64,000 bases of DNA from positions 1,550,001 to 1,614,000 of the forward strand of contig NZ_CP023344.1 of assembly GCF_002310495.1 (NCBI RefSeq), read 5' to 3'. Position numbers and translations under genes: made by a program. Below are positions 1-64,000 of this stretch, one piece after another. The first letter of the stretch is position 1. The number at the start of each line of letters is the position of its first letter. Source of the DNA: Nibricoccus aquaticus. Lineage in GTDB: Bacteria; Verrucomicrobiota; Verrucomicrobiia; Opitutales; Opitutaceae. The notes below the pieces were generated by a model. The model worked only from the letters and a program-made list of their open reading frames with translations, made no database searches and was not told the origin of the DNA.

Positions 1-40
1 GACTGCGGGCAAAGGTACGGAGGGTGCGGGTGTTTTTCAT
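1..40 (-). CDS. possible 5' end of a further gene (cut by window edge)
   Basis: Reading leftward from an ATG whose first base is at 40, 13 codons remain open to the window edge (MKNTRTLRTFARS). The stretch lies downstream of glpK on the same strand. It is too short to assign a function. The call rests only on the open frame and the basic N-terminus, so it may be chance. Confidence 0.2.
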   Translation of the reverse strand, partial: MKNTRTLRTFARS

Positions 41-187
41 GCCAGGGCCAAAGATGCGGGCGAGGATGGGAGTGCGGCGGAGATTTTCAAAGCGGCAAAT
101 TGAGAAACGACGTCGAAAATAAATGAACCGCGCCCGCGCCCACTCGCTCTGTGGCGAATCAGCTGCAATCGAGGCAGGGACATCCCC

Positions 188-1678
188 TCAGCCCGCGGCC
201 CAGCCTTTCGCCCGATCGACCGCACGCCGCCAGTCCCGCTGACCACGCGCGACCGCTGCGGCGGCAGCCTTCGGTCTGAACGTCCGGTCCGCCCGCCACA
301 GCGCCGCAATCTCGTCTCGGCTTTTCCAATACCCCACCGCCAGCCCCGCAAAAAACGCCGCCCCGAGCGCCGTCGTCTCCGCCACCCGCGGCCGCACCAC
401 CGCCCGCCTCAGCAAGTCACTCTGAAACTGGAGCAGCCCTGCATTCACCGTCGCGCCACCATCCACGCGCAACTCGCGCAGCTTCAACCCCGCATCCGCC
501 TCCATCGCCGCGATCAGATCGGCCACTTGATACGAAATACTCTCCAGCGCCGCGCGCGCCACATGCGCCGCCGTCGTCCCGCGCGTGATCCCCACGATCA
601 CCCCTCGCGCCTCCGCATCCCAATGCGGCGCCCCCAGCCCGGTGAACGCCGGCACGAGATAAACCCCGCCATTGTCCGGCACGCGCGCCGCCAGTTCTTC
701 GACATCGCCCGAACGCGCGATCACCCCCAGCCCATCGCGCAGCCACTGCACCACCGCACCGCCTATAAAGACGCTCCCCTCCAGCGCGTACTCCGTGCGC
801 TCGCCGATCTTCCACGCGAGCGTCGTCAGCAGCTGGTGCTTCGACGCCACCGGCTTCGCCCCCGTGTTCAACAACATGAAACACCCCGTGCCGTACGTGT
901 TCTTCGCCATCCCCGGCCGGAAACACCCTTGCCCAAACAACGCCGCGTGTTGATCCCCCGCCACCCCCGCGATCCGCACACCACGCAGAGCCGGAATCGA
1001 CGACACTTCCCCATAAACTTCGCTGCACGAACGGATCTCCGGCAACACTGTGCGCGGGATGCGCAATATCTCCAGCAGCTCCTCGTCCCACCCACCCGTG
1101 CACAGATTGTAGAGCAACGTCCGCGAAGCATTCGTGGCATCGGTCGCGTGGATACGCCCGTCGGTCAGCTTCCACAACAGCCACGCATCCACCGTCCCAA
1201 ATGCCAGCGCCCCTCGCCCCGCCCGCCTCCTCGCGCCTGGCACATGATCGAGCAGCCACGCCAGCTTCGTCCCCGAGAAATACGGATCGAGCAACAGCCC
1301 CGTCTTGCGCCGAAATAGCACCTCGTGCCCCGCCTTCTTCAACCGCGCGCACATCCCCGCCGTCCGCCGATCCTGCCACACGATCGCCCGCGCCAGTGGT
1401 TTCCCCGTCGCCCGGTCCCACAGCAACGTCGTCTCACGCTGGTTCGTCAGCCCGATCGCCGCGATTTGCGCGCCCGTCAGATTCGCATCCGCCACCGCCG
1501 CGATCGCCGTCCGCCGCGTCGTCTCCCAGATGTCCTCCGGCTCATGCTCCACCCAGCCCGGCTTGGGAAAATACTGTGTGAACTCCTGCTGCGCTTGCGC
1601 CCTCGCCCGCCCGCGACGGTCAAAAATCACCGCACGGCTGGAAGTGGTCCCTTGGTCGAGCGCGAGGAGGTAACTCAT
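188..1678 (-). CDS. glpK: glycerol kinase
   Basis: Phosphorylates glycerol with ATP to sn-glycerol 3-phosphate in the cytoplasm, the entry step of glycerol use. The 496-residue length is normal for the FGGY kinase family. The N-terminus [14 protein letters not shown] is the phosphate-binding signature, followed by the substrate-region motifs NQRETT, WQDRRT and [13 protein letters not shown]. The second actin-like lobe has [22 protein letters not shown] and the [10 protein letters not shown]-site motif. No glpF or glpD is adjacent, so it appears to stand alone. The ATG lacks a Shine-Dalgarno sequence, like most starts here. Confidence 0.95.
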
Positions 1679-1881
1679 GAAAACGGGGCTAAAAACGCAG
1701 GGTTAACGCCGCTAAAGGCGCTCAGTTCAAGAAAGCCTGTCCGCGCCTTAAATCACGCGCCCACCGCCGCTTGGCAAGGCCCCACTTCACCTTCGCCCTC
1801 CCTCCCTTGATCCCGGTCCGCATCCGCTGAAACCTTGCGAACCGCCCCGGGTCTCATTTGTTGCCTAACTTCCAACCCATC

Positions 1882-2574
1882 ATGAAAACCACCGTCGTCC
1901 TTCTTGCCTTGGTCGCCGTCACCCAGACCGCTCACGCCCAGTACATACGTTCCGAAACCGCTGGCGGCGCGCTCCTCGGCGGCATCGCCGGTGGCATCAT
2001 CGGCCACAACTCCGGCCACGATGCCTGGAAAGGCGCCGCCATCGGCACCGTCGTCGGCGGCCTGCTCGGCTCATCCGTTTCCCGCGAATCCCGCGAGATC
2101 CCCATGCCTTCCTACCGCAACGGCTACGGCCGCGACTACGGTTACTACACCCCTTCTTACGCCTCCTACCGTTCTCCGCTGTACCACTCCGACTACAGCC
2201 GCAGCCGTGAGCCCGGTTACTATGGTTCCTCCTACACACCTTACGCCTCCACCCGCAGCCGCGCCTCCACCGGCCTCCTCCTCGGCGGCATCGCCGGCGC
2301 TGTCATCGGCAACAACTCAGGCGATCTCCGCAACAACCCCTGGCGCGGTGCCGCCATCGGTGCCACCACCGGCTGGCTCCTCGGTTCCATCGCCGACCAG
2401 CGCGCCCGTGAACGCGCCCGCGCCGCCGAGATCACCTACGTCTCCACCGCCGCCCCCGAGGAAACGCCTCCCGCCACCCCCGCCCAGACCGTCCCGCAGA
2501 CCGTGATTATCAATAATAACTACTACGGTAACTCGTCTGCCATGGCCCCCGCCAACTCCCTCTTCGGTCGCTGA
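1882..2574 (+). CDS. exported protein with two glycine-zipper segments
   Basis: A 230-residue protein with a signal peptide (MKTTVVLLALVAVTQTAHA, cleavage before Q). It contains two near-duplicate glycine-zipper stretches, GGIAGGIIGHNSG...GAAIGTVVGGLLGS and GGIAGAVIGNNSG...GAAIGATTGWLLGS. They are separated by a Tyr/Ser/Arg-rich linker. Glycine zippers usually sit in or against membranes (compare the rickettsial 17-kDa antigen/OmpA-like zipper families). It heads the + strand envelope module with lpoB-like and ycfL-like genes. I chose the ATG at 1882 because it gives a proper signal peptide; an upstream TTG at 1858 does not. Exact function is unknown. Confidence 0.75.
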   Translation: MKTTVVLLALVAVTQTAHAQYIRSETAGGALLGGIAGGIIGHNSGHDAWKGAAIGTVVGGLLGSSVSRESREIPMPSYRNGYGRDYGYYTPSYASYRSPLYHSDYSRSREPGYYGSSYTPYASTRSRASTGLLLGGIAGAVIGNNSGDLRNNPWRGAAIGATTGWLLGSIADQRARERARAAEITYVSTAAPEETPPATPAQTVPQTVIINNNYYGNSSAMAPANSLFGR

Positions 2575-2691
2575 ACCACGCCGCCCGACTCACGCCTGCG
2601 GAAACCTCTTCCGCCTCCGGCTCGTCACCGAGTCCGTGATCGCGTGTCTCCACTCATCTCCCTTTTCCATCAGTACCTTCACCACCTCACC

Positions 2692-3324
2692 ATGAACAAA
2701 CTCGTCTCCCAAACCCTCGCCCTCAGCGCCGCCGCCACCGGCCTCTTCCTCTCCGGCTGCGCCAGCCAGGGCGTCCAAAATCCCTCCGGCGTCCCCGTCA
2801 CCGAAATGAAAGCCGACGAACGCGGCTTCGTCGCCGGCACCGGCGTGGAGTCCCAGGACCTCGTCTCCGTCACCGACAAGATGGCCCGCAGCATCCTCGC
2901 CATCCCCCAGATCGCCCGTGCCCAGACCGCTCCGCGCGTCGTCATCGATCCCGTCATCAACGAGACCCGCTTCCCCATCAACAAAGACATCTTCCTCACC
3001 CGCATCCGCACCCAGCTCAACTCCAAGGCCGCCGGTCAGGTCATCTTCCTCGCCCGCGAACGCATGGCCACTCTCCAGCGCGAAAACGAACTCAAGAAAT
3101 CAGGTGCCGTCACCGCCGCCTCCGACCCCAACGTCGTCGAATTCAAAGGCGCCGACTTCTTCCTCACCGGCAAACTCCAGGGCATGTCCACCCGCACCAC
3201 TGCCGGCGTCAGCGACTACATCCTCTACAGCTTCCAACTCATCGACGCCCGCACCAGCGACATCGTTTGGGAAGACGTCGCCGAAATCAAAAAACAGGGC
3301 CTCGAAGACGCCGCCTACCGCTGA
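2692..3324 (+). CDS. LpoB-like outer-membrane lipoprotein (penicillin-binding protein activator)
   Basis: A 210-residue lipoprotein with lipobox LSGC at about residues 18-21 (FLSGCASQ). The body matches the LpoB/YcfM pattern: a conserved fold around VTDKMARSILAIPQI, VVIDPVINETRFPINKDIFLTRIRTQL, then FFLTGKLQGMSTRT and YSFQLIDARTSDIVWED. In enterobacteria LpoB spans the periplasm and stimulates PBP1b; that role here is inference. It is followed by a YcfL-like gene, as ycfM is next to ycfL in E. coli. The start at 2692 gives the lipoprotein signal; the earlier ATG at 2644 would bury it. Confidence 0.8.
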   Translation: MNKLVSQTLALSAAATGLFLSGCASQGVQNPSGVPVTEMKADERGFVAGTGVESQDLVSVTDKMARSILAIPQIARAQTAPRVVIDPVINETRFPINKDIFLTRIRTQLNSKAAGQVIFLARERMATLQRENELKKSGAVTAASDPNVVEFKGADFFLTGKLQGMSTRTTAGVSDYILYSFQLIDARTSDIVWEDVAEIKKQGLEDAAYR

Positions 3325-3377
3325 GCCACCAGCCGCCTCGCCCTCATCAAGCCCACCGTACCGGCCATCCTGATACT

Positions 3378-3791
3378 ATGAAAAAACTACTCCTCCTTCC
3401 CATCGCCGCCGCCGTCCTGACCTTCTCCGGCTGCAAAACCCCTCCCGGTCCCTTCACCGCGCAGGACACCACCAAGTACACCCTCGAAAACACCGAGTCC
3501 TTCGTCCTCATGGACAAGCCCACCCAGGTCTCCGTCACCTGCACCGGCCTCCAGCAAAGCGTGAAAAGCGATGGCCGCCTCGAAGTCGTCGCCAACGTCA
3601 AAAACCGCGAAAACCGCCGCATCCAGGTCCAGATCAGCTGCGCCTTCAAAAACGAAGCCGGCTTCTCAACGGGCGACGAAACCCCTTGGGAAACCCTCAT
3701 CCTCGGCGAAAACGCCACCGAAGCCGTCCGCTTCACCTCGATGAACACCCAGGCCAAAAAATACACCGTCCGCGTCCGCCAGGCCCGCTAA
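3378..3791 (+). CDS. YcfL-like (DUF1425) lipoprotein
   Basis: A 137-residue lipoprotein with signal MKKLLLLPIAAAVLTFSGC, lipobox Cys at residue 19. The mature part has the small beta-rich pattern of YcfL/DUF1425: a QQSVKSDGRLEVVANVKNRENRRIQVQISCAFKNEAG core followed by W-E-T-L and a C-terminal YTVRVRQ strand. YcfL is the genomic partner of LpoB in enterobacteria and its role is unknown. It starts 53 nt after the LpoB-like gene and ends at a strong terminator (3800-3840), so these two or three genes form one unit. Start chosen for the lipoprotein signal. Confidence 0.7.
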   Translation: MKKLLLLPIAAAVLTFSGCKTPPGPFTAQDTTKYTLENTESFVLMDKPTQVSVTCTGLQQSVKSDGRLEVVANVKNRENRRIQVQISCAFKNEAGFSTGDETPWETLILGENATEAVRFTSMNTQAKKYTVRVRQAR

Positions 3792-3799
3792 GTCTCACC

Positions 3800-3840
3800 G
3801 GCCGCCCGCGATGCCCGTCTTCGCGCGCGGCCATTTTTTT
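3800..3840 (+). terminator. rho-independent terminator after the ycfL-like gene
   Basis: A GC-rich stem (GGCCGCcCGCGA pairing with TCGCGcGCGGCC, one mismatch, loop about 8 nt) begins 8 nt after the stop codon and is followed by seven T residues (3834-3840). This is the clearest + strand terminator in the window. Confidence 0.8.
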
Positions 3841-3861
3841 AACCCTTAAAAATCTCCCGCC

Positions 3862-4860
3862 ATGAAAACCTCCCGCGCCCTCCTCACTGCGTCACTGGTC
3901 ATTGGTTCATCCGCCTTCGCTTCTCTCGCTCACGCCGCCAAAGAGCCCGAAGCCCCCGTCCCAGTCACCAACACCCTCCCGCAGGCCCCCGCCTCGCGCG
4001 AAGTGTATAACTACGAACAGCGCGCCTATGGCCCCACCGGCGCCATGATCGCCCCCGACAAAGCCCGCGCCGTCCTCGACGCCTTCCGCGCCGCCAACGA
4101 AAAACTCGGCTCTCCCCGCTACCTCGTCTTCGTCAACCGCGAGCTCGTCGAAAACTCCGGCCTCACACTCTCCGGCCGCACCGAACGCACCGAATCAGGC
4201 CGCAGCGAAACCAATTCCTCCTTCGAGACCGATCCCAACGCCCCCAAGCCCGAAGCCGCCAATCCTCAGACCCAGATCAACGTCGCCGTCGGCGGCGGCA
4301 ACGCCGGCACCGGCTCCGCCAACACCCCTCCCGGCAAAGGCGCGGTCGATAGCAAGACCACCAAGGTGTCCGCAGAAAACACATACACCTCCACCGGCAA
4401 AACCGCTCCCACGCTCGCCGACCGGCAAACCACCCGCGAAGTCGAACGCCTCCTCGGCCGCCCTCTCCGCTACGCCGGCGCCAAACTCGCCGACCCCAAG
4501 GTCGCCGCCGCATTGATTGCCGACCGTCCCCTCGACCATTTCACCGCTCCGACCGACGAAGCCGCGCGCAAAGACCGCGAAGCCCTCGCCAAAGTCGCCG
4601 ACATCGCCATTGAAGCCCTCGTCTCCAGCCGCACCGCCACCGTGGTCGGCGTCGCCGGTGACGAAACCGTCAACGTCCCCGACATCCAGCTCACCGCGAT
4701 CCGTCTCTCCGACTCCGCCGTGATCGGCCAGGCCAGCTCCGCCGACATCCTCGGCAAAGACCAGCAAGCCGGCCCCCTCGCCAAAAAATTCGACATCCGC
4801 GACATCACCGAAGCCACCGCCCTCGCCCTCCTCGAAGATATCACCGTCACCACGAAATAA
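3862..4860 (+). CDS. uncharacterised exported protein of the LpoB-like module
   Basis: A 332-residue protein with a signal peptide ending LAHA at about residue 26. The mature part has a low-complexity Asn/Thr/Gly linker (about 115-185) between an N-terminal block (PDKARAVLDAFRAANEKLGSPRYLVFVNREL) and a C-terminal block (DIQLTAIRLSDSAVIGQASS, then ATALALLEDI). The C-terminal block resembles the nucleoside-free beta fold region of LpoB-like proteins, but I cannot assign a family. Its position between ycfL-like and COG3014-like genes suggests a periplasmic partner in cell-wall assembly. That role is inference from context only. Confidence 0.6.
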   Translation: MKTSRALLTASLVIGSSAFASLAHAAKEPEAPVPVTNTLPQAPASREVYNYEQRAYGPTGAMIAPDKARAVLDAFRAANEKLGSPRYLVFVNRELVENSGLTLSGRTERTESGRSETNSSFETDPNAPKPEAANPQTQINVAVGGGNAGTGSANTPPGKGAVDSKTTKVSAENTYTSTGKTAPTLADRQTTREVERLLGRPLRYAGAKLADPKVAAALIADRPLDHFTAPTDEAARKDREALAKVADIAIEALVSSRTATVVGVAGDETVNVPDIQLTAIRLSDSAVIGQASSADILGKDQQAGPLAKKFDIRDITEATALALLEDITVTTK

Positions 4861-4871
4861 CCCCGATGGAG

Positions 4872-4889
4872 GCGCGGTGCCCACCGCGC
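4872..4889. repeat. post-stop hairpin element, copy 1
   Basis: Twelve bases after the preceding stop codon, GCGCGGTG and CACCGCGC form a perfect 8-bp inverted repeat around CC, preceded by GATGGAG. Similar GAT(G/A)(T/G/A)AG + GC-rich palindromes follow other + strand genes in this region. There is no T-run, so termination is doubtful. Confidence 0.6.
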
Positions 4890-5002
4890 TCAGCGCCGCC
4901 CGCCACCCGACGCGATAACGCATCCACCGCCCGCTTCACGTGAAAAATCCCACGCCGCCCGTGTTGCCCTCACGCGCGGCGTCTTTCATTTTCGCCCGCT
5001 CC

Positions 5003-6244
5003 ATGTCCCGCCGGTTTTTCAACCCGTCCCGCACCGCCGTCATCGCGCTCACCACCGCGACGCTCATGCTCGCAGGTTGCGCCACCATCGAGCCCACTCC
5101 ATACGTCCCCCTCACCGGCGACGCGCTTGTCGACGGCAACGCCCAGCTCGCCGTCGCCCGCGCGAAAGACAAAGTCCTCTGGGAGTACCGCATCGCCGCC
5201 ACCGCCATGCGCCGCGGCCTCTTCGAAGAAGCCCGCGCCAAACTCGACGACGCCCTCGCCCAAGCCGCCGCCAACTACGGCAACATCAACTCCGAGGCCG
5301 CCCGCTCCCGTCGCATGTTTCGCAAGGAGTCCGACAAACCCTTCGTCGGCGAACCCTACGAACGCGCGATGGCCAGCTTCTACCGCGGCATCGTTTACTG
5401 GAGCGTCGGCGAGCCCGACAACGCCCGCGCCCTCATGCGCTCCGCCCAGCTCCTCGACAGCGACACCGTCGATAAAACCTACGCCGGCGACTACGTCCTC
5501 TTCGACTACCTCGACGGCTACGCCTCCGAAAAACTCGGCGGCGACGGCTCCGACGCCCTCGCCCGCTCCCGCGCCAACGCCCGCGCCCAGGGCCGCGCCA
5601 CCCCGCCCGACTACGACCGCAAAGCCAACGTCATGATCTTCGCCGAGTACGGCCGCGGCCCCCGCAAGTACGCGGGTGGCGAATACAGCGAACAGCTCAA
5701 GTTCACCACCGACCAGTCCCGCGCCCGCGGCGCGATCCTCCAGATCGACGGCCGCACCGTAAAGCTCCCCGCCTACGACGACATCAACTTCCAGGCCACC
5801 AGCCGCGGCGGCCGCATCATGGACCACGTCCTCGGCAACAAGGCCGTCTTCAAAGGCACGACCAACACCGTCGGCGACGTCGCTCTCGTCGGCGCCGCCG
5901 TCTCCGCCAATAACATTCGCCGCTACGACGGCTCGTACAACAAAGACGCAGCCAACGTCGCCATCGGCCTCGCCGCCATCGGCATCATCAGCAAAATCGC
6001 CTCCTCCGCTGCCAACTCCGAAGCCGATACCCGCACCTGGGATAATCTTCCTCAGTACATCAGCTTCGCAGCCCTCCGCCTCGCCCCTGGCGAATACCCC
6101 GCCACGCTTACCTTCGTGGACGCCTCCGGCAACCCGCTCCCCTCCGGCACCCGCCAGATCACCCTCACCGTCCCCGCCCCCGATCCCTCCATCGGCGCCG
6201 CGCCTCAAGACACCGTGATCTTCCTCAGCGAGCTCCCCAACTGA
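5003..6244 (+). CDS. COG3014-like TPR-type outer-membrane lipoprotein
   Basis: A 413-residue lipoprotein with signal MSRRFFNPSRTAVIALTTATLMLAGC and lipobox LAGC. The N-terminal half is helical, with TPR-like segments: WEYRIAATAMRRGLFEEARAKLDDALAQA, then ERAMASFYRGIVYWSVGEPDNARALMRSAQ and DYVLFDYLDGYASEKLG. The C-terminal half is beta-rich. The layout matches uncharacterised COG3014 proteins, which I recall as frequent neighbours of LpoB-like lipoproteins, and this placement supports that. A role in the same envelope process is inferred. The start at 5003 was preferred over an upstream GTG because it exposes the signal peptide. Confidence 0.65.
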   Translation: MSRRFFNPSRTAVIALTTATLMLAGCATIEPTPYVPLTGDALVDGNAQLAVARAKDKVLWEYRIAATAMRRGLFEEARAKLDDALAQAAANYGNINSEAARSRRMFRKESDKPFVGEPYERAMASFYRGIVYWSVGEPDNARALMRSAQLLDSDTVDKTYAGDYVLFDYLDGYASEKLGGDGSDALARSRANARAQGRATPPDYDRKANVMIFAEYGRGPRKYAGGEYSEQLKFTTDQSRARGAILQIDGRTVKLPAYDDINFQATSRGGRIMDHVLGNKAVFKGTTNTVGDVALVGAAVSANNIRRYDGSYNKDAANVAIGLAAIGIISKIASSAANSEADTRTWDNLPQYISFAALRLAPGEYPATLTFVDASGNPLPSGTRQITLTVPAPDPSIGAAPQDTVIFLSELPN

Positions 6245-6255
6245 CCTCCCAGGAG

Positions 6256-6275
6256 GGACGACCTCCGTGTCGTCC
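6256..6275. repeat. post-stop hairpin element, copy 2
   Basis: Eleven bases after the stop at 6244, GGACGAC and GTCGTCC form a 7-bp stem around a 6-nt loop. A second weaker palindrome (GGCGGG...CCCGCC, about 6297-6317) follows immediately, preceded by GAGGTAG. It belongs to the same post-stop family as the hairpins near 4.9, 7.6, 8.5, 15.3 and 17.9 kb. Confidence 0.5.
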
Positions 6276-6356
6276 ATGCCCCGCCTCCGAGGTAGGGCGG
6301 GGTAGCCTTAACCCGCCGGTTGGACATCGTCGGCTTTCCTGCTACTCGCGCCAGCG

Positions 6357-6444
6357 CATTGGTCATTGGTCATTGGTCATTGGTCATTGGTCATTGGTCA
6401 TTGGTCATTGGTCATTGGTCATTGGTCATTGGTCATTGGTCATT
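6357..6444 (+). repeat. perfect 7-bp tandem array (GGTCATT)n
   Basis: About 12 uninterrupted copies of GGTCATT fill 6357-6444 in the 350-bp gap between the COG3014-like gene and the aldo/keto reductase gene. The rest of the gap holds a post-stop hairpin (6256-6275) and a second heptamer tract before the next start codon. One frame reads through as a repeated IGHWSLV peptide, but no start context or conserved protein supports it as coding. Copy number could vary by replication slippage. Confidence 0.95.
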
Positions 6445-6560
6445 CGCGCGCGTCCCTTCGTCATTCGGCCTTCGACCTTCGGATTTCTCCGTTCCTGACT
6501 GTAACCCCCGCCCACGCCTCGCCCCCTTCCGCATCGTTCCCTTCCGCTTCCGCCGCCTTT

Positions 6561-6594
6561 CACTCTTCACCACTCACCCTTCACTCTTCCTCCC
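6561..6594 (+). repeat. start-adjacent heptamer tract (CACTCTT type)
   Basis: CACTCTT, CACCACT, CACCCTT and CACTCTT follow in a 7-bp period and end six bases before the ATG of the aldo/keto reductase gene. There is no Shine-Dalgarno sequence in this leader. A similar tract precedes flhF (42461-42488). Confidence 0.6.
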
Positions 6595-7587
6595 ATGTCC
6601 CACCAACCCTCGCCGACCCGCTACGCCAACCCCGCCCTCTACCGCCGCACCGGCCGCAGCGGCCTGAAACTCTCCCGCCTCTCCCTCGGCCTCTGGCACA
6701 ACTTCGGCGACACCGATCTCTACGATAACAGCCGTGCCCTCGTCCTCCGCGCCTTCGACCTCGGCATCACCCACTTCGATCTGGCCAACAACTACGGCCC
6801 CCCTCCCGGCTCCGCCGAGCGTAACTTCGGCCGCATGCTCCGCGAAGACCTCGCCGCCCATCGCGACGAACTCATCATCTCCACCAAAGCCGGCTACCTC
6901 ATGTGGGACGGTCCTTGCGGCGAATGGGGCTCGCGCAAACACATCCTCGCCAGTCTCGACCAAAGTCTCAAACGCCTCGGTCTCGACTACGTGGACATCT
7001 TCTACCACCACCGCCCCGATCCCGACACCCCGCTCGAAGAAAGCATGGGCGCCCTCGCCCTCGCCGTCCGCTCCGGCAAAGCCCTCTACGTAGCACTTTC
7101 CAACTACAACCCCGAGCAGACAGCCCGCGCCGCCGCCATCCTCCGCGACCTCGGCACGCCCTGCCTCCTCCACCAGCCGAAGTACCACATGTACGAACGC
7201 ACGCCCGAGCGCGGTCTCTTCGACGTCCTCCTCAAAGAAGGCATCGGCGCCATCCCCTTCTGCCCCCTCGCCCAAGGCCTCCTCACCAACCGCTACCTCA
7301 ACGGCATCCCCGAAGACTCCCGCGCCGTCCGCGATCCACGCTTCCTCAAACCCGAACACATCACCGAGGCCAAACTCACCCAGCTCCGCCAGCTCAACAC
7401 CCTCGCCCAATCCCGCGGCCAGTCCCTCGCCCAACTCGCGCTCCTCTGGGTCCTCCGCCAGCCCGCCGTCACGACCGCCCTCATCGGCGCCAGCAAAGTC
7501 GCCCAGATCGAAGACAACCTCGCCGCCCTCAACTCCCCCGATCTCACCCCCGCCGAGTCCGCCCAAATCGACAAAATCCTCGGCTAA
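6595..7587 (+). CDS. aldo/keto reductase, YghZ/Gpr-like
   Basis: NAD(P)H-dependent reductase of small aldehydes; the YghZ branch reduces L-glyceraldehyde 3-phosphate and methylglyoxal. 330 residues. The AKR tetrad is visible as Asp and Tyr in FDLANNYGPPPGSAE, Lys in IISTKAGYLM and His in DIFYHHRPD. The cofactor loop appears near the C-terminus as ALIGASKVAQIEDN. The stretch MWDGPCGEWGSRKHILASLDQSLKRLGLDYVD is typical of YghZ and of the voltage-gated potassium channel beta-subunit-like AKRs. A monocistronic gene: it has a heptamer tract in its leader and a hairpin after its stop. Confidence 0.9.
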   Translation: MSHQPSPTRYANPALYRRTGRSGLKLSRLSLGLWHNFGDTDLYDNSRALVLRAFDLGITHFDLANNYGPPPGSAERNFGRMLREDLAAHRDELIISTKAGYLMWDGPCGEWGSRKHILASLDQSLKRLGLDYVDIFYHHRPDPDTPLEESMGALALAVRSGKALYVALSNYNPEQTARAAAILRDLGTPCLLHQPKYHMYERTPERGLFDVLLKEGIGAIPFCPLAQGLLTNRYLNGIPEDSRAVRDPRFLKPEHITEAKLTQLRQLNTLAQSRGQSLAQLALLWVLRQPAVTTALIGASKVAQIEDNLAALNSPDLTPAESAQIDKILG

Positions 7588-7593
7588 CCCCTC

Positions 7594-7630
7594 CGATAGA
7601 GGCGCGACTCCCCCGTCGCGCCAGCTATCG
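7594..7630. repeat. post-stop hairpin element, copy 3
   Basis: Six bases after the stop, CGATAG-A-GGCGCGAC pairs with GTCGCGCC-AG-CTATCG (14 paired bases, loop TCCCCC). It is the longest member of the post-stop family. Possible transcript-end structure, but without a T-run. Confidence 0.65.
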
Positions 7631-7702
7631 CCCCTCCACACTCCCCGACTCCACCTTCGCTCCCTTCGCCTCCCTCGCGAGACCTACTCCGAAAACTCCG
7701 CG

Positions 7703-7736
7703 CTTCCGCCCTTCCGTGTTTCCGCGATCCTTCCGG
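7703..7736 (+). repeat. 8-bp-period TTCCGCG repeat, copy A
   Basis: CTTCCGCC, CTTCCGTG and TTTCCGCG followed by ATCCTTCCGG, in the leader of rsmE. A diverged second copy lies at 8558-8591, after rsmE. Both share TTTCCGCGATC. Confidence 0.55.
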
Positions 7737-7753
7737 TAATCCGAATCCCTCGC

Positions 7754-8482
7754 GTGAACCTCCTCCTCTTCACCCCCGCCGAAGCCACCACCCCGCTCCC
7801 GCGCACCGACCCCCGAGCCGCCCACCTCCTAGACATCCTCCGTCGCCAGATTGGCGATACCTTCGACGCCGGCCTCATCGACGGCCCCCGCGGCAAAGGC
7901 ACCCTCGCCGCGATCTCCGACTCCTCCCTCACCCTCACCTTCGCGTGGAGCGAACCGCCCCCGCCCGTCGATCCGATCACGCTCCTCGTCGGACTCCCCC
8001 GCCCGCAGACCGCCCGCAAAATCCTCCAGGAAGCCACCGCCCTCGGCGTCTCCTCGCTCCACTTTTTCCCCTCCGAACGCGGCGAACCTTCCTACGTCCA
8101 AAGCTCCCTCTGGTCCTCCGGCGAATGGCGCCGCCACCTCATCACCGGCGCCGAACAAGCCTTCTGCACCCGCCTCCCCGAAGTCACCTGGACAACTCAA
8201 CTCCCCGCCCTGATCGCCGCTCTCACACCCTCCGCGCCCCGCATCGCGCTCGACAACTACGAGTCACCCGCACCTCTCTCAGCAGCGCACTTATCACCCG
8301 CCTCTCACGCTTCACCCGTGACCCTCGCCATCGGCTCCGAACGCGGCTGGTCCCCCGCCGAGCGCGATCTGCTCCGTGCAAACAACTTCACCCTCGCTCA
8401 TCTCGGCTCGCGCGTTCTCCGAGCCGAGACCGCCGTCACCGCCGCCGTCGCCATCGTCAAAGCCCGCCTAGGCCTGATGTAG
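7754..8482 (+). CDS. rsmE: 16S rRNA m3U1498 methyltransferase RsmE
   Basis: SAM-dependent methylation of 16S rRNA U1498 in the assembled small subunit. 242 residues, normal for the family. An N-terminal PUA-like part (RAAHLLDILRRQIGDTFDAGLIDG) is followed by the SPOUT knot domain. The SAM-site signatures are IAIGSERGWSPAERDLL (GPEGG-type loop) and LGSRVLRAETA. The start is GTG at 7754. An odd stretch at about residues 172-188 (PLSAAHLSPASHASPV) is low complexity and may stem from a short repeat. The stop codon TAG lies inside a GATGTAG hairpin element (8477-8502). Confidence 0.92.
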   Translation: MNLLLFTPAEATTPLPRTDPRAAHLLDILRRQIGDTFDAGLIDGPRGKGTLAAISDSSLTLTFAWSEPPPPVDPITLLVGLPRPQTARKILQEATALGVSSLHFFPSERGEPSYVQSSLWSSGEWRRHLITGAEQAFCTRLPEVTWTTQLPALIAALTPSAPRIALDNYESPAPLSAAHLSPASHASPVTLAIGSERGWSPAERDLLRANNFTLAHLGSRVLRAETAVTAAVAIVKARLGLM

Positions 8483-8502
8483 CCGCGCCACTTAAGGCGC
8501 GG
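8483..8502. repeat. post-stop hairpin element, copy 4, overlapping the rsmE stop
   Basis: CCGCGCC and GGCGCGG form a 7-bp stem around ACTTAA, directly after the rsmE TAG. The stop codon is part of the conserved GATGTAG that precedes the palindrome in other copies (compare 15307-15312). Confidence 0.6.
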
Positions 8503-8557
8503 ACTCCGCCTCCTGCACGACCGACCGCTCCTCACCGCACCTCCTCTCCTCTTTCCC

Positions 8558-8591
8558 CTTCCGCGCCTCCGCGTTTCCGCGATCTCTTCCG
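8558..8591 (+). repeat. 8-bp-period TTCCGCG repeat, copy B
   Basis: CTTCCGCG, CCTCCGCG and TTTCCGCG followed by ATCTCTTCCG. This is a diverged copy of the tract at 7703-7736, placed between rsmE and the convergent rsmD. Confidence 0.55.
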
Positions 8592-8597
8592 TCACTT

Positions 8598-9191
8598 CTA
8601 CGTCGTAGCCTCCGCCACCGCCCGCTCCGCTTTCCGATAAAAACACACCGTCGGCTGCCGCGCGCCCTTCCCCAGCCGCCGCACACACGTCCACCCCGCC
8701 GGCTCCAGCGTTATCTCCCCTGGCATCTCAAAAACGATCACCGGATCGTCCTTCGCCGCCAGCATCTCGCTCAGCTTCGCGAACACGCTCTCCGCCACGT
8801 CGCCGATAATCTCATACGGTGGATCGACAAAAATCAGATCCGGCACCGCCGCGCCCGCCGGCAGTTTCCAGTTCAACACATCCGCCTGCGCCACGCTGAG
8901 CGTCCGCGCATCATGCCCCGCGCTCTTGCACACCGCCGCGATATTCTTCTGCACACACGCCGCCGCTTTCGCCGCCTTCTCGACGAAAAATCCCCCCGCC
9001 GCCCCGCGGCTCACCGCCTCCAGTCCATACGCGCCGCTCCCCGCGAACAAATCCACAAACCACGCCCCCGGCACCCGCGACGCGATGCTCGAAAAAACGC
9101 CCTGCCGCACCCCGTCCGTCGCCGGCCGCGTCGCATCGCCCTTCGGCGTCACCAGCGTGATTCCCCGCGCCGCTCCCCCGCTTATACGCAT
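8598..9191 (-). CDS. rsmD: 16S rRNA m2G966 methyltransferase RsmD
   Basis: SAM-dependent N2-methylation of 16S rRNA G966. 197 residues, the usual size. Visible motifs: MRISGGAARG and the TRPATDGVRQGVFS N-terminal RNA-binding signature, WFVDLFAGSGAYGLEAVSRGA (motif I, SAM binding) and the catalytic DLIFVDPPYE (motif IV). The reading frame is open far upstream (to 9884), but the conserved family start RISGG fixes the ATG at 9191. It converges on rsmE, another 16S methyltransferase, with about 115 bp between them. Confidence 0.92.
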   Translation of the reverse strand: MRISGGAARGITLVTPKGDATRPATDGVRQGVFSSIASRVPGAWFVDLFAGSGAYGLEAVSRGAAGGFFVEKAAKAAACVQKNIAAVCKSAGHDARTLSVAQADVLNWKLPAGAAVPDLIFVDPPYEIIGDVAESVFAKLSEMLAAKDDPVIVFEMPGEITLEPAGWTCVRRLGKGARQPTVCFYRKAERAVAEATT

Positions 9192-9414
9192 CGCCCGCCC
9201 CCTCCGCACTCCGCGCCCGCTCGTTCGTCGATCCGTGTTTTCATGCGCGCCAACACACCCGCCCACCCCGCACCCCGCAAGGCCAACCTCCGTCGCCCCA
9301 CTCCCGTCATTCACCTCTTCAACCAACTCCAAAAACCGCACGCCCCATCCCCAACCACACCGTAAACCCGCCGCACCGCTTGCACCCGCGCCCCTCCCCG
9401 CTTCCCTCCCCACC

Positions 9415-9834
9415 ATGCCGACCTCCCCGCGAATCCTCGCGCCTCTCCTGCTCGCCCTCGTTCTTCCCGCCGCCGCATCCGCCGCCGACGGCAACCCCGC
9501 AAAAGGCCGCCGCACCTTCGCCGCCCAATGCGCCGCCTGCCACGCCACCACCGCCGATAATCGCATCACCGGCCCCGCCCTCCTCGGCGTCGCCGGCCGC
9601 ACCGCCGGCACCCTCGACGGCTTCGCCTTCTCCGACGCCATGAAAAAATCCGCCCTCACCTGGGACGCTCCCACCTTGGACAAATACCTTGCCGCTCCCA
9701 CCACCGTCGTCCCCGGCACCACCATGGCGCTTGCCGTTCCCAACGCCGCCACCCGCGCCGACCTGATCGCTTTTCTGAATACACTCACGCCCGCCGCCCC
9801 CGCGCCGCCCGCCCCCGCCGCGCCGGCTAAATAA
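9415..9834 (+). CDS. small class-I cytochrome c, exported
   Basis: A 139-residue periplasmic electron carrier. A signal peptide (MPTSPRILAPLLLALVLPAAASA) precedes the mature domain. The haem attachment motif is CAACH (QCAACHATTADN), then GPALLGVAGRTAG typical of mitochondrial-type cytochromes c. The Met ligand lies in VPGTTMAL, with a C-terminal helix RADLIAFLNTL. A Pro/Ala-rich tail ends the protein. The ATG at 9415 was chosen because it begins the signal peptide. No oxidase genes are adjacent, so the partner is unknown. Confidence 0.88.
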   Translation: MPTSPRILAPLLLALVLPAAASAADGNPAKGRRTFAAQCAACHATTADNRITGPALLGVAGRTAGTLDGFAFSDAMKKSALTWDAPTLDKYLAAPTTVVPGTTMALAVPNAATRADLIAFLNTLTPAAPAPPAPAAPAK

Positions 9835-9895
9835 AATCCTCCGTTCTCCTCTACCGTCTTCCGACTCTTCCGCTTCCTCCACACCGTCGCCGCCC

Positions 9896-10855
9896 ATGCC
9901 TCGCTTCCCCCTCACCGACCACTGCGACGGCTCCCGCTTCTTCAACCCCGGCGCCCCACCGCTCCCGCACTTCGGCAAAGTCCTCCGCTGGCGCCTCACC
10001 CGCCGCGTCCCCGACTGGCTTCCCGTCTCCATCACCCCGCGCATCGCCCCACACGCACCTCCCGCTGACTCCCCCGCCGTCACCGCCACCTGGGTCAACC
10101 ACTCCACCTTCCTCCTCCAGTTCGCGGGACTCACGATCATCACCGACCCCGTCTTCAGCGAACGCATCGGCCTCCTCGGCAAAATCGGTCCACGCCGCAT
10201 CCACGCCCCCGGCCTCGCCTTCGAGTCCCTCCCGCGCATCGACGCCATCCTCCTCAGCCACGACCACTACGACCACTGCGACCTACCCGCGCTCCGCCTC
10301 CTCGCCCGCGCCCACGACCCGCTCATCATCGCCCCCCTCGGCTTCCGCCCCCTCCTCCGCCGCGCGAAACTCACCCGCATCGTCGAACTCGACTGGTGGC
10401 AAACCCACGCACTCGAAAACGCCACCATCACCTTCACCCCCGCCCAACACTGGTCCAACCGCCTCACCGGCCCCCGCTGCGGACGCCTTTGGGGCGGCTT
10501 CATGATAACCACCCCCGCCCGCCGCGTCTTCTTCGCCGGCGACACCGGCTATCACCCCGCGATCTTCCACGACATCGCCACCCGCCTCGGCCCCCCCGAC
10601 CTCTCCCTCCTCCCCATCGGTGCCTACGAACCCCGCTGGTTCATGCGCGACCAGCACGTCAACCCCGCCGAAGCCGTCCAAATCCACCGCGACCTCCATT
10701 CCCGCCTCAGCGTCGGCATGCACTGGGGCACCTTTCAACTCACCGACGAACCCCGCCTCGCCCCACCCGCCGACCTCTGCAAATCCCTAGCAGAGGGTAG
10801 GATCGCGCCCGATTTATTCCGAGTCATGGAACCCGGCCAGCACCTCACCGTCTGA
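9896..10855 (+). CDS. metallo-beta-lactamase-fold hydrolase, NAPE-PLD/UlaG-like
   Basis: A 319-residue metal-dependent hydrolase. Metal ligands are visible as SHDHYDHCD (HxHxDH, near residues 121-127), an Asp in FFAGDTGYHP and a His in MHWGTFQLTDEP. The N-terminal part (FNPGAPPLPHFGKVLRWRLTRR) and WVNHSTFLLQFAGLTIITDPVFSERIGLLG resemble bacterial homologues of N-acyl-phosphatidylethanolamine phospholipase D. Substrate is uncertain: phospholipid or phosphodiester. No signal peptide is seen, so it is likely cytoplasmic. Confidence 0.85.
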   Translation: MPRFPLTDHCDGSRFFNPGAPPLPHFGKVLRWRLTRRVPDWLPVSITPRIAPHAPPADSPAVTATWVNHSTFLLQFAGLTIITDPVFSERIGLLGKIGPRRIHAPGLAFESLPRIDAILLSHDHYDHCDLPALRLLARAHDPLIIAPLGFRPLLRRAKLTRIVELDWWQTHALENATITFTPAQHWSNRLTGPRCGRLWGGFMITTPARRVFFAGDTGYHPAIFHDIATRLGPPDLSLLPIGAYEPRWFMRDQHVNPAEAVQIHRDLHSRLSVGMHWGTFQLTDEPRLAPPADLCKSLAEGRIAPDLFRVMEPGQHLTV

Positions 10856-11126
10856 GACCCGGCCGCCACTCGCCGGGAGCACAACGCCCACCCGGCCTCC
10901 GCGCCATCCACCCGCATCACCTCGCCGCCCGCTCTGCCCTCATCGCCTGACAAGTCTGCGCTCTCGTTCATTTAATAAATTGCTACCCAACGCCCGACTC
11001 CTCTTGGTTAGGCCCCTAACGATCTTCGCATCTGGCCCGGTTGCCGACTCACCCGTGCCACGCGAAGCGGATGATCGCGCCCTCCTTCTGACTACCAACT
11101 CACAACGCTCCCGTCGCCTCACCGCG

Positions 11127-12743
11127 ATGCTCGGCCTCACCGCCGCGCTGGCCGCCGCCGCGCACGCCAAAGAGCGTAACCTCTGGCCCCTCTGGGTCGG
11201 CCAGCTCCAGGAACCCACGGCTCAAGAAACCCAAAACGCCGCCACGCCCTCCGCCTCCGCCCTGCTCGCGGCCCTCTCCCCGCTGCCCTCTTCCGAGTCC
11301 GCCCCGGTCAACTCCTGGACCTCCGCCGGCCCCTTCCTCTTCAGCCAGCCGCTCCCCACCGAGCCCCCGCGCCTCGACACCGCCGTCCGCGTCTCCGGCT
11401 TCCGCCCCTTCTACGTCCAAAAAACCGACGCCACCGGCCGCGTCCTCAACGCCTACGTCCTGCCTCCGCTTTTTCAATACACCTACTCGCCCTTCGGCAG
11501 CCGCTGGAAAATCTTCTCCCTCATCAACCGCGAGTCGCCCTCCGCCAACCACGTCACCGGCCCCGCCTCCCGCGAACGCACCGCCTTCGAAGTCTGGCCC
11601 TTCTACTTCTCCCGCCAGACCGGCAACCCCGAGACCTCTTACCGAGCCCTCTTCCCGCTCTACGGCAACGTCACCTACCGCTTCGGCCTCGACCGCTGGT
11701 CCTGGGTCGTCTTCCCGCTCTACGGCCGCTTCGAAAAAAACGGCGTCACCACCACCACCGCCCCCTGGCCCTTCATCAAAGTCCTCCGCGGCCAGGGCAA
11801 CTCCGGCTTCGAGCTCTTCCCCCTCTTCGGCTACCGCGCCAAACCCGGCGAATACCGCGAACAGTTCTACCTCTGGCCCCTCATCTACAAGAACGAGAAA
11901 AACCTCTCCGCTCCGCAGCCTGACATCCGCCAGGGCTTTCTCCCATTCTACGCCAGCACCATCGACGAAAACTCCGCCAGCAAAACCTACCTCTGGCCTT
12001 TCTTCGGCTGGTTCGACCGCACTGCACCCCGCCAGTATCACGAAACCCGCTACTTCTGGCCCCTCTTCGTTCAAGGCCGTGGCGACGACCGCCACGTCAA
12101 CCGCTGGGCTCCGTTCTACACCCACTCCTCCGGCAAAGGCGTCGAAAAAACCTGGCTCCTCTGGCCCCTCTGGCGCCAGCACATCTCCGACGAAGGCCCG
12201 ATCATCCAGACCAAACGCCAGATCCTCTACTTCGTCTACAATTCCACCGGGCAGCGCAGCGCCACCAGCACCACCTCCGCCCCCGCGCACAAAACCCACC
12301 TCTGGCCCCTCTTCACCACTTGGGATAACGGCGCCGGCCGCCGCCAGATCCAGGCCCTCAGCCCCCTCGAAGTTTTTTTCCCTCACAACGAAACCATCCG
12401 CACCGTGTACAGCCCGCTGTTCGCGCTCTACCGCTACGACCGCTCGTCCGCGGAAAATTCCCGCCACTCCCTCCTCTGGAATCTCGTCACCTGGAAACGC
12501 GCCCCCCAGCAGCGCGAATTTCATCTCGGCCCCCTCCTCGGCATCGAAAAACGCCCCGCCGAAAAACGCGTCGCCCTCCTCGCCGGTGTGATCGGCTTCG
12601 ACCGCACCGCCACCCGCGGCTGGCGCCCCTTCCTCTTCAAATTCAAACGCCGCCCCGCCCCGGCGATCATCAGCTCCGCCGCTCAGTCCGCGCCTGCGCC
12701 TTCCGAGTCCGACCTACTCGCTACTTCCGCCGCCCAACCATGA
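11127..12743 (+). CDS. exported aromatic WPL/FPL-repeat protein, first gene of the mla operon
   Basis: About 538 residues beginning MLGLTAALAAAAHAKERNLWPLW. A GTG at 11055 or a TTG at 10980 would add basic residues before the hydrophobic stretch, so the start is uncertain. The body repeats short aromatic motifs every 25-40 residues: LWPLW, VWPFYF, LFPLYG, VFPLYG, LFPLFG, LWPLI, LWPFFG, FWPLF, LWPLW, LWPLF. The alternating pattern suggests a beta-strand-rich, possibly outer-membrane, protein. I know no named family. Its stop overlaps the mlaE start (ATGA), implying translational coupling and a role in the same lipid transport system. The 271 bp before it show no gene. Confidence 0.6.
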   Translation: MLGLTAALAAAAHAKERNLWPLWVGQLQEPTAQETQNAATPSASALLAALSPLPSSESAPVNSWTSAGPFLFSQPLPTEPPRLDTAVRVSGFRPFYVQKTDATGRVLNAYVLPPLFQYTYSPFGSRWKIFSLINRESPSANHVTGPASRERTAFEVWPFYFSRQTGNPETSYRALFPLYGNVTYRFGLDRWSWVVFPLYGRFEKNGVTTTTAPWPFIKVLRGQGNSGFELFPLFGYRAKPGEYREQFYLWPLIYKNEKNLSAPQPDIRQGFLPFYASTIDENSASKTYLWPFFGWFDRTAPRQYHETRYFWPLFVQGRGDDRHVNRWAPFYTHSSGKGVEKTWLLWPLWRQHISDEGPIIQTKRQILYFVYNSTGQRSATSTTSAPAHKTHLWPLFTTWDNGAGRRQIQALSPLEVFFPHNETIRTVYSPLFALYRYDRSSAENSRHSLLWNLVTWKRAPQQREFHLGPLLGIEKRPAEKRVALLAGVIGFDRTATRGWRPFLFKFKRRPAPAIISSAAQSAPAPSESDLLATSAAQP

Positions 12744-13492
12744 AAAACCTCAACACCCTGCTCGACGCCTTCGGCAGCGCGTTGCTCCTCACCGGCCGCG
12801 CCTTCGCCACGCTGCCCAGCGCCCCGCGCATCCTCAAGCGCGTCGTCGAACAGGCCTTCCTCGGCGGCTACGCCTCCCTGTGGATCGTCACTGTCCTCAG
12901 CTTTTTCATCGGTGCGGTGCTCGCCCTCCAGGCCGGCATCACCCTGAAAGATTTCGGCGCGAAGCAACTCATCGGCACGCTCGTCGGTGAATCCCTCGTG
13001 CGCGAACTCGGCCCCCTCATGGTCGCCATCCTCCTCGCCGGCCGCGTCGGCTCCGCCATCACCGCCGAGCTCGCCTCCATGAAGGTGTATCAGGAAATCG
13101 ATGCGCTCGTGACCATGAACATCCCCCCCGAGCGCTTCCTCGTCCTTCCCCGCCTGCTCGCCGTCCTCATCTACATGCCGGTGCTCACCATCATCGGCGT
13201 CGTCGTCGGCTGGTTCGGCGGCGCCGTCGTCTGCAAATACGTCGCCGAAATCGGCGTCGAACCATCGCAATACTTCCAAAGCCTCCGCGCCTACATGACC
13301 GTCAGCAAGGTCATGGACGGCCTCATCAAAGCCGAGATCTTCGGCTTCGTCATCATCCTCATCGCCTGCAACACCGGCCTGCGCACCACCGGCGGCCCGC
13401 GCGAAATCGGCCACGCCGTCACACGCTCCGTCGTCTTCTCCCTCGTGGCCATCCTCGTGCTCGATTACTTCATCACCAAAGCCCTCGCCTGA
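12740..13492 (+). CDS. mlaE: MlaE-family ABC transporter permease
   Basis: Inner-membrane permease of an MCE/Mla-type phospholipid transporter. 250 residues with about five to six hydrophobic segments. The family signature is ELGPLMVAILLAGRVGSAITAELASMKVYQEIDAL, followed by MNIPPERFLVLPRLLAVLIYMPVLTI and GGPREIGHAVTRSVV near the C-terminus. It overlaps the preceding gene and the next by 4 bp each, so the operon is translationally coupled. Confidence 0.92.
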   Translation: MKNLNTLLDAFGSALLLTGRAFATLPSAPRILKRVVEQAFLGGYASLWIVTVLSFFIGAVLALQAGITLKDFGAKQLIGTLVGESLVRELGPLMVAILLAGRVGSAITAELASMKVYQEIDALVTMNIPPERFLVLPRLLAVLIYMPVLTIIGVVVGWFGGAVVCKYVAEIGVEPSQYFQSLRAYMTVSKVMDGLIKAEIFGFVIILIACNTGLRTTGGPREIGHAVTRSVVFSLVAILVLDYFITKALA

Positions 13493-14304
13493 TGAAAAAA
13501 GCCATCATCCAAGAACGCAGCAGTTGCGCCGGCACCGCCCGCCCGCCCGTCGGCGTCGAGGTCTCCGGCCTCTCTAAAAACTTCGGCACCCAGCGCGTGC
13601 TCAAAGACATCTCCCTCACGGTGAAGCCCGGCGAGATCTTCACCATCATGGGCCCCTCCGGCTCCGGCAAAAGCGTCCTCCTGCGCCAGATCGCCGGCCT
13701 CGACCAGCCCACCAAAGGCACCGCCCGCATCAACGGCCTCGACCCCGCCGATCCCGACACCCGCGACCGCTTCGCCATCGCCCTCGTCTTCCAGGCCGGC
13801 GCGCTCTTCAACTCCATCTCCGTTTACGACAACCTCGCCCTCTACCTCCTCGAACACCGGCTCTGCCCGAAAAAGGAAATGCGCGACCGCGTCATGCGCG
13901 CGCTCAAAATCCTCTCGCTCGAAAACGCCGTGAAGAAATTCCCCTCCGAGCTCTCCGGCGGCATGAAGAAACGCGTCGCCATCGCCCGTGCCCTCGTCAT
14001 GGAGCCTCAACTGCTCCTCTACGACGAGCCCACCTCCGAACTCGACCCCGTCATGTCCGCCACGATCACCGAGATCATCGCGACCCTGAAAACCGAATTC
14101 AACGTCACCAGCATCGTCGTCTCCCACGACCGCGACCTCGCCCTCACCATCTCCGACCGCGTCGCCCTCCTCATGAAAGGCGAGCTCCGCGCCCTCTGCT
14201 CCCCGGCCGAACTTCGCAAAGTCGAAGACCCCGCCGTGAAAGACTTTTTGAATCCCACCATCGATCTTAAAAAACCACGCTACCAGCAATTGGAGTCATC
14301 ATGA
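13492..14304 (+). CDS. mlaF: MlaF-family ABC transporter ATP-binding protein
   Basis: Cytoplasmic ATPase that powers the MlaE permease. 270 residues. Walker A GPSGSGKSVL (residues about 55-64), Q-loop VFQAGALFNSISVYDN, ABC signature LSGGMKKRVAIARAL, Walker B LLLYDEPTSELDP and H-loop VVSHD are all intact. GAL-FNS after the Q-loop is typical of MlaF rather than of other ABC ATPases. Its start overlaps the mlaE stop and its end overlaps the mlaD start. Confidence 0.94.
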   Translation: MKKAIIQERSSCAGTARPPVGVEVSGLSKNFGTQRVLKDISLTVKPGEIFTIMGPSGSGKSVLLRQIAGLDQPTKGTARINGLDPADPDTRDRFAIALVFQAGALFNSISVYDNLALYLLEHRLCPKKEMRDRVMRALKILSLENAVKKFPSELSGGMKKRVAIARALVMEPQLLLYDEPTSELDPVMSATITEIIATLKTEFNVTSIVVSHDRDLALTISDRVALLMKGELRALCSPAELRKVEDPAVKDFLNPTIDLKKPRYQQLESS

Positions 14305-15296
14305 ACCAGAACCAAATGACCGCCCGAGTGGGCCTGTTCTTCATCATCGGGCTGGCCCTCATCTGGGTCACCTTCGAAGCCCTCCACAACGGCCGCTTCT
14401 CCACCAAGGAGGGCTACACCGTCACCGCCGCCTTCTCCTCCCTCAAAGAACTCAAGGCCGGCAACGACGTCCGCATGGCCGGCGTCCAGATCGGCACCGT
14501 CGAGAAAACCCGCCTCACCGGCGGCAAGGCCGAAGCCGTCCTCCGCATCAGCAACGAGGTCCAGATCGCCCAGGACGCCACCGCCATCATCGCGATGGCC
14601 GGCCTCCTCGGCGCCAACTACATCTCCCTCGACCTCGGCAAACCCGACGCCGGCACCGTTCCTTCCGGCGGACAGCTCCGCACCAAGGACGTCGCCGACC
14701 TCAACCAGATCATCGGCGACCTCGGCAACCTCGGTCAGGAAATCAAAAGCACCCTCGGCCAGATCAGCGGCTCCATGGGCTCCGGTTCCGAAGGCGGCGG
14801 CGGCATCTTCCAAAAAATCGACAAGCTCATCACCGATAACAGCGCCAAGATCACCGAAACCACCGGCAATCTTGAAAAAATCACCGCCCAGATCCGCTCC
14901 GGCGAAGGCACCCTCGGCAAACTCATCTACGACCAGGCCGCCTACGACCAGCTCCTCGCCACCGTCACCGAAATCAAAGCCGCCGCCACCGACGCCCGCG
15001 CGTTCATGACCGACACCAAAGACATCATCGCCCAGGTGAAAAGCGGCCAGGGCGCCCTCGGCGTCCTCCTCTACGACCAACCCACCGCCGACAACCTCCG
15101 CGTCACCGTGAAGAACGTCCGCGAAGTCTCCGACAAGTTGAACGACCCCAAGAGCACCTTCGGCCAGCTCATCACCAACGACAACCTCGCCAAAGACATG
15201 CAGAGCACCCTCCGCAAAGTGGACCGCGCCATGGACGGCCTCGGCGACCAGGGCCCCATCACCGCCGTCGGCGTCGCCGCCAGCGCCCTCTTCTAA
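14301..15296 (+). CDS. mlaD: MlaD-family MCE domain protein
   Basis: Inner-membrane-anchored periplasmic lipid-binding subunit. 331 residues: an N-terminal membrane anchor (VGLFFIIGLALIWVTFEAL, about 11-29), one MCE domain (VTAAFSSLKELKAGNDVRMAGVQIGTVEK to GLLGANYISLDLG) and a long C-terminal helical tail. The tail repeats GEGTLGKLIYDQAAYDQL, GQGALGVLLYDQPTADNL and STFGQLITNDNLAKDM. Such tails may build a trans-periplasmic tube. No mlaB, mlaC or mlaA is present; the WPL-repeat protein may substitute at the outer membrane. Confidence 0.9.
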   Translation: MNQNQMTARVGLFFIIGLALIWVTFEALHNGRFSTKEGYTVTAAFSSLKELKAGNDVRMAGVQIGTVEKTRLTGGKAEAVLRISNEVQIAQDATAIIAMAGLLGANYISLDLGKPDAGTVPSGGQLRTKDVADLNQIIGDLGNLGQEIKSTLGQISGSMGSGSEGGGGIFQKIDKLITDNSAKITETTGNLEKITAQIRSGEGTLGKLIYDQAAYDQLLATVTEIKAAATDARAFMTDTKDIIAQVKSGQGALGVLLYDQPTADNLRVTVKNVREVSDKLNDPKSTFGQLITNDNLAKDMQSTLRKVDRAMDGLGDQGPITAVGVAASALF

Positions 15297-15312
15297 AGTC
15301 CTCCCGATGTAG

Positions 15313-15332
15313 GCGGGGTGCCCTCACCCCGC
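15313..15332. repeat. post-stop hairpin element, copy 5
   Basis: GATGTAG then GCGGGGTG and CACCCCGC form a perfect 8-bp palindrome around CCCT, 16 bases after the mlaD stop. It is very close in sequence to copy 1 at 4872-4889. Confidence 0.65.
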
Positions 15333-15398
15333 TTCCGGACGCTCTCAATTCTCGCACCTCCGCACCACCCTCTCGCCTTCTTTCTTCCGGTTCCTCCC

Positions 15399-15436
15399 AT
15401 AGGTCCTATAGGTCGCATCCGACCTATAGGACCTAT
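15399..15436. repeat. perfect 17-bp inverted repeat
   Basis: ATAGGTCCTATAGGTCG and its exact reverse complement CGACCTATAGGACCTAT flank CATC. The + strand continues TTTCTTTT, so it could end transcription of the mla operon. The arms are themselves internally repetitive (CCTATAGGT), unlike ordinary terminators. Confidence 0.7.
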
Positions 15437-15468
15437 TTCTTTTGCGCCCTTCCGAATCTCGTCTCCGC

Positions 15469-15500
15469 AATCGAAAATCGATAATCCAAAATCGAAAATC
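15469..15500 (+). repeat. start-adjacent heptamer tract (AATCGAA type)
   Basis: AATCGAA, AATCGAT, AATCCAA, AATCGAA and AATC lie in a 7-bp period, ending six bases before the ATG at 15507. A looser relative lies before fliR (51157-51197). Confidence 0.65.
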
Positions 15501-15506
15501 TTTCCC

Positions 15507-17849
15507 ATGCCCCCCGCGCAGCCGCCCACCCCAGCCACCACCCTCCGCCTGCCCTGGCCGCTCATCGCCGCCCTCGTCCTCGGCCTCGCCCTGCTCGCCA
15601 CTTACTCAAACTCCTTCCGCGTCCCCTTCCTCTTCGACGACGATTCCTCCATCTCCGAAAACCTCACCCTCCGCAGCTGGCGCACCGCCGTCCTCCCTCC
15701 CTCCGACAGCGGTGTCACTGTCAGCGGGCGCCCCCTGCTCAACGCCACCTTCGCCCTCAACTGGGCCCTCACCCGCAACTCCGTCCCCGGCTACCACGCG
15801 CTCAACCTCCTCATCCACTTCCTCGCCGCCCTCACCCTCTTCGCCCTCACCCGCCGCACCCTCCGCCTCTCCTCTGTCTCTCAACCCTCAGCTCTCAACT
15901 CTCAACACTCCGCCTCTGCACTCGCCCTCGCCGTATCCGCCCTCTGGGCACTCCACCCGCTCCAGACCGAGTCCGTCACCTACATCGTTCAACGCGCCGA
16001 ATCTCTCGTCGGCCTCTTCTACCTCCTCACGCTCTACAGTTTCGTCCGCTCCATCGACACGCCTTCGTCCTCCCGCCGCTGGCAGATCCTCACCGTCCTC
16101 GCCTGCCTTGCCGGCATGGCCTCCAAGGAGGTCATGGTCTCCGCCCCGCTCATCGTCTTCCTCTTCGATCGCACCTTCGTTTCCGGCTCCTTCTCCGCCG
16201 CCTGGCGCGCGCACAAAAAACTCCACCTCGCCCTCGCCGCCACCTGGCTCCTCCTCGCCGCCTGCATCCTCTCCACCGGCAACCGCGGTGGCACTGTTGG
16301 CGCGCACGATACCATCACCTCCTGGAATTATTTCCTCACCCAGTGCCACGCGCTCACGCACTACCTCCGGCTCACCGCCTGGCCGCACCCGCTCGTCCTC
16401 GACTACGGCACCACCACCGTCTCCCGCTTCTCCACCGTCGCACCTCAGTTCTTCGCCCTCGTGGCCCTCGGCCTCGCCACGCTTTTCGCCCTCTGGAAAC
16501 GCCCCGCCCTCGGCTTCCTCGGCACCGTCTTCTTCGCCGTGCTCGCACCGACTTCGAGCGTCGTCCCCGTCATCACGCAGACGATGGCCGAGCACCGCAT
16601 GTACCTCGCCCTCGCCCCGCTGATGCTCGCCTTCGTCCTCCTGCTCCATCGCGCCCACGCCCGCCTCGGCCTCGCCCTCGCGCTAGCGCTCGCCGTCATC
16701 GCCGCCTCGCTCTCCTTCAACCGCAATAACGACTACCGCGACGCGTTTACCCTCTGGGAAAAAAACCGCATCGACGCTCCCCTCAACCAGCGCTCCCTCG
16801 TCAACCTCGGTAATCTGCACGCCAAAAAACACGACTACCCGCGTGCCCTTGCCGCCTTTCAGCAAGCCGCCGCCATCGCCCCCGATGACCTCGGCGCGCG
16901 CACCGGCATAGCCAGCAGCCTCGCCGAGCTCAACCAACCCGCCGAAGCCATCGCCATTCTTCGCCGCGCCCTCGAAATCAAACCCGACTTCCACGAAGCC
17001 CACTACAACCTCGGTAAAATCCTCCTCGAACAAAACGACGTCGAGGGTGCCCTCACCCACCTCTCCCGCGCCCTCGAACTCAAACCCTCCTCCACCGACT
17101 CCCGCTACAATCTCGGCAACGCCCTCCTCGCCGCCCGCCGCCCCGCCGACGCCGCCACCCGCTTCCGCGAAGTCCTCGCGCTCGACCCCGACGCCATCGA
17201 CGCCCGCAACAACCTCGGCAACGCCCTCGTCGCCACCGGCCACATCCCCGAAGCCATCGCCGAGTACCACCTCGTCCTGGAAAAATCTCCCGCCCACCCG
17301 CGCACCCTCATCAACCTCGGCCGCGCCTTCGCCATGACCGGCCGCACTGACGAAGCCCTCCGCCACTTCGAACAAGCCGCCTCCTCCGGCCCCGACCTCC
17401 CCGAAGCCCACGCCAACCTCGCCATTGCGCTTCTCGCCGCATCGCGCCCCGCCGACGCCGTTCCCCACTTCGAAACCGCCCTCCGCCTCGGCCTCCACGA
17501 TCCAGCCCTCCGCCTCAACCTCGGCAACGCCCTCGCCCTCTCCGGCCGCACCGACGAAGCCCTCCTCCGCTACCGCGCCCTCGTGTCGGACTTTCCCAAC
17601 TACGCCGACGCCCTCAGCCGCCTAGCCCTCACCCTCCTGCAAACCGGTCGCCCCGCCGACGCCATTCCGCTCTACCAGGATCTCCTCAAACTCACCCCCG
17701 ATTCTCCCGAGGCCTTCAATAATCTCGGCATCGCCTCCGCCCAGATCGGCCGCATGGCCGACGCCCGCGCCTGCTTCGAGCAAGCCATCAAACTCGCCCC
17801 CCAGTTCACCGAAGCCCGCGAAAACCTCGCCCGCACCCTCGCCCAATAA
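15507..17849 (+). CDS. membrane GT-C-like protein with C-terminal TPR array
   Basis: A 780-residue protein. The first ~400 residues form a polytopic membrane domain with an early acidic motif FLFDDDSSISENL and VSGRPLLNATFALNW, then HPLQTESVTYIVQRAESL. This layout resembles TMTC/GT-C-type O-glycosyltransferases. The C-terminal ~350 residues hold about ten tetratricopeptide repeats (for example YNLGNALLAARRPADAATRFREVL, NNLGNALVATGHIPEAIAEYHLVL). A heptamer repeat (15878-15905) is translated here as SQPSALNSQ at about residues 125-133. The start at 15507 precedes the first hydrophobic segment; an earlier frame start at 15318 would include the leader repeats. Sugar and acceptor unknown. Confidence 0.75.
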   Translation: MPPAQPPTPATTLRLPWPLIAALVLGLALLATYSNSFRVPFLFDDDSSISENLTLRSWRTAVLPPSDSGVTVSGRPLLNATFALNWALTRNSVPGYHALNLLIHFLAALTLFALTRRTLRLSSVSQPSALNSQHSASALALAVSALWALHPLQTESVTYIVQRAESLVGLFYLLTLYSFVRSIDTPSSSRRWQILTVLACLAGMASKEVMVSAPLIVFLFDRTFVSGSFSAAWRAHKKLHLALAATWLLLAACILSTGNRGGTVGAHDTITSWNYFLTQCHALTHYLRLTAWPHPLVLDYGTTTVSRFSTVAPQFFALVALGLATLFALWKRPALGFLGTVFFAVLAPTSSVVPVITQTMAEHRMYLALAPLMLAFVLLLHRAHARLGLALALALAVIAASLSFNRNNDYRDAFTLWEKNRIDAPLNQRSLVNLGNLHAKKHDYPRALAAFQQAAAIAPDDLGARTGIASSLAELNQPAEAIAILRRALEIKPDFHEAHYNLGKILLEQNDVEGALTHLSRALELKPSSTDSRYNLGNALLAARRPADAATRFREVLALDPDAIDARNNLGNALVATGHIPEAIAEYHLVLEKSPAHPRTLINLGRAFAMTGRTDEALRHFEQAASSGPDLPEAHANLAIALLAASRPADAVPHFETALRLGLHDPALRLNLGNALALSGRTDEALLRYRALVSDFPNYADALSRLALTLLQTGRPADAIPLYQDLLKLTPDSPEAFNNLGIASAQIGRMADARACFEQAIKLAPQFTEARENLARTLAQ
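15878..15905 (-). repeat. four-unit GTTGAGA heptamer element inside the TPR gene
   Basis: On the - strand: GTTGAGA, GTTGAGA, GCTGAGG, GTTGAGA then GAC. It is in frame within the membrane domain and translated as SQPSALNSQ. The four-unit length and the GAGAC edge are shared with copies at 41672-41699 and 54922-54949. Confidence 0.75.
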
Positions 17850-17876
17850 CCAGCCGTAGCCGCGAGCGCCAGCGAG

Positions 17877-17893
17877 CGGTCCGCCCCGGACCG
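17877..17893. repeat. post-stop hairpin element, copy 6
   Basis: CGGTCCG and CGGACCG pair around CCC, 27 bases after the stop of the TPR gene. It is preceded by CCGTAGCCGCGAGCGCC, similar to the GTAGCCGCG of copy 4. Confidence 0.5.
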
Positions 17894-17943
17894 GCACTTA
17901 TCAAGCGCCGCCCCTCACGTCCCCTCCCGCCGTCTCCACTTCC

Positions 17944-19983
17944 TCACTTCACTGCGCTCGAACCCACGATTTTGATCACCGGCTTCTTCGGCAACGGCGC
18001 CGACTCATCCAGATAGAAACCCGTATGCGGAGGCTGGTTGTACGCCACATTCTGCCACGCGATCGACAACCGGTACTGCGGATCTTGCATGAGCGACACG
18101 ATCCGGTGCTTCGTCGGAATCGTACTCGTGTAGATGCGCAGCTCCTTATTATCGCGCGTGCGCCAGATCACTTCCTCGCGCCAGTCGCCCCACAGATCCG
18201 CGCTCACCGCCGGATTCGATTTCGTCCCGTTGTTCGACTGGCACGCATGAGCCACGAGCAACGTGTCCACCTGCCCCGTCTCCCAATTCCACTTCGAGAC
18301 CGCATTCTGATCGAGCAGCTCGCGCAGCAAATCGCCATCCCACCACACGAGGAAATTGCACGAGAACCCGCGCGGCCGCTTCTCCAGGATTTTTTCTCCC
18401 TTCGCGTTATACACACCGTCCATGCCAGCACCCGCCGCCCACGACTCCGAGCCAGGGAAACGCGGATCGATGTTCGCCGCCACTCCACGCCCCGGGCCTT
18501 CGCCTTTGTCGCCGCCATCATCCGCCGCCTTCACCGAAGGCACCGTGAAAATCGGCCGCCCCGTCTTCGCATCGCGCATGCTCATGCCCTGCTTGTCGAA
18601 GCGCTCCTGAATATCGAATACCTCCAGCCCAGGATTCTCCGGCACATGATCGCTCACATGCAGCGCGTCACCGTGACCCCAGCCCGTCGAGTAAAGGCCC
18701 TTGCCATCGTCATCGATCACCGCCGCGCCGTACACGATCTCATCGCGTCCGTCGCCGTCCACATCCGCCACGCTCAGGTTATGATTTCCCTGCCCGCGGT
18801 ACTTTTTGTTCTCGTCCGATGAATCGCTGTCGAACACCCAGCGCTGCGTCAGCTTCCCGCCGCGCCAGTCCCATGCCGCCAGCACAGTACGCGTATAATA
18901 ACCGCGGCACATTACGATGCTCGGCCGCTCGCCGTCGAGATACGCAACACCCGCCAGATAACGATCCAGCCGGTTTCCGTGACCGTCACCCCAGACTTCC
19001 TTCATCTGGTCCGCCGTCGGATTCTCCGTCTCCGGATGCCGCCCTGGCACATACTTCTCCGTCGCCAGCGCCGCGCCCGTAAGCCCGTCGAACACCGTGA
19101 GAAACTCCGGCCCTTTCAAAATAAACCCCGCACGGCTGCTCCCTTCCGGACGTCGTTGCCCCGGAGCCGGTGCCGGCTGGTTCGGATCTTCCTGCGATAC
19201 CCAGACCGCATTCGCATCACCGATGACCTTGCCCTTCCCGTCAACCGTGCCGTCCGCCGTCTTGCAGACAAACTCCGCACGCCCGTCTCCATCGAAGTCG
19301 TACACGAGGAACTGCGTATAGTGCGCGCCCTCGCGGATGTTTTTCCCAAGGTTGATCGTCCACAGCAGCGTGCCGTCGAGTTTGTACGCCTGGAAAATAG
19401 GTGCATCCGTCATGCCCGGCTGCGAATTATCCTTACCCATGCCACACTGGTGAACGACGATCTCATATTGCCCGTCTCCATCGAGATCGCCCAGCGAACT
19501 GTCGCCCGGCACATAGCCCGCCGGCGTTTGCAAGGGTACCGAGTGATACGGCAGAGGCGCCGCGCCAGCGGCGAGTTTATAACTTCCCAACGCCTCGCCT
19601 TCTTTCCCGTCGATCACCGGCTTCACCGAGTACTCCGTCGCGCGTGCCAGCGTGGCCCGTGCATCCAGCACCCACGTGCCTCCCTTCACCGGATCAGCAT
19701 TTACCTTCACCGTGCCACCACCCGCATCCGGCCGTGACGCAAACGTCCCGCCCCCATCCGCCCGCTCGCTCTCGCGCATCGTCGTCGTGCGATAAACATT
19801 AAAGGTCACGCCGTCCGGATCCGTCGCCAGCAGACGCCAGCTCACAAACACTTTTCCATCCGGCTGGTGCACGGCGACCACGCCGCGATCGAGTTTTTCC
19901 ATCTGCCGCTGCGCAGACACAGACGTCGCGAAACCAGCACAGACAGCCAGCACGAGAGACAACCAACGTTGGGTGCGTTTCAT
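17944..19983 (-). CDS. rhamnogalacturonan endolyase, polysaccharide lyase family 11
   Basis: Cleaves the rhamnogalacturonan-I backbone by beta-elimination, outside the cytoplasm. 679 residues with a signal peptide (MKRTQRWLSLVLAVCAGFATSVSA). The N-terminal Fn3-like domain starts MEKLDRGVVAVHQPDGKVFVSWRLLATDPDGVTFNVYR. The eight-bladed propeller follows with Ca-binding DxDxDG motifs: GDLDGDGQYEIV, YDFDGDGRAEFV, ADVDGDGRDEIVYG. Further PL11 signatures are GHGDALHVSDHVPENPGLEVF and FLVWWDGDLLRELLD, with a C-terminal QNVAYNQPPHTGFYL. It is the last gene of the pectin operon. Confidence 0.93.
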   Translation of the reverse strand: MKRTQRWLSLVLAVCAGFATSVSAQRQMEKLDRGVVAVHQPDGKVFVSWRLLATDPDGVTFNVYRTTTMRESERADGGGTFASRPDAGGGTVKVNADPVKGGTWVLDARATLARATEYSVKPVIDGKEGEALGSYKLAAGAAPLPYHSVPLQTPAGYVPGDSSLGDLDGDGQYEIVVHQCGMGKDNSQPGMTDAPIFQAYKLDGTLLWTINLGKNIREGAHYTQFLVYDFDGDGRAEFVCKTADGTVDGKGKVIGDANAVWVSQEDPNQPAPAPGQRRPEGSSRAGFILKGPEFLTVFDGLTGAALATEKYVPGRHPETENPTADQMKEVWGDGHGNRLDRYLAGVAYLDGERPSIVMCRGYYTRTVLAAWDWRGGKLTQRWVFDSDSSDENKKYRGQGNHNLSVADVDGDGRDEIVYGAAVIDDDGKGLYSTGWGHGDALHVSDHVPENPGLEVFDIQERFDKQGMSMRDAKTGRPIFTVPSVKAADDGGDKGEGPGRGVAANIDPRFPGSESWAAGAGMDGVYNAKGEKILEKRPRGFSCNFLVWWDGDLLRELLDQNAVSKWNWETGQVDTLLVAHACQSNNGTKSNPAVSADLWGDWREEVIWRTRDNKELRIYTSTIPTKHRIVSLMQDPQYRLSIAWQNVAYNQPPHTGFYLDESAPLPKKPVIKIVGSSAVK

Positions 19984-20004
19984 AAAATGGAGAGGTGTGT
20001 GAAA

Positions 20005-22449
20005 TCAGGGAAGCGTTTCGAGGTCTATCGACGCGTCTGCAAGGCCAGACGCAGCCGCCGTCAAAACGATGCGCCCCTTCGCGGCCGACGCCTTCACATA
20101 AACGGTGCAACGCCCATCCATCGCCGTGCGCCGCGGTGCCTGAAACAACTCATGGCTCGCGTTGTCGCCATTATCCACGGCTGCGATCACGCCCGGCCCG
20201 CTGATCGAAAACTCAACAAGTGGCTCCGCCGACGGAACGCGCACACCAGCCGTATCAACGATCTCCACCTCGACGCGCACCACATCGTCCCAGTGATTTT
20301 GCACGCGCGCCCGATCCGGCGTCAGCCGCAGCTTCGCCGCGGCGCTCGCCGTCCGCAGCTCATGCGTCGCCACGACCTTCCCGGCATTCTTCGCGACGGC
20401 GCGAATCTCGCCCGGCTCGTAAGTAACCTTCCACATCCGCGGCCTCGCGTTCTCCACGCGTCCTTTCACTCCAAGCGAACGCCCGTTGAGAAACAACTCC
20501 ACCTCATCGCAGTTGCTAAAAACGTCCACCGTCTCCTCGTGCGGCTCGCGATTCTCCGGCGTCCAGTCCGAGCGCATCTCCGGCTCCTTCTGCTGAGCCG
20601 CCAGCACCGCGATCTGCGCAGCTGTTTCGTATCCCGGATCAACCGGCGGTGGCGCGCGCTCACTCATGCTCCGCGTCAGATGCACCATCGGCGTCTCCGA
20701 CCACCAGCTCATCCGCTCGTAGCTGCGCGGCCGCATCGAGCCGTCGCGCATCACCACGCCAAAATCCGCCGCGATGAACGGCCACTTCCGCGACTCACCG
20801 AGATAGTCGATCCCCGTCCAGATGAACTGCCCCGCGTACGGCGCGTTATCGCGGAGCGCCGTCCACACATGGCTCTGATGCCCGTTTTCTGTACCGACGA
20901 TCTTCCGCGCCGTGTTCGCCTTGTGCGCATCGACAATCTCCCGCTCGCGATAGTTCTGTCCGATCACGTCGAGCATGTCGGCAAACCCGTTCTTGTAATC
21001 GCCCGTCGCATTCGGCCGGAAAATCGCCTGCGTCACCGGCCGCGTCGGATCTTCCCGATGATAAACCTCGATCAGCGACGCCAGGGTCTTCTTCGCAGAC
21101 TCCGGTTGGCGCGTGTCATGGATCTCGTTGCCCGCGCTATACAGAATGATGCTCGGATGATTCCGGTCGCGCCTCACCGTGTCGCGCACATCGATCAACC
21201 CCCACTCATCGAAATACGTCGCCCCATCCGCCTTCCGCTTCCCCTTGTGCCATGCGTCGAGCACCTCGTGCATCACGAGAAAACCCATCCGGTCGCACAG
21301 ATCTAAAAACTCCGGCGCCACCGGATTATGCGCCGTCCGGATCGCGTTCACCCCAAGCGCCTTCATCTGCTCCAGCCGCTGCTCCCAAATCCGCAACGGC
21401 ACCGCCGCCCCAAACGCCCCGCCATCGTGATGCAGACACACGCCTTTGATCTTCAAATTTTTCCCATTCAGCCAAAACCCCGTCGCCGCTTCGAAACGAA
21501 ATTCGCGGATGCCGAAGGCGACTGATTCGACGCCGAGCCGACGCAGCCCCGGCTCTACCAATTCCGAACCCAACATCATCTCTCCACCGGAGCCTTTCCG
21601 CTCACCTTCAATCAACTCGACCGAGACACGATAAAGTCGTGGCGTCTGTACATCCCATAGAAGCGGCGATCTCACGAAAAAGTTTTCGCCCATTTCAGCC
21701 GTCTCTCCAGGCACCAGTTTCCTCACAGGCGACTCCAGTTCATCCAGCTTCACCCCAGCCGGATCGAACAATCCCAAACGGACCCGAACGACGCGCTCCG
21801 CAGCGCTCGTATTCACGATCATCGTCTTCACTTCAACACGCGCATTGGCGGTCGTTGCAATCGGAGTCGTCACAAACGTACTCCAGCGCTCGAACCTCAC
21901 ATCGGCCGTCTCGATCAACCGCACATGCCGGTAAATTCCCGCGCCTGTGTACCAGCGCGACGCTGGCTGCGCACTTGTATCCGTTTTCACCGCGATCACG
22001 TTCGCTCCGGCTCGCAGATGCGGCGTCAGATCATAGCGAAGGCTCACGTATCCATTCGGCCGTTTGCCCAGCGAGTGCCCGTTAATCCACACCTCGCTGT
22101 TCGCCATCACGCCATCGAACTCGACGAACAAACGACGCTCATCCTTAAAACCACCAGGCAACGAAAACGTCTTCCGATACCAACTGACGCCCGACGGCAA
22201 AAATCCGCCGTCTCCCCGCGTCGCCGCCTGCTCATCAAACGGCCCCCCGATGCTCCAGTCATGCGGTACAGACACCACCTGCCAGTTCGCATGATCGAAC
22301 GCCGCCTGCTCCGCGCCTGCCACATCTCCCCTGAAGAACCGCCAACCACGCTCAAACGCCAATACCTGCCGATCCCAATCAGTTACCGCCACAAAGGCGG
22401 AAGCCACCGAGGCCATGAGAAAAAATGCCACCGCAAGTTTGAGTTTCAT
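20005..22449 (-). CDS. glycoside hydrolase family 2, beta-galactosidase-like
   Basis: Exported retaining exo-glycosidase, probably removing galactosyl or related side chains of rhamnogalacturonan. 814 residues with a signal peptide (MKLKLAVAFFLMASVASA). Jelly-roll domain 1 has WQVVSVPHDWSI and WYRKTFSLP. The TIM barrel has NLKIKGVCLHHDGG and NAIRTAHNPV. The general acid/base is Glu442 in ILYSAGNE and the nucleophile is likely Glu521 in IVGTEN. C-terminal beta domains follow, including an ECF-like NCDEVELFLNGRSLG. Substrate is uncertain: galactoside, glucuronide or mannoside are possible for this subgroup. 21 bp separate it from the PL11 gene. Confidence 0.88.
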   Translation of the reverse strand: MKLKLAVAFFLMASVASAFVAVTDWDRQVLAFERGWRFFRGDVAGAEQAAFDHANWQVVSVPHDWSIGGPFDEQAATRGDGGFLPSGVSWYRKTFSLPGGFKDERRLFVEFDGVMANSEVWINGHSLGKRPNGYVSLRYDLTPHLRAGANVIAVKTDTSAQPASRWYTGAGIYRHVRLIETADVRFERWSTFVTTPIATTANARVEVKTMIVNTSAAERVVRVRLGLFDPAGVKLDELESPVRKLVPGETAEMGENFFVRSPLLWDVQTPRLYRVSVELIEGERKGSGGEMMLGSELVEPGLRRLGVESVAFGIREFRFEAATGFWLNGKNLKIKGVCLHHDGGAFGAAVPLRIWEQRLEQMKALGVNAIRTAHNPVAPEFLDLCDRMGFLVMHEVLDAWHKGKRKADGATYFDEWGLIDVRDTVRRDRNHPSIILYSAGNEIHDTRQPESAKKTLASLIEVYHREDPTRPVTQAIFRPNATGDYKNGFADMLDVIGQNYREREIVDAHKANTARKIVGTENGHQSHVWTALRDNAPYAGQFIWTGIDYLGESRKWPFIAADFGVVMRDGSMRPRSYERMSWWSETPMVHLTRSMSERAPPPVDPGYETAAQIAVLAAQQKEPEMRSDWTPENREPHEETVDVFSNCDEVELFLNGRSLGVKGRVENARPRMWKVTYEPGEIRAVAKNAGKVVATHELRTASAAAKLRLTPDRARVQNHWDDVVRVEVEIVDTAGVRVPSAEPLVEFSISGPGVIAAVDNGDNASHELFQAPRRTAMDGRCTVYVKASAAKGRIVLTAAASGLADASIDLETLP

Positions 22450-22458
22450 CGCTTAAAA

Positions 22459-23976
22459 TTACTTCACCGCATTTGTCCGAAACTGTGGGGCAGGCAGCCC
22501 TGCTCCGTTATACAGATGCCCGCCGTCCGGAAAATTCACCCACGCATACCGCGCCGCCTTCGGCTCCGCCACGTCAGCGCTTTGCACCACGACCGAGTCG
22601 CCGTCGATCCGCGCTTCCGCCGCCACAAACTTTCCGTCAGCGCCCGCGACCTCGAACCACTTCAGCAGACCGTCGCGCGCTACCAAGCCGCCCGCCGCAT
22701 GCGAGAATGTCAGCCGGATCGCCCCACCTTCCACACTCATCGCAGCATACTGCGGCCCTGAAAACTCCACCGGTTTTCCATACGCATTTGCGAGCGCGAT
22801 CCGCACCAACCGGTCGCCGACATCCTGTTTGTTGTACGGATGCACGTTCTTCTCTTCGCCGATGTCCGTCGCGACCGCCATGCCCGTGCTCTTGAGCGCC
22901 AGCACCGTCGCCTGCGCCTCGCGTACTTCCGGGCGGTTGCTGGGCTGGTTCTGCCCCGCGAGCTGCACGATGTAGAACGGAAAATCTCCCTGCCTCCACA
23001 ACGCGCGCCAGTCATTCACGAGCGATGTCTGCACCCGCGGATAAAGCGCCACACCCTCCGCACCGCCCGTGATCGACTCGCCTTGATACCACAACACGCC
23101 TCGCATCGCGTACGGAATCACTGGCGCAATCATGCCGTTGAACATCACGGTCGCGTTATGCTGATCCTGCACCGGATCTTTCGGCGCCTTCGGCTTCGGC
23201 GCAGCAGCCGCGTTTATATCCTGCGAACGCACCTCCGCTGGCTCGCTCGTGCTCACTTTCGGCAGCGCCCGAAACGCCGCCACCTCCGCATCGAACTTCT
23301 CCAGCATCGGCCGCAACTTCTCATCGGCCGCCAATGCCTCGCGCCGCACCCACGCCTCCGCGCAACTCGCGCCGTACGCCAGCGTCACGATGCCTACTGG
23401 CACCTTCAGTTCTTTCTGAAGATCGCGCGCGAAAAAATACCCGATCGCCGAAAACCCCGGCACCGTCTCCGGCGAACACACGCGCCACTCGCCGCCTACG
23501 CGCGCCTGCGGCTCATACGCCTTCGCCGCCTCGCCCGTGAACATACGGATCTGAGGATAATTCGCCGCCGCGATTTCCTGCGCCTCATTCGTCACGCCCG
23601 CCCACTTGTAGGCCGACTTCGAAACCGTGAAGACCATGTTCGACTGCCCCGAGCACAGCCACACTTCACCCACCAGCACATCATTCAGCACAAGCGGCTC
23701 CGCCGTCTCCGATCCGCTCACACGAAACAAGCGTCCCTCCCCCGAAGCCTCCAGCGCATCCAGATCCACGCGCCATTTCCCACTCGCATCCGCGACCACG
23801 CTCTTTTCCTGCCCGCCAAAACTCACGCTCACACGCTCTCCTGCCTCCGCCGTCCCCCACACCGGCACTGCGCGCTCACGTTGCAACACCATGTGCGACG
23901 TAAACGGACTCGCCAGCCGCACTGCTGCATGGGCCGCCACGTTCAAACTCAGAAAGAGAAACACGAATGATCTCAT
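22459..23976 (-). CDS. sialate O-acetylesterase-type SGNH esterase
   Basis: Removes acetyl groups from sugars outside the cell; in pectin loci such enzymes probably deacetylate rhamnogalacturonan oligosaccharides. 505 residues from the ATG at 23976, which gives a signal peptide (MRSFVFLFLSLNVAAHA). An upstream in-frame ATG at 24051 does not. A small beta domain (SHMVLQRERAVPVWGTAEAGERVSV) precedes the SGNH domain with the nucleophile Ser112 in LCSGQSNM. Other blocks are VPVGIVTLAYGASCAEAWV, GVLWYQGES and MAVATDIGEEKNVHP, where the His completes the triad. Nine bases from the GH2 gene, so co-transcribed. Confidence 0.88.
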   Translation of the reverse strand: MRSFVFLFLSLNVAAHAAVRLASPFTSHMVLQRERAVPVWGTAEAGERVSVSFGGQEKSVVADASGKWRVDLDALEASGEGRLFRVSGSETAEPLVLNDVLVGEVWLCSGQSNMVFTVSKSAYKWAGVTNEAQEIAAANYPQIRMFTGEAAKAYEPQARVGGEWRVCSPETVPGFSAIGYFFARDLQKELKVPVGIVTLAYGASCAEAWVRREALAADEKLRPMLEKFDAEVAAFRALPKVSTSEPAEVRSQDINAAAAPKPKAPKDPVQDQHNATVMFNGMIAPVIPYAMRGVLWYQGESITGGAEGVALYPRVQTSLVNDWRALWRQGDFPFYIVQLAGQNQPSNRPEVREAQATVLALKSTGMAVATDIGEEKNVHPYNKQDVGDRLVRIALANAYGKPVEFSGPQYAAMSVEGGAIRLTFSHAAGGLVARDGLLKWFEVAGADGKFVAAEARIDGDSVVVQSADVAEPKAARYAWVNFPDGGHLYNGAGLPAPQFRTNAVK

Positions 23977-24047
23977 GCGTTGATGAATGCAGAAAATTCC
24001 AGCCGGCGACCAGCCCGACACAAAATGAATGAGCCTTTTCCCATGTC

Positions 24048-25709
24048 TCAAAATTTCTCCGAGACAACGTTCGTGCGTTTCAGATCGGCCACACCTTCGC
24101 TGCCACGCACTTCAAAATCGCTGACATCGCGTAGCGAAAAAACCGGAACACCATCCACACGCTGCGCCGAGAACAGATCGAATCGGGCGCCCTTGACCGA
24201 ATGCATCACCACCGCCGGACGCGCCTCCGGCTGCTCGAAAGAAACTTCTACGTTCCGCACCTTCAAGTTCTTCGCATGGCGCACGAAAATTCCGTACGCG
24301 GGAATTTTCCCGAACATGCTGGGCTCCGGATAGGCGGCGTCTTTCTCGGGCGGCTCGATAGCTGCGTCCTCAGCGGTGCCGCCGCCGCGATAGACGATGC
24401 GAATGTTGCTTAGCGTGACATCCTTAATCGGATGTCCGGCGATTCCAGCGATGATCGAGGCGTAGCGCGGATCGACGCCGGACGCGGTGAGATTACTGAT
24501 GGTCACGCGGCGGATAGCGCCCACCGGCGTGCCTTCAGGGCCGCGGGCGCGGTTGCCGAGGCGAAGGAAGATCGGCGCAGTCGTCACATCGCGCATCGTG
24601 ATATTCGTCACCGTCACATCCTCGATCACACCGCCGTCCACCGTCTCGATCGCCAGCCCACGGCTGCGGTCGAAGACGCAGTTGGAGATCGTGATATTCT
24701 TAAAGCCGCCGTTCGACTCCGTGCCGAACTTGATGCGACCAGTCGGGCCGTCGCGGTCGGGAGCTTGCTGCATCGTCCGCTTGAACGTGCCGTCGAGAAA
24801 TGTGCCGAGGTCATAACCGCTCACCTGGCAGTTGGTAATCGTGATGTTTTCGCAGGCGCGCGCGAAACCAAGGCCGTAAGAACTTTTAAGGCAGATCGCG
24901 TCGTCGTTGGGTGAGTTGACGAAGCAATTGGAGACGCAGACGTTGCGGCAGGCGTCGATGTCGAAACCGTCGCGGTTGGTATCCACGCGGAGATTGTCGA
25001 TCGCGAGATTATCCACGCCGGTCGCAAGCAGCGCGAAGTGCCCGCAAGCGAGCATCGAGAAATCACGAAGCGTAACGTTGCGGCAGAGTTTAAGCGCGAT
25101 GGCTTTGTTGCCCTGCCCTTCCATGGAGAAACGCGGGGGCGGAGCAGAATCGACCGGAGGATTTGCGGCGCGGGCGGCGCGCATGGCTTCGGGGAGATCG
25201 CCGACGGCGCCAGGAGTCGAGCCGCGCGGGCCGGGGCCGCGGCGGGTGAGCGCGTCGGTGCCGTCGATGCGGCCAGGGCCGGTGATGGAGATGTTTTCCA
25301 GGTTCTCGCCCCAGATCAGGCTGTTCCGCCAGTGGCTGTGCCCGAAGTCTTGATACGTGCCCCATTCGGTGGGCTCGGCGGCGTCGTACTTCTCGCCGTG
25401 TTTCTCGGGTTTGGCGGCACGGAGGGTCGCGCCCGCGCCGAGGTGGAGCGTGAGATTGCTTTTGAGCCGGATGGAGAAACTCAGGTACGTGCCTGCCGGA
25501 AAATAGACCGTGCCGCCGCCAGCGGCGTGGGCGGCTTCGATTGCGCGATTGATGGCGTCGGTGTCGAGTGCCTGGCCGTCGCCGGTAGCGCCGAAAGCGC
25601 GGATGTCATAGTGAAGCGGGGCAGCAACGGTCTGCGTTGAAACAGCCGGTTCGGCGGCGGTGAGCGAAGTGGTCGCGAGCAGCGCGGAGAGAATGAGTGC
25701 GCGAGCCAT
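24048..25709 (-). CDS. glycoside hydrolase family 28 (polygalacturonase-like)
   Basis: Exported right-handed beta-helix hydrolase acting on galacturonic-acid-containing chains. 553 residues with a signal peptide (MARALILSALLATTSLTAA). The N-terminal pectate-lyase-like start is DIRAFGATGDGQALDTDAINRAIEAAHAAGGGTVYFPAG. GH28 catalytic blocks: NRDGFDID (Asp247/Asp250 region), NDDAICLKS (Asp269-Asp270) and RIKFGTES. The usual GHG His block is not obvious. The family also includes rhamnogalacturonases and exo-rhamnosidases, so the exact linkage is open. Base composition of the + strand changes inside this gene near 24.3 kb. Confidence 0.88.
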   Translation of the reverse strand: MARALILSALLATTSLTAAEPAVSTQTVAAPLHYDIRAFGATGDGQALDTDAINRAIEAAHAAGGGTVYFPAGTYLSFSIRLKSNLTLHLGAGATLRAAKPEKHGEKYDAAEPTEWGTYQDFGHSHWRNSLIWGENLENISITGPGRIDGTDALTRRGPGPRGSTPGAVGDLPEAMRAARAANPPVDSAPPPRFSMEGQGNKAIALKLCRNVTLRDFSMLACGHFALLATGVDNLAIDNLRVDTNRDGFDIDACRNVCVSNCFVNSPNDDAICLKSSYGLGFARACENITITNCQVSGYDLGTFLDGTFKRTMQQAPDRDGPTGRIKFGTESNGGFKNITISNCVFDRSRGLAIETVDGGVIEDVTVTNITMRDVTTAPIFLRLGNRARGPEGTPVGAIRRVTISNLTASGVDPRYASIIAGIAGHPIKDVTLSNIRIVYRGGGTAEDAAIEPPEKDAAYPEPSMFGKIPAYGIFVRHAKNLKVRNVEVSFEQPEARPAVVMHSVKGARFDLFSAQRVDGVPVFSLRDVSDFEVRGSEGVADLKRTNVVSEKF

Positions 25710-25714
25710 GGTAG

Positions 25715-27070
25715 TTAGTCGCCGCGAGGTTTCTGCGTGGAACGTCCAGGGCTGGCGGGGAGCGAGAAGCTCTCGACGGAATCGGGTTTCGCTGGATCAA
25801 ACTGCGGGGCGTCGCCGGCGAGCAGATCGGCGAGCGGGAGCTTCGCGGCGCGGATGCCGGTGACGATGCACTGCGCGAGTTCGTAGGCGCCGTAGTTGTT
25901 GTGATGCGTGGCGTCCTTGCCATTGTTGCTGAAGGCGAGCGGGGATTTTTCGGGGCCGAGCGCTTCGTAGAGTTGCGCGCTCATGGCGTGGAGATCGATG
26001 AGCGCGACAGCCTCCTCGCGTGCGACCTGGCGGACGGCTTCGGGATAATCGCCATGGGTGTTTTTGATTTTGCCGTGATCGTCGAAATTCCGGCGGTGCA
26101 TCGACGTGACAAGCACGGGCGTGGCTCCCCGGCGGCGGGCTTCGGCGATGAAAACCTTCAAGTAGGCTTTGTAGGTGGTGAAGGGCTCGACGTAGGTCTG
26201 CGGCCACTGGGCTTTCGAGTCGTTGTGACCGAATTGGATGAATAGATAGTCGCCCGGCTTCATCGCGCTGAGGAGCTTGCCGAAGCGGTGCGCGGTGAGA
26301 AATGACTTCATCGTCTCGCCGGACTCGGCGTGGTTGGCGACGGCGACGTTGTCTTTGAAAAAGCGCGGGAGCATCTGACCCCAGCTCGCGCCGGGCTCGC
26401 GCGGTTGATCGGTGACGGTGGAATCGCCGGCGAGGAAGACGGTGACGGCGTCGGTGACGGGAACGATTTCGAGCGAGCGGACGGCGGGGCGCGGGCCGTT
26501 GAACTCAAGGGTGAGTTTATCGTCCCAGTGGAGGACGCCTTGCTCGCGGTCGTTGAGGATGACGCGGGTGCCGCCGGGGGCGTTAAGCGGCGGCGGTGTG
26601 AGCGTGGCGTTGCGGACGTTTACCGTGAAGCTGCGTGTGAGAAATTCGCCGGGCTTGGTCGTGGCGTGCTCGACGACGAGGCGGCGGGATTCGGCCTTGA
26701 TGGTCGTATCGGTTTCCCGGGCACTGTCGCCGAGGGTGACGGTGACGCGATAATTTCCCTCAGGCACGGCGACGGAGAAATAGACAGGGCGGTCGCCGGT
26801 GTGAGAATCGCCGCGATCCAGAGCCGTTACGCCAGCTGCCTCGAAACCGAAACCACTGGCCGGTGTGAAAAGGCTTTCCTGCGTGATGGGCAAGAAACCG
26901 TCGGCAGTGTTTCTCACGCCGGGACTAAAATCGTAGCGGTAGCCAGGCAGCCTCGCCTCAGACGCTGATACGGATGGCGTTTGCGGGGATGCCTGCGCGC
27001 ACAGCTGACAGCTGGAAGCAGTCGCAAAGCAAAGAGCCAGGGCCGTGGCTGTAAGAGGCGTGAACTTCAT
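25715..27070 (-). CDS. rhamnogalacturonan acetylesterase, CE12-type
   Basis: Exported SGNH esterase removing acetyl groups from the rhamnogalacturonan-I backbone. 451 residues. The signal peptide is followed by a ~200-residue beta-sandwich (LPGYRYDFSPGVRNTADGFLP ... GPRPAVRSLEIVPV). The SGNH catalytic domain has block I VFLAGDSTVTDQ (Ser nucleophile), block II NHAESGETMKSF, block III FIQFGHND and block V KDATHHNNYGAY (Asp-His). RhgT/YesT-type enzymes share this layout. It is the first gene of the five-gene operon running down to the PL11 lyase; no transporter or regulator is attached. Confidence 0.9.
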   Translation of the reverse strand: MKFTPLTATALALCFATASSCQLCAQASPQTPSVSASEARLPGYRYDFSPGVRNTADGFLPITQESLFTPASGFGFEAAGVTALDRGDSHTGDRPVYFSVAVPEGNYRVTVTLGDSARETDTTIKAESRRLVVEHATTKPGEFLTRSFTVNVRNATLTPPPLNAPGGTRVILNDREQGVLHWDDKLTLEFNGPRPAVRSLEIVPVTDAVTVFLAGDSTVTDQPREPGASWGQMLPRFFKDNVAVANHAESGETMKSFLTAHRFGKLLSAMKPGDYLFIQFGHNDSKAQWPQTYVEPFTTYKAYLKVFIAEARRRGATPVLVTSMHRRNFDDHGKIKNTHGDYPEAVRQVAREEAVALIDLHAMSAQLYEALGPEKSPLAFSNNGKDATHHNNYGAYELAQCIVTGIRAAKLPLADLLAGDAPQFDPAKPDSVESFSLPASPGRSTQKPRGD

Positions 27071-27215
27071 CGGGGTTTAGCGGGTTAGACGACGCAGGTC
27101 CGGGAAAGGTGCGCCATTTACCGTCGATGGGACCGGCAGGCTTTTCAGACAGTTCGAGTAAAGCGAACGCGCGCGCACCGGAAAAGCCGGTCTTTTTCAC
27201 GGGAGCTAACCCACC

Positions 27216-27602
27216 TCAAGCTGGCGTCGCAGGAGCGAGCAAAGGCCGCAATACGCCGAAAATCTTCTCGGCCGAACAGGGTTTTGGCAGAAACCCCGAG
27301 ACCCGGAGTCGCGCAAAGGCCACGATCGCTTCGCGATCCGTGGAGCCTGAAGTCACCACGATCTTCAGGTCGCGGAAGCGTTCATCCGCGCGTACGCGCC
27401 GGGTAAACTCGAGCCCGTCGATCAACGGCATGCGGACGTCGAGCAAACAAAGGTCGGGGCGGAATCCAGCTTCGAGCAGATCGAGCGCCTGCCGCCCGTC
27501 TCCGGCCTGGGTGAGTGTCCACGCATTCTCCGATTCGAGCACTCCAGCAACCGCCATTCGCGCGATCGCATCATCGTCAACGATCAAAATTTTCCTGAGC
27601 AT
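27216..27602 (-). CDS. single-domain response regulator
   Basis: A 128-residue CheY-like receiver and nothing else. Acidic pocket ILIVDDDA, phospho-acceptor Asp55 in LCLLDVRMP, Thr/Ser switch VVTSGST and Lys107 in FLPKPCS are all present. With no output domain it probably relays phosphate or acts by binding a partner. It is the last gene of a five-gene signalling operon, 25 bp after the hybrid kinase. The ATG at 27602 begins the receiver fold; the open frame upstream overlaps the kinase and is not used. Confidence 0.88.
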   Translation of the reverse strand: MLRKILIVDDDAIARMAVAGVLESENAWTLTQAGDGRQALDLLEAGFRPDLCLLDVRMPLIDGLEFTRRVRADERFRDLKIVVTSGSTDREAIVAFARLRVSGFLPKPCSAEKIFGVLRPLLAPATPA

Positions 27603-27627
27603 GAGCGTGGTGACGAGGAGCGGAAGA

Positions 27628-29358
27628 TTACCGGTGTGGACTGGTCTGCAGGGAGCGCGCGCCCACCAGGGCCAGTTCTGCACTGAGCGCGGCGACATCG
27701 ACCGGCCGGAGCAAAAGCGCATCGATGCCCCAACGACTATCCAGCTCTGGCGTGACAGAGCCCTCGGTCGCGATCGCGATGAAGCGTGGGCGGGGACCGT
27801 TTTTAAGGCGGCCGGCGATTTCCAGCGCCGCAGTGGATTGTCCGCCCCGGAACAACTGCGCATCCATCAAAACGGCATCGAAAACTTTTCCTCCATCCAC
27901 GAGTGCGAGCGCCCTCTTTTCATCGTCGGCGAAATCCACGACGCAGCCGAGACAGCACAGCAGTTCTTCCATGAGCAGCCGGTTCGTCGGATCGTCCTCG
28001 ATGACCAGAACACGGTGTGAGCCTGGTGAGTCGTCGGTGTGGCAATCGGAGCATTCGGCTTTGATGGTGAAAAAAAAGGTCGAGCCTTCGCCTGCCGCGC
28101 TGACGAAACCGATTTCACCACCGAGCGCACCCACGAGTCTTTGCGTGATCGCCAGGCCCAGGCCCGTGCCTCCGTATGAACGCGTGGTCGATGTGTCCGC
28201 CTGACTGAAGACTTTGAAAATGCGGTCGTGCCGGTCTTTCGGAATGCCGATCCCGGAGTCGCGAACGCTGAAACGCAACGTCGCCGGATGCTTCGGATCG
28301 TTGGAGGGATCGCTGTCCGCCGAGATCACAATGCTGCCCTCTTTGGTGAATTTCAGCGCGTTGCCCACCAGGTTGACGAAGATCTGGCGAAGGCGCGTGG
28401 CGTCCGTCGCGATTGTCTTCGGGCAGTCTTGGGCGAACTCCAGTTGTATCCGGATATTTTTTTGCTTCGCGCGTTCCTGAAACATCTCAAGCAGCTCCGT
28501 GAGCCAGGGTCGGAGTTCGATGGCCTCGTGATACAACTCCAGCTGGCCGGCCTCGATCTTCGAGTAGTCCAGGATCTCGCCGATGATGTCGCGCAGGCTC
28601 TCGCCGCTGGTGGAGATTTGTTTGAGCCACTCGCGCTCTTTCGGGAGCAGATTCGATTCGCGGAGGAGCTGGGCGAACCCCAGCACCGCGTTGAGCGGTG
28701 TGCGAATCTCGTGGCTCATCATCGCCAGAAATTCAGTCTTGGCGCGGTCGGCGTTTTCAGCGCGCTCCTTCGCGGCACGCATTTCGTGCTCCATCTTTTT
28801 GCGCACGGTGATTTCCACGCCGGAGAAAATCACTTCGCACACGACGTCCTTTTCCAGGCGCGGGCTGAGGTGAGCGAGAAAAGTCAGACTGCCATCGACC
28901 GAGGTGCCTTCGTACGAACACTGATCGCCGCTCCACGCGCGTTGATACACCGCATCCATCTCGCGCGCCTGGATTGGATCGAGAAATTCTCCCAGCAACC
29001 GGCCTTCGACCCGCTCGGGGAGCCAGCCCAGGCGCGTGGCCAGCCGGCCCCGGCACAGCGTGTGCGCAAAACCTTTTTCCGTTTTGTGAAAGCAGAGCGT
29101 CATGCCTTCCTGCATCTCGAGCGTGCGCTGGTAATAATTGCTCAGCGAACGCATGCGCTCCTCGGATTCGCGGCGGAGTTTCTCGTTGGTCTCAGTCAGC
29201 TCGGCGGAGGCCGTTTCCAGAGTCTGCTCGATCAACCGGCGGTCCTGCTCGTGGTCCGCGTAGGCGCGGGAGACAGCTTCAAGCAATGCGCGGCAGCCCG
29301 CGTCTTCGGCAAGCGCGGGGGAAAACTTACGGAGCTGGCGTGCGAGCAGCGGGTGCAT
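27628..29358 (-). CDS. hybrid histidine kinase of the FIST/NosP-associated type
   Basis: 576 residues. The N-terminal helical region MHPLLARQLRKF ... AYADHEQDRRLIEQTLETASAELTETN is the extension I recall in kinases encoded next to FIST-domain proteins. A PAS-like domain follows (about 85-190), then HisKA with His216 in MMSHEIRTPLN. HATPase blocks are NLVGNALKFT, RDSGIGIP and YGGTGLGLAI. A C-terminal receiver has Asp499 in AVLMDAQLF, but the conserved switch Lys is Arg551 (LLLRPVD), so receiver signalling may be altered. It starts one base before the FIST gene stop, so the two are tightly coupled. No transmembrane segments: cytoplasmic. Confidence 0.87.
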   Translation of the reverse strand: MHPLLARQLRKFSPALAEDAGCRALLEAVSRAYADHEQDRRLIEQTLETASAELTETNEKLRRESEERMRSLSNYYQRTLEMQEGMTLCFHKTEKGFAHTLCRGRLATRLGWLPERVEGRLLGEFLDPIQAREMDAVYQRAWSGDQCSYEGTSVDGSLTFLAHLSPRLEKDVVCEVIFSGVEITVRKKMEHEMRAAKERAENADRAKTEFLAMMSHEIRTPLNAVLGFAQLLRESNLLPKEREWLKQISTSGESLRDIIGEILDYSKIEAGQLELYHEAIELRPWLTELLEMFQERAKQKNIRIQLEFAQDCPKTIATDATRLRQIFVNLVGNALKFTKEGSIVISADSDPSNDPKHPATLRFSVRDSGIGIPKDRHDRIFKVFSQADTSTTRSYGGTGLGLAITQRLVGALGGEIGFVSAAGEGSTFFFTIKAECSDCHTDDSPGSHRVLVIEDDPTNRLLMEELLCCLGCVVDFADDEKRALALVDGGKVFDAVLMDAQLFRGGQSTAALEIAGRLKNGPRPRFIAIATEGSVTPELDSRWGIDALLLRPVDVAALSAELALVGARSLQTSPHR

Positions 29359-29359
29359 C

Positions 29360-30499
29360 TTAGGTTTCTTCGAATACGGTCAGGGTCATCGTCTGGTTGT
29401 GCAGGTCGCAGCCGTGGACCAGGCCCGAGGGAGAGATTTCACCATAGGAATAAAAACCAACCGCGCTCGCGTTCGAGCCCATGCGGCCGACCACGGCCTC
29501 CACTTCTTCTTCCACACGCTGGCCCATGACGAGTTTGCGGCCGACGCAGCTCACCAGCACGACGAGCCGGGTGGCATCGCCGCCTTCTCGCAGCGCCATG
29601 GCCGCCGCATTTTCGGCACCCGTGACGAGAGCGTCGCAGTTGGCCTTCATGAGGCGCGCGTACTGGCCTTGAGGCAGATCGCCCGCAAACACCAGCGACT
29701 GGGTCGCCTCGTCAACCGCGAGAATGGTGCGCACGACGCCCTCTTTCTCATCGCGGCGGGAAAGCAGCTGTAGAGGGAAAAGCAGTCCGGAAGACGGGAG
29801 TTTATCCGCGAGCTCACCGAGGTAGCGTTTGTACACGGCAAGCGCGGGCTGGTCGTCGAGCGAGTAAAGCACGTTGCCTTCGGAGCGCGTGATCAAACGG
29901 GTCGGACCAAACGGTTCCCAGCCGCCAGCGGAGCCCGGAGCGATATTCAAACGGGCGCCATAAAATCCAATGCCCACCACTTTTTGGGCACCGATATCGT
30001 TTCCAAGTCCGACAAAAGTTTTTTCGAACCGCGCCCCATCACCGGCTAGTCCGCCACTGGCGAGCACGCCAGCGGGCAGGGCTTCGCGCAATCCGGCGGT
30101 GAGCGTGGTGCCGTTAACCTTGAGCCCGTCGCTCAGGACGAGCACGTGGCGAAGGCCGGGAGCCACGAGTTGCGCGCCCAGTTCGCGACCGGCCGAAAAA
30201 CTATCCTGCGGGCTGGCGACTGCCACCGATGCGCCCCGCACCGTCGCGTGCTCGAACATGATCAGCGAGGCCACCAAGCCATCGTCGCCGACGGTCTGTC
30301 CGGTGATTTCGCCCGCGGAGCTGCAGCCTGCGCAAACCGCGTCGGGAAAAGCGGCGTGGAGCGCATGAACTGGCGAGTCGGGCTGAGCGAGCACGTCACG
30401 GCCGCCGAAATAGAGGATGAGTTGAACCGGGCCGGTGACCGATGAGGGCGGACGGTTCCAGCCGGAACCGGGCTGCCAGCTGAGTGTATGGATTTTCAT
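29360..30499 (-). CDS. FIST-domain protein, NosP-like sensor
   Basis: A 379-residue cytoplasmic protein with FIST_N and FIST_C domains. FIST_N: AFPDAVCAGCSSAGEITG, GLRHVLVLSDGLKVNGTTL, VLASGGLAGDGARF and KVVGIGFYGARLNI. FIST_C: LVTRSEGNVLY-type linker, then GRKLVMGQRVEEE and the ending VGFYSYGEISP ... CDLHNQTMTLTVFEE. Several FIST proteins (NosP) bind haem and sense nitric oxide, controlling a neighbouring kinase. The adjacent hybrid kinase fits that pairing. Haem ligation cannot be judged from sequence alone. The gene lies in the middle of the signalling operon. Confidence 0.85.
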   Translation of the reverse strand: MKIHTLSWQPGSGWNRPPSSVTGPVQLILYFGGRDVLAQPDSPVHALHAAFPDAVCAGCSSAGEITGQTVGDDGLVASLIMFEHATVRGASVAVASPQDSFSAGRELGAQLVAPGLRHVLVLSDGLKVNGTTLTAGLREALPAGVLASGGLAGDGARFEKTFVGLGNDIGAQKVVGIGFYGARLNIAPGSAGGWEPFGPTRLITRSEGNVLYSLDDQPALAVYKRYLGELADKLPSSGLLFPLQLLSRRDEKEGVVRTILAVDEATQSLVFAGDLPQGQYARLMKANCDALVTGAENAAAMALREGGDATRLVVLVSCVGRKLVMGQRVEEEVEAVVGRMGSNASAVGFYSYGEISPSGLVHGCDLHNQTMTLTVFEET

Positions 30500-30547
30500 T
30501 TTTTGGGCGGGTAATTGAATGAGCAGACGGGGACGATGCGTGGCGGC

Positions 30548-33412
30548 TTAGGTCACGGGGGCGCTTGCGCCGATTTGCCGGAGCGCATCGATCACGGCGC
30601 GCATCTCCTGCTCGAACTCAGGAGCGGCGGCATCGATCTGTTCCCAGTTGGCGGAGGCCGCGGAGTTTTCCAGTGCTGCGAGAAGCGCCACGGCTTTGTC
30701 CGCCGAGAACATGCTGGTCGTGCCGCGCAGGGTGTGGGCGACGATGCCGGTTTCTTTGGCATCTCGCCGGGAGATGGCCGACAGGAGCCGATCACGAGAT
30801 GCGGGAAACGCATCACAGAAGGAACCGGCCAGTTTGCGGAGGAGTTTTTGATTACCGCCCATGCGCTTGAGCGCGGATTCAAGATTCACGCAGCTGGACA
30901 GGACCGGAGCAAATGTAGCGGGCTCAACGGGGGCGGAGGCTGATGCGGCTGCTTTCGCGGGGCGAAGCCAGCGGGCCATTTTTTGTGCAAGCAGCGAGAG
31001 TTCGATGGGCTTGGTGAGGTAGTCATCCATGCCTGCGGCAAGACAGCGTTCGCGATCACCCTGCATGGCGTTGGCGGTGAGTGCTATGATCGGCTGATGC
31101 CGGTCCCCCTCCTGCGCGCGGATCGCCTGGGTCGCTGCGAAGCCATCCATCTCGGGCATGTGGCAATCCATTAAAACGAGATCGTAGGTGCGGGACGTAA
31201 CCATCTCGACCGCCCGCAGGCCGTTCTCGGCGATATGGACCTCGCAACCCAGCTTCGCGAGGAGTTCGGAGGCGAGCAGCTGGTTGGTGGTGTTATCCTC
31301 CACGAGCAATATCGAGGCTCCGGGAAACTGCACGGAGGCGGGCCGCTGCGAGGCGTTTTCTGCGATGGGAGAATTCGCGGGCGCCGGAAAATCGGCGCCC
31401 GCTTCCTCGAGTGGCAATCTCACCCAGAACGTCGAGCCTTCGCCGAGACGGCTGGTGAGGCCGACGGAACCGCCCATCAGTGAGGCGAGCTGGCGGCAGA
31501 TGGAAAGGCCGAGTCCCGAGCCACCGTACTCGCGCGAGGTCGAGCTCTCCGCCTGACTGTATTTTTCGAATACAAGAGCCTGCTTCTCCGGTCGTATGCC
31601 CACGCCGGTATCGGCCACGGCGATGACAAATTCAGGGGCCTGGCCGGGCGGACTGGCGGCGGGATCGACGGACACACCGATCGCGCCTTTGGGCGTGAAT
31701 TTCAGAGCGTTGCCGATGAAATTAAGCACTATCTGCCGGAGCCGGGCGGGGTCACCCATCACGTAACGCGGGAGCGAGGGCGCGATTTTCAGATCGTAGC
31801 GCAGGCCCTTCTCCTCGGCGCGGCCGACGAACAGACGAACGGCTTCCTCGACGGTCGTGCGCAGGTCGAAACCGATTTTCTCCACGGCGAGCATGCCGGC
31901 CTCGATCTTCGAGTGGTCGAGCACGTCGTTGATGACGCTCATGAGCGATTCGGCGGAGCGCCGCAGGGTCTGCACGTACTGGAGCTGCTTGGTCGAGAGC
32001 GGTGTCTCCATGACGAGATTGGTCATGCCGATGATGCCGTTCATCGGTGTGCGGATTTCGTGGCTGATGGTGGCGAGGAAATCGCTTTTGGCGCGATTGG
32101 CCGACTCGGCGGCCTCCTTGGCCTTGAGCAAGGCCTGGGCGTGACGGTGGCGCTCGGTGATGTCGTGCCAGCCGGCGAGCAGTGCAGGCCGGTCGTTGAT
32201 CACGACGGGCGTGAGACTGACTTCCACAAGGAAATTCTCGCCGTCGATGCGACGGTGCAGCCACTCGAACCGGTGATGGCCCTGGCTTCGCGCGAGTGCA
32301 TCCATCTCCACGCATTTCTCGCAGGATTTGCGGCCGTCGGGCTGGAGTTCGGGCGAGAGGCGCGCGGGATGCTGGTGCAAAACCTCCGACTTCGAGCGGC
32401 ACCGGAGCATGCGCACGGCAGCTTCGTTGCAATCGACGATTCCCGATTCGTCGAAGAGCAGATGGGCATCGAGGGAGTTTTGGAAAAGCACCCGGAAGCG
32501 TTCGTCGGCCTGACGGCGTTCGGTGATATCGTTGATCGTGCCGGCGGTGCCGGTGACCCGGCCATCATCGTCGAAGGTGAGACGGGCGTGAACCTCGACC
32601 CAGCGGTGACCGCCAGCGGCAGTGAGGTAGCGGACCTCGTGGCGGCAGTAATCTTTTTCGCGCGCGATCAAGGGCCTGAATTTCTCCATGTTACCTGGGA
32701 CGTCCTCGTGATGGACGAAGTCGAGGAAGGGTTTGCCGAGGCTGTCGGCGACGCTGTGGCCGGTGATCTCCTGCCAGGCGGGGTTAAGAAACGTCCAGCG
32801 GCCGGCGGTATCTGTCTGGAAAAGCACTTCGCGGAGACTGTTGGCGACGATGCGGTAGTTGCGTTCGCTTTCGCGGAGCGCGAGATCGAGCTTGCGGCTC
32901 TCATCCATCTGGCGGCGCAGGGATTCGTTGAGCACGGTCTGCTCGCGATGACGCGCGTCGAGTTCGCTCGTGAGGTGGCTGGCGCTAGCGAGCGCCGCAT
33001 CTTTTAATCGCACGATTTCCAGCAGATCGGAGATCGGATCATGCAAGGCAAAATCGGCCGGCGAAAGTCCGCTGCGGCTGAGTTCGTGCGGCGTGGTGAC
33101 CCAGGGCGAGCCGAGGAAAACGAGCACCGGCGATAGCTCCACAAACTGGCCCCGCAAAATCACCTCACGACTGGCGGTGGCGAGGACGACGCTTTGGCGT
33201 GCGATGGAGCGCAGATTTTCGAAATGCAGTTCGAGCGGCGGGCGCACGATCTGAAAAATATCCGCAAAGACCGCGCCTTCGCGCATGGCCGGGCAGAGTT
33301 TCGTGAGGGAGCGTCCGCACTGGACGATCCGCAGGTCCGTATCGATTGCGAAGTGAAAGGGGAACGCCTCGGCGAACAATTGCGGCGTCAAGGTGAGGTC
33401 GGCGCTGGTCAT
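30548..33412 (-). CDS. HNOBA-PAS-PAS hybrid histidine kinase with receiver and Hpt domains
   Basis: 954 residues, cytoplasmic. Domain order: H-NOX-associated domain (about 10-140; AEAFPFHFAIDTDLRIVQCG, IFQIVRPPLELHF, SPADFALHDPISDLL, closely like the HNOBA part of soluble guanylate cyclase), coiled coil (140-185), PAS (186-300), PAS (305-420), HisKA with His451 in HEIRTPMNG, HATPase (NFIGNALKFT, DTGVGI, GGSGLGLSI), receiver with Asp749 in LVLMDCHMPEMDG and Lys801, and Hpt with His893 in VAHTLRG. This is a full multi-step phosphorelay in one chain. The ATG at 33412 starts directly at the HNOBA fold; an open frame to 33553 would overlap the previous gene. No H-NOX gene is nearby. Confidence 0.88.
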   Translation of the reverse strand: MTSADLTLTPQLFAEAFPFHFAIDTDLRIVQCGRSLTKLCPAMREGAVFADIFQIVRPPLELHFENLRSIARQSVVLATASREVILRGQFVELSPVLVFLGSPWVTTPHELSRSGLSPADFALHDPISDLLEIVRLKDAALASASHLTSELDARHREQTVLNESLRRQMDESRKLDLALRESERNYRIVANSLREVLFQTDTAGRWTFLNPAWQEITGHSVADSLGKPFLDFVHHEDVPGNMEKFRPLIAREKDYCRHEVRYLTAAGGHRWVEVHARLTFDDDGRVTGTAGTINDITERRQADERFRVLFQNSLDAHLLFDESGIVDCNEAAVRMLRCRSKSEVLHQHPARLSPELQPDGRKSCEKCVEMDALARSQGHHRFEWLHRRIDGENFLVEVSLTPVVINDRPALLAGWHDITERHRHAQALLKAKEAAESANRAKSDFLATISHEIRTPMNGIIGMTNLVMETPLSTKQLQYVQTLRRSAESLMSVINDVLDHSKIEAGMLAVEKIGFDLRTTVEEAVRLFVGRAEEKGLRYDLKIAPSLPRYVMGDPARLRQIVLNFIGNALKFTPKGAIGVSVDPAASPPGQAPEFVIAVADTGVGIRPEKQALVFEKYSQAESSTSREYGGSGLGLSICRQLASLMGGSVGLTSRLGEGSTFWVRLPLEEAGADFPAPANSPIAENASQRPASVQFPGASILLVEDNTTNQLLASELLAKLGCEVHIAENGLRAVEMVTSRTYDLVLMDCHMPEMDGFAATQAIRAQEGDRHQPIIALTANAMQGDRERCLAAGMDDYLTKPIELSLLAQKMARWLRPAKAAASASAPVEPATFAPVLSSCVNLESALKRMGGNQKLLRKLAGSFCDAFPASRDRLLSAISRRDAKETGIVAHTLRGTTSMFSADKAVALLAALENSAASANWEQIDAAAPEFEQEMRAVIDALRQIGASAPVT

Positions 33413-33482
33413 GGCTGGTGGCCGCTCGCGCGTTGAACACGGATGGAATCGGAGGAAGCGGCCATGAATGTTTTCGCCGGTG

Positions 33483-34646
33483 TCATCGGGAGGCGGTGAC
33501 GATCGATGCGGGTTCCGGGACGAGCGGGAGCTGGATGGTGACGGTACACCCACCGCCGGCGCAGCTCTCGACCTGCAGGTAGCCGCCGTGCAAATCGGCG
33601 ATGCGCTGGGCAGTGACGAGCCCTAGACCCAGGCCTTCGTGCGCGTATTTTTTGCGATCAAATTGAGAGTAACTGCCGATGCGCGCTATCTGCTCGGGCG
33701 ACATGCCGCGGCCTTGATCGACGATGCGGATCGAATAGCCGACCGGATTGCACTCCATGAGAACGCGCACGTGGGTGCCGGGCTTCGAGAATTTGAAGGC
33801 GTTATCGATGATCTCCCCGGCGATGCGGCTTACAAAGTCGGTGGAGATCGCCAGCGTGCCGGGTGCCTTTTCCACCGTAAGATCGGCAGCGCGTTTGTAG
33901 TCAGCGGCGATCCTGGCCGCGATCGTAGCGATCAGCTCCGCGGGTCCGGATGTGCGAAGGGCGCGGGCCTTGGCGAGCTCGGCGGCGTTGAGCGCAATCA
34001 GCTCGGTGCTCGCAAAGGCGAGAAACCGGTCCGTGAGACGCTGGAGGCGTTGCGCGGAAACGATGATGTTATCGGCCATCTCGATCAGGCCGGCGGGATT
34101 CGCCTCGTGGGCATCGATCTTGATGATCTCCGCGCAGCCGATGATGCCGTTGAGCGGGGTGTTCAGTTCGTGGGGAAACGCGAGGCTGATGCTGGCGCGC
34201 AGTTCGAGCAGGGCGCGCTCCGCCTGGTTTTTCAGCTCGGCGCGTTTGCGCAGCTGGGCCTGCACCGCCGAGCGGAGTTCATCGACGGAGAAGGGCTTGT
34301 GGAGAAAATCGTCGGCGCCCCTGGACATGGCTTTGCGCACGTCTTTTTGTCCACCCGAGGCCGTGATCAAAATCAGCGGAATGGTTGCGGTGGCCGTCTT
34401 GGCACGCAGAGCATCGAGGATTTCATAGCCATCGGCCCCTTCCATCACGATATCCGAGATGATCACATCGACCGAGAGCCGCTGGCACATATCGAGTCCT
34501 TCCCGGGCGCTGGAGGCTTCGAAAACGGTGTAGCCGTCAGCGGAAAGATTAAACGCCATGTACTCCCGCATCAGGGGATCGTCATCGATGATCAGAACAT
34601 GCTGGGGGTCCGATGCGGGTAGAGATGGAGGTGGCAGGGTATGCAT
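33483..34646 (-). CDS. receiver-histidine kinase, first gene of the signalling operon
   Basis: 387 residues with reversed order: an N-terminal receiver (VLIIDDDPLM, Asp65 in VIISDIVMEG, Lys117 in FLHKPFS) then a kinase core. The H-box is unusual, LAFPHELNTPLNG, with Asn for the normal Arg after HEL (His159). ATPase blocks are EIIDNAFKFSKPG, IRIVDQGRGMSPEQ and LGLGLVTAQRIADLHGGY. Such proteins usually pass signals from another kinase. The ATG at 34646 begins MHTLPPP; an upstream ATG at 34691 is also in frame. Neither has a Shine-Dalgarno sequence. It probably heads the operon ending at 27216. Confidence 0.85.
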   Translation of the reverse strand: MHTLPPPSLPASDPQHVLIIDDDPLMREYMAFNLSADGYTVFEASSAREGLDMCQRLSVDVIISDIVMEGADGYEILDALRAKTATATIPLILITASGGQKDVRKAMSRGADDFLHKPFSVDELRSAVQAQLRKRAELKNQAERALLELRASISLAFPHELNTPLNGIIGCAEIIKIDAHEANPAGLIEMADNIIVSAQRLQRLTDRFLAFASTELIALNAAELAKARALRTSGPAELIATIAARIAADYKRAADLTVEKAPGTLAISTDFVSRIAGEIIDNAFKFSKPGTHVRVLMECNPVGYSIRIVDQGRGMSPEQIARIGSYSQFDRKKYAHEGLGLGLVTAQRIADLHGGYLQVESCAGGGCTVTIQLPLVPEPASIVTASR

Positions 34647-34809
34647 GGGGCACCGGTACAAACATGGAGCGACGACGTGGCCGCCTGGCATGAGCAGACA
34701 GTCCGAAGAGTTATTCGACGCGGGACGGGGACCGCTTAAGCAGTTTGTGCAGTCTCTGGCGCGAATGGATCTTAGGCCGGTGACGAGAATCCGGCATGGA
34801 CGGCAGCGC

Positions 34810-35052
34810 TCAGCCGCCGGCGGGGTAGATGCACTCGATCTCGATGCGGTCGCCGCAGGCGCAGGTGACGATGAGGCGGGTGACTTTGTCGCCTTGTTTC
34901 ACGCACTCGACAGTCGGGCCGCCGGCCTGGGCATGGTCTTTGTGGACGCCGCCAATAGAAGTCGCTTTGGCGATGAAGCCAGGGTTGCTACCGGGAGGTG
35001 CCTGGAGCGAATCAGAGGAGGCGTGGGAGCGGCCGGAGAGAAAGGATTTCAT
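34810..35052 (-). CDS. small conserved-looking protein downstream of motB
   Basis: 80 residues beginning MKSFLSGRSHASSDSL. The C-terminal half is well structured in appearance: GFIAKATSIGGVHKDHAQ, then VECVKQGDKVTRLIVTCACGDRIEIECIYPAGG with a CxCG motif and a third Cys that could bind metal. No signal peptide or membrane segment. It starts 25 bp after motB on the same strand, so it is probably the last gene of fliA-motA-motB-orf80. The frame is open to 35343, but that part overlaps motB and is Pro-rich nonsense. I do not recognise a family. Confidence 0.7.
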   Translation of the reverse strand: MKSFLSGRSHASSDSLQAPPGSNPGFIAKATSIGGVHKDHAQAGGPTVECVKQGDKVTRLIVTCACGDRIEIECIYPAGG

Positions 35053-35077
35053 CGGGGGAGGGACGAGTGAAAGGGGT

Positions 35078-35938
35078 TTAGTGCGAGCCGGCGAGACCGG
35101 GCGTGGGGGCAGGCGTGCGGGCGGAGCCGATCGTGGTTGTTGCGGGCGCGCGAGGAGCGGCGGCGGGGGTGGCGGGTTTGGGCGTGGCGGTGCCGGGTTT
35201 GGCGGGCTTTTCCGTATCCTTTTCCTTGGTACGGCCGACGGTGAGGCTGAGGGTGACGCGCTGCTGCGCTTCGGAATCTTTGGGCTGGTCAGGGAGCGGA
35301 CGGGTGGCGGCGTAGCCAGTGACGCGGTCGATTTGTTCATCATCCACGGCGTAGTGCGTGAGGGCGCGGCGGGAGGCGTTGGCGCGGTCGGCGGAGAGTT
35401 CCCACGGAGTGTACTCGGGTTTCGGCAGATCGAGGCCGGGGCGGGTGTGGCCTTCGATGACGACGTGGAAGCGGTTGCGGTCGATCATCCAGGCGAGGCT
35501 TTGCATGACGAAGCGGCCCCATTCGGTGAACTCGGCGGTGTTTTTTTGAAAGATGGGCTGGCGGGCGCGGTCGAAGAGATTCACGCGGAGGCCGTCGCTG
35601 GTGACCTGGATGTCGATGGGTTTGTCGGCGAGGTCTTCGTCGAGCTGCATCATGCGGAAGAAGTCTTTCGCGATGGAGTTCAGGAACTGGAGATTAACGG
35701 CGTTGGAGGAGTCATCCTTGCCTTCGCCGGAGGCGTTGGATTTCGACGCTTTGCTGTCGAAAGGCATGACGCCGGAGGATGCCTTCATCGGCGAGTTAAA
35801 GGGATTCTGAAAATACTCGGAGGTGGCGATGAGGACTTCTTTGTCCTGCGAGCAGATCCACAAGACCATGAAAAGGGCCATCATCGCGGTAACGAAGTCC
35901 GCGTAGGCAACTTTCCAGGCTCCTCCTTTTCCGGCCAT
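35078..35938 (-). CDS. motB: flagellar motor stator protein MotB
   Basis: Peptidoglycan-anchored stator subunit. 286 residues. The single membrane helix has the ion-binding Asp14 in VAYADFVTAMMALFMVLWI, the proton-type pattern. The plug/linker follows (about 45-130). The OmpA-like domain shows FHVVIEGHTRPG, ELSADRANASRRAL and RVTGYAATRPLPDQP, with GHT and R residues for peptidoglycan binding. The C-terminus is a Pro/Ala-rich tail. 19 bp after motA. Confidence 0.93.
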   Translation of the reverse strand: MAGKGGAWKVAYADFVTAMMALFMVLWICSQDKEVLIATSEYFQNPFNSPMKASSGVMPFDSKASKSNASGEGKDDSSNAVNLQFLNSIAKDFFRMMQLDEDLADKPIDIQVTSDGLRVNLFDRARQPIFQKNTAEFTEWGRFVMQSLAWMIDRNRFHVVIEGHTRPGLDLPKPEYTPWELSADRANASRRALTHYAVDDEQIDRVTGYAATRPLPDQPKDSEAQQRVTLSLTVGRTKEKDTEKPAKPGTATPKPATPAAAPRAPATTTIGSARTPAPTPGLAGSH

Positions 35939-35957
35939 AACGAGTGATCAGCGAGGG

Positions 35958-36824
35958 TTACTTGCCCGGGGCGGGCATGGACTTGAGGGTGGTCTCGAGT
36001 TCGTCGGAACTCGGCTGGACGGTGCTGTCGAGCGAGCGGCGGGCGACTTCCACGGCGGTGAGCGGGGCGAGGCCTTTGGCGAAGCCGGCGACGGCGGAGA
36101 GGATGCAGCGCAGGTACTGGGTGTCGCCCTGATTCATGGTGTGGATACGGGCGGCGAGCGGGGCGATGAAGCCGTAGGATACGAAAATGCCGAGGAGCGT
36201 GCCGGTGAGGGCGGCGGCGACTTTTTCACCGACGGCCTCGGGGCCTTCGGCGATGGCGGACATGGTGTTGATGATGCCAAGAACGGCGGCGACGATGCCG
36301 ATGGCGGGCATGGAATCGGCGACCATTTGAAGGGTGTGGACGGGGTGATCAGCCTCGGCGGACTTGGCGTCGAGTTCGGTGAGCATGAGGTCTTCGAGCT
36401 GGTCGGGCTTAATCTTGCCGTCGATGACGGGTTTCATGCCGTTGAGAAGAAACTGCATGCGCTCGTGATTGCCGGTGATGTTGGGGTATTTCGCGAAAAT
36501 GGAAGAGCCCTTCGGATTGGTGACGTGTTCTTCGAGGGCGATCAGGCCGTTGCGGCGGCCGACCATAAAGATTTCATAGAGCATCTTGAGGAGATCGAAG
36601 TACTCCTTCTTGTCGGCGGCTTTGCCGAACATGGCGTGCTTGGTCTTGTGGACGATCTCTTTGATGATGTGGGCGGGGCTGGCGATGACGACGACACCGA
36701 TGCCCACGCCGAGGATGACCACGAATTCGGAGACGTGCAGGAGCACGACGGGATTGCCGCCGGCGATCATGAACCCGCCGAGGGTCGATCCTAATACGAT
36801 GAGAGCTCCGATGATGATGAGCAT
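35958..36824 (-). CDS. motA: flagellar motor stator protein MotA
   Basis: Inner-membrane ion-channel subunit of the flagellar stator. 288 residues, normal length. Four hydrophobic segments: near 1-18, 31-52, 168-190 (MPAIGIVAAVLGIINTM) and 205-225 (GTLLGIFVSYGFIAPLA). The cytoplasmic loop carries the charged torque region (MVGRRNGLIALEEHV, Arg and Glu). The conserved prolines PAIGIVAAV and APLAARI are present. It is 190 bp downstream of fliA, a gap with two palindromes and a possible sigma-28 promoter. Confidence 0.94.
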   Translation of the reverse strand: MLIIIGALIVLGSTLGGFMIAGGNPVVLLHVSEFVVILGVGIGVVVIASPAHIIKEIVHKTKHAMFGKAADKKEYFDLLKMLYEIFMVGRRNGLIALEEHVTNPKGSSIFAKYPNITGNHERMQFLLNGMKPVIDGKIKPDQLEDLMLTELDAKSAEADHPVHTLQMVADSMPAIGIVAAVLGIINTMSAIAEGPEAVGEKVAAALTGTLLGIFVSYGFIAPLAARIHTMNQGDTQYLRCILSAVAGFAKGLAPLTAVEVARRSLDSTVQPSSDELETTLKSMPAPGK

Positions 36825-36847
36825 GGTGTGTTTCTAGGCGTTTCCCC

Positions 36848-36875
36848 CTAACGGCTCATCGGGCGCAGGGCTTTA
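36848..36875 (-). promoter_or_regulatory. possible sigma-28 promoter of motA
   Basis: On the - strand TAAAGCCC is followed after 12 bases by GCCGTTAG, close to the flagellar sigma-28 pattern (TAAAGTTT, 11 bases, GCCGATAA) but with a one-base longer spacer. About 24 bp upstream of the motA ATG. Weak evidence; supported mainly by fliA being the preceding gene. Confidence 0.25.
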
Positions 36876-36927
36876 GGCCTGCTTTGTAAAATGCCCGCGA
36901 CAGTAACCGCGCGGCAGTTTTTTCCTC

Positions 36928-36972
36928 CCGTGATAATCACGGTTCAAACGCGGCACGTTGCTGGCAACGTGC
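36928..36972. repeat. two palindromes between fliA and motA
   Basis: CCGTGAT-A-ATCACGG (36928-36942) and GCACGTTGC-TG-GCAACGTGC (36953-36972) are perfect inverted repeats 42-87 bp after the fliA stop. Neither is followed by a T-run on the - strand. They might stabilise the fliA 3' end or bind a protein. Confidence 0.5.
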
Positions 36973-37014
36973 ACTGCAAATTCTTCCATCCCGACTCTGA
37001 CGATACGTGATTTC

Positions 37015-37824
37015 TTAGCGGCTGCGCATGCGGTTGATGTAGGCGCGGAGGCTGAGGACGGTCTGGGCATGGATCTGGCAGATGCGGGACTCGGTGAGAT
37101 CGAAGACGGCGGCGATTTCAGCGAGGCGCATGTTTTCAAAGTAGTACATGCCGAGGATCTTTTTTGGAATCTCGGGGAGCTCGGAGATGCGGTCGGCCAT
37201 GAGCTTCATGAGCTCTTCCTTCTCCATGCGGTCACGGACGGAGACGTCTGCTTCGTCGGCAATGAGTTCGTGTAGGGAGGCGCCGTCGGAGTCTTCGTTG
37301 TCGGCGGTCTGGTCGATGGCGATGAAGCAGACGGGTTTGGCCTCTTCCATCCACTTGGCGTATTCCTTCGGCGTGAGGCCGAGGTGCTTGCGAACTTCTT
37401 CTTCGGAGGCGGCGCGGCCGAGCTTCTGCTCGAGTTCGTTGATGGATTCTTTGAGCTTCTTGGCCTTGGCTCGGGCGCGGCGTGGGCACCAGTCGAGGCG
37501 GCGGAGTTCGTCGAGGATCGCGCCGCGGATGCGGGTGGTGGCGTAACCGGCGAAAGTGTGGCCCTGCTCGGGGTCGTATTTGCGGACGGCGGCGATGAGG
37601 CCGGTGACGCCGACGGAGTAGAGGTCATCGACGTCGACGTGCGGGGGGAGATTCAACTTGATGCGGTCAACGACGTTACGGACGAGAGGGAGGTAGCGGA
37701 CGATGAGCTCTTTTTCGTCGATCTTCTCGGACTGGGCACCTTGGTACACGCGCCAGGCGGTGGCGGGGGATGACTGGGTGGTCTCGGGAGCGTGGGCGAG
37801 GGCGGCGGAGGAAGCGTTTTTCAT
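37015..37824 (-). CDS. fliA: flagellar sigma factor FliA (sigma-28)
   Basis: Directs RNA polymerase to late flagellar promoters. 269 residues. Region 2: KELIVRYLPLVRNVVDRIKLNLPPHVDVDDLYSVGVTGLIAAVRKYDPEQG, then FAGYATTRIRGAILDELRRLDWCPRR, a strong sigma-28 signature. Region 3: LKESINELEQKLGRAASEEEVRKHLGL. Region 4 HTH: RLAEIAAVFDLTESRICQIHAQ. The ATG at 37824 is preferred; a TTG 15 bases upstream is in frame. The leader carries a sigma-54-type promoter at 37956-37971. Confidence 0.94.
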   Translation of the reverse strand: MKNASSAALAHAPETTQSSPATAWRVYQGAQSEKIDEKELIVRYLPLVRNVVDRIKLNLPPHVDVDDLYSVGVTGLIAAVRKYDPEQGHTFAGYATTRIRGAILDELRRLDWCPRRARAKAKKLKESINELEQKLGRAASEEEVRKHLGLTPKEYAKWMEEAKPVCFIAIDQTADNEDSDGASLHELIADEADVSVRDRMEKEELMKLMADRISELPEIPKKILGMYYFENMRLAEIAAVFDLTESRICQIHAQTVLSLRAYINRMRSR

Positions 37825-38431
37825 AAGAGCAGTGGTCAAGGAAGCGATTGAAGCGATGAGGTGGTGATGCGGGCAGAACCGAGGGACTTAGCGGTGGGCC
37901 GTGGGGTGGGTCTCGGTGATGCGTGAGCGGTGAATCATGTAACTGCCCAGACTTTTGCAGGGCTGATGCCAAGCGATTTACGGAATGCTCAAGACGCTAT
38001 AAACCAGTGTCTTAAAAATCTTTTTTTCGCGGAAAAGGTTGGCTCAGGTTCCCGGACGAAACGGGAGGAAACACCTGCGGCAAAAATTGCCGTGGAGAGG
38101 GAGACGGTGGCGTCCTCCCCTGCCCTGCCGTCTACACGCATACCGCAGATCAAACGGTTCTGTGGCCAATTGGCTTACGGATAAGCCTCCTATCGACGCA
38201 TTCGCTGAATCTCTAAAAGGCGAAATGCGTCGCCCGCCGCGATCCAGGGGCGGAAAGCGTTCATTGCTGCGGGAACCCGCAGGCTAGATCCGCCGCTTGG
38301 GACGCGAGGACTTCGCCGCGTCGATAAGACGCTTCGCGCGTACTGGCTCGCCGGGCTTTCTTAGTGACCTCGACGTCCTTCTTGCCGGCGCGCCGGGCGA
38401 GCCGCCAGCCCTCCTTTCCTCCCGCAGGTAT
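37825..38431. other. 607-bp gene-free region upstream of fliA
   Basis: Lies between fliA and the convergent-end of the quinone-reductase gene. It holds the sigma-54-type element (37956-37971), an AAATCTTT motif (38016-38023) and several hairpins: CGGCAA-AAA-TTGCCG near 38079-38093, GGCTTA-CGGA-TAAGCC (38172-38187), an imperfect 12-bp stem CGACGCATT...AATGCGTCG (38194-38232) and CTGCGGG-AA-CCCGCAG (38267-38282). No frame in it looks coding. I could not match it to a known riboswitch or small RNA. Confidence 0.6.
37956..37971 (-). promoter_or_regulatory. sigma-54-type -24/-12 promoter of fliA
   Basis: On the - strand TGGCATCAGCCCTGCA, matching TGGCAYRNNNNTTGCW at 10 of 12 defined positions with the invariant GG and GC in the correct spacing. 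The transcript would start about 120 nt before the fliA ATG. AAAGATTT lies 45 bp further upstream, as it does 43 bp upstream of the flhB element. Confidence 0.55.
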
Positions 38432-39433
38432 TCACTTCATCCGGACGACGACCTTTCCTTTCGCCCGGCCTTTTTCGAGATAGGCCAGCGCCTCCTTCGC
38501 CTCGGCAAAGGGGAAGACCTTATCGATCACCGGCCGGATTTTGCCCGTTTTGATCAATTCGCCGATTTCCGCGAGCTGGCCGCCGTCGGGATGCACGAAG
38601 AGGAATGAATAGGCGGTGCCGGTTTTGCGCCCGGCGCGGATGATTTTTCCGCTCAACAAACCAAACACGAACTTCATGAAGAAATTCATGCCGCGCGCGC
38701 GGGCGATGGCGACGTCCGGCGGGCCGATGAGCGAGACGATCGAGCTATTCGGTTTCAGGATACGCAACGATTTCATCAGGGCGTCTCCGCGGACGGTGCC
38801 GAGCACGGCGTCGTAGCCCTGCAGCACGTCCTCGAACTGCTGCTTCTTGTAATCGACCACTTCGTCGGCGCCGAGACTGCGCACCAGCTCCACGCTGCCC
38901 GCGCTCACGGTCGTACCGACTTTGGCCCCGAGGTGTTTCGCTAGCTGGATCGCAAACGTGCCGATGCCGCCGGAACCCGCCGGGATGAACACCTTCTGGC
39001 CGCGCTTGAGTCGCGCGCGCTCCTTGAGCGCCTGCCAGGTCGTCAATCCGACCATCGGCACCGAGGCCGCCTGCACAAAATCGAGATTGGCCGGCTTGAG
39101 CGCGGCGGCGCTCTCCGGCACGACGGCGAAATCGGCGAGCGTTCCCGTGCCGAGGTCGAAGACGCTGGCGAAAACCGCGTCGCCCTTCTTGAAGCGAGTC
39201 ACCCGGCTGCCCACCTCCACGACGACGCCCGCCACGTCGCTGCCCAATGTCGCGGGGAGTTGAAACCGGAGAAAGGGCTTAAACGGGCCCTTCGGGATCA
39301 TCGTATCGACCGGATTCAATCCTGCGGCGTGGACCTCGACGAGCATCTCATCGGGCTTGAGTGAGGGACGGGGAAGGTCGGCGAACGCGAGGTTGTTGGC
39401 CTTGGCGTAACGGGTGAAGGTGAGGGCTTTCAT
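38432..39433 (-). CDS. NADPH:quinone reductase-type medium-chain dehydrogenase
   Basis: 333-residue zinc-independent MDR enzyme that reduces quinones or enones with NADPH. N-terminal GroES-like domain: MLVEVHAAGLNPVDTMI, PATLGSDVAGVVVEVGSRVTRFKKGDAVFA. Rossmann domain: LKRGQKVFIPAGSGGIGTFAIQLAKHLGAKVGTTVS and GADEVVDYKKQQFEDVLQGYDAVLGTV. The C-terminus has IRPVIDKVFPFAEAKEALAYLEKGRAKGKVVVRM. No zinc-site cysteines are seen. It follows an SDR gene on the same strand by 60 bp, and both lie divergent to a TetR gene. It may detoxify electrophiles. This module interrupts the flagellar cluster. Confidence 0.9.
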   Translation of the reverse strand: MKALTFTRYAKANNLAFADLPRPSLKPDEMLVEVHAAGLNPVDTMIPKGPFKPFLRFQLPATLGSDVAGVVVEVGSRVTRFKKGDAVFASVFDLGTGTLADFAVVPESAAALKPANLDFVQAASVPMVGLTTWQALKERARLKRGQKVFIPAGSGGIGTFAIQLAKHLGAKVGTTVSAGSVELVRSLGADEVVDYKKQQFEDVLQGYDAVLGTVRGDALMKSLRILKPNSSIVSLIGPPDVAIARARGMNFFMKFVFGLLSGKIIRAGRKTGTAYSFLFVHPDGGQLAEIGELIKTGKIRPVIDKVFPFAEAKEALAYLEKGRAKGKVVVRMK

Positions 39434-39493
39434 ATCGGGGAGAGTTGGCTGGAAGTGAGCGAGCGGATGGATGGGCTCGAGATCGAAACCGGG

Positions 39494-40312
39494 TCAGTTC
39501 AGTTGGAATTGTTTGCGGATCGCACGGTCGAACACGCCTGCCGGCAAAAAGCGGCGGAGGCGGCTCAACGTGACGCCTTTGCCAACCGGGTAGCGCAGTC
39601 GTGGCGAGCTGGCGGTCAGAGCGGTGAAGACGGTTTCGGCCACCAGGCGCGGATCGTCGCCGGTCGCGATGCCGTTTCGCGTCGCCTGCAAAATCAGGTC
39701 GCGCTGAACCGAATAGTCGTCGAGCCGGAGTTCGGCGTCTTTCCCGCTGTGGCTGATGTTGCTCTTCGTGAACGAAGGCTCGATGAGCAGCGCGCGAACT
39801 CCAAAGCGGCGCACTTCGTGGTCAAGCGACTCGGTGTAGCCCTCCATCGCGTGTTTGCTCGCCGAATACATGGACATGAACGGCGCCGGGAGGAAGCCCA
39901 CGACGGAACTGATGTTGGCGAAGCGGCCGAAGCCCGCCCGCCGCATTTCCGGCAGCACGGCATTCGTCACGCGCAGGGTGCCGAAGAAATTGGTCTCAAA
40001 CTGCTGCCGGGCTTCCGCGAGGCTGGTTTCCTCGACCGCTCCGGTCAGGCCGTAGCCGGCGTTGTTGACCACGAAATGGATCGGGCCGGCTTTCTGGACG
40101 ATGCTCCGGACCGCACCGGCCACGCTGGCGTCGTCGGTGACATCCATCGCGATCATTTCGACGCCAGGGATCGGGGTGGCCGACTGTGGATTGCGGGCGG
40201 TGCCGAAGACGCGGGCCCCGCGTTCGGCGAGCAGTTGGGCGATTTCGCGGCCGATGCCGGAAGAGGCTCCGGTGACCAGAGCGGTTTTGTTTTTCAAAAT
40301 TGAAGCAGGCAT
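39494..40312 (-). CDS. short-chain dehydrogenase/reductase
   Basis: 272-residue classical SDR. Cofactor site TGASSGIGREIA near the N-terminus, NNAG in FVVNNAGYGLTG, catalytic Ser in ISSVVGF and Tyr-x-x-x-Lys in MYSASKHAMEGYTESL. The Arg in GTARNP after strand 2 suggests NADP(H). The substrate is unknown. The ATG at 40312 places the Gly motif at the usual depth; the frame is open to 40567 but that overlaps the divergent tetR gene. 105 bp separate it from tetR, with a candidate operator between. Confidence 0.9.
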   Translation of the reverse strand: MPASILKNKTALVTGASSGIGREIAQLLAERGARVFGTARNPQSATPIPGVEMIAMDVTDDASVAGAVRSIVQKAGPIHFVVNNAGYGLTGAVEETSLAEARQQFETNFFGTLRVTNAVLPEMRRAGFGRFANISSVVGFLPAPFMSMYSASKHAMEGYTESLDHEVRRFGVRALLIEPSFTKSNISHSGKDAELRLDDYSVQRDLILQATRNGIATGDDPRLVAETVFTALTASSPRLRYPVGKGVTLSRLRRFLPAGVFDRAIRKQFQLN

Positions 40313-40360
40313 ATGAAGAGAATGCAAAGATGATGACCATAATCTAAGCGTCAAGATTTT

Positions 40361-40376
40361 GATGCCAGTTGACATC
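40361..40376. promoter_or_regulatory. candidate TetR operator between SDR and tetR
   Basis: GATGCCAGTTGACATC is a 16-bp imperfect palindrome (12 of 16 positions symmetric) in the 105-bp divergent space. It overlaps TTGACA (40369-40374), a good -35 box for tetR. Placement fits autoregulation and repression of the SDR/reductase pair; no binding data. Confidence 0.35.
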
Positions 40377-40417
40377 TTTAACTCCCGAAGCCTTAGTCTG
40401 CGAACGAGATCAAATTT

Positions 40418-40984
40418 ATGAAAGTAACCAAAACACAGGCGCTGGAGAACCGGACGCACATCGTAGAGACAGCCTCCACCCTTTTCCGTGAACGCGGGTA
40501 CGACGGCGTGAGCGTGGCGGATTTGATGGCAGCGGCGGGCTTCACCCACGGCGGTTTCTACAAGCATTTTCCCTCGAAAGCCGACCTGATGGCGGAGGCG
40601 GCGGCGTGCGGGTTTTCACAGTCGACGGCGAATAACGCCGACGCCGATCCAGCCACGATTTTGAAGGAATACCTGTCGCGAAAGCACCGCGACGCGCTGG
40701 GCCGGGGCTGCACGCTGGCGGCGCTGAGTGGAGACGCGGCGAGGCAGCCGGCATCAGTTAAAAAGACCTTTGCAGACGGTATCGAAAGTCAGCTGGCAAC
40801 GCTGGAGCGCGATGCGGCGGCCTCGGGACAAAAAGAGTCAGGCGAAGCGCGGGCGCGTAGAATCGCGATGCTGGCGCAGGCGGTGGGCGCGCTCGTGCTG
40901 TCGCGGGCATGTCCGGACGACTCAGCGCTGGCGGATGAGATTCTGAAGGTTTGCCGCGCGCGGATTCTCGGCGATCACGCCTGA
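40418..40984 (+). CDS. TetR/AcrR-family transcriptional repressor
   Basis: 188 residues. N-terminal HTH: RTHIVETASTLFRERGYDGVSVADLMAAAGFTHGGFYKHFPSKADLMAEA, the TetR signature with TxGxFYxHF. The C-terminal ligand domain has LGRGCTLAALSGDAARQP and QAVGALVLSRACPDDSALADEIL, like regulators of SDR/reductase pairs that respond to small electrophiles. It is divergent from the SDR and quinone-reductase genes and likely represses them and itself. It is one of only two + strand genes in the right half of the window. Confidence 0.9.
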   Translation: MKVTKTQALENRTHIVETASTLFRERGYDGVSVADLMAAAGFTHGGFYKHFPSKADLMAEAAACGFSQSTANNADADPATILKEYLSRKHRDALGRGCTLAALSGDAARQPASVKKTFADGIESQLATLERDAAASGQKESGEARARRIAMLAQAVGALVLSRACPDDSALADEILKVCRARILGDHA

Positions 40985-41000
40985 AGCCGATGAGGCGGGC

Positions 41001-41267
41001 TTAGCGGGCCTTGGCGGCAGTGACGGGTTTGGCGGAGGCGGCGGCCTCGGCTTCGGCGGCGGCGAGGGCTTCGGCGCGTTTCTTTTCCACCATGTGAACG
41101 ATGGCTTTGATCCACATGTTCCAGAACCAGCGGAAGAGCATGGCGGTGACGAGCGCGCCGATGGCGGCGTCGCGGAGGACGAGGTCGACCTGGCGGTCGG
41201 AGAGCCAGCCAGTCAGGGCGACGAGGGAGAAGCCGATAAAACCACCGAGGAAAAAAATGGAGCGCAT
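41001..41267 (-). CDS. small membrane protein downstream of flhF
   Basis: 88 residues. Two hydrophobic segments: IFFLGGFIGFSLVALTGWL (about 4-22) and AAIGALVTAMLFRWFWNMWI (about 34-53), then an amphipathic Lys/Glu/Ala-rich helical tail. No recognised family. It is 51 bp after flhF, where flhG would normally lie, and is preceded by an 18-bp direct repeat that ends six bases from the ATG. Position implies a part in flagellar biogenesis or placement; this is inference. Confidence 0.65.
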   Translation of the reverse strand: MRSIFFLGGFIGFSLVALTGWLSDRQVDLVLRDAAIGALVTAMLFRWFWNMWIKAIVHMVEKKRAEALAAAEAEAAASAKPVTAAKAR

Positions 41268-41272
41268 CTGTT

Positions 41273-41308
41273 TTAAGAGGAGTAAGAAGTTTAGGAGGAG
41301 TAAGAGTT
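41273..41308 (+). repeat. 18-bp direct repeat in the leader of the 88-residue protein gene
   Basis: TTAAGAGGAGTAAGAAGT and TTAGGAGGAGTAAGAGTT follow head to tail between flhF and the next gene. Read on the coding strand, the tract ends six bases before the ATG, like the other start-adjacent repeats. Confidence 0.55.
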
Positions 41309-41318
41309 GTACCCTTAC

Positions 41319-42458
41319 TCAGGCGCCGGGGAGGGTGCGGCGGAGGACGGCGGTGATGGCGTCTTCTTCGAGATCGCCGGTGAGGCTGGGGCCGGTGGCG
41401 AGGAAGAGCGGGGTCAGTTCTCCATCGAGGAGGTAGTCCCAGAGTTTTCCCCAGTGATCGAGTTCGTCTAGGTGGGTGAAGACGAGGTGGGTGGCGCCGA
41501 GGTCGCGGCCGGCGGCGTAGCAGCGGCGGAGCATGGCGTGGTCGTAAGCCGCGTTGAGGACGAGGACACGGCCGGCGAATTTCTCGGTGTCGAGGAAACG
41601 GGCGAGCGCGGCGTTTTCGGAGGGGTTGCGCAGGGAGAGGCCGGGGAGGTCGGCGTAGAGGAAGTGATCCGGTTGAGAGTTGAGGGTTGAGAGTTGAGAG
41701 ACGGAAGTGGAGTCGTCTGAGGCGGGGGCGTGGTATTCGAGGGAGAGGCCGAGGGCTTCGCAGAAGACGGCGAGGCCTTCGGCGGGGTTGGGGCGGTCGA
41801 ACTCAGCTTTGACGACGCGACCGGTGCGGTTTTTCGCGAAGACATCGCGGGCGAGCCATTTGCAGAGAGCCGTCGTGCGGCCGGAGCCGGGTGTGCCCAG
41901 AAAGGCAGTACGCGCCGGAAGCGCGCGTGCGGAGCGTTTGGCGGCGGTCTGGCGGAGGAAGCGGCCGACTTCGACGAGCGCCTGGTGCAGCGGGCGTTCG
42001 TCGTTTCCGGCGAAGGCGGGCGAGGCTTGGAGACGGGTGACGAGAGATTCTGAGAAGCCGGCTTTGCGTAAAAGTTCGGGGAGGCGCGCGCCGGAGGGGG
42101 CGGCGGTTTTGGAGGAGGGGCCGCGACCGGTGGCGGGAAGTGTCGCGGACGGGGAGAGTTGAGTGTTGAGTGCTGAGCGTTGAGCGCCGGAAAGAGGCGT
42201 CGCGGATTCGTCGGAGCGGAGCGAAAAAGCCGGTGCGGCAGTTTCGGACGACTCGCTGGCGCTCGTCGCTACGGGCGGCTCGGAGATTTGGGCGACGACT
42301 TCGAGCTTCGGCTTCGAGAAGAGTCCGGAGCCGACCTGGCGGACGGAGAGGACTTTGGCGTGTTCGCCGAGCTGTTCGCGGATGGTGCGCACCGCTTCTT
42401 CCGTCGAGCGGACGGTAAATTTATAGGTGGCGCCGGGCTTGAGGTCGGGGACAGGCAT
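41319..42458 (-). CDS. flhF: FlhF-like protein with degenerate GTPase motifs
   Basis: 379 residues. FlhF is an SRP-type GTPase that sets flagellar position and number. The N-terminal basic/B domain (TYKFTVRSTEEAVRTIREQLGEHAKVLSVRQV) and overall G-domain order fit. Key residues differ: the P-loop is GTPGSGRTT with Arg194 instead of Lys, DTYR is EFDRP, DTAG is DLPG (270-273), TKLD is THLD (328-331) and the last loop is ATGPSLTGD. Two heptamer elements are translated in frame (91-101 and 251-262). It is in the flhB-flhA-flhF-orf88 operon. Likely weak or absent GTPase activity; identity as FlhF rests on context plus fold pattern. Confidence 0.8.
   Translation of the reverse strand: MPVPDLKPGATYKFTVRSTEEAVRTIREQLGEHAKVLSVRQVGSGLFSKPKLEVVAQISEPPVATSASESSETAAPAFSLRSDESATPLSGAQRSALNTQLSPSATLPATGRGPSSKTAAPSGARLPELLRKAGFSESLVTRLQASPAFAGNDERPLHQALVEVGRFLRQTAAKRSARALPARTAFLGTPGSGRTTALCKWLARDVFAKNRTGRVVKAEFDRPNPAEGLAVFCEALGLSLEYHAPASDDSTSVSQLSTLNSQPDHFLYADLPGLSLRNPSENAALARFLDTEKFAGRVLVLNAAYDHAMLRRCYAAGRDLGATHLVFTHLDELDHWGKLWDYLLDGELTPLFLATGPSLTGDLEEDAITAVLRRTLPGA
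41672..41699 (+). repeat. four-unit GTTGAGA heptamer element in flhF, copy 1
   Basis: GTTGAGA, GTTGAGG, GTTGAGA, GTTGAGA then GAC. Translated on the other strand as SVSQLSTLNSQ, between G-domain motifs of flhF, where it adds a likely surface loop. Confidence 0.8.
42158..42185 (+). repeat. four-unit GTTGAGA heptamer element in flhF, copy 2
   Basis: GTTGAGT, GTTGAGT, GCTGAGC, GTTGAGC. Translated in the linker before the G domain as QRSALNTQLS. Third unit GCTGAG as in the copies at 15.9 and 54.9 kb. Confidence 0.7.
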
Positions 42459-42460
42459 CA

Positions 42461-42488
42461 GGGAAGAGTGAAGGGCTAAGAGTGAAAA
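42461..42488 (+). repeat. start-adjacent heptamer tract before flhF
   Basis: On the coding (-) strand TTTTCAC, TCTTAGC, CCTTCAC, TCTTCCC, ending two bases before the flhF ATG at 42458. It resembles the tract before the aldo/keto reductase gene (6561-6594). Confidence 0.6.
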
Positions 42489-42524
42489 GAGAAAGCGCGT
42501 TCAAGGTGAAGCTCCCTCCCCTGT

Positions 42525-44732
42525 TCAAGCGGCCATTTTGGTTTCGACGAGGCGGTTGGCGAGATGGGGCGGGAGTTGGATGAAGCCGGCGTTTTCGACT
42601 TCGCTGGAGGACGGGAGTTCTTGGAACGCGAGGACGACGAGGCGCGGGAGCGAAGGCTCGAAGAAGCGCTTGAGCGGGAGGCGGACCTCGGTCGAAACCA
42701 CGAGCACGGCGGGGAGGCCTTGCTGGATGAGTTCGTTGCAGCGCTGGGTGAGGTCGTTGAGGAGGTGGTGGCCGGTGGCGGGATCAAGGGAGAGACCGAC
42801 GTCGGACGCGGTGCGGTGAATTTTCCCGGCGAGGATTTGCTCGAGACGTGGATCGAGGGTGAAGGCTTTGACGAAGCCGGGCTTCGACTCGTACTCGGGA
42901 ACGAAATACAGGCCGAGGCGGCGGCGGACGAGTTCGCTGAGGTCGTCGGGGTTCTTGGTGAGCGAGGCGTAGTCGCCGATGCCTTCGAGGACGAGCGGGA
43001 GATTGAGGATCGAGATGTTCTCGCGCAGGAGATTCTGGAGGACGCGCTGGATGACACCGAGGTTGACGAGGTCGGGCAGGAGTTCGGCGACGAGCGCGGG
43101 GTGCGTTTCCTTGATATGATCGATGAGAGTCTGGACGTCCTGGCGGCCGAGGAGGAGGTGGGCGATGGACTTCAGCGATTCGGAGAGGTGCGTGATCATG
43201 ACGGAGGACGGATCAACGACGGTGTAACCGTTGAGCTCGGCGGTCTTCTTTTCGGCTTCGTCGATCCAGGTGGCTTCGAGGTTGAAGACGGGTTCGCGGG
43301 TGGGGACGCCGCGGAGGCGTACCGAAGAACCGGAGACGTTCATAGCCATCCAGCGGCCGGGGAGAACGGAGCCGCGGGCGATGGTTTTGCCGCGGAGCAT
43401 GAAGCGGTAGTCGTTGGCCTCGAGTTCGAGGTTATCGCGGACGGAGACGGGCGGGACGATGATGCCTTTTTCGCGGGCCAGGGCCTTGCGGACGCCGGTG
43501 ACGCGGGAGAGGAGGTCGCCGCCTTTGGTGGCGTCGGCAATGGGGAGGAGGCCGTAGCCGATCTCGATCGCGAAGACATCGAGGTCGATGAGTTTGCGGA
43601 GGTCGTCGCCGCCGGCTTTGACGGAGGCGGGAGCGTTGGCGGCGGCTTCTTTGCCGGTGGTGGGAGCGGAGGCGGAGCCTTTGGCACCGGGTTTGGCGTC
43701 TTTGCCGGTGACGGGGGCGAGGACTTCGAGTTCGGCGGCTTCCTGTTGTTTTTTAAGGGTGTGGGCGAGATAGCCGGCCATGCCTCCGAGGAGGAAGAAG
43801 GGAATCATGGGCATGCCGGGCATGAAGCCGAAGGTGATCAACATGCCGGCGGTGATGCCGATGGCGCGCGGGTAGCGGACGAGCTGGCGGCCGACCTGGG
43901 TGCCGAGGTTGGTGTTTTCCGAGGCACGGGTGACGAGCAAGCCGGCGGCGACGGAGACGATGAGGGCGGGGATCTGGGAGACGAGGCCGTCACCGATGGA
44001 GAGGAGCGTAAATTTCGTGAGGGATTCCTGGAGAGAGAGATCCATCTGGAAAACACCGATGGCGAAACCGCCGATGATGTTGACCAGGGTGATGAGGATG
44101 CCGGCGACGGCGTCGCCGCGGACGAATTTGGAGGCGCCGTCCATCGCGCCGTAGAAGTCGGCTTCTTTCTGGACCTTGAGGCGGCGGGAGGTGGCGGAGG
44201 CTTCGTCGATGATGCCGGCGTTGAGCTCGGCATCGATGGCCATTTGCTTACCGGGAAGAGCATCGAGCGTGAAGCGGGCGGCGACTTCGGCGATGCGGCC
44301 GGCGCCCTTCGTGATGACGACGAAGTTGATGACGATGAGGATCAGGAAGACGACGAAGCCGACGATGTAGTTGCCCTGAATCACGAAGTGGCCGAACGAC
44401 TCGATGACGCCGCCGGCGTGGCCTTTGGTGAGAATGAGGCGCGTGGTACAGATGTTCAGCGCGAGGCGGAAAAGCGTGAAGCCGAGGAGAATCGTGGGGA
44501 AGCCGGAGAACTCGGGCGGATCTTTGACGTACACGATCACGAGCAGGACGAGCAGTGACATGCCGATGCTGAGCGCGAGCAGCATATCGAGCAGGAAGGG
44601 AGGAACGGGCACGATCAGCAGCAGCACGGTGCCGAAGAGGGCGCCGGTGAAGATGAGGTCGGCGCGTTTCATGAGGCCGGAAACGTGCTGGATGGGAGCG
44701 GGCAGAGTGGCGGTGGAATTGGAAGCGGCCAT
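42525..44732 (-). CDS. flhA: flagellar export apparatus protein FlhA
   Basis: Inner-membrane ring protein of the type III flagellar export gate. 735 residues. Eight hydrophobic segments fill about the first 330 residues. The FHIPEP loop is RIAEVAARFTLDALPGKQMAIDAELNAGIIDE. The cytoplasmic linker (about 325-380) is longer than usual and Ala/Gly/Lys-rich. The C-terminal domain has IDLDVFAIEIGYGLLPIAD, then TWIDEAEKKTAELNGYTVVDPSSVMITHLSE and LVLEGIGDYA. 53 bp after flhB. Confidence 0.96.
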   Translation of the reverse strand: MAASNSTATLPAPIQHVSGLMKRADLIFTGALFGTVLLLIVPVPPFLLDMLLALSIGMSLLVLLVIVYVKDPPEFSGFPTILLGFTLFRLALNICTTRLILTKGHAGGVIESFGHFVIQGNYIVGFVVFLILIVINFVVITKGAGRIAEVAARFTLDALPGKQMAIDAELNAGIIDEASATSRRLKVQKEADFYGAMDGASKFVRGDAVAGILITLVNIIGGFAIGVFQMDLSLQESLTKFTLLSIGDGLVSQIPALIVSVAAGLLVTRASENTNLGTQVGRQLVRYPRAIGITAGMLITFGFMPGMPMIPFFLLGGMAGYLAHTLKKQQEAAELEVLAPVTGKDAKPGAKGSASAPTTGKEAAANAPASVKAGGDDLRKLIDLDVFAIEIGYGLLPIADATKGGDLLSRVTGVRKALAREKGIIVPPVSVRDNLELEANDYRFMLRGKTIARGSVLPGRWMAMNVSGSSVRLRGVPTREPVFNLEATWIDEAEKKTAELNGYTVVDPSSVMITHLSESLKSIAHLLLGRQDVQTLIDHIKETHPALVAELLPDLVNLGVIQRVLQNLLRENISILNLPLVLEGIGDYASLTKNPDDLSELVRRRLGLYFVPEYESKPGFVKAFTLDPRLEQILAGKIHRTASDVGLSLDPATGHHLLNDLTQRCNELIQQGLPAVLVVSTEVRLPLKRFFEPSLPRLVVLAFQELPSSSEVENAGFIQLPPHLANRLVETKMAA

Positions 44733-44785
44733 TTAGGAAAAGCGTGAAGGTGCGATAGCGAGAGGGGAGGAACTGGGCGCGCGAC

Positions 44786-45898
44786 TCAGGCGGCGGCCTG
44801 GGCGGCTTCGACGCGGCGGGTTTTCAAGCGATGGAAGTAGTAGCGGTGGGTGCGGTAAACGAAGGCGAGGATCTGGGCGACGGCCTGGTAGAGGTCGGAG
44901 GGGATGGATTCGCCGACGGTGCCGAGTGAATACAACATGCGGGCGACGGGTTTGTTTTCGACGACGGGGACGCCGTGCTCGGCGGCGAGGGCTTTGATGC
45001 GGAGGGCGAAGCGGTTTTCGCCTTTGGCGAGGATGACGGGGGCCTGATCGACGCCGCGTTCGTATTTGAGGGCGACGGCGTAGTGAGTCGGGTTGGTGAC
45101 GATGACGTCGGCGGTGGGAACGGCGGCGAGCATCTGTTTCTGCATGAGGCGGCGGGCCATGCGGCGCATGGCGCCCTTGGTCTGGGCGTCACCTTCGGCC
45201 TGCTTGGACTCTTCTTTGACCTCCTGCTTGGTCATCATGAGATCCTTTTTGGACTTCATGAGTTCGTACCAGTAGCTGATGGCTGCGATGATGCCCATGC
45301 AAAGGATGAGGCGGGAGAGGAACTCGAAGGTGGAGCGTTTGAGAAAGTGTCCGAGGTAAACGGCTTCGACGGGGGCGGAGAAAAGCGGGTCTTCAAAGAA
45401 GCCTTTGGCGGCAGCCCAGAGAACGAGGCCGATGGAGATGAGTTTGAGCAGGTCGATGCCGGCGTGGACGAGGGCCTGCTTGGAGAAGATACGTTGGAAG
45501 CCGGGGATGGGGTTGAGTTTTTCGAGCTTCAGGCCGAGGACGTCGGGCGTGAGGTTGAAGCCGCTCTGAAGTCCGCCGGCGAGGAGGGCGGCGAGGGTGC
45601 AGACGCCGAGGATGGGAACGAGGACTTTGCCCATCAGCAGGAGGGTTTCGCCCAGTTGCAGGGGCACGGTGTCGAGCTGGAGCTGAATGGTGGCGAGCTG
45701 GCTGAAGGTGCTGCGGGCCATCGAGGATATGTCCTGTGCAGCGGTGCCGACGGTCATCGAGAGGCCACCGAGGGCGGCAGCGAGGAGGAAGACGACGGCG
45801 ATCTCAGGCGAACGGGCGAACTGGCCCTTGCCATGGGCTTCGCTGAGGCGTTTTCCAGACGCTTCTTCTGTTTTTGAGTCTTTGTCTTCGTCAGCCAT
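44786..45898 (-). CDS. flhB: flagellar export switch protein FlhB
   Basis: Substrate-specificity switch of the flagellar export apparatus. 370 residues. Four hydrophobic segments (near 32-50, 88-110, 146-165, 188-210), then the cytoplasmic domain with the self-cleavage motif Asn269-Pro-Thr-His in DVIVTNPTHYAVALKY. GIPVVENKP-type and LAQIL-type motifs follow (VPVVENKPVARMLYS). The N-terminus KTEEASGKRLSEAHGKGQFARSPE is typical. A very good sigma-54 promoter lies 21 bp upstream, so flhB heads the operon flhB-flhA-flhF-orf88. Confidence 0.96.
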   Translation of the reverse strand: MADEDKDSKTEEASGKRLSEAHGKGQFARSPEIAVVFLLAAALGGLSMTVGTAAQDISSMARSTFSQLATIQLQLDTVPLQLGETLLLMGKVLVPILGVCTLAALLAGGLQSGFNLTPDVLGLKLEKLNPIPGFQRIFSKQALVHAGIDLLKLISIGLVLWAAAKGFFEDPLFSAPVEAVYLGHFLKRSTFEFLSRLILCMGIIAAISYWYELMKSKKDLMMTKQEVKEESKQAEGDAQTKGAMRRMARRLMQKQMLAAVPTADVIVTNPTHYAVALKYERGVDQAPVILAKGENRFALRIKALAAEHGVPVVENKPVARMLYSLGTVGESIPSDLYQAVAQILAFVYRTHRYYFHRLKTRRVEAAQAAA

Positions 45899-45918
45899 GC
45901 CGGGTGAACCGCCCTAAA

Positions 45919-45934
45919 TGCAAAGGCGATGCCA
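45919..45934 (-). promoter_or_regulatory. sigma-54-type -24/-12 promoter of flhB
   Basis: On the - strand TGGCATCGCCTTTGCA, matching TGGCAYRNNNNTTGCW at all but one defined position, with invariant GG and GC in exact spacing. The expected start is about 10 nt before the flhB ATG. AAAGATTT (45977-45984) lies 43 bp upstream and TTTTCCG (46014-46020) further up, both also found upstream of the fliA element. Confidence 0.72.
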
Positions 45935-46118
45935 GCGGGGGCAGGAGCGGTGCTAGCTACAGACAGAGAGTGAGTTAAATCTTTATTGGCGGCTGAGTTT
46001 TTTCGGCCGATCCCGGAAAACATCTGGGGTGCATACCCTGGGGTAATTTTTGCCGGGGAATGAGCAGGCGTCGGGCGAGGGGGCGGGTTGATAATCTGCG
46101 CTTTGGGCGGAGCGGGCA

Positions 46119-46154
46119 CGAAAAAGGCCAGTCTCCCCGGAGGAGACTGGCCTT
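46119..46154 (-). terminator. rho-independent terminator of the TonB-receptor gene
   Basis: On the - strand a perfect 13-bp stem, AAGGCCAGTCTCC with GGAGACTGGCCTT around a 5-nt loop, is followed by TTTTT. It begins 44 bp after the receptor stop and separates the receptor gene from the flhB promoter. Confidence 0.87.
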
Positions 46155-46197
46155 GTGACACCAAGAACAGAGGTCTGACTGCTTGAACCGGGAAGTC

Positions 46198-49100
46198 TTA
46201 GAACGTGCCGCGAACGCCGATGTTATAGTAGGGCTCGCCGAACTGGTAATGGTTACGGGCCAAGCGGTACTCGGAGTGGTTTTCAGTGTAGCCGCGGAGG
46301 TAATCATCGCGGCCGGCACCGAGCATGTTCTGGACGGCGAAGTACACCTTGTAGCGCGAGGAGAACGCGTACTCGACTTTGAGGTCGGTGCGGACGACGT
46401 CGGACTTCAGCGACACCATGCGGGTATCGAGCGCGGGGTTGTTGTTACGGGTGCCGAGGATCCACTCGCTGTTGACCAGACCGCTGGCAACGGTGTCGCC
46501 GGTCCAGTTGGTCGAGGAGGTGATGGACCATTTGCCGATGCGGTAGCCGAGGACGAAGTTAAAGGTCTTCGAGGCGGCGCCGCGTTGCTGGGCCCAGAGG
46601 ACGTCGTTGTCGTCGCCATCGGCGTCGCTCATGGTGAAGTTCGTCTGCACGTTAAGCTTGTCGAAGGGAGCGGGCAGGAAGGTCAGGTTCTGCGCATAGC
46701 CGAGCTCGATGCCCTGGATGCTGGAATCCGGGCCGTTATCGCGAATGGTGCCAGTGACGAATTGCGCGGGATTGAGGCCGGAGGCCGCGGCAACAGCAGC
46801 GATGTCGGCGGCGGTCATGCCGCGATCCACGATGTAGTTTTGCACGTTCTTGCGGAAGAGCGCGACGCTGAGCACGCCGGAATTTTTGAGGTAGTATTCG
46901 GCGGAGAGGTCGTAGTTATCCGTGAAGTACGGTTTGAGCGCGGGGTTCACACCGGTGATCGAGCCATCGTTGGCGCCCGGGGCGCTTTCAACGGTGACGG
47001 TGCCGATGAGATCGGCGTAGTCGGGATGGCCGACCGTCTTGCTGAAGCCACCGCGCACAACGAGCGCTTTTTCCCAGGACGGGGTGTATTTCGCGCTGAT
47101 CGAGGGATAAACCTTGTCGTATTCGAGATGGGTGACGGCCTTGCCGGAGCGCGGGACAGCGCGGTCAACGGCCCATCCGTCGATCTGGCGCTCTTCCCAG
47201 CGGAAGCCGCCGACGATCAGGAGATCAGCGCATGGCTTGATATCGAAGCGGAAGTAACCGGCGAGGTTGTCCTCTTCGAATTCGCGGTAGAGGTCCTGGA
47301 AGTAAACGGTGAAGTTATTCCGGTAGCCCTCGTAGATCTTGTACGGATCGACGGTCTGGAAGGAGCCGAAACCGAAGCCGACATCCTTCGTGAAGCCTTG
47401 GTCGAGATAAGGCGTGAGCGCGCTGCCGGTGATGGCGGTGAAGCTGCTGCGCAGGGTGATACGGGTGATGTCGCGTTCGGTTTTATCGAGGGCAAAACCT
47501 GCCTGGAGCTTGACTGGAATCGCCTGGATCGGGAGGTCGATGACGTAGTTGCCGTTGAGCCCGGTCTTGGTCTCTCCGGTCGTCCAAGGACGGGCTTGAA
47601 GCGTGGAGCCCGGGGACAGCGTGTAGTTGGAGAGCGAGCGCAAATAATCTAGCGATACCGGCGTGGTGCCACCGTTATTGTAGAGCTGAATCACTGGAAC
47701 GGTGCCCGTGGTGGCGTTAGCGAGATCGATACGGTCAACTGTTGTCGGGCTGGTGATCATACGCGCCTGTGAGCCGACGAAGCCTTTATTCGAATCACGA
47801 TACTGACCGTCGGCGTGCGACCAGTAAGCGGTGAGTGATGCCTTCGAAGCATTGCTGAACTCGTGACTCAGCGTGCTGTTAAAGTGAAGTGTAGTACCGT
47901 ACTTGTTGCGGAAGGTAACGTCGTTGAGAACGACCGGCGCGGAAACTGCGGAGGGCGCAAACGTGGTTCGAGAAGAAAAGGTGGGATTGTTCGAATCACC
48001 GATCCGAGTGTTAGCACCAGCGACAGAGCCGAGCTGGATCTGTGGTCCGCGCTGATGGAAGAGCAGATCATACCAGTTCCACTGGCCGGAGACGGTGAGC
48101 TTGGTGTCATCGCTGATGAGGTAATCGAGCTTGCTAGCGAAGGCTTCGCGGTGAGTCAGCTTTTGCTCGGTGCGGATATTATACTGCTGAAGACGTGGAG
48201 CAGTGAACATCGAGGCCTCGGGCACCCAGGTGATCTCGGTGCGCGGTGAATCGTCGTAGCGCTCCGAGAAGCGGTAGTTGAAGTTGATGCCAACCTTGTC
48301 GTTGATGCGACGAGCGTAGTTGAGATCGAGGTTGGGGCGGGCGACGAATTCCTTGCCGTTGCCCCAGACGCCGGACTCTTTGCCGATGGAGAGGTTGGTG
48401 CTCGGGACGACCAGATTGAAGTCGTAGCTAAGCGTGCTCACGTCCTGGCGGTCGAAAGCGCTCTTGGTGACGAAATTCACGAAGCCGCCGGTCGCGCTAG
48501 CCGGGATGTCGGGGGTGACGGTTTTGAAGAGCTCGGTGGTCTCGACGTTATTCATCGCGATCTGCTCGAACTCGAAGCGGCGCGTATCGGCCACAGACGA
48601 GCTGGCGGCCATCGGCGTGCCATCGACCGCGACAACGGTGAACGACGTATTGAGGCCGCGGAGACTGACGCCGCGGGCGTCGTTGGCGTTGTAGTCAACG
48701 CTCAGGCCGGGGAGGAATTTGAGGTACTCGCCGACGTTGCCTTCGGCGATGGGGCCGAACTGGTCTGCGGCGGCCACAAGCTTCGATTGGAACGAAACTT
48801 TCTGGAGAGCGATAGCCTGGGACATGCCTTCCTTCGCACCTTGGACGCGGAATTCGGAGAGTGCGATGACCTCGCCTTCGCTCAAGCCCAAGCTGAGCTC
48901 GGCGGTCTGGCCGGATGCGACTACGACGGACTCGGTCTTCGTATCGAGGCCGGTGTAGTTGACCACGATGGTGTGGGTGCCCGCCGGCACGTTCTTCAAC
49001 GTGAAGCCGCCGGAGCGTTCCGTGGTGGTGCTGAGGGTGGAGCCCTCAATCGAGACTTCCGCGCCTTCGAGGTATTTACCGCCGTTGTTGTCGAACACGC

Positions 49101-49269
49101 GGCCACGGATGGTGCCGGATCCTTCTTGGGATGCGGCGGCCGGAGCGGCTTGGGCGAACAGGCAGGGGCTGATGGTGGAGGCAGCGGCCAGGAGCGTGAG
49201 AGCAACGAGGCCGCGGGTGTAGTTCTTGGAACGGCGTGAGGACCGGTCCGGGGGTGTTGGTTGGTTCAT
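46198..49269 (-). CDS. TonB-dependent outer-membrane receptor with N-terminal regulatory-like domain
   Basis: 1023-residue outer-membrane importer. A signal region (GLVALTLLAAASTISPCLFAQA, about 20-41) precedes a carboxypeptidase-regulatory-like domain (GTIRGRVFDNNGGKYLEGAEVSIEGS to VVVASGQTAELSL). A TonB-box-like ALSEFRV follows, then the plug (QIAMNNVETTELFKTVTPDIPASATGGFVNFVTK) and the barrel, ending in aromatic Phe (YYNIGVRGTF). Substrate is unknown; the divergent IclR regulator hints at an organic carbon compound. It sits between fliR and flhB, isolated by its own terminator, so it is probably an insertion into the flagellar cluster. Confidence 0.92.
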   Translation of the reverse strand: MNQPTPPDRSSRRSKNYTRGLVALTLLAAASTISPCLFAQAAPAAASQEGSGTIRGRVFDNNGGKYLEGAEVSIEGSTLSTTTERSGGFTLKNVPAGTHTIVVNYTGLDTKTESVVVASGQTAELSLGLSEGEVIALSEFRVQGAKEGMSQAIALQKVSFQSKLVAAADQFGPIAEGNVGEYLKFLPGLSVDYNANDARGVSLRGLNTSFTVVAVDGTPMAASSSVADTRRFEFEQIAMNNVETTELFKTVTPDIPASATGGFVNFVTKSAFDRQDVSTLSYDFNLVVPSTNLSIGKESGVWGNGKEFVARPNLDLNYARRINDKVGINFNYRFSERYDDSPRTEITWVPEASMFTAPRLQQYNIRTEQKLTHREAFASKLDYLISDDTKLTVSGQWNWYDLLFHQRGPQIQLGSVAGANTRIGDSNNPTFSSRTTFAPSAVSAPVVLNDVTFRNKYGTTLHFNSTLSHEFSNASKASLTAYWSHADGQYRDSNKGFVGSQARMITSPTTVDRIDLANATTGTVPVIQLYNNGGTTPVSLDYLRSLSNYTLSPGSTLQARPWTTGETKTGLNGNYVIDLPIQAIPVKLQAGFALDKTERDITRITLRSSFTAITGSALTPYLDQGFTKDVGFGFGSFQTVDPYKIYEGYRNNFTVYFQDLYREFEEDNLAGYFRFDIKPCADLLIVGGFRWEERQIDGWAVDRAVPRSGKAVTHLEYDKVYPSISAKYTPSWEKALVVRGGFSKTVGHPDYADLIGTVTVESAPGANDGSITGVNPALKPYFTDNYDLSAEYYLKNSGVLSVALFRKNVQNYIVDRGMTAADIAAVAAASGLNPAQFVTGTIRDNGPDSSIQGIELGYAQNLTFLPAPFDKLNVQTNFTMSDADGDDNDVLWAQQRGAASKTFNFVLGYRIGKWSITSSTNWTGDTVASGLVNSEWILGTRNNNPALDTRMVSLKSDVVRTDLKVEYAFSSRYKVYFAVQNMLGAGRDDYLRGYTENHSEYRLARNHYQFGEPYYNIGVRGTF

Positions 49270-49632
49270 ATCAGGGACAAGTGGCGTCGGAGCGGGGAAA
49301 CTCCGGCCGCAAAGCTCAGGTGAAAACCGTGCGGCCAGAGGTGGGGCCCCCGCTTGCTTCGCAAACGCGGTGAGACCGGTTCACGAAGCGACGTGGTATG
49401 CGCTTTCAGGGTGAGAAAACCATGCGCCGAAAAGCGCAGAACATGTACAGGGGATATTTGGGGTGAAGCAATATCAAGTTCATTAGTGAACTTGACATCC
49501 GCAAATGAACGAAGCGACTTTCTCAGGTCAAGCGGCAATTCGGGCACGAGCCCTGATTTCCGACCGTCAATTTCGCTGCGCGCTTTACCCCACCCTTCGC
49601 ACGCGCATCTTCACCCGTTCCAGCCGCCGCTC
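49270..49632. other. 363-bp divergent promoter region of receptor and iclR genes
   Basis: Contains no convincing gene. It holds a strong palindrome (49474-49495) and pyrimidine-rich leader DNA before the iclR start. A CTTGACAT overlapping the right arm could be the -35 box of iclR. The receptor promoter probably lies to the left of the palindrome, but I cannot define its -10 box. Confidence 0.5.
49474..49495. promoter_or_regulatory. candidate IclR operator
   Basis: Perfect 9-bp arms TCAAGTTCA and TGAACTTGA around TTAG, between the divergent receptor and iclR genes, overlapping a likely -35 box. The size and symmetry fit an IclR-family dimer site; the sequence is not the KdgR consensus. Confidence 0.5.
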
Positions 49633-50388
49633 ATGGAAAAATATGTCATTCCGAATCTTCGAAACGCCTGCCAACTACTCAAAGCCGTCGCCCACGGTAA
49701 CGGGCTAGCACGCATCGCAGATCTGGCGCGCGATCTGGAAATCCCTGCGACGAGCGCGTTGCGCATCGTGCGGACGCTGGAACTCGAGGGATTTATCCGT
49801 CGCGACCAAAACACCCTGAAGCTGGGACCATCGCTCATCTATCTCGGGACTGCGGCGCTCGGCGAGACGGAGATCGGCCGCGAGGCGATGCCGGTTTTGC
49901 AGGCGCTCGCGAAAGACACCGACGAGACCGCACATGTCGCCGTGCCGTGCGACAACCGTTCGCTGATCGTCGCGGTTTGCGACAGCCCCCACCCTCTTCG
50001 CGCCGCATCACGCCCCGGTGCGATCACCGATCTGCACTGTTCTTCGACGGGAAAGATTTTCCTGACGTATCTGCACCCGGACAAGCTCGGCGAAATCGCC
50101 GCCGCGCGTCCGCTCACGCGCCGCACGCCGAACACGATCACCACACTCGCGGAGCTGCGGAAGGAAATCGTGACGATCCGCGCGCAAGGTTACAGCCTCG
50201 ACGACGAGGAGATCCACCCCGGCGTGCGCTGTGTCGCCGCGCCTGTGACGGGCCCGGGCGATTCGGTGGTCGCCGCGATCGGCATCACCGCCTCGGCCGC
50301 TCGATTCACTCCAAAGAAAAATGCGGCGCTGGCTGCGCGGGTGATGGAAGCGGCCGCGGAATTATCCCGGCGGCTCGGGCATTTTTAA
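49633..50388 (+). CDS. IclR-family transcriptional regulator
   Basis: 251 residues. N-terminal winged helix: ACQLLKAVAHGNGLARIADLARDLEIPATSALRIVRTLELEGFIRRDQNTLKLGPSLIYLG. C-terminal GAF-like effector domain: VAVPCDNRSLIVAV, then ADLHCSSTGKIFLTYL-type motif (TDLHCSSTGKIFLTYLHPDKL) and GYSLDDEEIHPGVRCVAAPV. These regulators sense small aromatic or sugar-acid ligands. It is divergent from the TonB-receptor gene and likely controls it. The ATG at 49633 starts directly at the HTH. It ends 2 bp from the end of convergent fliR. Confidence 0.92.
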   Translation: MEKYVIPNLRNACQLLKAVAHGNGLARIADLARDLEIPATSALRIVRTLELEGFIRRDQNTLKLGPSLIYLGTAALGETEIGREAMPVLQALAKDTDETAHVAVPCDNRSLIVAVCDSPHPLRAASRPGAITDLHCSSTGKIFLTYLHPDKLGEIAAARPLTRRTPNTITTLAELRKEIVTIRAQGYSLDDEEIHPGVRCVAAPVTGPGDSVVAAIGITASAARFTPKKNAALAARVMEAAAELSRRLGHF

Positions 50389-50390
50389 GA

Positions 50391-51152
50391 TCAGCTTTTT
50401 CCGCGGGCGACGAGTTCGAGCAGTTCGAAAGGCAGCTGTTCAAACTCCGGCTGGAGGTAGCGGGCCATCAACGCCCCGGAGCTCGCCAGGAGCGAGCAGC
50501 CCACGATGAAGCGTAGTGGATAACTGAGCACGAAGACGCTCATCTTGGGCACGGCGCGGCCAAGCACGGAGAATGCGAGCGTGATCAGGAAGTTCATCGC
50601 GATGAAGGGCGCGGCGATGCGGAAGCCGAGCTCGATGACGCTCGCCGTGCCGCGAATCAGGTACTCGACAGCAGCGGGGCTGAACGCGGGAGCGCCGGCG
50701 GCGGCAAAATCGAAACTGCGTGCGAAGGCGCTCAGCGCGCCGAGATGTCCACCGAGCAGGAAAAAAAGCACGCCGGCGAAGGCGGAGAGAAAGGCCGCGA
50801 GCGGTTCGGTGGAGGGCGCGGGCGAATCGATGCCGGGAGCGGCGGAGAGGCCGATTTCCTGGGTGATGAGGCGGCCAGCCATGTCCACAGAGGCGAAGAT
50901 CAGGCGGCCGACGAAGCCCATCACGAGGCCGAGGATGACTTCACCCATGCTCGCAAGGACGAGGTTGAAGTTATCTGTGGGCAACGTGGAGGCCCGTGGG
51001 ACGAGGCCGTAGAGCAAGGTCGCCAGCAGTGCGGAAATCGAGACGCGCACCATCGCGGGCAGCGGACGGGAGCCGAGCGTGGGCAGGAGCAGGATCAGGC
51101 CGAGCCCGCGCAGGAAAACCATCATCCATGCGAAGAGTTGTTCGACGGGCAT
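50391..51152 (-). CDS. fliR: flagellar export gate protein FliR
   Basis: Core export-gate subunit in the inner membrane. 253 residues, strongly hydrophobic with about six segments. The N-terminus is VEQLFAWMMVFLRGLGLILLLPTLGSRPLPAMVRVSISALLA. A second signature is MGEVILGLVMGFVGRLIFASVDMAGRLITQEIGLSAAPGIDS. The C-terminal part has MNFLITLAFSVLGRAVPKMSVFVLSYPLRFIVG. It is the last gene of the fliE-fliR run. It lies 48 bp after fliQ, a gap filled by an imperfect GAAAATC-type heptamer tract. Confidence 0.94.
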   Translation of the reverse strand: MPVEQLFAWMMVFLRGLGLILLLPTLGSRPLPAMVRVSISALLATLLYGLVPRASTLPTDNFNLVLASMGEVILGLVMGFVGRLIFASVDMAGRLITQEIGLSAAPGIDSPAPSTEPLAAFLSAFAGVLFFLLGGHLGALSAFARSFDFAAAGAPAFSPAAVEYLIRGTASVIELGFRIAAPFIAMNFLITLAFSVLGRAVPKMSVFVLSYPLRFIVGCSLLASSGALMARYLQPEFEQLPFELLELVARGKS

Positions 51153-51156
51153 CGGA

Positions 51157-51197
51157 GATTTTCTATTCCGGGATTTTCGCTAATCGAAATCGAAAAT
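51157..51197 (-). repeat. imperfect GAAAATC heptamer tract before fliR
   Basis: A rough 7-bp pattern (ATTTTCG, ATTTCG, ATTAGCG, AAAATCC, AAAATCT on the coding strand) fills the fliQ-fliR gap and ends four bases from the fliR ATG. Related to the tract at 15469-15500. Confidence 0.4.
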
Positions 51198-51200
51198 GCG

Positions 51201-51470
51201 TCAGTGGCCGAGCGTACTCATCTGGCTGATCGTGCGGGTGGCGAATTCGCTGAGCGAGCGCAGGAGCCAGGGGCCGAGGGCGATGCAGAGCACGGCGAAG
51301 GCGATCAACTTGGGAGCAAAGACAAGGGTCTGCTCCTGGATGCTGGTGACCGACTGAATCAGACTGGTGAGCAGGCCCATGAAGAGCATGACGGCGAGAA
51401 ACGGCGACACGATGTAGAGCGCGAAAACGATCACGTTCTTGAAGATGTCCACGGCCATTTCGGGATTCAT
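51201..51470 (-). CDS. fliQ: flagellar export gate protein FliQ
   Basis: 89-residue small inner-membrane export-gate subunit. Two hydrophobic helices: NVIVFALYIVSPFLAVMLFMGLLTSLIQSVTSIQEQTLVFAPKLIAFAVLCIALGPWLL. QSVTSIQEQTL is the conserved FliQ loop. Its ATG overlaps the fliP stop by 4 bp. Confidence 0.94.
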   Translation of the reverse strand: MNPEMAVDIFKNVIVFALYIVSPFLAVMLFMGLLTSLIQSVTSIQEQTLVFAPKLIAFAVLCIALGPWLLRSLSEFATRTISQMSTLGH

Positions 51471-52294
51471 AAACGGAAGGATTCGACGAGGTTTTTGACG
51501 ACGAGGTGCCAGCCATCCACGAGGACGAAGAGCAGGAGCTTAAAGGGCAATGCGACGACCGTCGGCGGCATCATCATCATGCCGAGCGCCATGAGCACGG
51601 ACGACACAAGGAAGTCGATGACGAGGAACGGCAGGAAGAGCAGGAATCCCATCTGAAACGCGGTCTGGAGTTCGCTAATCACGAAGGCGGGAATGATCAC
51701 GCGCATCGGCAAATCGGCTACAGGCGTGGGACCGAAGCGGCCGAGTTCGAGGAAGAACTCGATGTCGCGGGTGCGTGTCTGCTTCAGCATGAAGTCTTTC
51801 AGCGGCACGGCGGCTTTGTCGAAGGCTTCACCTGAGGCGATCTGACCGGCGAGGTAGGGCTGGAGCGCCTCGTTGTTCACGCGGTCGAAGATGGGGCCCA
51901 TCAGGAAGAACGTGAGGAAGAGCGAGAGGCCGACGATGATTTGATTCGAGGGCGCGGAGGGAACGCCGAGTGCGGTGCGGACGAAGCCGAGGACGATCAC
52001 GATGCGCGTGAAGCTGGTCATAAGCATGACCATCGACGGCGCGAGCGTGAGGAGCGTCATCACGATGACGATCTGGATGGCGACGCCGACATCGCCGGGC
52101 TTGTTGGCGCCTTCGAGGCCGATGTTCAGGCGGAAGGGTTGTTGGGCGGCAGGGGCGGTTGAGGGCGGAGGCGCGGCCGGGGCCTGGGCAGAGGCGGCGG
52201 GGGCGAAGAAAAAGAAGAGCGCGAGGAGGAGCGGCGTAAAAACACCGAACACGCGGGTCGCGAGAAAGCGGCGCGGGAGACGGAGCGCGTTCAT
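51467..52294 (-). CDS. fliP: flagellar export gate protein FliP
   Basis: Core export-gate subunit. 275 residues with a signal peptide ending ASA (about residue 36) and a Pro/Ala linker. Conserved blocks: LTLAPSMVMLMTSFTRIVIVLGFVRTALG, APSNQIIVGLSLFLTFFLMGPIFD, VIIPAFVISELQTAFQMGFLLFLPFLVIDFLVSSVLMALGMMMMPP and LLLFVLVDGWHLVVKNLV. Start overlaps the fliO stop by 4 bp. Confidence 0.96.
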   Translation of the reverse strand: MNALRLPRRFLATRVFGVFTPLLLALFFFFAPAASAQAPAAPPPSTAPAAQQPFRLNIGLEGANKPGDVGVAIQIVIVMTLLTLAPSMVMLMTSFTRIVIVLGFVRTALGVPSAPSNQIIVGLSLFLTFFLMGPIFDRVNNEALQPYLAGQIASGEAFDKAAVPLKDFMLKQTRTRDIEFFLELGRFGPTPVADLPMRVIIPAFVISELQTAFQMGFLLFLPFLVIDFLVSSVLMALGMMMMPPTVVALPFKLLLFVLVDGWHLVVKNLVESFRL

Positions 52295-52872
52295 GGCTTT
52301 TTCTCCTCGGGATGAGTGCGTTCGTCGCCGAGCGGGGTGAGCAAATTGATCTGACCCGGAGTAACGCCGAGGAGGAATTTTTTCCCGTCGTAGTTGGCGA
52401 CGATCAGGTACTGGCGTCCGCCGAGGGGACGGGTTTCCTCGATCTGGAGTTTGCGTTGTCCGCGGGCGGAGAGCGGACCGGACTGGCGGCGCTGGATGAG
52501 AACCCAGACTCCGCCGGCGGCGAGCGCAAAGGCAGCGAGCATGATGAGCATATTGCCCATGGAGGAGGATTTTTCGGCGGGAGCGGTCGCGGGGCGCTCG
52601 GCGCTGTTGCGCGGGTAAATGATCTGGTCCGGGGAGGCGGGCTTTTCGGCGGGCGCTTTTTCGGCGGACTTATCGGCGGGTTTCTCCGGGGATTTCTCCA
52701 CGGATGGGGCAGCTTCGGGAGCTGCACTCATCGGCTGCGCCATCGCCAAAACGGCGCAGCCGACTACCACTAGCAGCCAGCGGGTGACGCTGGTAATTGT
52801 TTGGGCGCTACGCGCCCGGAAAGTGAGAGGGACCAAGTTCCAAGTGCCAAAGATCAGCGGGATCGTTTTCAA
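52291..52872 (-). CDS. fliO: flagellar assembly protein FliO
   Basis: FliP assembly chaperone of the inner membrane. As called from the ATG at 52872 it has 193 residues: an exported N-part (WLLVVVGCAVLAMAQPMSA), an Ala/Pro/Lys/Glu linker, a membrane helix (MGNMLIMLAAFALAAGGVWVLIQ, about 105-127) and a FliO C-terminal domain (QRKLQIEETRPLGGRQYLIVANYDGKKFLLGVTPGQINLL). The first 25 codons overlap a TTGGNNC heptamer tract (52830-52850) and a hairpin (52803-52817), so the real start may be downstream, perhaps a non-ATG codon near TSVTRWLL. Confidence 0.85.
   Translation of the reverse strand: MKTIPLIFGTWNLVPLTFRARSAQTITSVTRWLLVVVGCAVLAMAQPMSAAPEAAPSVEKSPEKPADKSAEKAPAEKPASPDQIIYPRNSAERPATAPAEKSSSMGNMLIMLAAFALAAGGVWVLIQRRQSGPLSARGQRKLQIEETRPLGGRQYLIVANYDGKKFLLGVTPGQINLLTPLGDERTHPEEKKP
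52803..52850 (-). repeat. TTGGNNC heptamers plus hairpin in the fliO start region
   Basis: On the coding strand TTGGCAC, TTGGAAC, TTGGTCC (52850-52830) are followed by GGGCGC-GTA-GCGCCC (52817-52803). Elsewhere in this window heptamers end just before start codons. Confidence 0.6.
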
Positions 52873-52959
52873 CGGTGCGGATGGGTTGGCTCTGGGTCTG
52901 AAGGTTTTCTTGGTCGTTGGGAAGTTTGGCGTTCAGGTATTTGCGTCGCGGAGCGGAGG

Positions 52960-53208
52960 TTATGCTTTGGAGCCGACGAGTTCGGTGATCTTGATGCCGA
53001 AGCTGTCTTCGACGACGACGACTTCACCGTAGGCGATGAGTTTGTCGTTCACGTAGAGGCCGACGGGGTCGCTGGCGTGCTGGCTGAGCTGGATGACAGC
53101 GCCGGGCGCGAGTTCGAGGACTTCGCGCATGGGCAGCTGGCAGGAGCCGAGCTGGACGGTGACTTTGACTTTAACGTCAAGGACGAGATCGAGAGTCTTA
53201 TCTTCCAT
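52960..53208 (-). CDS. fliN: flagellar switch protein FliN
   Basis: C-ring component. 82 residues, a minimal SpoA domain: LVLDVKVKVTVQLGSCQLPMREVLELAPGAVIQLSQHASDPVGLYVNDKLIAYGEVVVVEDSFGIKITEL. This is shorter than the E. coli FliN, lacking an N-terminal extension. Its start overlaps the fliM end by 11 bp. Confidence 0.94.
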   Translation of the reverse strand: MEDKTLDLVLDVKVKVTVQLGSCQLPMREVLELAPGAVIQLSQHASDPVGLYVNDKLIAYGEVVVVEDSFGIKITELVGSKA

Positions 53209-54247
53209 GGGGAGAGGCTTTGGGTTTCGGAGTTTCTTCCGAGACGATTTTCTTGGTGAGCTTCACGGCGACGCGGTCGCTTTCTAGTCCGACGGTGCCC
53301 ATGAATTTAGGCGTGCCGTTGAGGGTGACGCGGGTCTGTTCGACGATGGTGGAGGGCATCTCGATGATGTCGCCGACGCGGAGATTGGTGATTTCGCGGA
53401 GGGAAAGTTCGAAGGCATCCCACTCGGCGCGGGCGGGGATGGTGATGTGTTCGTAGATGGGTTTCCACTCAGCCTTGAGGGCGATGCCGCCGGGGGCGGA
53501 GTCTTTCTGGCGGCGGGCCTGCATGGTTTTCACCATGGGCTCGATGGTGTAGTAAGGGACGCCGATCTGGATCTGTTCGGAGCAGTCGCCGAAGTTGGCC
53601 TCGAGGGTGAGGCCGAGCATGATGGCGTCTTTCGGAGAAGTCTGGAGGAAGCGGCCGTTGTTCTCGTGGCCGATGACCTGGGGATGGAGCTCTTTCTCGT
53701 GTTTCCACTGGTGGCACCACTCTTCGAGGATGATCATGATGATGTCTTCGAGGAGGGCTACCTCGATCTCGGTGAGGTAGCGTTCGAGTTTCACCGAGTG
53801 GCCGCGGCCGCCGAGCATGCGATCGACGAGCGTGAGGGCCAGGCGCGGATTGATGTCGAGGATGCCGACACCGAGGAGGGGTTCGGCCTTGAACAGGCAG
53901 AGGTGGGTCGGATTGGGCAGGCTGTCCGTGAATTTTTGATACGTGAGCGTGGTGAGCTTCGCCATTTTGAGGGCGAACTCCATGCGGAGGAAAAGGGAGA
54001 GGCGGGCGGTGAGGTAGCGGATGAAGTCTTCCTGGAGGAGGCGGAGGCGGCGCAGCTCGACTTCGGTGAGGAAGACGGGGTTGCGGAAGTCGTAGGTCTC
54101 GATCTTGGGCAGGTTGTTCGCGTCAACCTTGCGACCGTCGGCGCGGAAGATCTGCTGCTTCGGCGCGACAACAGCCTCGGAGAGGAGTCTGTCGATTTCG
54201 CTCTGATCGAGGACTTCGCTGAAGTTGGGTGTTTGATCGTCGGCCAT
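53198..54247 (-). CDS. fliM: flagellar switch protein FliM
   Basis: C-ring protein that binds phospho-CheY and joins FliG to FliN. 349 residues. The N-terminal CheY-binding motif is VLDQSEIDRLL. The middle domain follows: RRLRLLQEDFIRYLTARLSLFLRMEF, LGVGILDINPRLALTLVDRMLGGRG. The C-terminal SpoA domain has FELSLREITNLRVGDIIEMPSTIVEQTRVTLNGTPKFMGTVGL. 46 bp after fliL. Confidence 0.95.
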   Translation of the reverse strand: MADDQTPNFSEVLDQSEIDRLLSEAVVAPKQQIFRADGRKVDANNLPKIETYDFRNPVFLTEVELRRLRLLQEDFIRYLTARLSLFLRMEFALKMAKLTTLTYQKFTDSLPNPTHLCLFKAEPLLGVGILDINPRLALTLVDRMLGGRGHSVKLERYLTEIEVALLEDIIMIILEEWCHQWKHEKELHPQVIGHENNGRFLQTSPKDAIMLGLTLEANFGDCSEQIQIGVPYYTIEPMVKTMQARRQKDSAPGGIALKAEWKPIYEHITIPARAEWDAFELSLREITNLRVGDIIEMPSTIVEQTRVTLNGTPKFMGTVGLESDRVAVKLTKKIVSEETPKPKASPHGR

Positions 54248-54293
54248 GGTGATCGGTTACGAGATGAAAGGGAGTGCGTCGGGGAGGTCCGGT

Positions 54294-54908
54294 TTATTGG
54301 ACGACGAAGTCGGCGAAGTAGATCTGCTCGGCGACGCGGCGGCCGATGGCCTGGTTGTAGGCGAGGATGAGTTTTTCGCGGATGATGTTTTTGGCGCCGG
54401 CTTCTTCAAGGTCGGCGAGGGAGAGCGAGGAGAGGACGTTGAGGCTGATGTCCACGATCTCAGGCTTCTTGGCTTCGAAAGTAGCGCGGAGATTTTTGTC
54501 CGTGCCTTTGATGAGGAAGGAAGTCTTGAGGTAGCGGGTGCCCATGGTGCCGGCGAGGTTCACGACGATGTTCTCCATCAGGTATTCGTTGCCTGGACCG
54601 GAGGGGGCGGCTTCGCCTTTTTTGCCGTGGCCGCCGCTTTCCTTGGCGGGTTCGGCGTGGGCTTCGGCCTCGGCGGCGTGATCGCCTTCCGCGGTGGCGG
54701 GCATGGTGGCGATTTGTTTTTTGAGTTGAGGGATGAGCACGAACTGGCCGATGGCGAAGCTGAGGACGGGGGCGAGGACGATGACGGCGATGACCGGGAG
54801 AAGCGCAGCCATGGGCTTGGCGGCGGGCTTGGCGGCAGCGGCGTCAGGGCCGGGCGCGGCTTCTTTGGCGGCTTCTTTTGCCGGAGCGGCTTCGGGTTTT
54901 GCGGCCAT
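54294..54908 (-). CDS. fliL: flagellar stator-associated protein FliL
   Basis: Inner-membrane protein that supports the stator. 204 residues. A long Ala/Glu/Lys/Pro N-tail (1-32), a membrane helix (LLPVIAVIVLAPVLSFAIGQFVLIP) and a His/Glu/Ala linker precede the SPFH-like domain (YLMENIVVNLAGTMGTRYLKTSFLIKGTD). KPEIVDISLNVLSSLSLADLEEAGAKNIIREKLILAYN lies near the end. The leader contains a four-unit GTTGAGA element. Confidence 0.85.
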   Translation of the reverse strand: MAAKPEAAPAKEAAKEAAPGPDAAAAKPAAKPMAALLPVIAVIVLAPVLSFAIGQFVLIPQLKKQIATMPATAEGDHAAEAEAHAEPAKESGGHGKKGEAAPSGPGNEYLMENIVVNLAGTMGTRYLKTSFLIKGTDKNLRATFEAKKPEIVDISLNVLSSLSLADLEEAGAKNIIREKLILAYNQAIGRRVAEQIYFADFVVQ

Positions 54909-54921
54909 TTGAGGAAGAAAA

Positions 54922-54949
54922 GTTGAGAGTTGAGGGCTGAGAGTTGAGA
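54922..54949 (+). repeat. four-unit GTTGAGA heptamer element upstream of fliL
   Basis: GTTGAGA, GTTGAGG, GCTGAGA, GTTGAGA then GAC, between flgE and fliL, ending 13 bases from the fliL ATG on the coding strand. Almost identical to the copy in flhF at 41672. Confidence 0.85.
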
Positions 54950-54979
54950 GACGAAGCGGTCAGCTCCCGGCGGCCGATC

Positions 54980-55849
54980 TTAGCGCTTCAGGTTGACGAT
55001 TTCTTCGAGAACCTGGTCGGAGATGGTGACGAGGCGGGAGCTGGCCTGGAAGGAGCGCTGGGTGGTGATCATGTTGGCGAACTCTTCGGTGAGGTCGACG
55101 TTGGCGAGCTCAAGGGTGCCGGCCTGGATGGCGCCGAGGCCGTTGCCGCCAGGGGCGTTGCCTGCGGCGGTGGGGGGATTGGCGCCGATGATGCCGGCGG
55201 CACTGAAGCCGGTGAAGAGGTTGTCGCCGGATTTAATGAGGGCGGTGGGATCGCTGTAGGCTTGGAGGAGTACTTGGTTGGTGGTGACGGAGGTGCCGTC
55301 GGAGTAGAACTCGGTGAGGTTACCGGAAGCACTGATGCTGAAGGAGGTGAGCTCGGTGCCGGTGGGCGGGGTGCCGAGCTGGATGTCGCCGAAGGCGGCG
55401 GGCGGGGTGCCGGCGACACCACCGGTGGCGCCCTGGACGCGGTAGCCCTGGTAGGTGACGAGGTAGCCGTTGTCATCGACGCGGAAGTTACCGGCGCGGG
55501 TGGCGAAAACCTGGCCGTCGGCGGGGTTGGAGACGAGGAAGAAGCCGTTGCCGGAGACGCCGAGGTCGGTATTCAGTCCGGTCGTACTGAGCGCGCCCTG
55601 GGTGAAGCGGGTGCCGATCTGGGAGAGGCGGACGCCGGTGCCGACCTGGGTGGCGGATTGATTGGAGGAGGATCCGGTGGAGGGGGCGGAGGAGCGCAGG
55701 GTGTTGGAGAAGCTGTCGGCGAAGCTGACGGTGGAGCCTTTGAAGCCGACGGTGTTCACGTTGGAGACGTTGTTACCGATGACTTCGAGGGCTTTGGTGA
55801 AGCTGCGCATGGCGGAGACGCCGGAGGTGAGTGTGCCGATGAGTGACAT
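54980..55849 (-). CDS. flgE: flagellar hook protein, short FlgE-type
   Basis: 289 residues. N-terminal rod/hook signature MSLIGTLTSGVSAMRSFTKALEVIGNNVSNVNTVGFKG. FlgE-type middle: LSQIGTRFTQGALSTTGLNTDLGVSGNGFFLVSNPADGQVFATRAGNFRVDDNGYLVTYQGYRVQG. C-terminal: LELANVDLTEEFANMITTQRSFQASSRLVTISDQVLEEIVNLKR. It is shorter than the E. coli hook protein, so outer domains are small. Immediately after flgD, which supports FlgE rather than FlgG or FlgF. Confidence 0.85.
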   Translation of the reverse strand: MSLIGTLTSGVSAMRSFTKALEVIGNNVSNVNTVGFKGSTVSFADSFSNTLRSSAPSTGSSSNQSATQVGTGVRLSQIGTRFTQGALSTTGLNTDLGVSGNGFFLVSNPADGQVFATRAGNFRVDDNGYLVTYQGYRVQGATGGVAGTPPAAFGDIQLGTPPTGTELTSFSISASGNLTEFYSDGTSVTTNQVLLQAYSDPTALIKSGDNLFTGFSAAGIIGANPPTAAGNAPGGNGLGAIQAGTLELANVDLTEEFANMITTQRSFQASSRLVTISDQVLEEIVNLKR

Positions 55850-55900
55850 AGGAGGAGCGGTTGGGTGAGAACTGAGCGGTTTTAGTTAATTGAAAGAGGA

Positions 55901-56332
55901 TCAGGCGGCGGGAACTTCCGCAGCGGGTTTGACGCTGGTGACGGAAGAGAAGGCGTATTTCTGACCGCCGATGTTGATATAAACGCTGGTGGCGTCGGCG
56001 GAGACGGAATCGACGACACCGGTGATGTCGCCGTCCTTGCCAGCGACGGTGACTTCGCGGCCCAACATGCCGCTGGCGGCCTGCATCTGGGTGTCGGCGC
56101 GGAGGTAGCCCATTTCTTTGGCCAGAGTGTTCTGGGCTTCGAGGGCGGAGAAGTTGGCCATCTGGGCGATGAAGGCGGTGTCTTCCATGGGTTTCATCGG
56201 ATCCTGCTTGGCGAGCTGGACGGTGATGAGTTTGAGGAAGTCATCCTGGCCGAGATTTTTTTGGGGGACGCGGGCGTTGGTATTAGCGGCGTCTGTAGCG
56301 GTGTAGTTACCGGAAATGGCAGAAGTGCTCAT
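55901..56332 (-). CDS. flgD: flagellar hook scaffold protein FlgD
   Basis: Hook-capping protein. 143 residues. The conserved N-terminal block is LGQDDFLKLITVQLAKQDPMKPMEDTAFIAQMANFSALEAQNTLAKEM, then a short beta domain (MLGREVTVAGKDGDITGVVDSVSADATSVYINIGGQKYAFSSVTSV). It lacks the larger C-terminal Fn3/TUDOR portion of longer homologues. Nine bases after fliK. Confidence 0.93.
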   Translation of the reverse strand: MSTSAISGNYTATDAANTNARVPQKNLGQDDFLKLITVQLAKQDPMKPMEDTAFIAQMANFSALEAQNTLAKEMGYLRADTQMQAASGMLGREVTVAGKDGDITGVVDSVSADATSVYINIGGQKYAFSSVTSVKPAAEVPAA

Positions 56333-56341
56333 GAGCTTAAA

Positions 56342-57994
56342 TCAGGCAAAGGCGTGGAGGTGGAGGGCCGTGTCGGGCCGGGCGAAGGCGGTCGCCGGAG
56401 CGGCGGCAACCGTGGACGAGGACGGGCCGCGACCGGTGGTCGTGGCGAAAGTGTGGGCGGCGGCGTTGGCGGATTGCTCGGCCTGGCGTTGCTGGCGGGA
56501 GGAGTCGCCGCCGAGGGAGAAGCCACGCGCATCGGCGGGCGGGGTGTTGAAAACAGGATCGGCGACGCGGTAGGGGCGCGAGTCGGAGGCGGAGGCAACC
56601 TGGACCTGCCACTCGCGGGCGATGGTGTCGCGGAGTTCGGGGGAGTCAGTGCGGAAGGTGGTCTTCACGACGCCGTCGCGGTATTCGACTTTAACGGACA
56701 GGCGCTCGGTCTGGCTGAAATTGAAGCGGACTTCGACGGAGTTGCGCTCGACCGCCCAGAGGCCGTCGGCGATGTCGCGGATCTCGCTCACTATCTGGGC
56801 GGCCTGCGTGGAGGAGACGGCGCTGGTGGCGGCAGCTTCGGAGGGGCGCTCCATCGTCTTGGTGCCAGCGGCGGACGTACCGAGGAGCGACAAGGCTCCG
56901 TCGATAAGACGGGCGACAAACGGGGTGGAACGAGCATCCTGATTCATGGAATCCCCCCAGTTTGCAGCGTCCGTGCCAACGGGATTCATATCACGCGCTA
57001 ACTCTTTATCACCAACACTTAGAAAGTTATTTTTATTCGCACCGATTGAGGGGTTCACCCCAGACGCGATGGGCGACACCCCAGAATCGAGAGAAGCGGC
57101 AATTTTTTCCGAAGCGGTGCGGGAGGAGGTCTTTTGGGTCGCTAAGCGGCGCAGGTTGGCGGCGTCGTGAGCCGGGGCGGCGGAGCCGGAGGATTGTTGG
57201 GCGAACGTGGCGGATTCGAGGGACGCATCGGTGACTGCGGGAGCGACGGATGATGCGGGCGTGGGAGCGAAGGGCGTTTGCTCGGCGGAGAGCATGTCGG
57301 CCGGGATCGCGAGGCCGGATTCGGCGGAAGGCGATGAGGGAGAGAGTTCGGGCTGGAGCTGGTAGTCGATGACCTCGGCGCCTTGCTGGAGGAGATCGCG
57401 GGTGGTGAGGCCGGCGTCGGTGGCCGCGGGGTCGAGGGTGAAGGCGGCGGTGGTATCAGTTTCCTGGGCACCGACGGCCTCGGCGGGGACCGTGTCAGGG
57501 AAATAGACTTCGCGGTCTTTGCCGGTGGTGAACTGGGGGGCGGCAAATTTTGCATCGCACTCGACGTGGACGTCGGCGGAGTCGGGAGAGCGGGTGTCGC
57601 CGGCGATGCTGAAATCGGCGGGGACTTCGGGTGACGGCGGTTGCTGCAAGGCGACGGGGGCGCCGATGAAGGTGAGCAGCGCGGCGAGTTCCTCGGGGTT
57701 GAGGACGTCTTTGTCGGTGGCGGTGCTGGTCTGGTCGCCGGGCTTGGCTTCTTTCGCGGCTTTGGCTGCGGCTTCGGCGAGGGCGGCTTGAGCGGCTTTT
57801 TCAGCGGCAACGGCGGCGCGGACGGAGCCGGTGACGGAGTTGCGCGGGCCGGATTTGCCGGAGGACGGAGAGGCTTGATTCAGAGCAGAATCAAAGGAGG
57901 CGCCAGAGTCGTTGGATGACTGGGCCGAAGAGGGATTCGCGGGCGCGGAAGAGGCGGGCGCGGGAGCAGGCAGGAAAGAGATGGTGGATGGCAT
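56342..57994 (-). CDS. fliK: flagellar hook-length control protein FliK-like
   Basis: 550 residues. The N-terminal ~400 residues are low complexity, Ala/Ser/Pro/Asp-rich, as in FliK rulers. The C-terminal Flg_hook part has EIRDIADGLWAVERNSVEVRFNFSQTERLSVKVEYRDGVVKTTFRTDSPELRDTIAREWQVQV. The sequence is poorly conserved, so the call relies on this C-terminal pattern and on its position before flgD. 102 bp separate it from the preceding motE-like gene. Confidence 0.75.
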   Translation of the reverse strand: MPSTISFLPAPAPASSAPANPSSAQSSNDSGASFDSALNQASPSSGKSGPRNSVTGSVRAAVAAEKAAQAALAEAAAKAAKEAKPGDQTSTATDKDVLNPEELAALLTFIGAPVALQQPPSPEVPADFSIAGDTRSPDSADVHVECDAKFAAPQFTTGKDREVYFPDTVPAEAVGAQETDTTAAFTLDPAATDAGLTTRDLLQQGAEVIDYQLQPELSPSSPSAESGLAIPADMLSAEQTPFAPTPASSVAPAVTDASLESATFAQQSSGSAAPAHDAANLRRLATQKTSSRTASEKIAASLDSGVSPIASGVNPSIGANKNNFLSVGDKELARDMNPVGTDAANWGDSMNQDARSTPFVARLIDGALSLLGTSAAGTKTMERPSEAAATSAVSSTQAAQIVSEIRDIADGLWAVERNSVEVRFNFSQTERLSVKVEYRDGVVKTTFRTDSPELRDTIAREWQVQVASASDSRPYRVADPVFNTPPADARGFSLGGDSSRQQRQAEQSANAAAHTFATTTGRGPSSSTVAAAPATAFARPDTALHLHAFA

Positions 57995-58096
57995 CGAGCA
58001 TAACCCGTCCTTGGGCTGAGGTTACCCGCTCCATCCATGGGGCGAGGGCGCTGACTGTGTTGAAGAAAAAGAGCGGTAGAAAAACTCGGGCGACGA

Positions 58097-58711
58097 TTAA
58101 GGGCCGGCGGTTTTGGTGGATTGGTAGAGGCGGAGTTTCTCGGAGAGCTGGGCGGCGCGTTTGGCGAAGGCGGGATCGGCGGCGCCTTGTTTGCCCATTT
58201 CTTCGAAGAGCGGGCTGACGACATCGGTCTTCATGAGAGCGAGGAGCTTCACGACGGTGGCGTCATCCATCTGCTTGAAGATCGCGAGCGTGGCTTTGGG
58301 AGAAAGACTGCTGTAGGTCGCGGCGAGCGACTTCATGTTCTTCATCTCGTCGTCCTTGATGGAGAGCATCGTATTCGCGATCTCGGCACGGAGGGCTTCG
58401 AGTTGCTGGCGCTGCTTGGCGAGTTCGAGACGCTCGGCGGTGAAACGGCCTTCGCGGGCGATGATTTCGTCTTCGCGCTTTTTCAGGCCGGCCTTGGCGT
58501 CTTTGAGTTCGGCGGCGAGGTTTTCGATTTCAATGGTCCAGAAATCCCACGGAGCCTCGGGTTTGATGACGGCGTGCTCGGGTTTGACGCGGGTGAGTTT
58601 CGCGGCGGCAACGAGCGGGGCGGCGGCCTGCATGAACATGAACAGGGAGGTGCCTATTCCCAGAAACAGGCCCAGGGCGACGAGGATGATGGGGTTGGTC
58701 AGCTTCTTCAT
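58097..58711 (-). CDS. MotE/MgtE_N-like flagellar protein
   Basis: 204 residues. Membrane anchor NPIILVALGLFLGIGTSLFMFMQAAAP (about 6-32), a periplasmic coiled coil (LAAELKDAKAGLKKREDEIIAREGRFTAERLELAKQRQQLEALRAEI) and a C-terminal MgtE_N-like helical domain (LAATYSSLSPKATLAIFKQMDDATVVKLLALMKTDVVSPLFEEMG). MotE in epsilonproteobacteria chaperones MotB; the arrangement is the same, and location after fliJ is usual. Start overlaps the fliJ stop by 4 bp. Confidence 0.8.
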   Translation of the reverse strand: MKKLTNPIILVALGLFLGIGTSLFMFMQAAAPLVAAAKLTRVKPEHAVIKPEAPWDFWTIEIENLAAELKDAKAGLKKREDEIIAREGRFTAERLELAKQRQQLEALRAEIANTMLSIKDDEMKNMKSLAATYSSLSPKATLAIFKQMDDATVVKLLALMKTDVVSPLFEEMGKQGAADPAFAKRAAQLSEKLRLYQSTKTAGP

Positions 58712-59163
58712 GTGAGGTTGAAGGATGCGCGGGCGACCATGGCGCCGGTGCGGTCATCCATGGCGGCCTGATTCTCGCGCTCGACCTCGTGGAGATGAGC
58801 GGTGCGGGCTTTTTGCTCGAGGTTTTCGATGACGCGGACATCGCGGCGGGATTCGAGCCAGGCCTGGCGGGCGGATTCCATTTCGCGGCGGGCGGAGTTC
58901 AGATCGGCGGTGAATTTGGTGATGATGGCGGTCTCGTCTTTGAGAGCGGCCATGAAGGTGGCCTGATCGGCGGCGAGGAAACGCGTGAGGCGGCCGGAGC
59001 GGAGAATGGACTCGAGCTCGGAGACGCGGGCTCGCTGCTCGATGAGTTTTTTCTCGGCGGCGACGCTGGCCTGGACGGCGCGGGAGAATTGTTCACGGGC
59101 GCGCAGCTCGATCATGCTGCGGACGGTGGCGACGGAGCGGAGGGGGAAGCGGAACTTTTTCAT
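58708..59163 (-). CDS. fliJ: flagellar export chaperone FliJ
   Basis: 151 residues, nearly all coiled coil: FPLRSVATVRSMIELRAREQFSRAVQASVAAEKKLIEQRARVSELESIL, typical of FliJ/YscO stalk proteins that couple FliI ATPase to FlhA. The ATG overlaps the fliI stop by 4 bp. Confidence 0.88.
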   Translation of the reverse strand: MKKFRFPLRSVATVRSMIELRAREQFSRAVQASVAAEKKLIEQRARVSELESILRSGRLTRFLAADQATFMAALKDETAIITKFTADLNSARREMESARQAWLESRRDVRVIENLEQKARTAHLHEVERENQAAMDDRTGAMVARASFNLT

Positions 59164-60494
59164 GGCACGATTTTTTTGAGGCTGGAGAAGGTCGCGTCGC
59201 GTTTGACGCGTTCATGGATGGACTGGCGCAGGAAGTTTTTGAGCGGCTCGTGAAGTACGACGGCCTGGTCGAGCGAGGCGTTGGAACCCTTCTGGTAGGC
59301 ACCGATGGTGATGAGGTCTTCGTTCTTCCGATACGCGGCGAGGTGCTCGCGGGCGCGGCCGACAATGGAGACTTCTTCGGGCGAGCAGACATCGCGGGTG
59401 AGGCGGCTGATGCTTTCGAGGACGTCGATGGCGGGGTAATGATTGGCGTGGGCGAGCGCGCGGGAGAGGACGATGTGACCGTCGAGAATACCGCGGACGG
59501 CGTCGGCGACGGGCTCGTTCATGTCATCACCTTCGACGAGCACGGTGTAGAGAGCGGTGATGGCGCCGCTCTCCCCTGCCCCGGAGCGTTCGAGGAGGCG
59601 CGGGAGAAGCGCGAAGACGGAAGGCGTGTAACCGCGGGTCGCGGGGGGTTCGCCGATGGCGAGGCCGATTTCGCGCTGGGCCATCGCGAAGCGCGTGACC
59701 GAATCCATGAGGAGGAGAACGTTTTTGCCCTGATCGCGGTAGGCTTCGGCGATCGAGGTCGCGGTATACGCGGCGCGGAGACGGAGAGGCGCGGGCGTGT
59801 CGGACGTGGCGACGACGACGACGGAGCGGGCGAGGCCTTCGGGACCGAGATCTTTTTCGATGAACTCGCGGACTTCACGGCCACGTTCACCCACGAGAGC
59901 GATCACGACGACGTCGGCATCGGCGCCGCGGGCGATCATGCCCATGAGGGTGGACTTACCGACGCCGGAGCCGGCGAAGAGACCGAGGCGCTGACCCTGA
60001 CCGAAAGGAATGAAGGCATCGATCGCGCGGACGCCGGTGACGAAGGGCGACTTGATGCGCTGGCGGCGGAGAGGATGCGGCGGTTTGCCGGCGGCGGCGT
60101 TGGCGCGGGTGGTCGGGAGGACGCCGAGACCGTCATAGGATTTGCCGAGCGCATCGAGGACGCGGCCCATGAGCTGCGGGCCGACTTGCGGCATCGGTGG
60201 ACGATCGGCGGCGGCAACTTCGCAACCGGCGTGGAGTCCCGAGGTATCGCCAAGCGGCATGAGGAGGACTTTTTCGCCGCGGAAGCCGACGACTTCGGCG
60301 AGACAGGAAAACTTATCGCGTTCGGACCGGAGCTGGCAGAGTTCGCCGAGACCGACGTTGGGGCCTTCCGATTCGATGATCAGGCCAGTGACGCTCGTGA
60401 CGTGCCCGAGACGGCGCACGGCCGGCAGGCTCCGCACTTGGGAGCGGAGGGCGTCGATCATGGGGGTGACGGAGGTCATGGGATTAGCAGCCAC
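59160..60494 (-). CDS. fliI: flagellar export ATPase FliI
   Basis: 444-residue ATPase of flagellar type III export. F1-beta-like: Walker A LFAGSGVGKSTLMGMIAR, VIALVGERGREVREFIEKDLG, Walker B NVLLLMDSVTRFAMAQREIGLAIGEPPATRGYTPSVFALLPRLLERSG, and the C-terminal export-specific TIGAYQKGSNASLDQAV. N-terminal beta barrel starts near SVTGLIIESEGPNVGLGELC. Six bases after fliH. Confidence 0.96.
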   Translation of the reverse strand: MAANPMTSVTPMIDALRSQVRSLPAVRRLGHVTSVTGLIIESEGPNVGLGELCQLRSERDKFSCLAEVVGFRGEKVLLMPLGDTSGLHAGCEVAAADRPPMPQVGPQLMGRVLDALGKSYDGLGVLPTTRANAAAGKPPHPLRRQRIKSPFVTGVRAIDAFIPFGQGQRLGLFAGSGVGKSTLMGMIARGADADVVVIALVGERGREVREFIEKDLGPEGLARSVVVVATSDTPAPLRLRAAYTATSIAEAYRDQGKNVLLLMDSVTRFAMAQREIGLAIGEPPATRGYTPSVFALLPRLLERSGAGESGAITALYTVLVEGDDMNEPVADAVRGILDGHIVLSRALAHANHYPAIDVLESISRLTRDVCSPEEVSIVGRAREHLAAYRKNEDLITIGAYQKGSNASLDQAVVLHEPLKNFLRQSIHERVKRDATFSSLKKIVP

Positions 60495-60500
60495 GTGAAA

Positions 60501-61085
60501 TTATGCGCTGAGGAGTTCGCGGGAAAGGGCGTCGAGTTTGGACTGGCGGCGAGCATCGGTGAGGCCGAAGCGGGAGCGGACCTGGCAGTCGCCGGTTTCG
60601 AGCATGGCGTCGGCGATGAGCTTCAGGCCGGGATAGCGGCCCTTCCAGTCAGCGGGGAGCGTTTCGAGGAGGGCGGCATCGCGCGGGGAGATGGAGAGCT
60701 CGAGGTTTTCGTGCTCCGGGTAGAGCTGCTTGAGCGTTTCTTCGCAGAGGTGGAGAACCTGTTCGGCGGGCGGTTCGTAGTCGGCGAGAAGGCGGCGGGA
60801 GATCTCGACGGCGAGGAGCGGGAGGGCGTCGCGGAGCTGGGCGGTGACATCGACATCGAGCGTGGAGAGGCGGCGGAAGAGGCCTTCCTGGAGCGACTGG
60901 ACCTCAGTGCGAAACTCGACGAGCTGCTGGCCGGCAAAGGAGCGGCCGGCGTCGTTGCCTTCTTGATACGCTTGAGTGCGGATCGCGGCGACCTCGGACT
61001 CGGTGTAGAGCCGGGCGGAGCGGCCAGGGATGGTGGCAGAGACGAGCGGGCGGTCGAAGGCGACTAGTTTGTGGTGAACGGCCAT
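60501..61085 (-). CDS. fliH: flagellar assembly protein FliH
   Basis: Regulator and carrier of FliI. 194 residues. SARLYTESEVAAIRTQAYQEGNDAGRSFAGQQLVEFRTEVQSLQ is the AxxxG-like helical segment, and the C-terminal domain reads LLAVEISRRLLADYEPPAEQVLHLCEETLKQLY. Placement between fliG and fliI settles the identity. Confidence 0.88.
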   Translation of the reverse strand: MAVHHKLVAFDRPLVSATIPGRSARLYTESEVAAIRTQAYQEGNDAGRSFAGQQLVEFRTEVQSLQEGLFRRLSTLDVDVTAQLRDALPLLAVEISRRLLADYEPPAEQVLHLCEETLKQLYPEHENLELSISPRDAALLETLPADWKGRYPGLKLIADAMLETGDCQVRSRFGLTDARRQSKLDALSRELLSA

Positions 61086-61117
61086 GGAGTAAGCGTGGGC
61101 GAAGGTTGAAATTTTGA

Positions 61118-62140
61118 TCAGGCAACCACGGCGCTGTCGCCCTCACCACCGAGTGAGATAGTGCCTTCTTCCTCGAGACGGCGGACGACCTGAATGATGG
61201 CGTCCTGCGCGACTTCGACGTCCTTGAGGCGGACTGGTCCGAGCATCCCGATTTCGTCGCGGAGACTTTCGGCGGCGCGTTTGGAGATGGCGCCGAAGAT
61301 TTTTTCTTTGATCGGCTCGCTGGCGGATTTCATCGAGACAGCGAGGTTCGCGGAGTCCACTTCGCGGAGGATGCGCTGGAGATCGCTGCCCTGGAGACGA
61401 CCGAGATCCTCGAAGCTGAACATCTTCTTGCGGATGGCGGCGCCGAGGTGCGCGTTGCGCTCTTCGAGGCGGGCGAGGAGGTTTTTCGACATTTCCTTAT
61501 CAACGCCGTTGAGAAGGTCAGCGACGGCGCGGACGCCGCCAGAACGGTGGTACGTGGGGCGGACCTTGTTATCGAAATGCTTGCCGAGGTTGCGGACGAT
61601 TTTACTGACGAGATCGAGCGAGGTGGAGTCGATCGTGCCGAGGCGTTCGATGACTTCTTCACGGAGGTCGGGGCTGAGGAGGGCAAAAATTTCCGCGGAC
61701 TTCGCGCCGTCGAGATAGGAGAGGACGAAGGAGATCGTCTGGGGCTGCTCGTTTTTCACGAGGTTGTAGATCTGGCGGCCCTCCATCTCGGAGATGTCTT
61801 TGATGACTTCGACCGCGGTGCCGGCGGGGCCGAGGCGGCCGATGATGGAGCCGGCTTTGTAGTCGCCGCGGGCGATTTCGAGAGCGCGGCGGGCGTAGTC
61901 GAGACCGCCCATGGTGGCGGCGATGCTTTCGCCGATGAGCGGGGAAAATTCTTCGAGCACCTTCGAGCGCAGGGCGTCGGAGATCATCGTGTACTGGGAC
62001 ATCTCGCGGCAGACGAGTTCGATGTCCGTGTCGTCGAGGTGGCGCATGATCTCGGCGGCGGGCTCGGGGCCGAGCACGATGAGGAAGATCGCGAGCTTTT
62101 GCTGGCGGGTGAGCTTTGTGAAATCGGGATCGGCGGCCAT
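61118..62140 (-). CDS. fliG: flagellar motor switch protein FliG
   Basis: Rotor protein joining MS ring to C ring and meeting the stator. 340 residues. Conserved blocks: LTRQQKLAIFLIVLGPEPAAEIMRHLDDTDIELVCREM, then EHPQT-type NEQPQTISFVLSYLDGAKSAEIFALLSPDLREEVIERL, and the torque domain KKMFSFEDLGRLQGSDLQRILREVDSANLAVSMKSASEPIKEKIFGAISKRAAESLRDEI. The charged torque residues are present. 33 bp before fliH. Confidence 0.96.
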   Translation of the reverse strand: MAADPDFTKLTRQQKLAIFLIVLGPEPAAEIMRHLDDTDIELVCREMSQYTMISDALRSKVLEEFSPLIGESIAATMGGLDYARRALEIARGDYKAGSIIGRLGPAGTAVEVIKDISEMEGRQIYNLVKNEQPQTISFVLSYLDGAKSAEIFALLSPDLREEVIERLGTIDSTSLDLVSKIVRNLGKHFDNKVRPTYHRSGGVRAVADLLNGVDKEMSKNLLARLEERNAHLGAAIRKKMFSFEDLGRLQGSDLQRILREVDSANLAVSMKSASEPIKEKIFGAISKRAAESLRDEIGMLGPVRLKDVEVAQDAIIQVVRRLEEEGTISLGGEGDSAVVA

Positions 62141-62203
62141 GGGGGGAGCGAGAATCGAAGGAGGAAAACGAGTGGGTTAAGAACCGTTAGCGTGCGGCGG
62201 AGA

Positions 62204-63772
62204 TCAGCCCTTCTTCACGGCGACCCAGTCGCGCAAAGCGGTGCCGATGTTGGCGGGTTTCTGGCGGATGAGCTCGGTGAGAAGTTCAGGCGTGAGGACG
62301 CCGTTATTCTGGAGAGCGCGTTGCGCGGCGTCAGGTGGAGCGGAGAGCAGCTCCATGGGGACGACCTCGAATTTTTGCTTCTTGAGCGTCTTCCAGAAGA
62401 TGAAGAGGACGGCGGCAGCGATGAAGACCGCGACGTAGCGGCTGGCGGTTTCGATCCAACCCTGGACGCGGGTCTCGGTCTGGATCTGCTGAATCTGTTG
62501 AGCGATTGGCTCGGTCTGGAAGGCGATCTCTTCGAGTGTGACGAGTGAGTCTACGGATACGCCGGGCGAGGCTTTGAGGCCGAGGGCGTTGATGACGATC
62601 TGGCGGAGGGATTGAAGTTCTTCGGGGGTGCGCTTCATCGGTTTGCCGTCGGCGGCGACGCCGCGCTCGGCGATGAATACGGAGGCGGTGAGGTTGCGGA
62701 CGGTGCCAGGCTGGCGGGTGACGTTGGTCACGCTGCGGCCGATCTCGAAGGTGGTGGTGCGGTTTTTGCGGTTGGACTCGGAGACGGCAGAGGGCGGTTG
62801 CGCAGCGGCCGCGGCGGCAGGATCGCGGTCGGGAGTGTTGGCGGTGATGCCGACGGTGCCGCCGTTGCGGGCCTCGGTGGAGTTGGTGAGATCTTCGCTG
62901 ACGGTCTGTGAGCGGACGACCTGGCCCTCGGGATCGTATTTTTCCTGCATCACGGTGCTGGCTTCAGAATCGATTTCGGCGGAGACGCGGACGATGGCGT
63001 TGTTGGAGCCGAGGACGGGGATCAGCATGCTTTCGATCTTTTTGGAGAAATACTCTTCGACCTGCTGGCGGTAGCGCATCTGGCTGGAGGCAGTGCCGAG
63101 CGTGGGGTCTTGCTTGAGATCTTCGGAGAGCACGCGTCCGCGGTGATCAACGACGGCGACAGCGTCGGCCTGGAGGCCTTGAACGGCGTTGGCGACGAGG
63201 TGGCGGATGGAGTTAACGGCATCAACATCGAGGCGGCTGGAGGCGAGTTCGACGAAGACAGAGGCGGTGGGCTTGATGTTCTGATCGGTGAGGAGCAGGC
63301 GGTTTTCCGGCTGCACGATCATGACGCGGGCGGAGCGGACGCCTTCGAGTTGGGAGATGGTGCGGGCGAGCTCGCCCTGGAGGGCGCGAAGGTAGTTGGT
63401 GCGCTGCACGAAGTCGGAGAGACCGAACTGGCCCTTGTCGAAAATCTCGAAACCGACGCCGTCGCCGGAAGGAACGCCCTTGGCGGCCATCTCCATGCGG
63501 AGGCGGTAAACCTGGTCGGCGGGCACATAAACGGTGGCGCCGCCGTTGGTGACTTTGTGCGGGATGTTCTGCGCCTGGAGCTGGCTCACGATGGCGGCGG
63601 CATCTTTTTCCGAGAGACGTCCGTAGAGGAGCTGGAGGTCGGGACGGCGCGACCACATGACGAGGGCCACAAGGCCGATCGTCACGACGAGGGCAGAGAT
63701 GATGATCGAAACGCGCTGGTTGAGGCCGAGCTCTTTCCAGAGAGTGACGAGAGATTGGGTGAAGTTTTTCAT
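62204..63772 (-). CDS. fliF: flagellar MS-ring protein FliF
   Basis: Membrane ring that seeds the basal body. 522 residues, shorter than average. N-terminal helix RVSIIISALVVTIGLVALVMWS, YscJ-like ring domains (LYGRLSEKDAAAIVSQLQAQNIPHKVTNGGATVYVPADQVYRLRMEMAAKGVPSG, DFVQRTNYLRALQGELARTISQLEGVRSARVMIVQPE). The second helix is YVAVFIAAAVLFIFWKTLKK. The C-terminal FliG-binding tail ends RQKPANIGTALRDWVAVKKG. 53 bp after fliE. Confidence 0.96.
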   Translation of the reverse strand: MKNFTQSLVTLWKELGLNQRVSIIISALVVTIGLVALVMWSRRPDLQLLYGRLSEKDAAAIVSQLQAQNIPHKVTNGGATVYVPADQVYRLRMEMAAKGVPSGDGVGFEIFDKGQFGLSDFVQRTNYLRALQGELARTISQLEGVRSARVMIVQPENRLLLTDQNIKPTASVFVELASSRLDVDAVNSIRHLVANAVQGLQADAVAVVDHRGRVLSEDLKQDPTLGTASSQMRYRQQVEEYFSKKIESMLIPVLGSNNAIVRVSAEIDSEASTVMQEKYDPEGQVVRSQTVSEDLTNSTEARNGGTVGITANTPDRDPAAAAAAQPPSAVSESNRKNRTTTFEIGRSVTNVTRQPGTVRNLTASVFIAERGVAADGKPMKRTPEELQSLRQIVINALGLKASPGVSVDSLVTLEEIAFQTEPIAQQIQQIQTETRVQGWIETASRYVAVFIAAAVLFIFWKTLKKQKFEVVPMELLSAPPDAAQRALQNNGVLTPELLTELIRQKPANIGTALRDWVAVKKG

Positions 63773-63825
63773 CGGATACTAGCGACGGAGCTGAAAATGG
63801 GGCGGAGAAAAGTGAGTGGCGCGGA

Positions 63826-64000
63826 TCAGACCGGCATGCGCATGAGCTCCTGATAGGACTCAACGACTTTGTTGCGGACCTCGACCATGAGCTGGAAGGC
63901 GACGCCGGCTTCCTGCATCGCGATCATCGACTGGTGGAGGTTGTCGGTGTTGCCGAGGAGGACGTCGCGGGTGACGGCCTGAGCCTCCTTCTGTTTACCA
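63826..64000 (-). CDS. fliE: flagellar hook-basal body protein FliE, 3' part
   Basis: The last 57 codons of fliE, cut by the window end. The visible part has the FliE C-terminal signature: [39 protein letters not shown]. FliE joins the MS ring to the rod. It precedes fliF as usual; flgB and flgC would be expected beyond the window. Confidence 0.92.

Follow-up and report, generated by a model that had tools for sequence, protein, structure and literature searches.

A WPL-motif protein encoded with MlaEFD in Nibricoccus aquaticus as a candidate outer-membrane-side component of a lipid transporter

The WPL–mlaEFD operon and its first gene

We analysed a 64,000-nucleotide stretch of Nibricoccus aquaticus DNA (NZ_CP023344.1, positions 1,550,001 to 1,614,000; hereafter the window), in which a gene for a protein rich in WPL motifs stands directly ahead of mlaE, mlaF and mlaD. 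The core of an MCE/Mla ABC transporter, consisting of the MlaE permease, an ATPase and an MCE-domain protein, is thus complete in one operon (Table 1). An original prediction from the letters and open reading frames had described a protein of about 538 residues sharing an ATGA with mlaE, followed by overlapping mlaE, mlaF and mlaD genes. Gene coordinates and Pfam families agree with this description: the ATGA at 12740 joins the WPL stop codon to the mlaE start, and the mlaE/mlaF and mlaF/mlaD pairs overlap as well. Both the operon and its conservation across genomes are established at the level of sequence, and a terminator-like hairpin possibly marks the operon end. A homologue of N-acyl-PE phospholipase D (NAPE-PLD) lies directly 5' of the operon in 29 of 71 loci, making it a frequent but not constant neighbour; its presence suggests a phospholipid context.

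Table 1. Features of the WPL–mlaEFD locus and of a second MCE operon in the same genome
Feature	Position	Strand	Basis or remark
NAPE-PLD homologue (N-acyl-PE phospholipase D), upstream neighbour	9896..10855	+	4qn9, E 1.4e-63
WPL protein gene, 538 aa	11127..12743	+	no known family; apparently exported; all-beta model
End of putative Sec-type signal peptide, ...AAAAHA/KE (cleavage at the stroke), counted from ATG 11127	11127..11168	+	sequence, homologues; inference
mlaE, MCE ABC transporter permease	12740..13492	+	Pfam PF02405, 3e-72
mlaF, ATPase	13492..14304	+	Pfam PF00005 (ABC_tran), 4.1e-34; conserved gene order
mlaD, 331 aa: TM helix, one MCE domain, ~180 mainly helical residues (predicted)	14301..15296	+	Pfam PF02470, 2.7e-17
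MlaD C-terminal tail, GPITAVGVAASALF-COOH	15252..15293	+	among MlaDs compared, a tail type found only with WPL linkage
Terminator-like hairpin, 17 pairs then T-rich, 3' of mlaD	15399..15436	+	consensus match only
Second MCE operon	near C1:2.905 Mb		MlaE in 443-aa ORF, ATPase, 355-aa MlaD, PqiC-like lipobox protein

The WPL protein carries 11 [WF]P[LFIY] motifs, close to the ten or so first noticed, whereas 10,000 shuffles averaged 1.25 and never exceeded 7. By our own classification it has 21 hydrophobic turns, a count that takes in GPF, APF, LWNL and the like, and we detected no tandem repeat in the DNA of its gene. Searches of the protein against Pfam, NCBIfam and PHROGs returned nothing above cut-off, and PF03886 (PqiC) gave no match. 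Across 21 homologue rows Pfam yielded a single weak, irrelevant match in one member, and across four distant members none; a profile built from the 21 rows matched no sequence of a solved structure, and a plasmid search for the protein was likewise without a match. No description of such a protein was among the best matches in the open-licence PMC literature. The nearest named homologue, from Opitutaceae bacterium EW11, is 51% identical.

The protein had also been proposed to be exported, and its signal-peptide-like start, resembled by those of its homologues, predicts the same. Since the signal counted from ATG 11127 holds no basic residues and homologues start earlier, the true start may lie upstream, for example at GTG 11055, 24 codons earlier. 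Homologue N-termini, judged by eye, are Sec-type signals, and a rough signal pattern fits 53 of the 60 family rows that begin with M. Of 98 distant linked members, 15 have a lipobox-like site (about 13 convincing by eye), none of them with Asp at +2; the +2 sorting rule of lipoproteins comes from E. coli and may not hold in a Verrucomicrobiota host. Export by a Sec signal is predicted, with a predicted lipoprotein signal in some distant members. Among Opitutaceae rows the lipobox pattern appears in only 2 of 60, both doubtful, and anchoring of the WPL protein in the outer membrane is for this reason putative.

Linkage to mlaE and distribution of MlaA and MlaC

We examined the neighbourhood of the WPL gene in three sets of genomes. 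Among 38 relatives of the order, each from another genus and with every WPL candidate scored, 21 hold a WPL homologue, and mlaE lies directly 3' of it in 19 of these 21 loci (exceptions L018 and L019). Two genomes, G036 and G032, carry a WPL gene without mla genes nearby. In a scan of named genomes, counting mlaE as next when it started no more than 600 bases past the end of the WPL match, mlaE followed in all of the best 80 of 179 WPL loci; mlaF was visible in 78 of these 80 and mlaD in 75, some loci ending too early. The junction itself, measured at 77 loci, is an exact ATGA overlap in 33 and a one-base spacing in 32, and at two loci 171 and 413 bases intervene.

Linkage extends across the phylum. 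A WPL match was found in 172 of 387 sampled genomes, a search in which at most four candidates per genome were scored, so that negatives may hide copies. Taking one locus from each of 146 of these 172 genomes, we found mlaE directly 3' of the WPL gene in 127 (29/30 plus 98/116). The remaining 19 comprise 2 contig ends and 17 true exceptions, namely 16 of 114 assessable distant WPL genes together with L133, which was checked with a profile. The expectation that WPL genes would be linked to MCE genes in other genomes is thus borne out by the named and phylum loci alike.

We built a tree of 83 MlaE rows, 51 unlinked and 32 WPL-linked (20 from distant loci, 10 from among the 80 named loci, one from the order and that of the window). 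A single branch, with a support of only 71, separates all linked rows from the others, so that one label change suffices. Linked MlaE proteins of the family and order are 54–79% identical to that of the window, except for 46% in G027, and those of distant clades range down to 33%. Among 28 WPL-negative relatives, 27 gave an MlaE match, and their MlaE proteins are 25–40% identical to it; no WPL gene adjoined MlaE in the 30 loci fetched from the 43 MlaE places in WPL-negative genomes. Given these divergent MlaE copies and the lack of an adjoining WPL gene, the WPL-type operon appears to be missing as a whole unit from WPL-negative relatives.

The original prediction noted that mlaA, mlaB and mlaC were absent, and for mlaA and mlaC this holds for the entire genome: neither MlaA (PF04333) nor MlaC (PF05494) had a match in it, with a positive E. 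coli control. In the 38-genus Opitutales set, 12 genomes gave an MlaC match, and exactly these 12 also gave one for MlaA. Twenty genera have the WPL gene only, 11 MlaC only, 1 both and 6 neither (Fisher P = 1e-4, kinship ignored). The sole genome with both, G023, is a draft with 3% contamination. Among the 63 Opitutales listed from the phylum sample, 35 have WPL only, 19 MlaC only, 1 both and 8 neither (P = 6e-9, kinship ignored). Individual assignments in this sample include G203, counted as WPL only on a borderline E of 8.6e-4, and G183, the one Opitutales genome with both, on a partial match with an E of 5.5e-12. Two further WPL genomes are G385, with an MlaC match under the cut-off, and G299, in which MlaA is present and MlaC absent.

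Over the whole phylum sample, the WPL gene occurs in 8 of 46 MlaC genomes versus 164 of 341 others (P = 6e-5, kinship ignored) and in 21 of 152 MlaA genomes versus 151 of 235 others (P = 6e-24, kinship ignored), the MlaA overlap being counted by eye and many MlaA domains sitting in long fused ORFs. Within Opitutales genera the WPL gene and MlaC are near-exclusive, and exclusion with MlaC is weaker phylum-wide.

The MlaD tail and the predicted fold of the WPL protein

We compared the C termini of 147 WPL-linked MlaDs read to the stop codon, comprising 65 from the family (the window and 64 of 73 read) and 82 distant ones from 98 linked loci, the rest of which were unreadable to the stop. The last residue is F in 134 of the 147 and L in the other 13, and family MlaDs end in LF in 73 of 73. 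The pattern P[ILVM]x9-11[FL]-COOH is present in 141 of the 147 linked MlaDs versus 0 of 17 unlinked controls, which were read from 20 loci without a WPL gene and were hand-chosen, not random. Charged residues in the last 12 positions average 0.28 in family MlaDs and 0.01 in distant linked MlaDs; all 17 unlinked MlaDs end otherwise than in the F/L tail and average 3.4. Co-occurrence of the tail with the WPL gene is thereby established from the sequences compared. The MlaD model has helices to residue 312, followed by about 19 residues, and no strands past residue 129, where confidence is low. High confidence is largely limited to the TM helix and the MCE region, and the model speaks neither for nor against a needle or a structured tail. 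A C-terminal beta-barrel domain is predicted to be absent from this 331-aa protein, with low confidence outside the MCE domain.

For the WPL protein, AlphaFold2 (81 sequences) returned an all-beta model with a mean pLDDT of 88.7 and a pTM of 0.79; the strand-like character originally proposed, posed against a soluble or helical structure, was not overturned by it. The model contains about 45 short strands of 4–8 residues, mostly 5–6, and one notable helix (422–432), and the last strand precedes a variable tail. Hydrophobic WPL-type turns alternate with polar turns through most of the protein, and the WPL turns would therefore all share one edge of a sheet or ribbon.

A covariation analysis of 184 sequences (effective number 162), with the model used for turn positions only, gave a mean z at zero offset of 0.38 at WPL turns and 0.56 at polar turns, and negative values 3 to 5 residues off either turn type. 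Circular shifts reached the observed values in 5 of 2,000 trials for WPL turns and 0 of 2,000 for polar turns. These peaks indicate that each WPL motif forms a turn joining two short strands instead of lying midway along a longer one; the protein is predicted to be a beta meander with the WPL motifs as turns. Long-range covariation, as from sheet closure or WPL turns meeting, gave a weak signal.

Structural comparison aligned parts of single-layer sheets to the model with Z up to 10.1, including an OspA mutant (166 residues at 4.3 A, Z 8.6), and also retrieved porin, LptD and usher rows (Z 6.0–6.9). These alignments are partial, often with rmsd above 8 A, and no whole-protein match was among those listed. 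Foldseek gave TM-scores of 0.03–0.26; its best rows were IFT-A and LRP proteins, which hold beta-propellers, with E 2.8e-6 at best and a TM-score of only about 0.1. TamB/AsmA-type lipid bridges had no Pfam match and were not among the structural matches listed. The model shares with the single-layer beta sheets of OspA, MORN1 and the CPAP G-box a meander of short hairpins, but these align only in part and without a sequence match.

Candidate roles of the WPL protein

We consider it somewhat probable (about 0.6) that the WPL protein serves a four-gene MlaEFD lipid transporter as its part on the outer-membrane side, either a dock or a lipid receiver. The mlaE linkage, the complementarity with MlaA and MlaC, the MlaD tail, the pLDDT of the model and the lipoboxes of distant members count in favour, and unlinked WPL copies and the coexistence of WPL with MlaC (8/46) or MlaA (21/152) count against. 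From these data we infer location at the outer membrane, contact with MlaD and contact with or transfer of lipid. The hydrophobic edge formed by the WPL turns would be embedded in the outer membrane's inner leaflet or rest on it. Other MCE proteins form hexamers, and the tails of an MlaD hexamer would dock at this edge or on the ribbon, making the terminal-Phe tail a precise candidate contact site. Driven by MlaF, phospholipid would then move from the MlaD channel to the outer membrane or the other way, and the WPL protein would take over the work of MlaA and MlaC.

The original prediction, a barrel or bridge that does the MlaA job, fares unevenly: distribution complementary to MlaC and MlaA favours the job indirectly, strands of 4–8 residues with WPL as turns speak against a classical transmembrane barrel, and a bridge is possible. 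A more specific version, which we regard as tentative and clearly the less probable, is that the protein is a new lipid conduit. Its roughly 45-strand ribbon, some 200 A long if straight by our own estimate, would bear a continuous hydrophobic WPL rail or ring, cap the MlaD needle via the terminal-Phe tails and, without any barrel, convey phospholipid towards the outer membrane or away from it.

Known systems offer several points of comparison. Canonical E. coli Mla (MlaFEDB-C-A) shares the MlaE, MlaF and MlaD families but employs MlaA and MlaC, neither of which was found in the genome of the WPL operon. Excerpts of PMC10665443 describe a minimal MlaEFD in Veillonella parvula that, like the present operon, lacks MlaA and MlaC and has a long MlaD and an mlaF–mlaD overlap; there, however, MlaD bears its own C-terminal barrel, whereas here a barrel-less MlaD is accompanied by a separate WPL protein. 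The same excerpts report the barrel as completely absent from PVC-group MlaDs and allow for unidentified proteins, leaving open how a long MlaEFD reaches the outer membrane without MlaA, MlaC or a barrel. The Mpc system MpcEFDA, as excerpted from PMC12436622, shares MlaE/F, a 331-aa MlaD-like needle (in Mpc) and, towards the outer membrane, an exported partner that is a protein of its own, but that partner is a PqiC-like lipoprotein (compare PqiC in the excerpts of PMC10897342), in contrast to the WPL protein with no PF03886 match.

The cited excerpts offer two precedents, an MlaEFD needle to which a barrel is fused (PMC10665443) and one that works with a PqiC-like protein (PMC12436622). On the best reading, the WPL protein would take the place that in other systems belongs to MlaA/MlaC, to PqiC-like rings or to a barrel fused to MlaD. 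The simplest account would make MlaEFD a common engine with an exchangeable outer-membrane end, which may be MlaC/MlaA, a fused barrel (excerpts of PMC10665443), a PqiC-like ring (excerpts of PMC10897342) or the WPL protein. The WPL protein is then a concrete candidate for the unidentified partner in a large part of one phylum, could explain how MlaEFD reaches the outer membrane in many Verrucomicrobiota, and would exemplify a natural swap, within one family, of a WPL operon for MlaA/MlaC.

Four other roles are less probable. The protein could be a soluble periplasmic lipid carrier, an MlaC-like shuttle unfixed at the outer membrane, as would suit a signal without a lipobox in most Opitutaceae rows and the replacement of MlaC as much as of MlaA; the 331-aa MlaD, however, may be long enough to cross the periplasm and make a shuttle unnecessary, by precedent in the excerpts of PMC10665443 and PMC12436622. 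The lipoprotein-like look of some distant members also argues against a free carrier, which we judge unlikely. Single-layer sheets of the OspA, MORN and G-box kind act as scaffolds in other proteins, and the partial matches to them, with the tight coupling of the WPL and mlaE genes, would fit an assembly factor that holds the MlaD needle in place or in line, or fastens it to the cell wall, without touching lipid. The regular hydrophobic WPL turns and the near-exclusivity with MlaA/MlaC would nevertheless suit a lipid role better, and a pure scaffold is improbable too.

A transmembrane outer-membrane beta-barrel would account for the richness in strands and for the porin, LptD and usher matches, but is very unlikely: membrane-spanning strands of about 9 or more residues are absent from the model, covarying pairs centre on WPL and polar turns so that WPL does not lie mid-strand, and a variable tail follows the last strand. 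Least credible is that the gene is a conserved neighbour serving some other purpose in the envelope and is co-transcribed by chance, which the unlinked copies would allow but phylum-wide linkage and the co-occurring MlaD tail contradict.

The genome holds a second MCE operon, which resembles the Mpc arrangement described in the excerpts of PMC12436622. Its MlaD ends in ...LERNPSSLITGRKGPQ. PF03886 has no match in the WPL operon, and its sole match in the genome, at C1:2908063, lies in the second operon. With a PqiC-like partner there, each MlaD in the genome adjoins its own kind of exported protein.

Surroundings of the WPL gene

Immediately 5' of the WPL gene in the window lies a homologue of NAPE-hydrolysing phospholipase D, and a same-strand homologue stands directly upstream of the WPL gene in 29 of the 71 named loci with room for one (the named loci being the best 80 of 179 WPL-family loci). 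Around the WPL genes of two Opitutales genomes, G036 (locus L217) and G032 (locus L218), mla genes were not found within the stretches fetched, and the G032 copy ends early.

WPL-family genes apart from mlaE

In some distant Verrucomicrobiota clades, the WPL-family gene is not beside mlaE (locus L236 and 15 others); that of L236 has a lipobox-like site, LLSGC. Within the family, such genes may make up a second branch whose role differs.

Mpc-like operon and long MlaA ORFs

The genome that holds the window also contains an Mpc-like operon. ORFs of 600-880 aa contain the MlaA domain in many distant members of the Verrucomicrobiota. The two such ORFs that were read carry a GxSxG motif in their C-terminal half, and one gave a weak, below-cut-off Pfam match to alpha/beta-hydrolases, features consistent with possible MlaA–lipase fusions.

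Coordinates of features in the window and fetched loci
Feature	Location	Strand	Remarks
NAPE-hydrolysing phospholipase D homologue	window 9896-10855	+	E 1.4e-63 to 4qn9 sequence
WPL-family gene away from mlaE	L236:7699-9240		
Mpc-like operon	L154:7383-11576		MlaE, ATPase, long MlaD, PqiC-like lipoprotein
Long MlaA-domain ORF	L318:2550-4763		one of the two read
Long MlaA-domain ORF	L319:2317-4284		one of the two read
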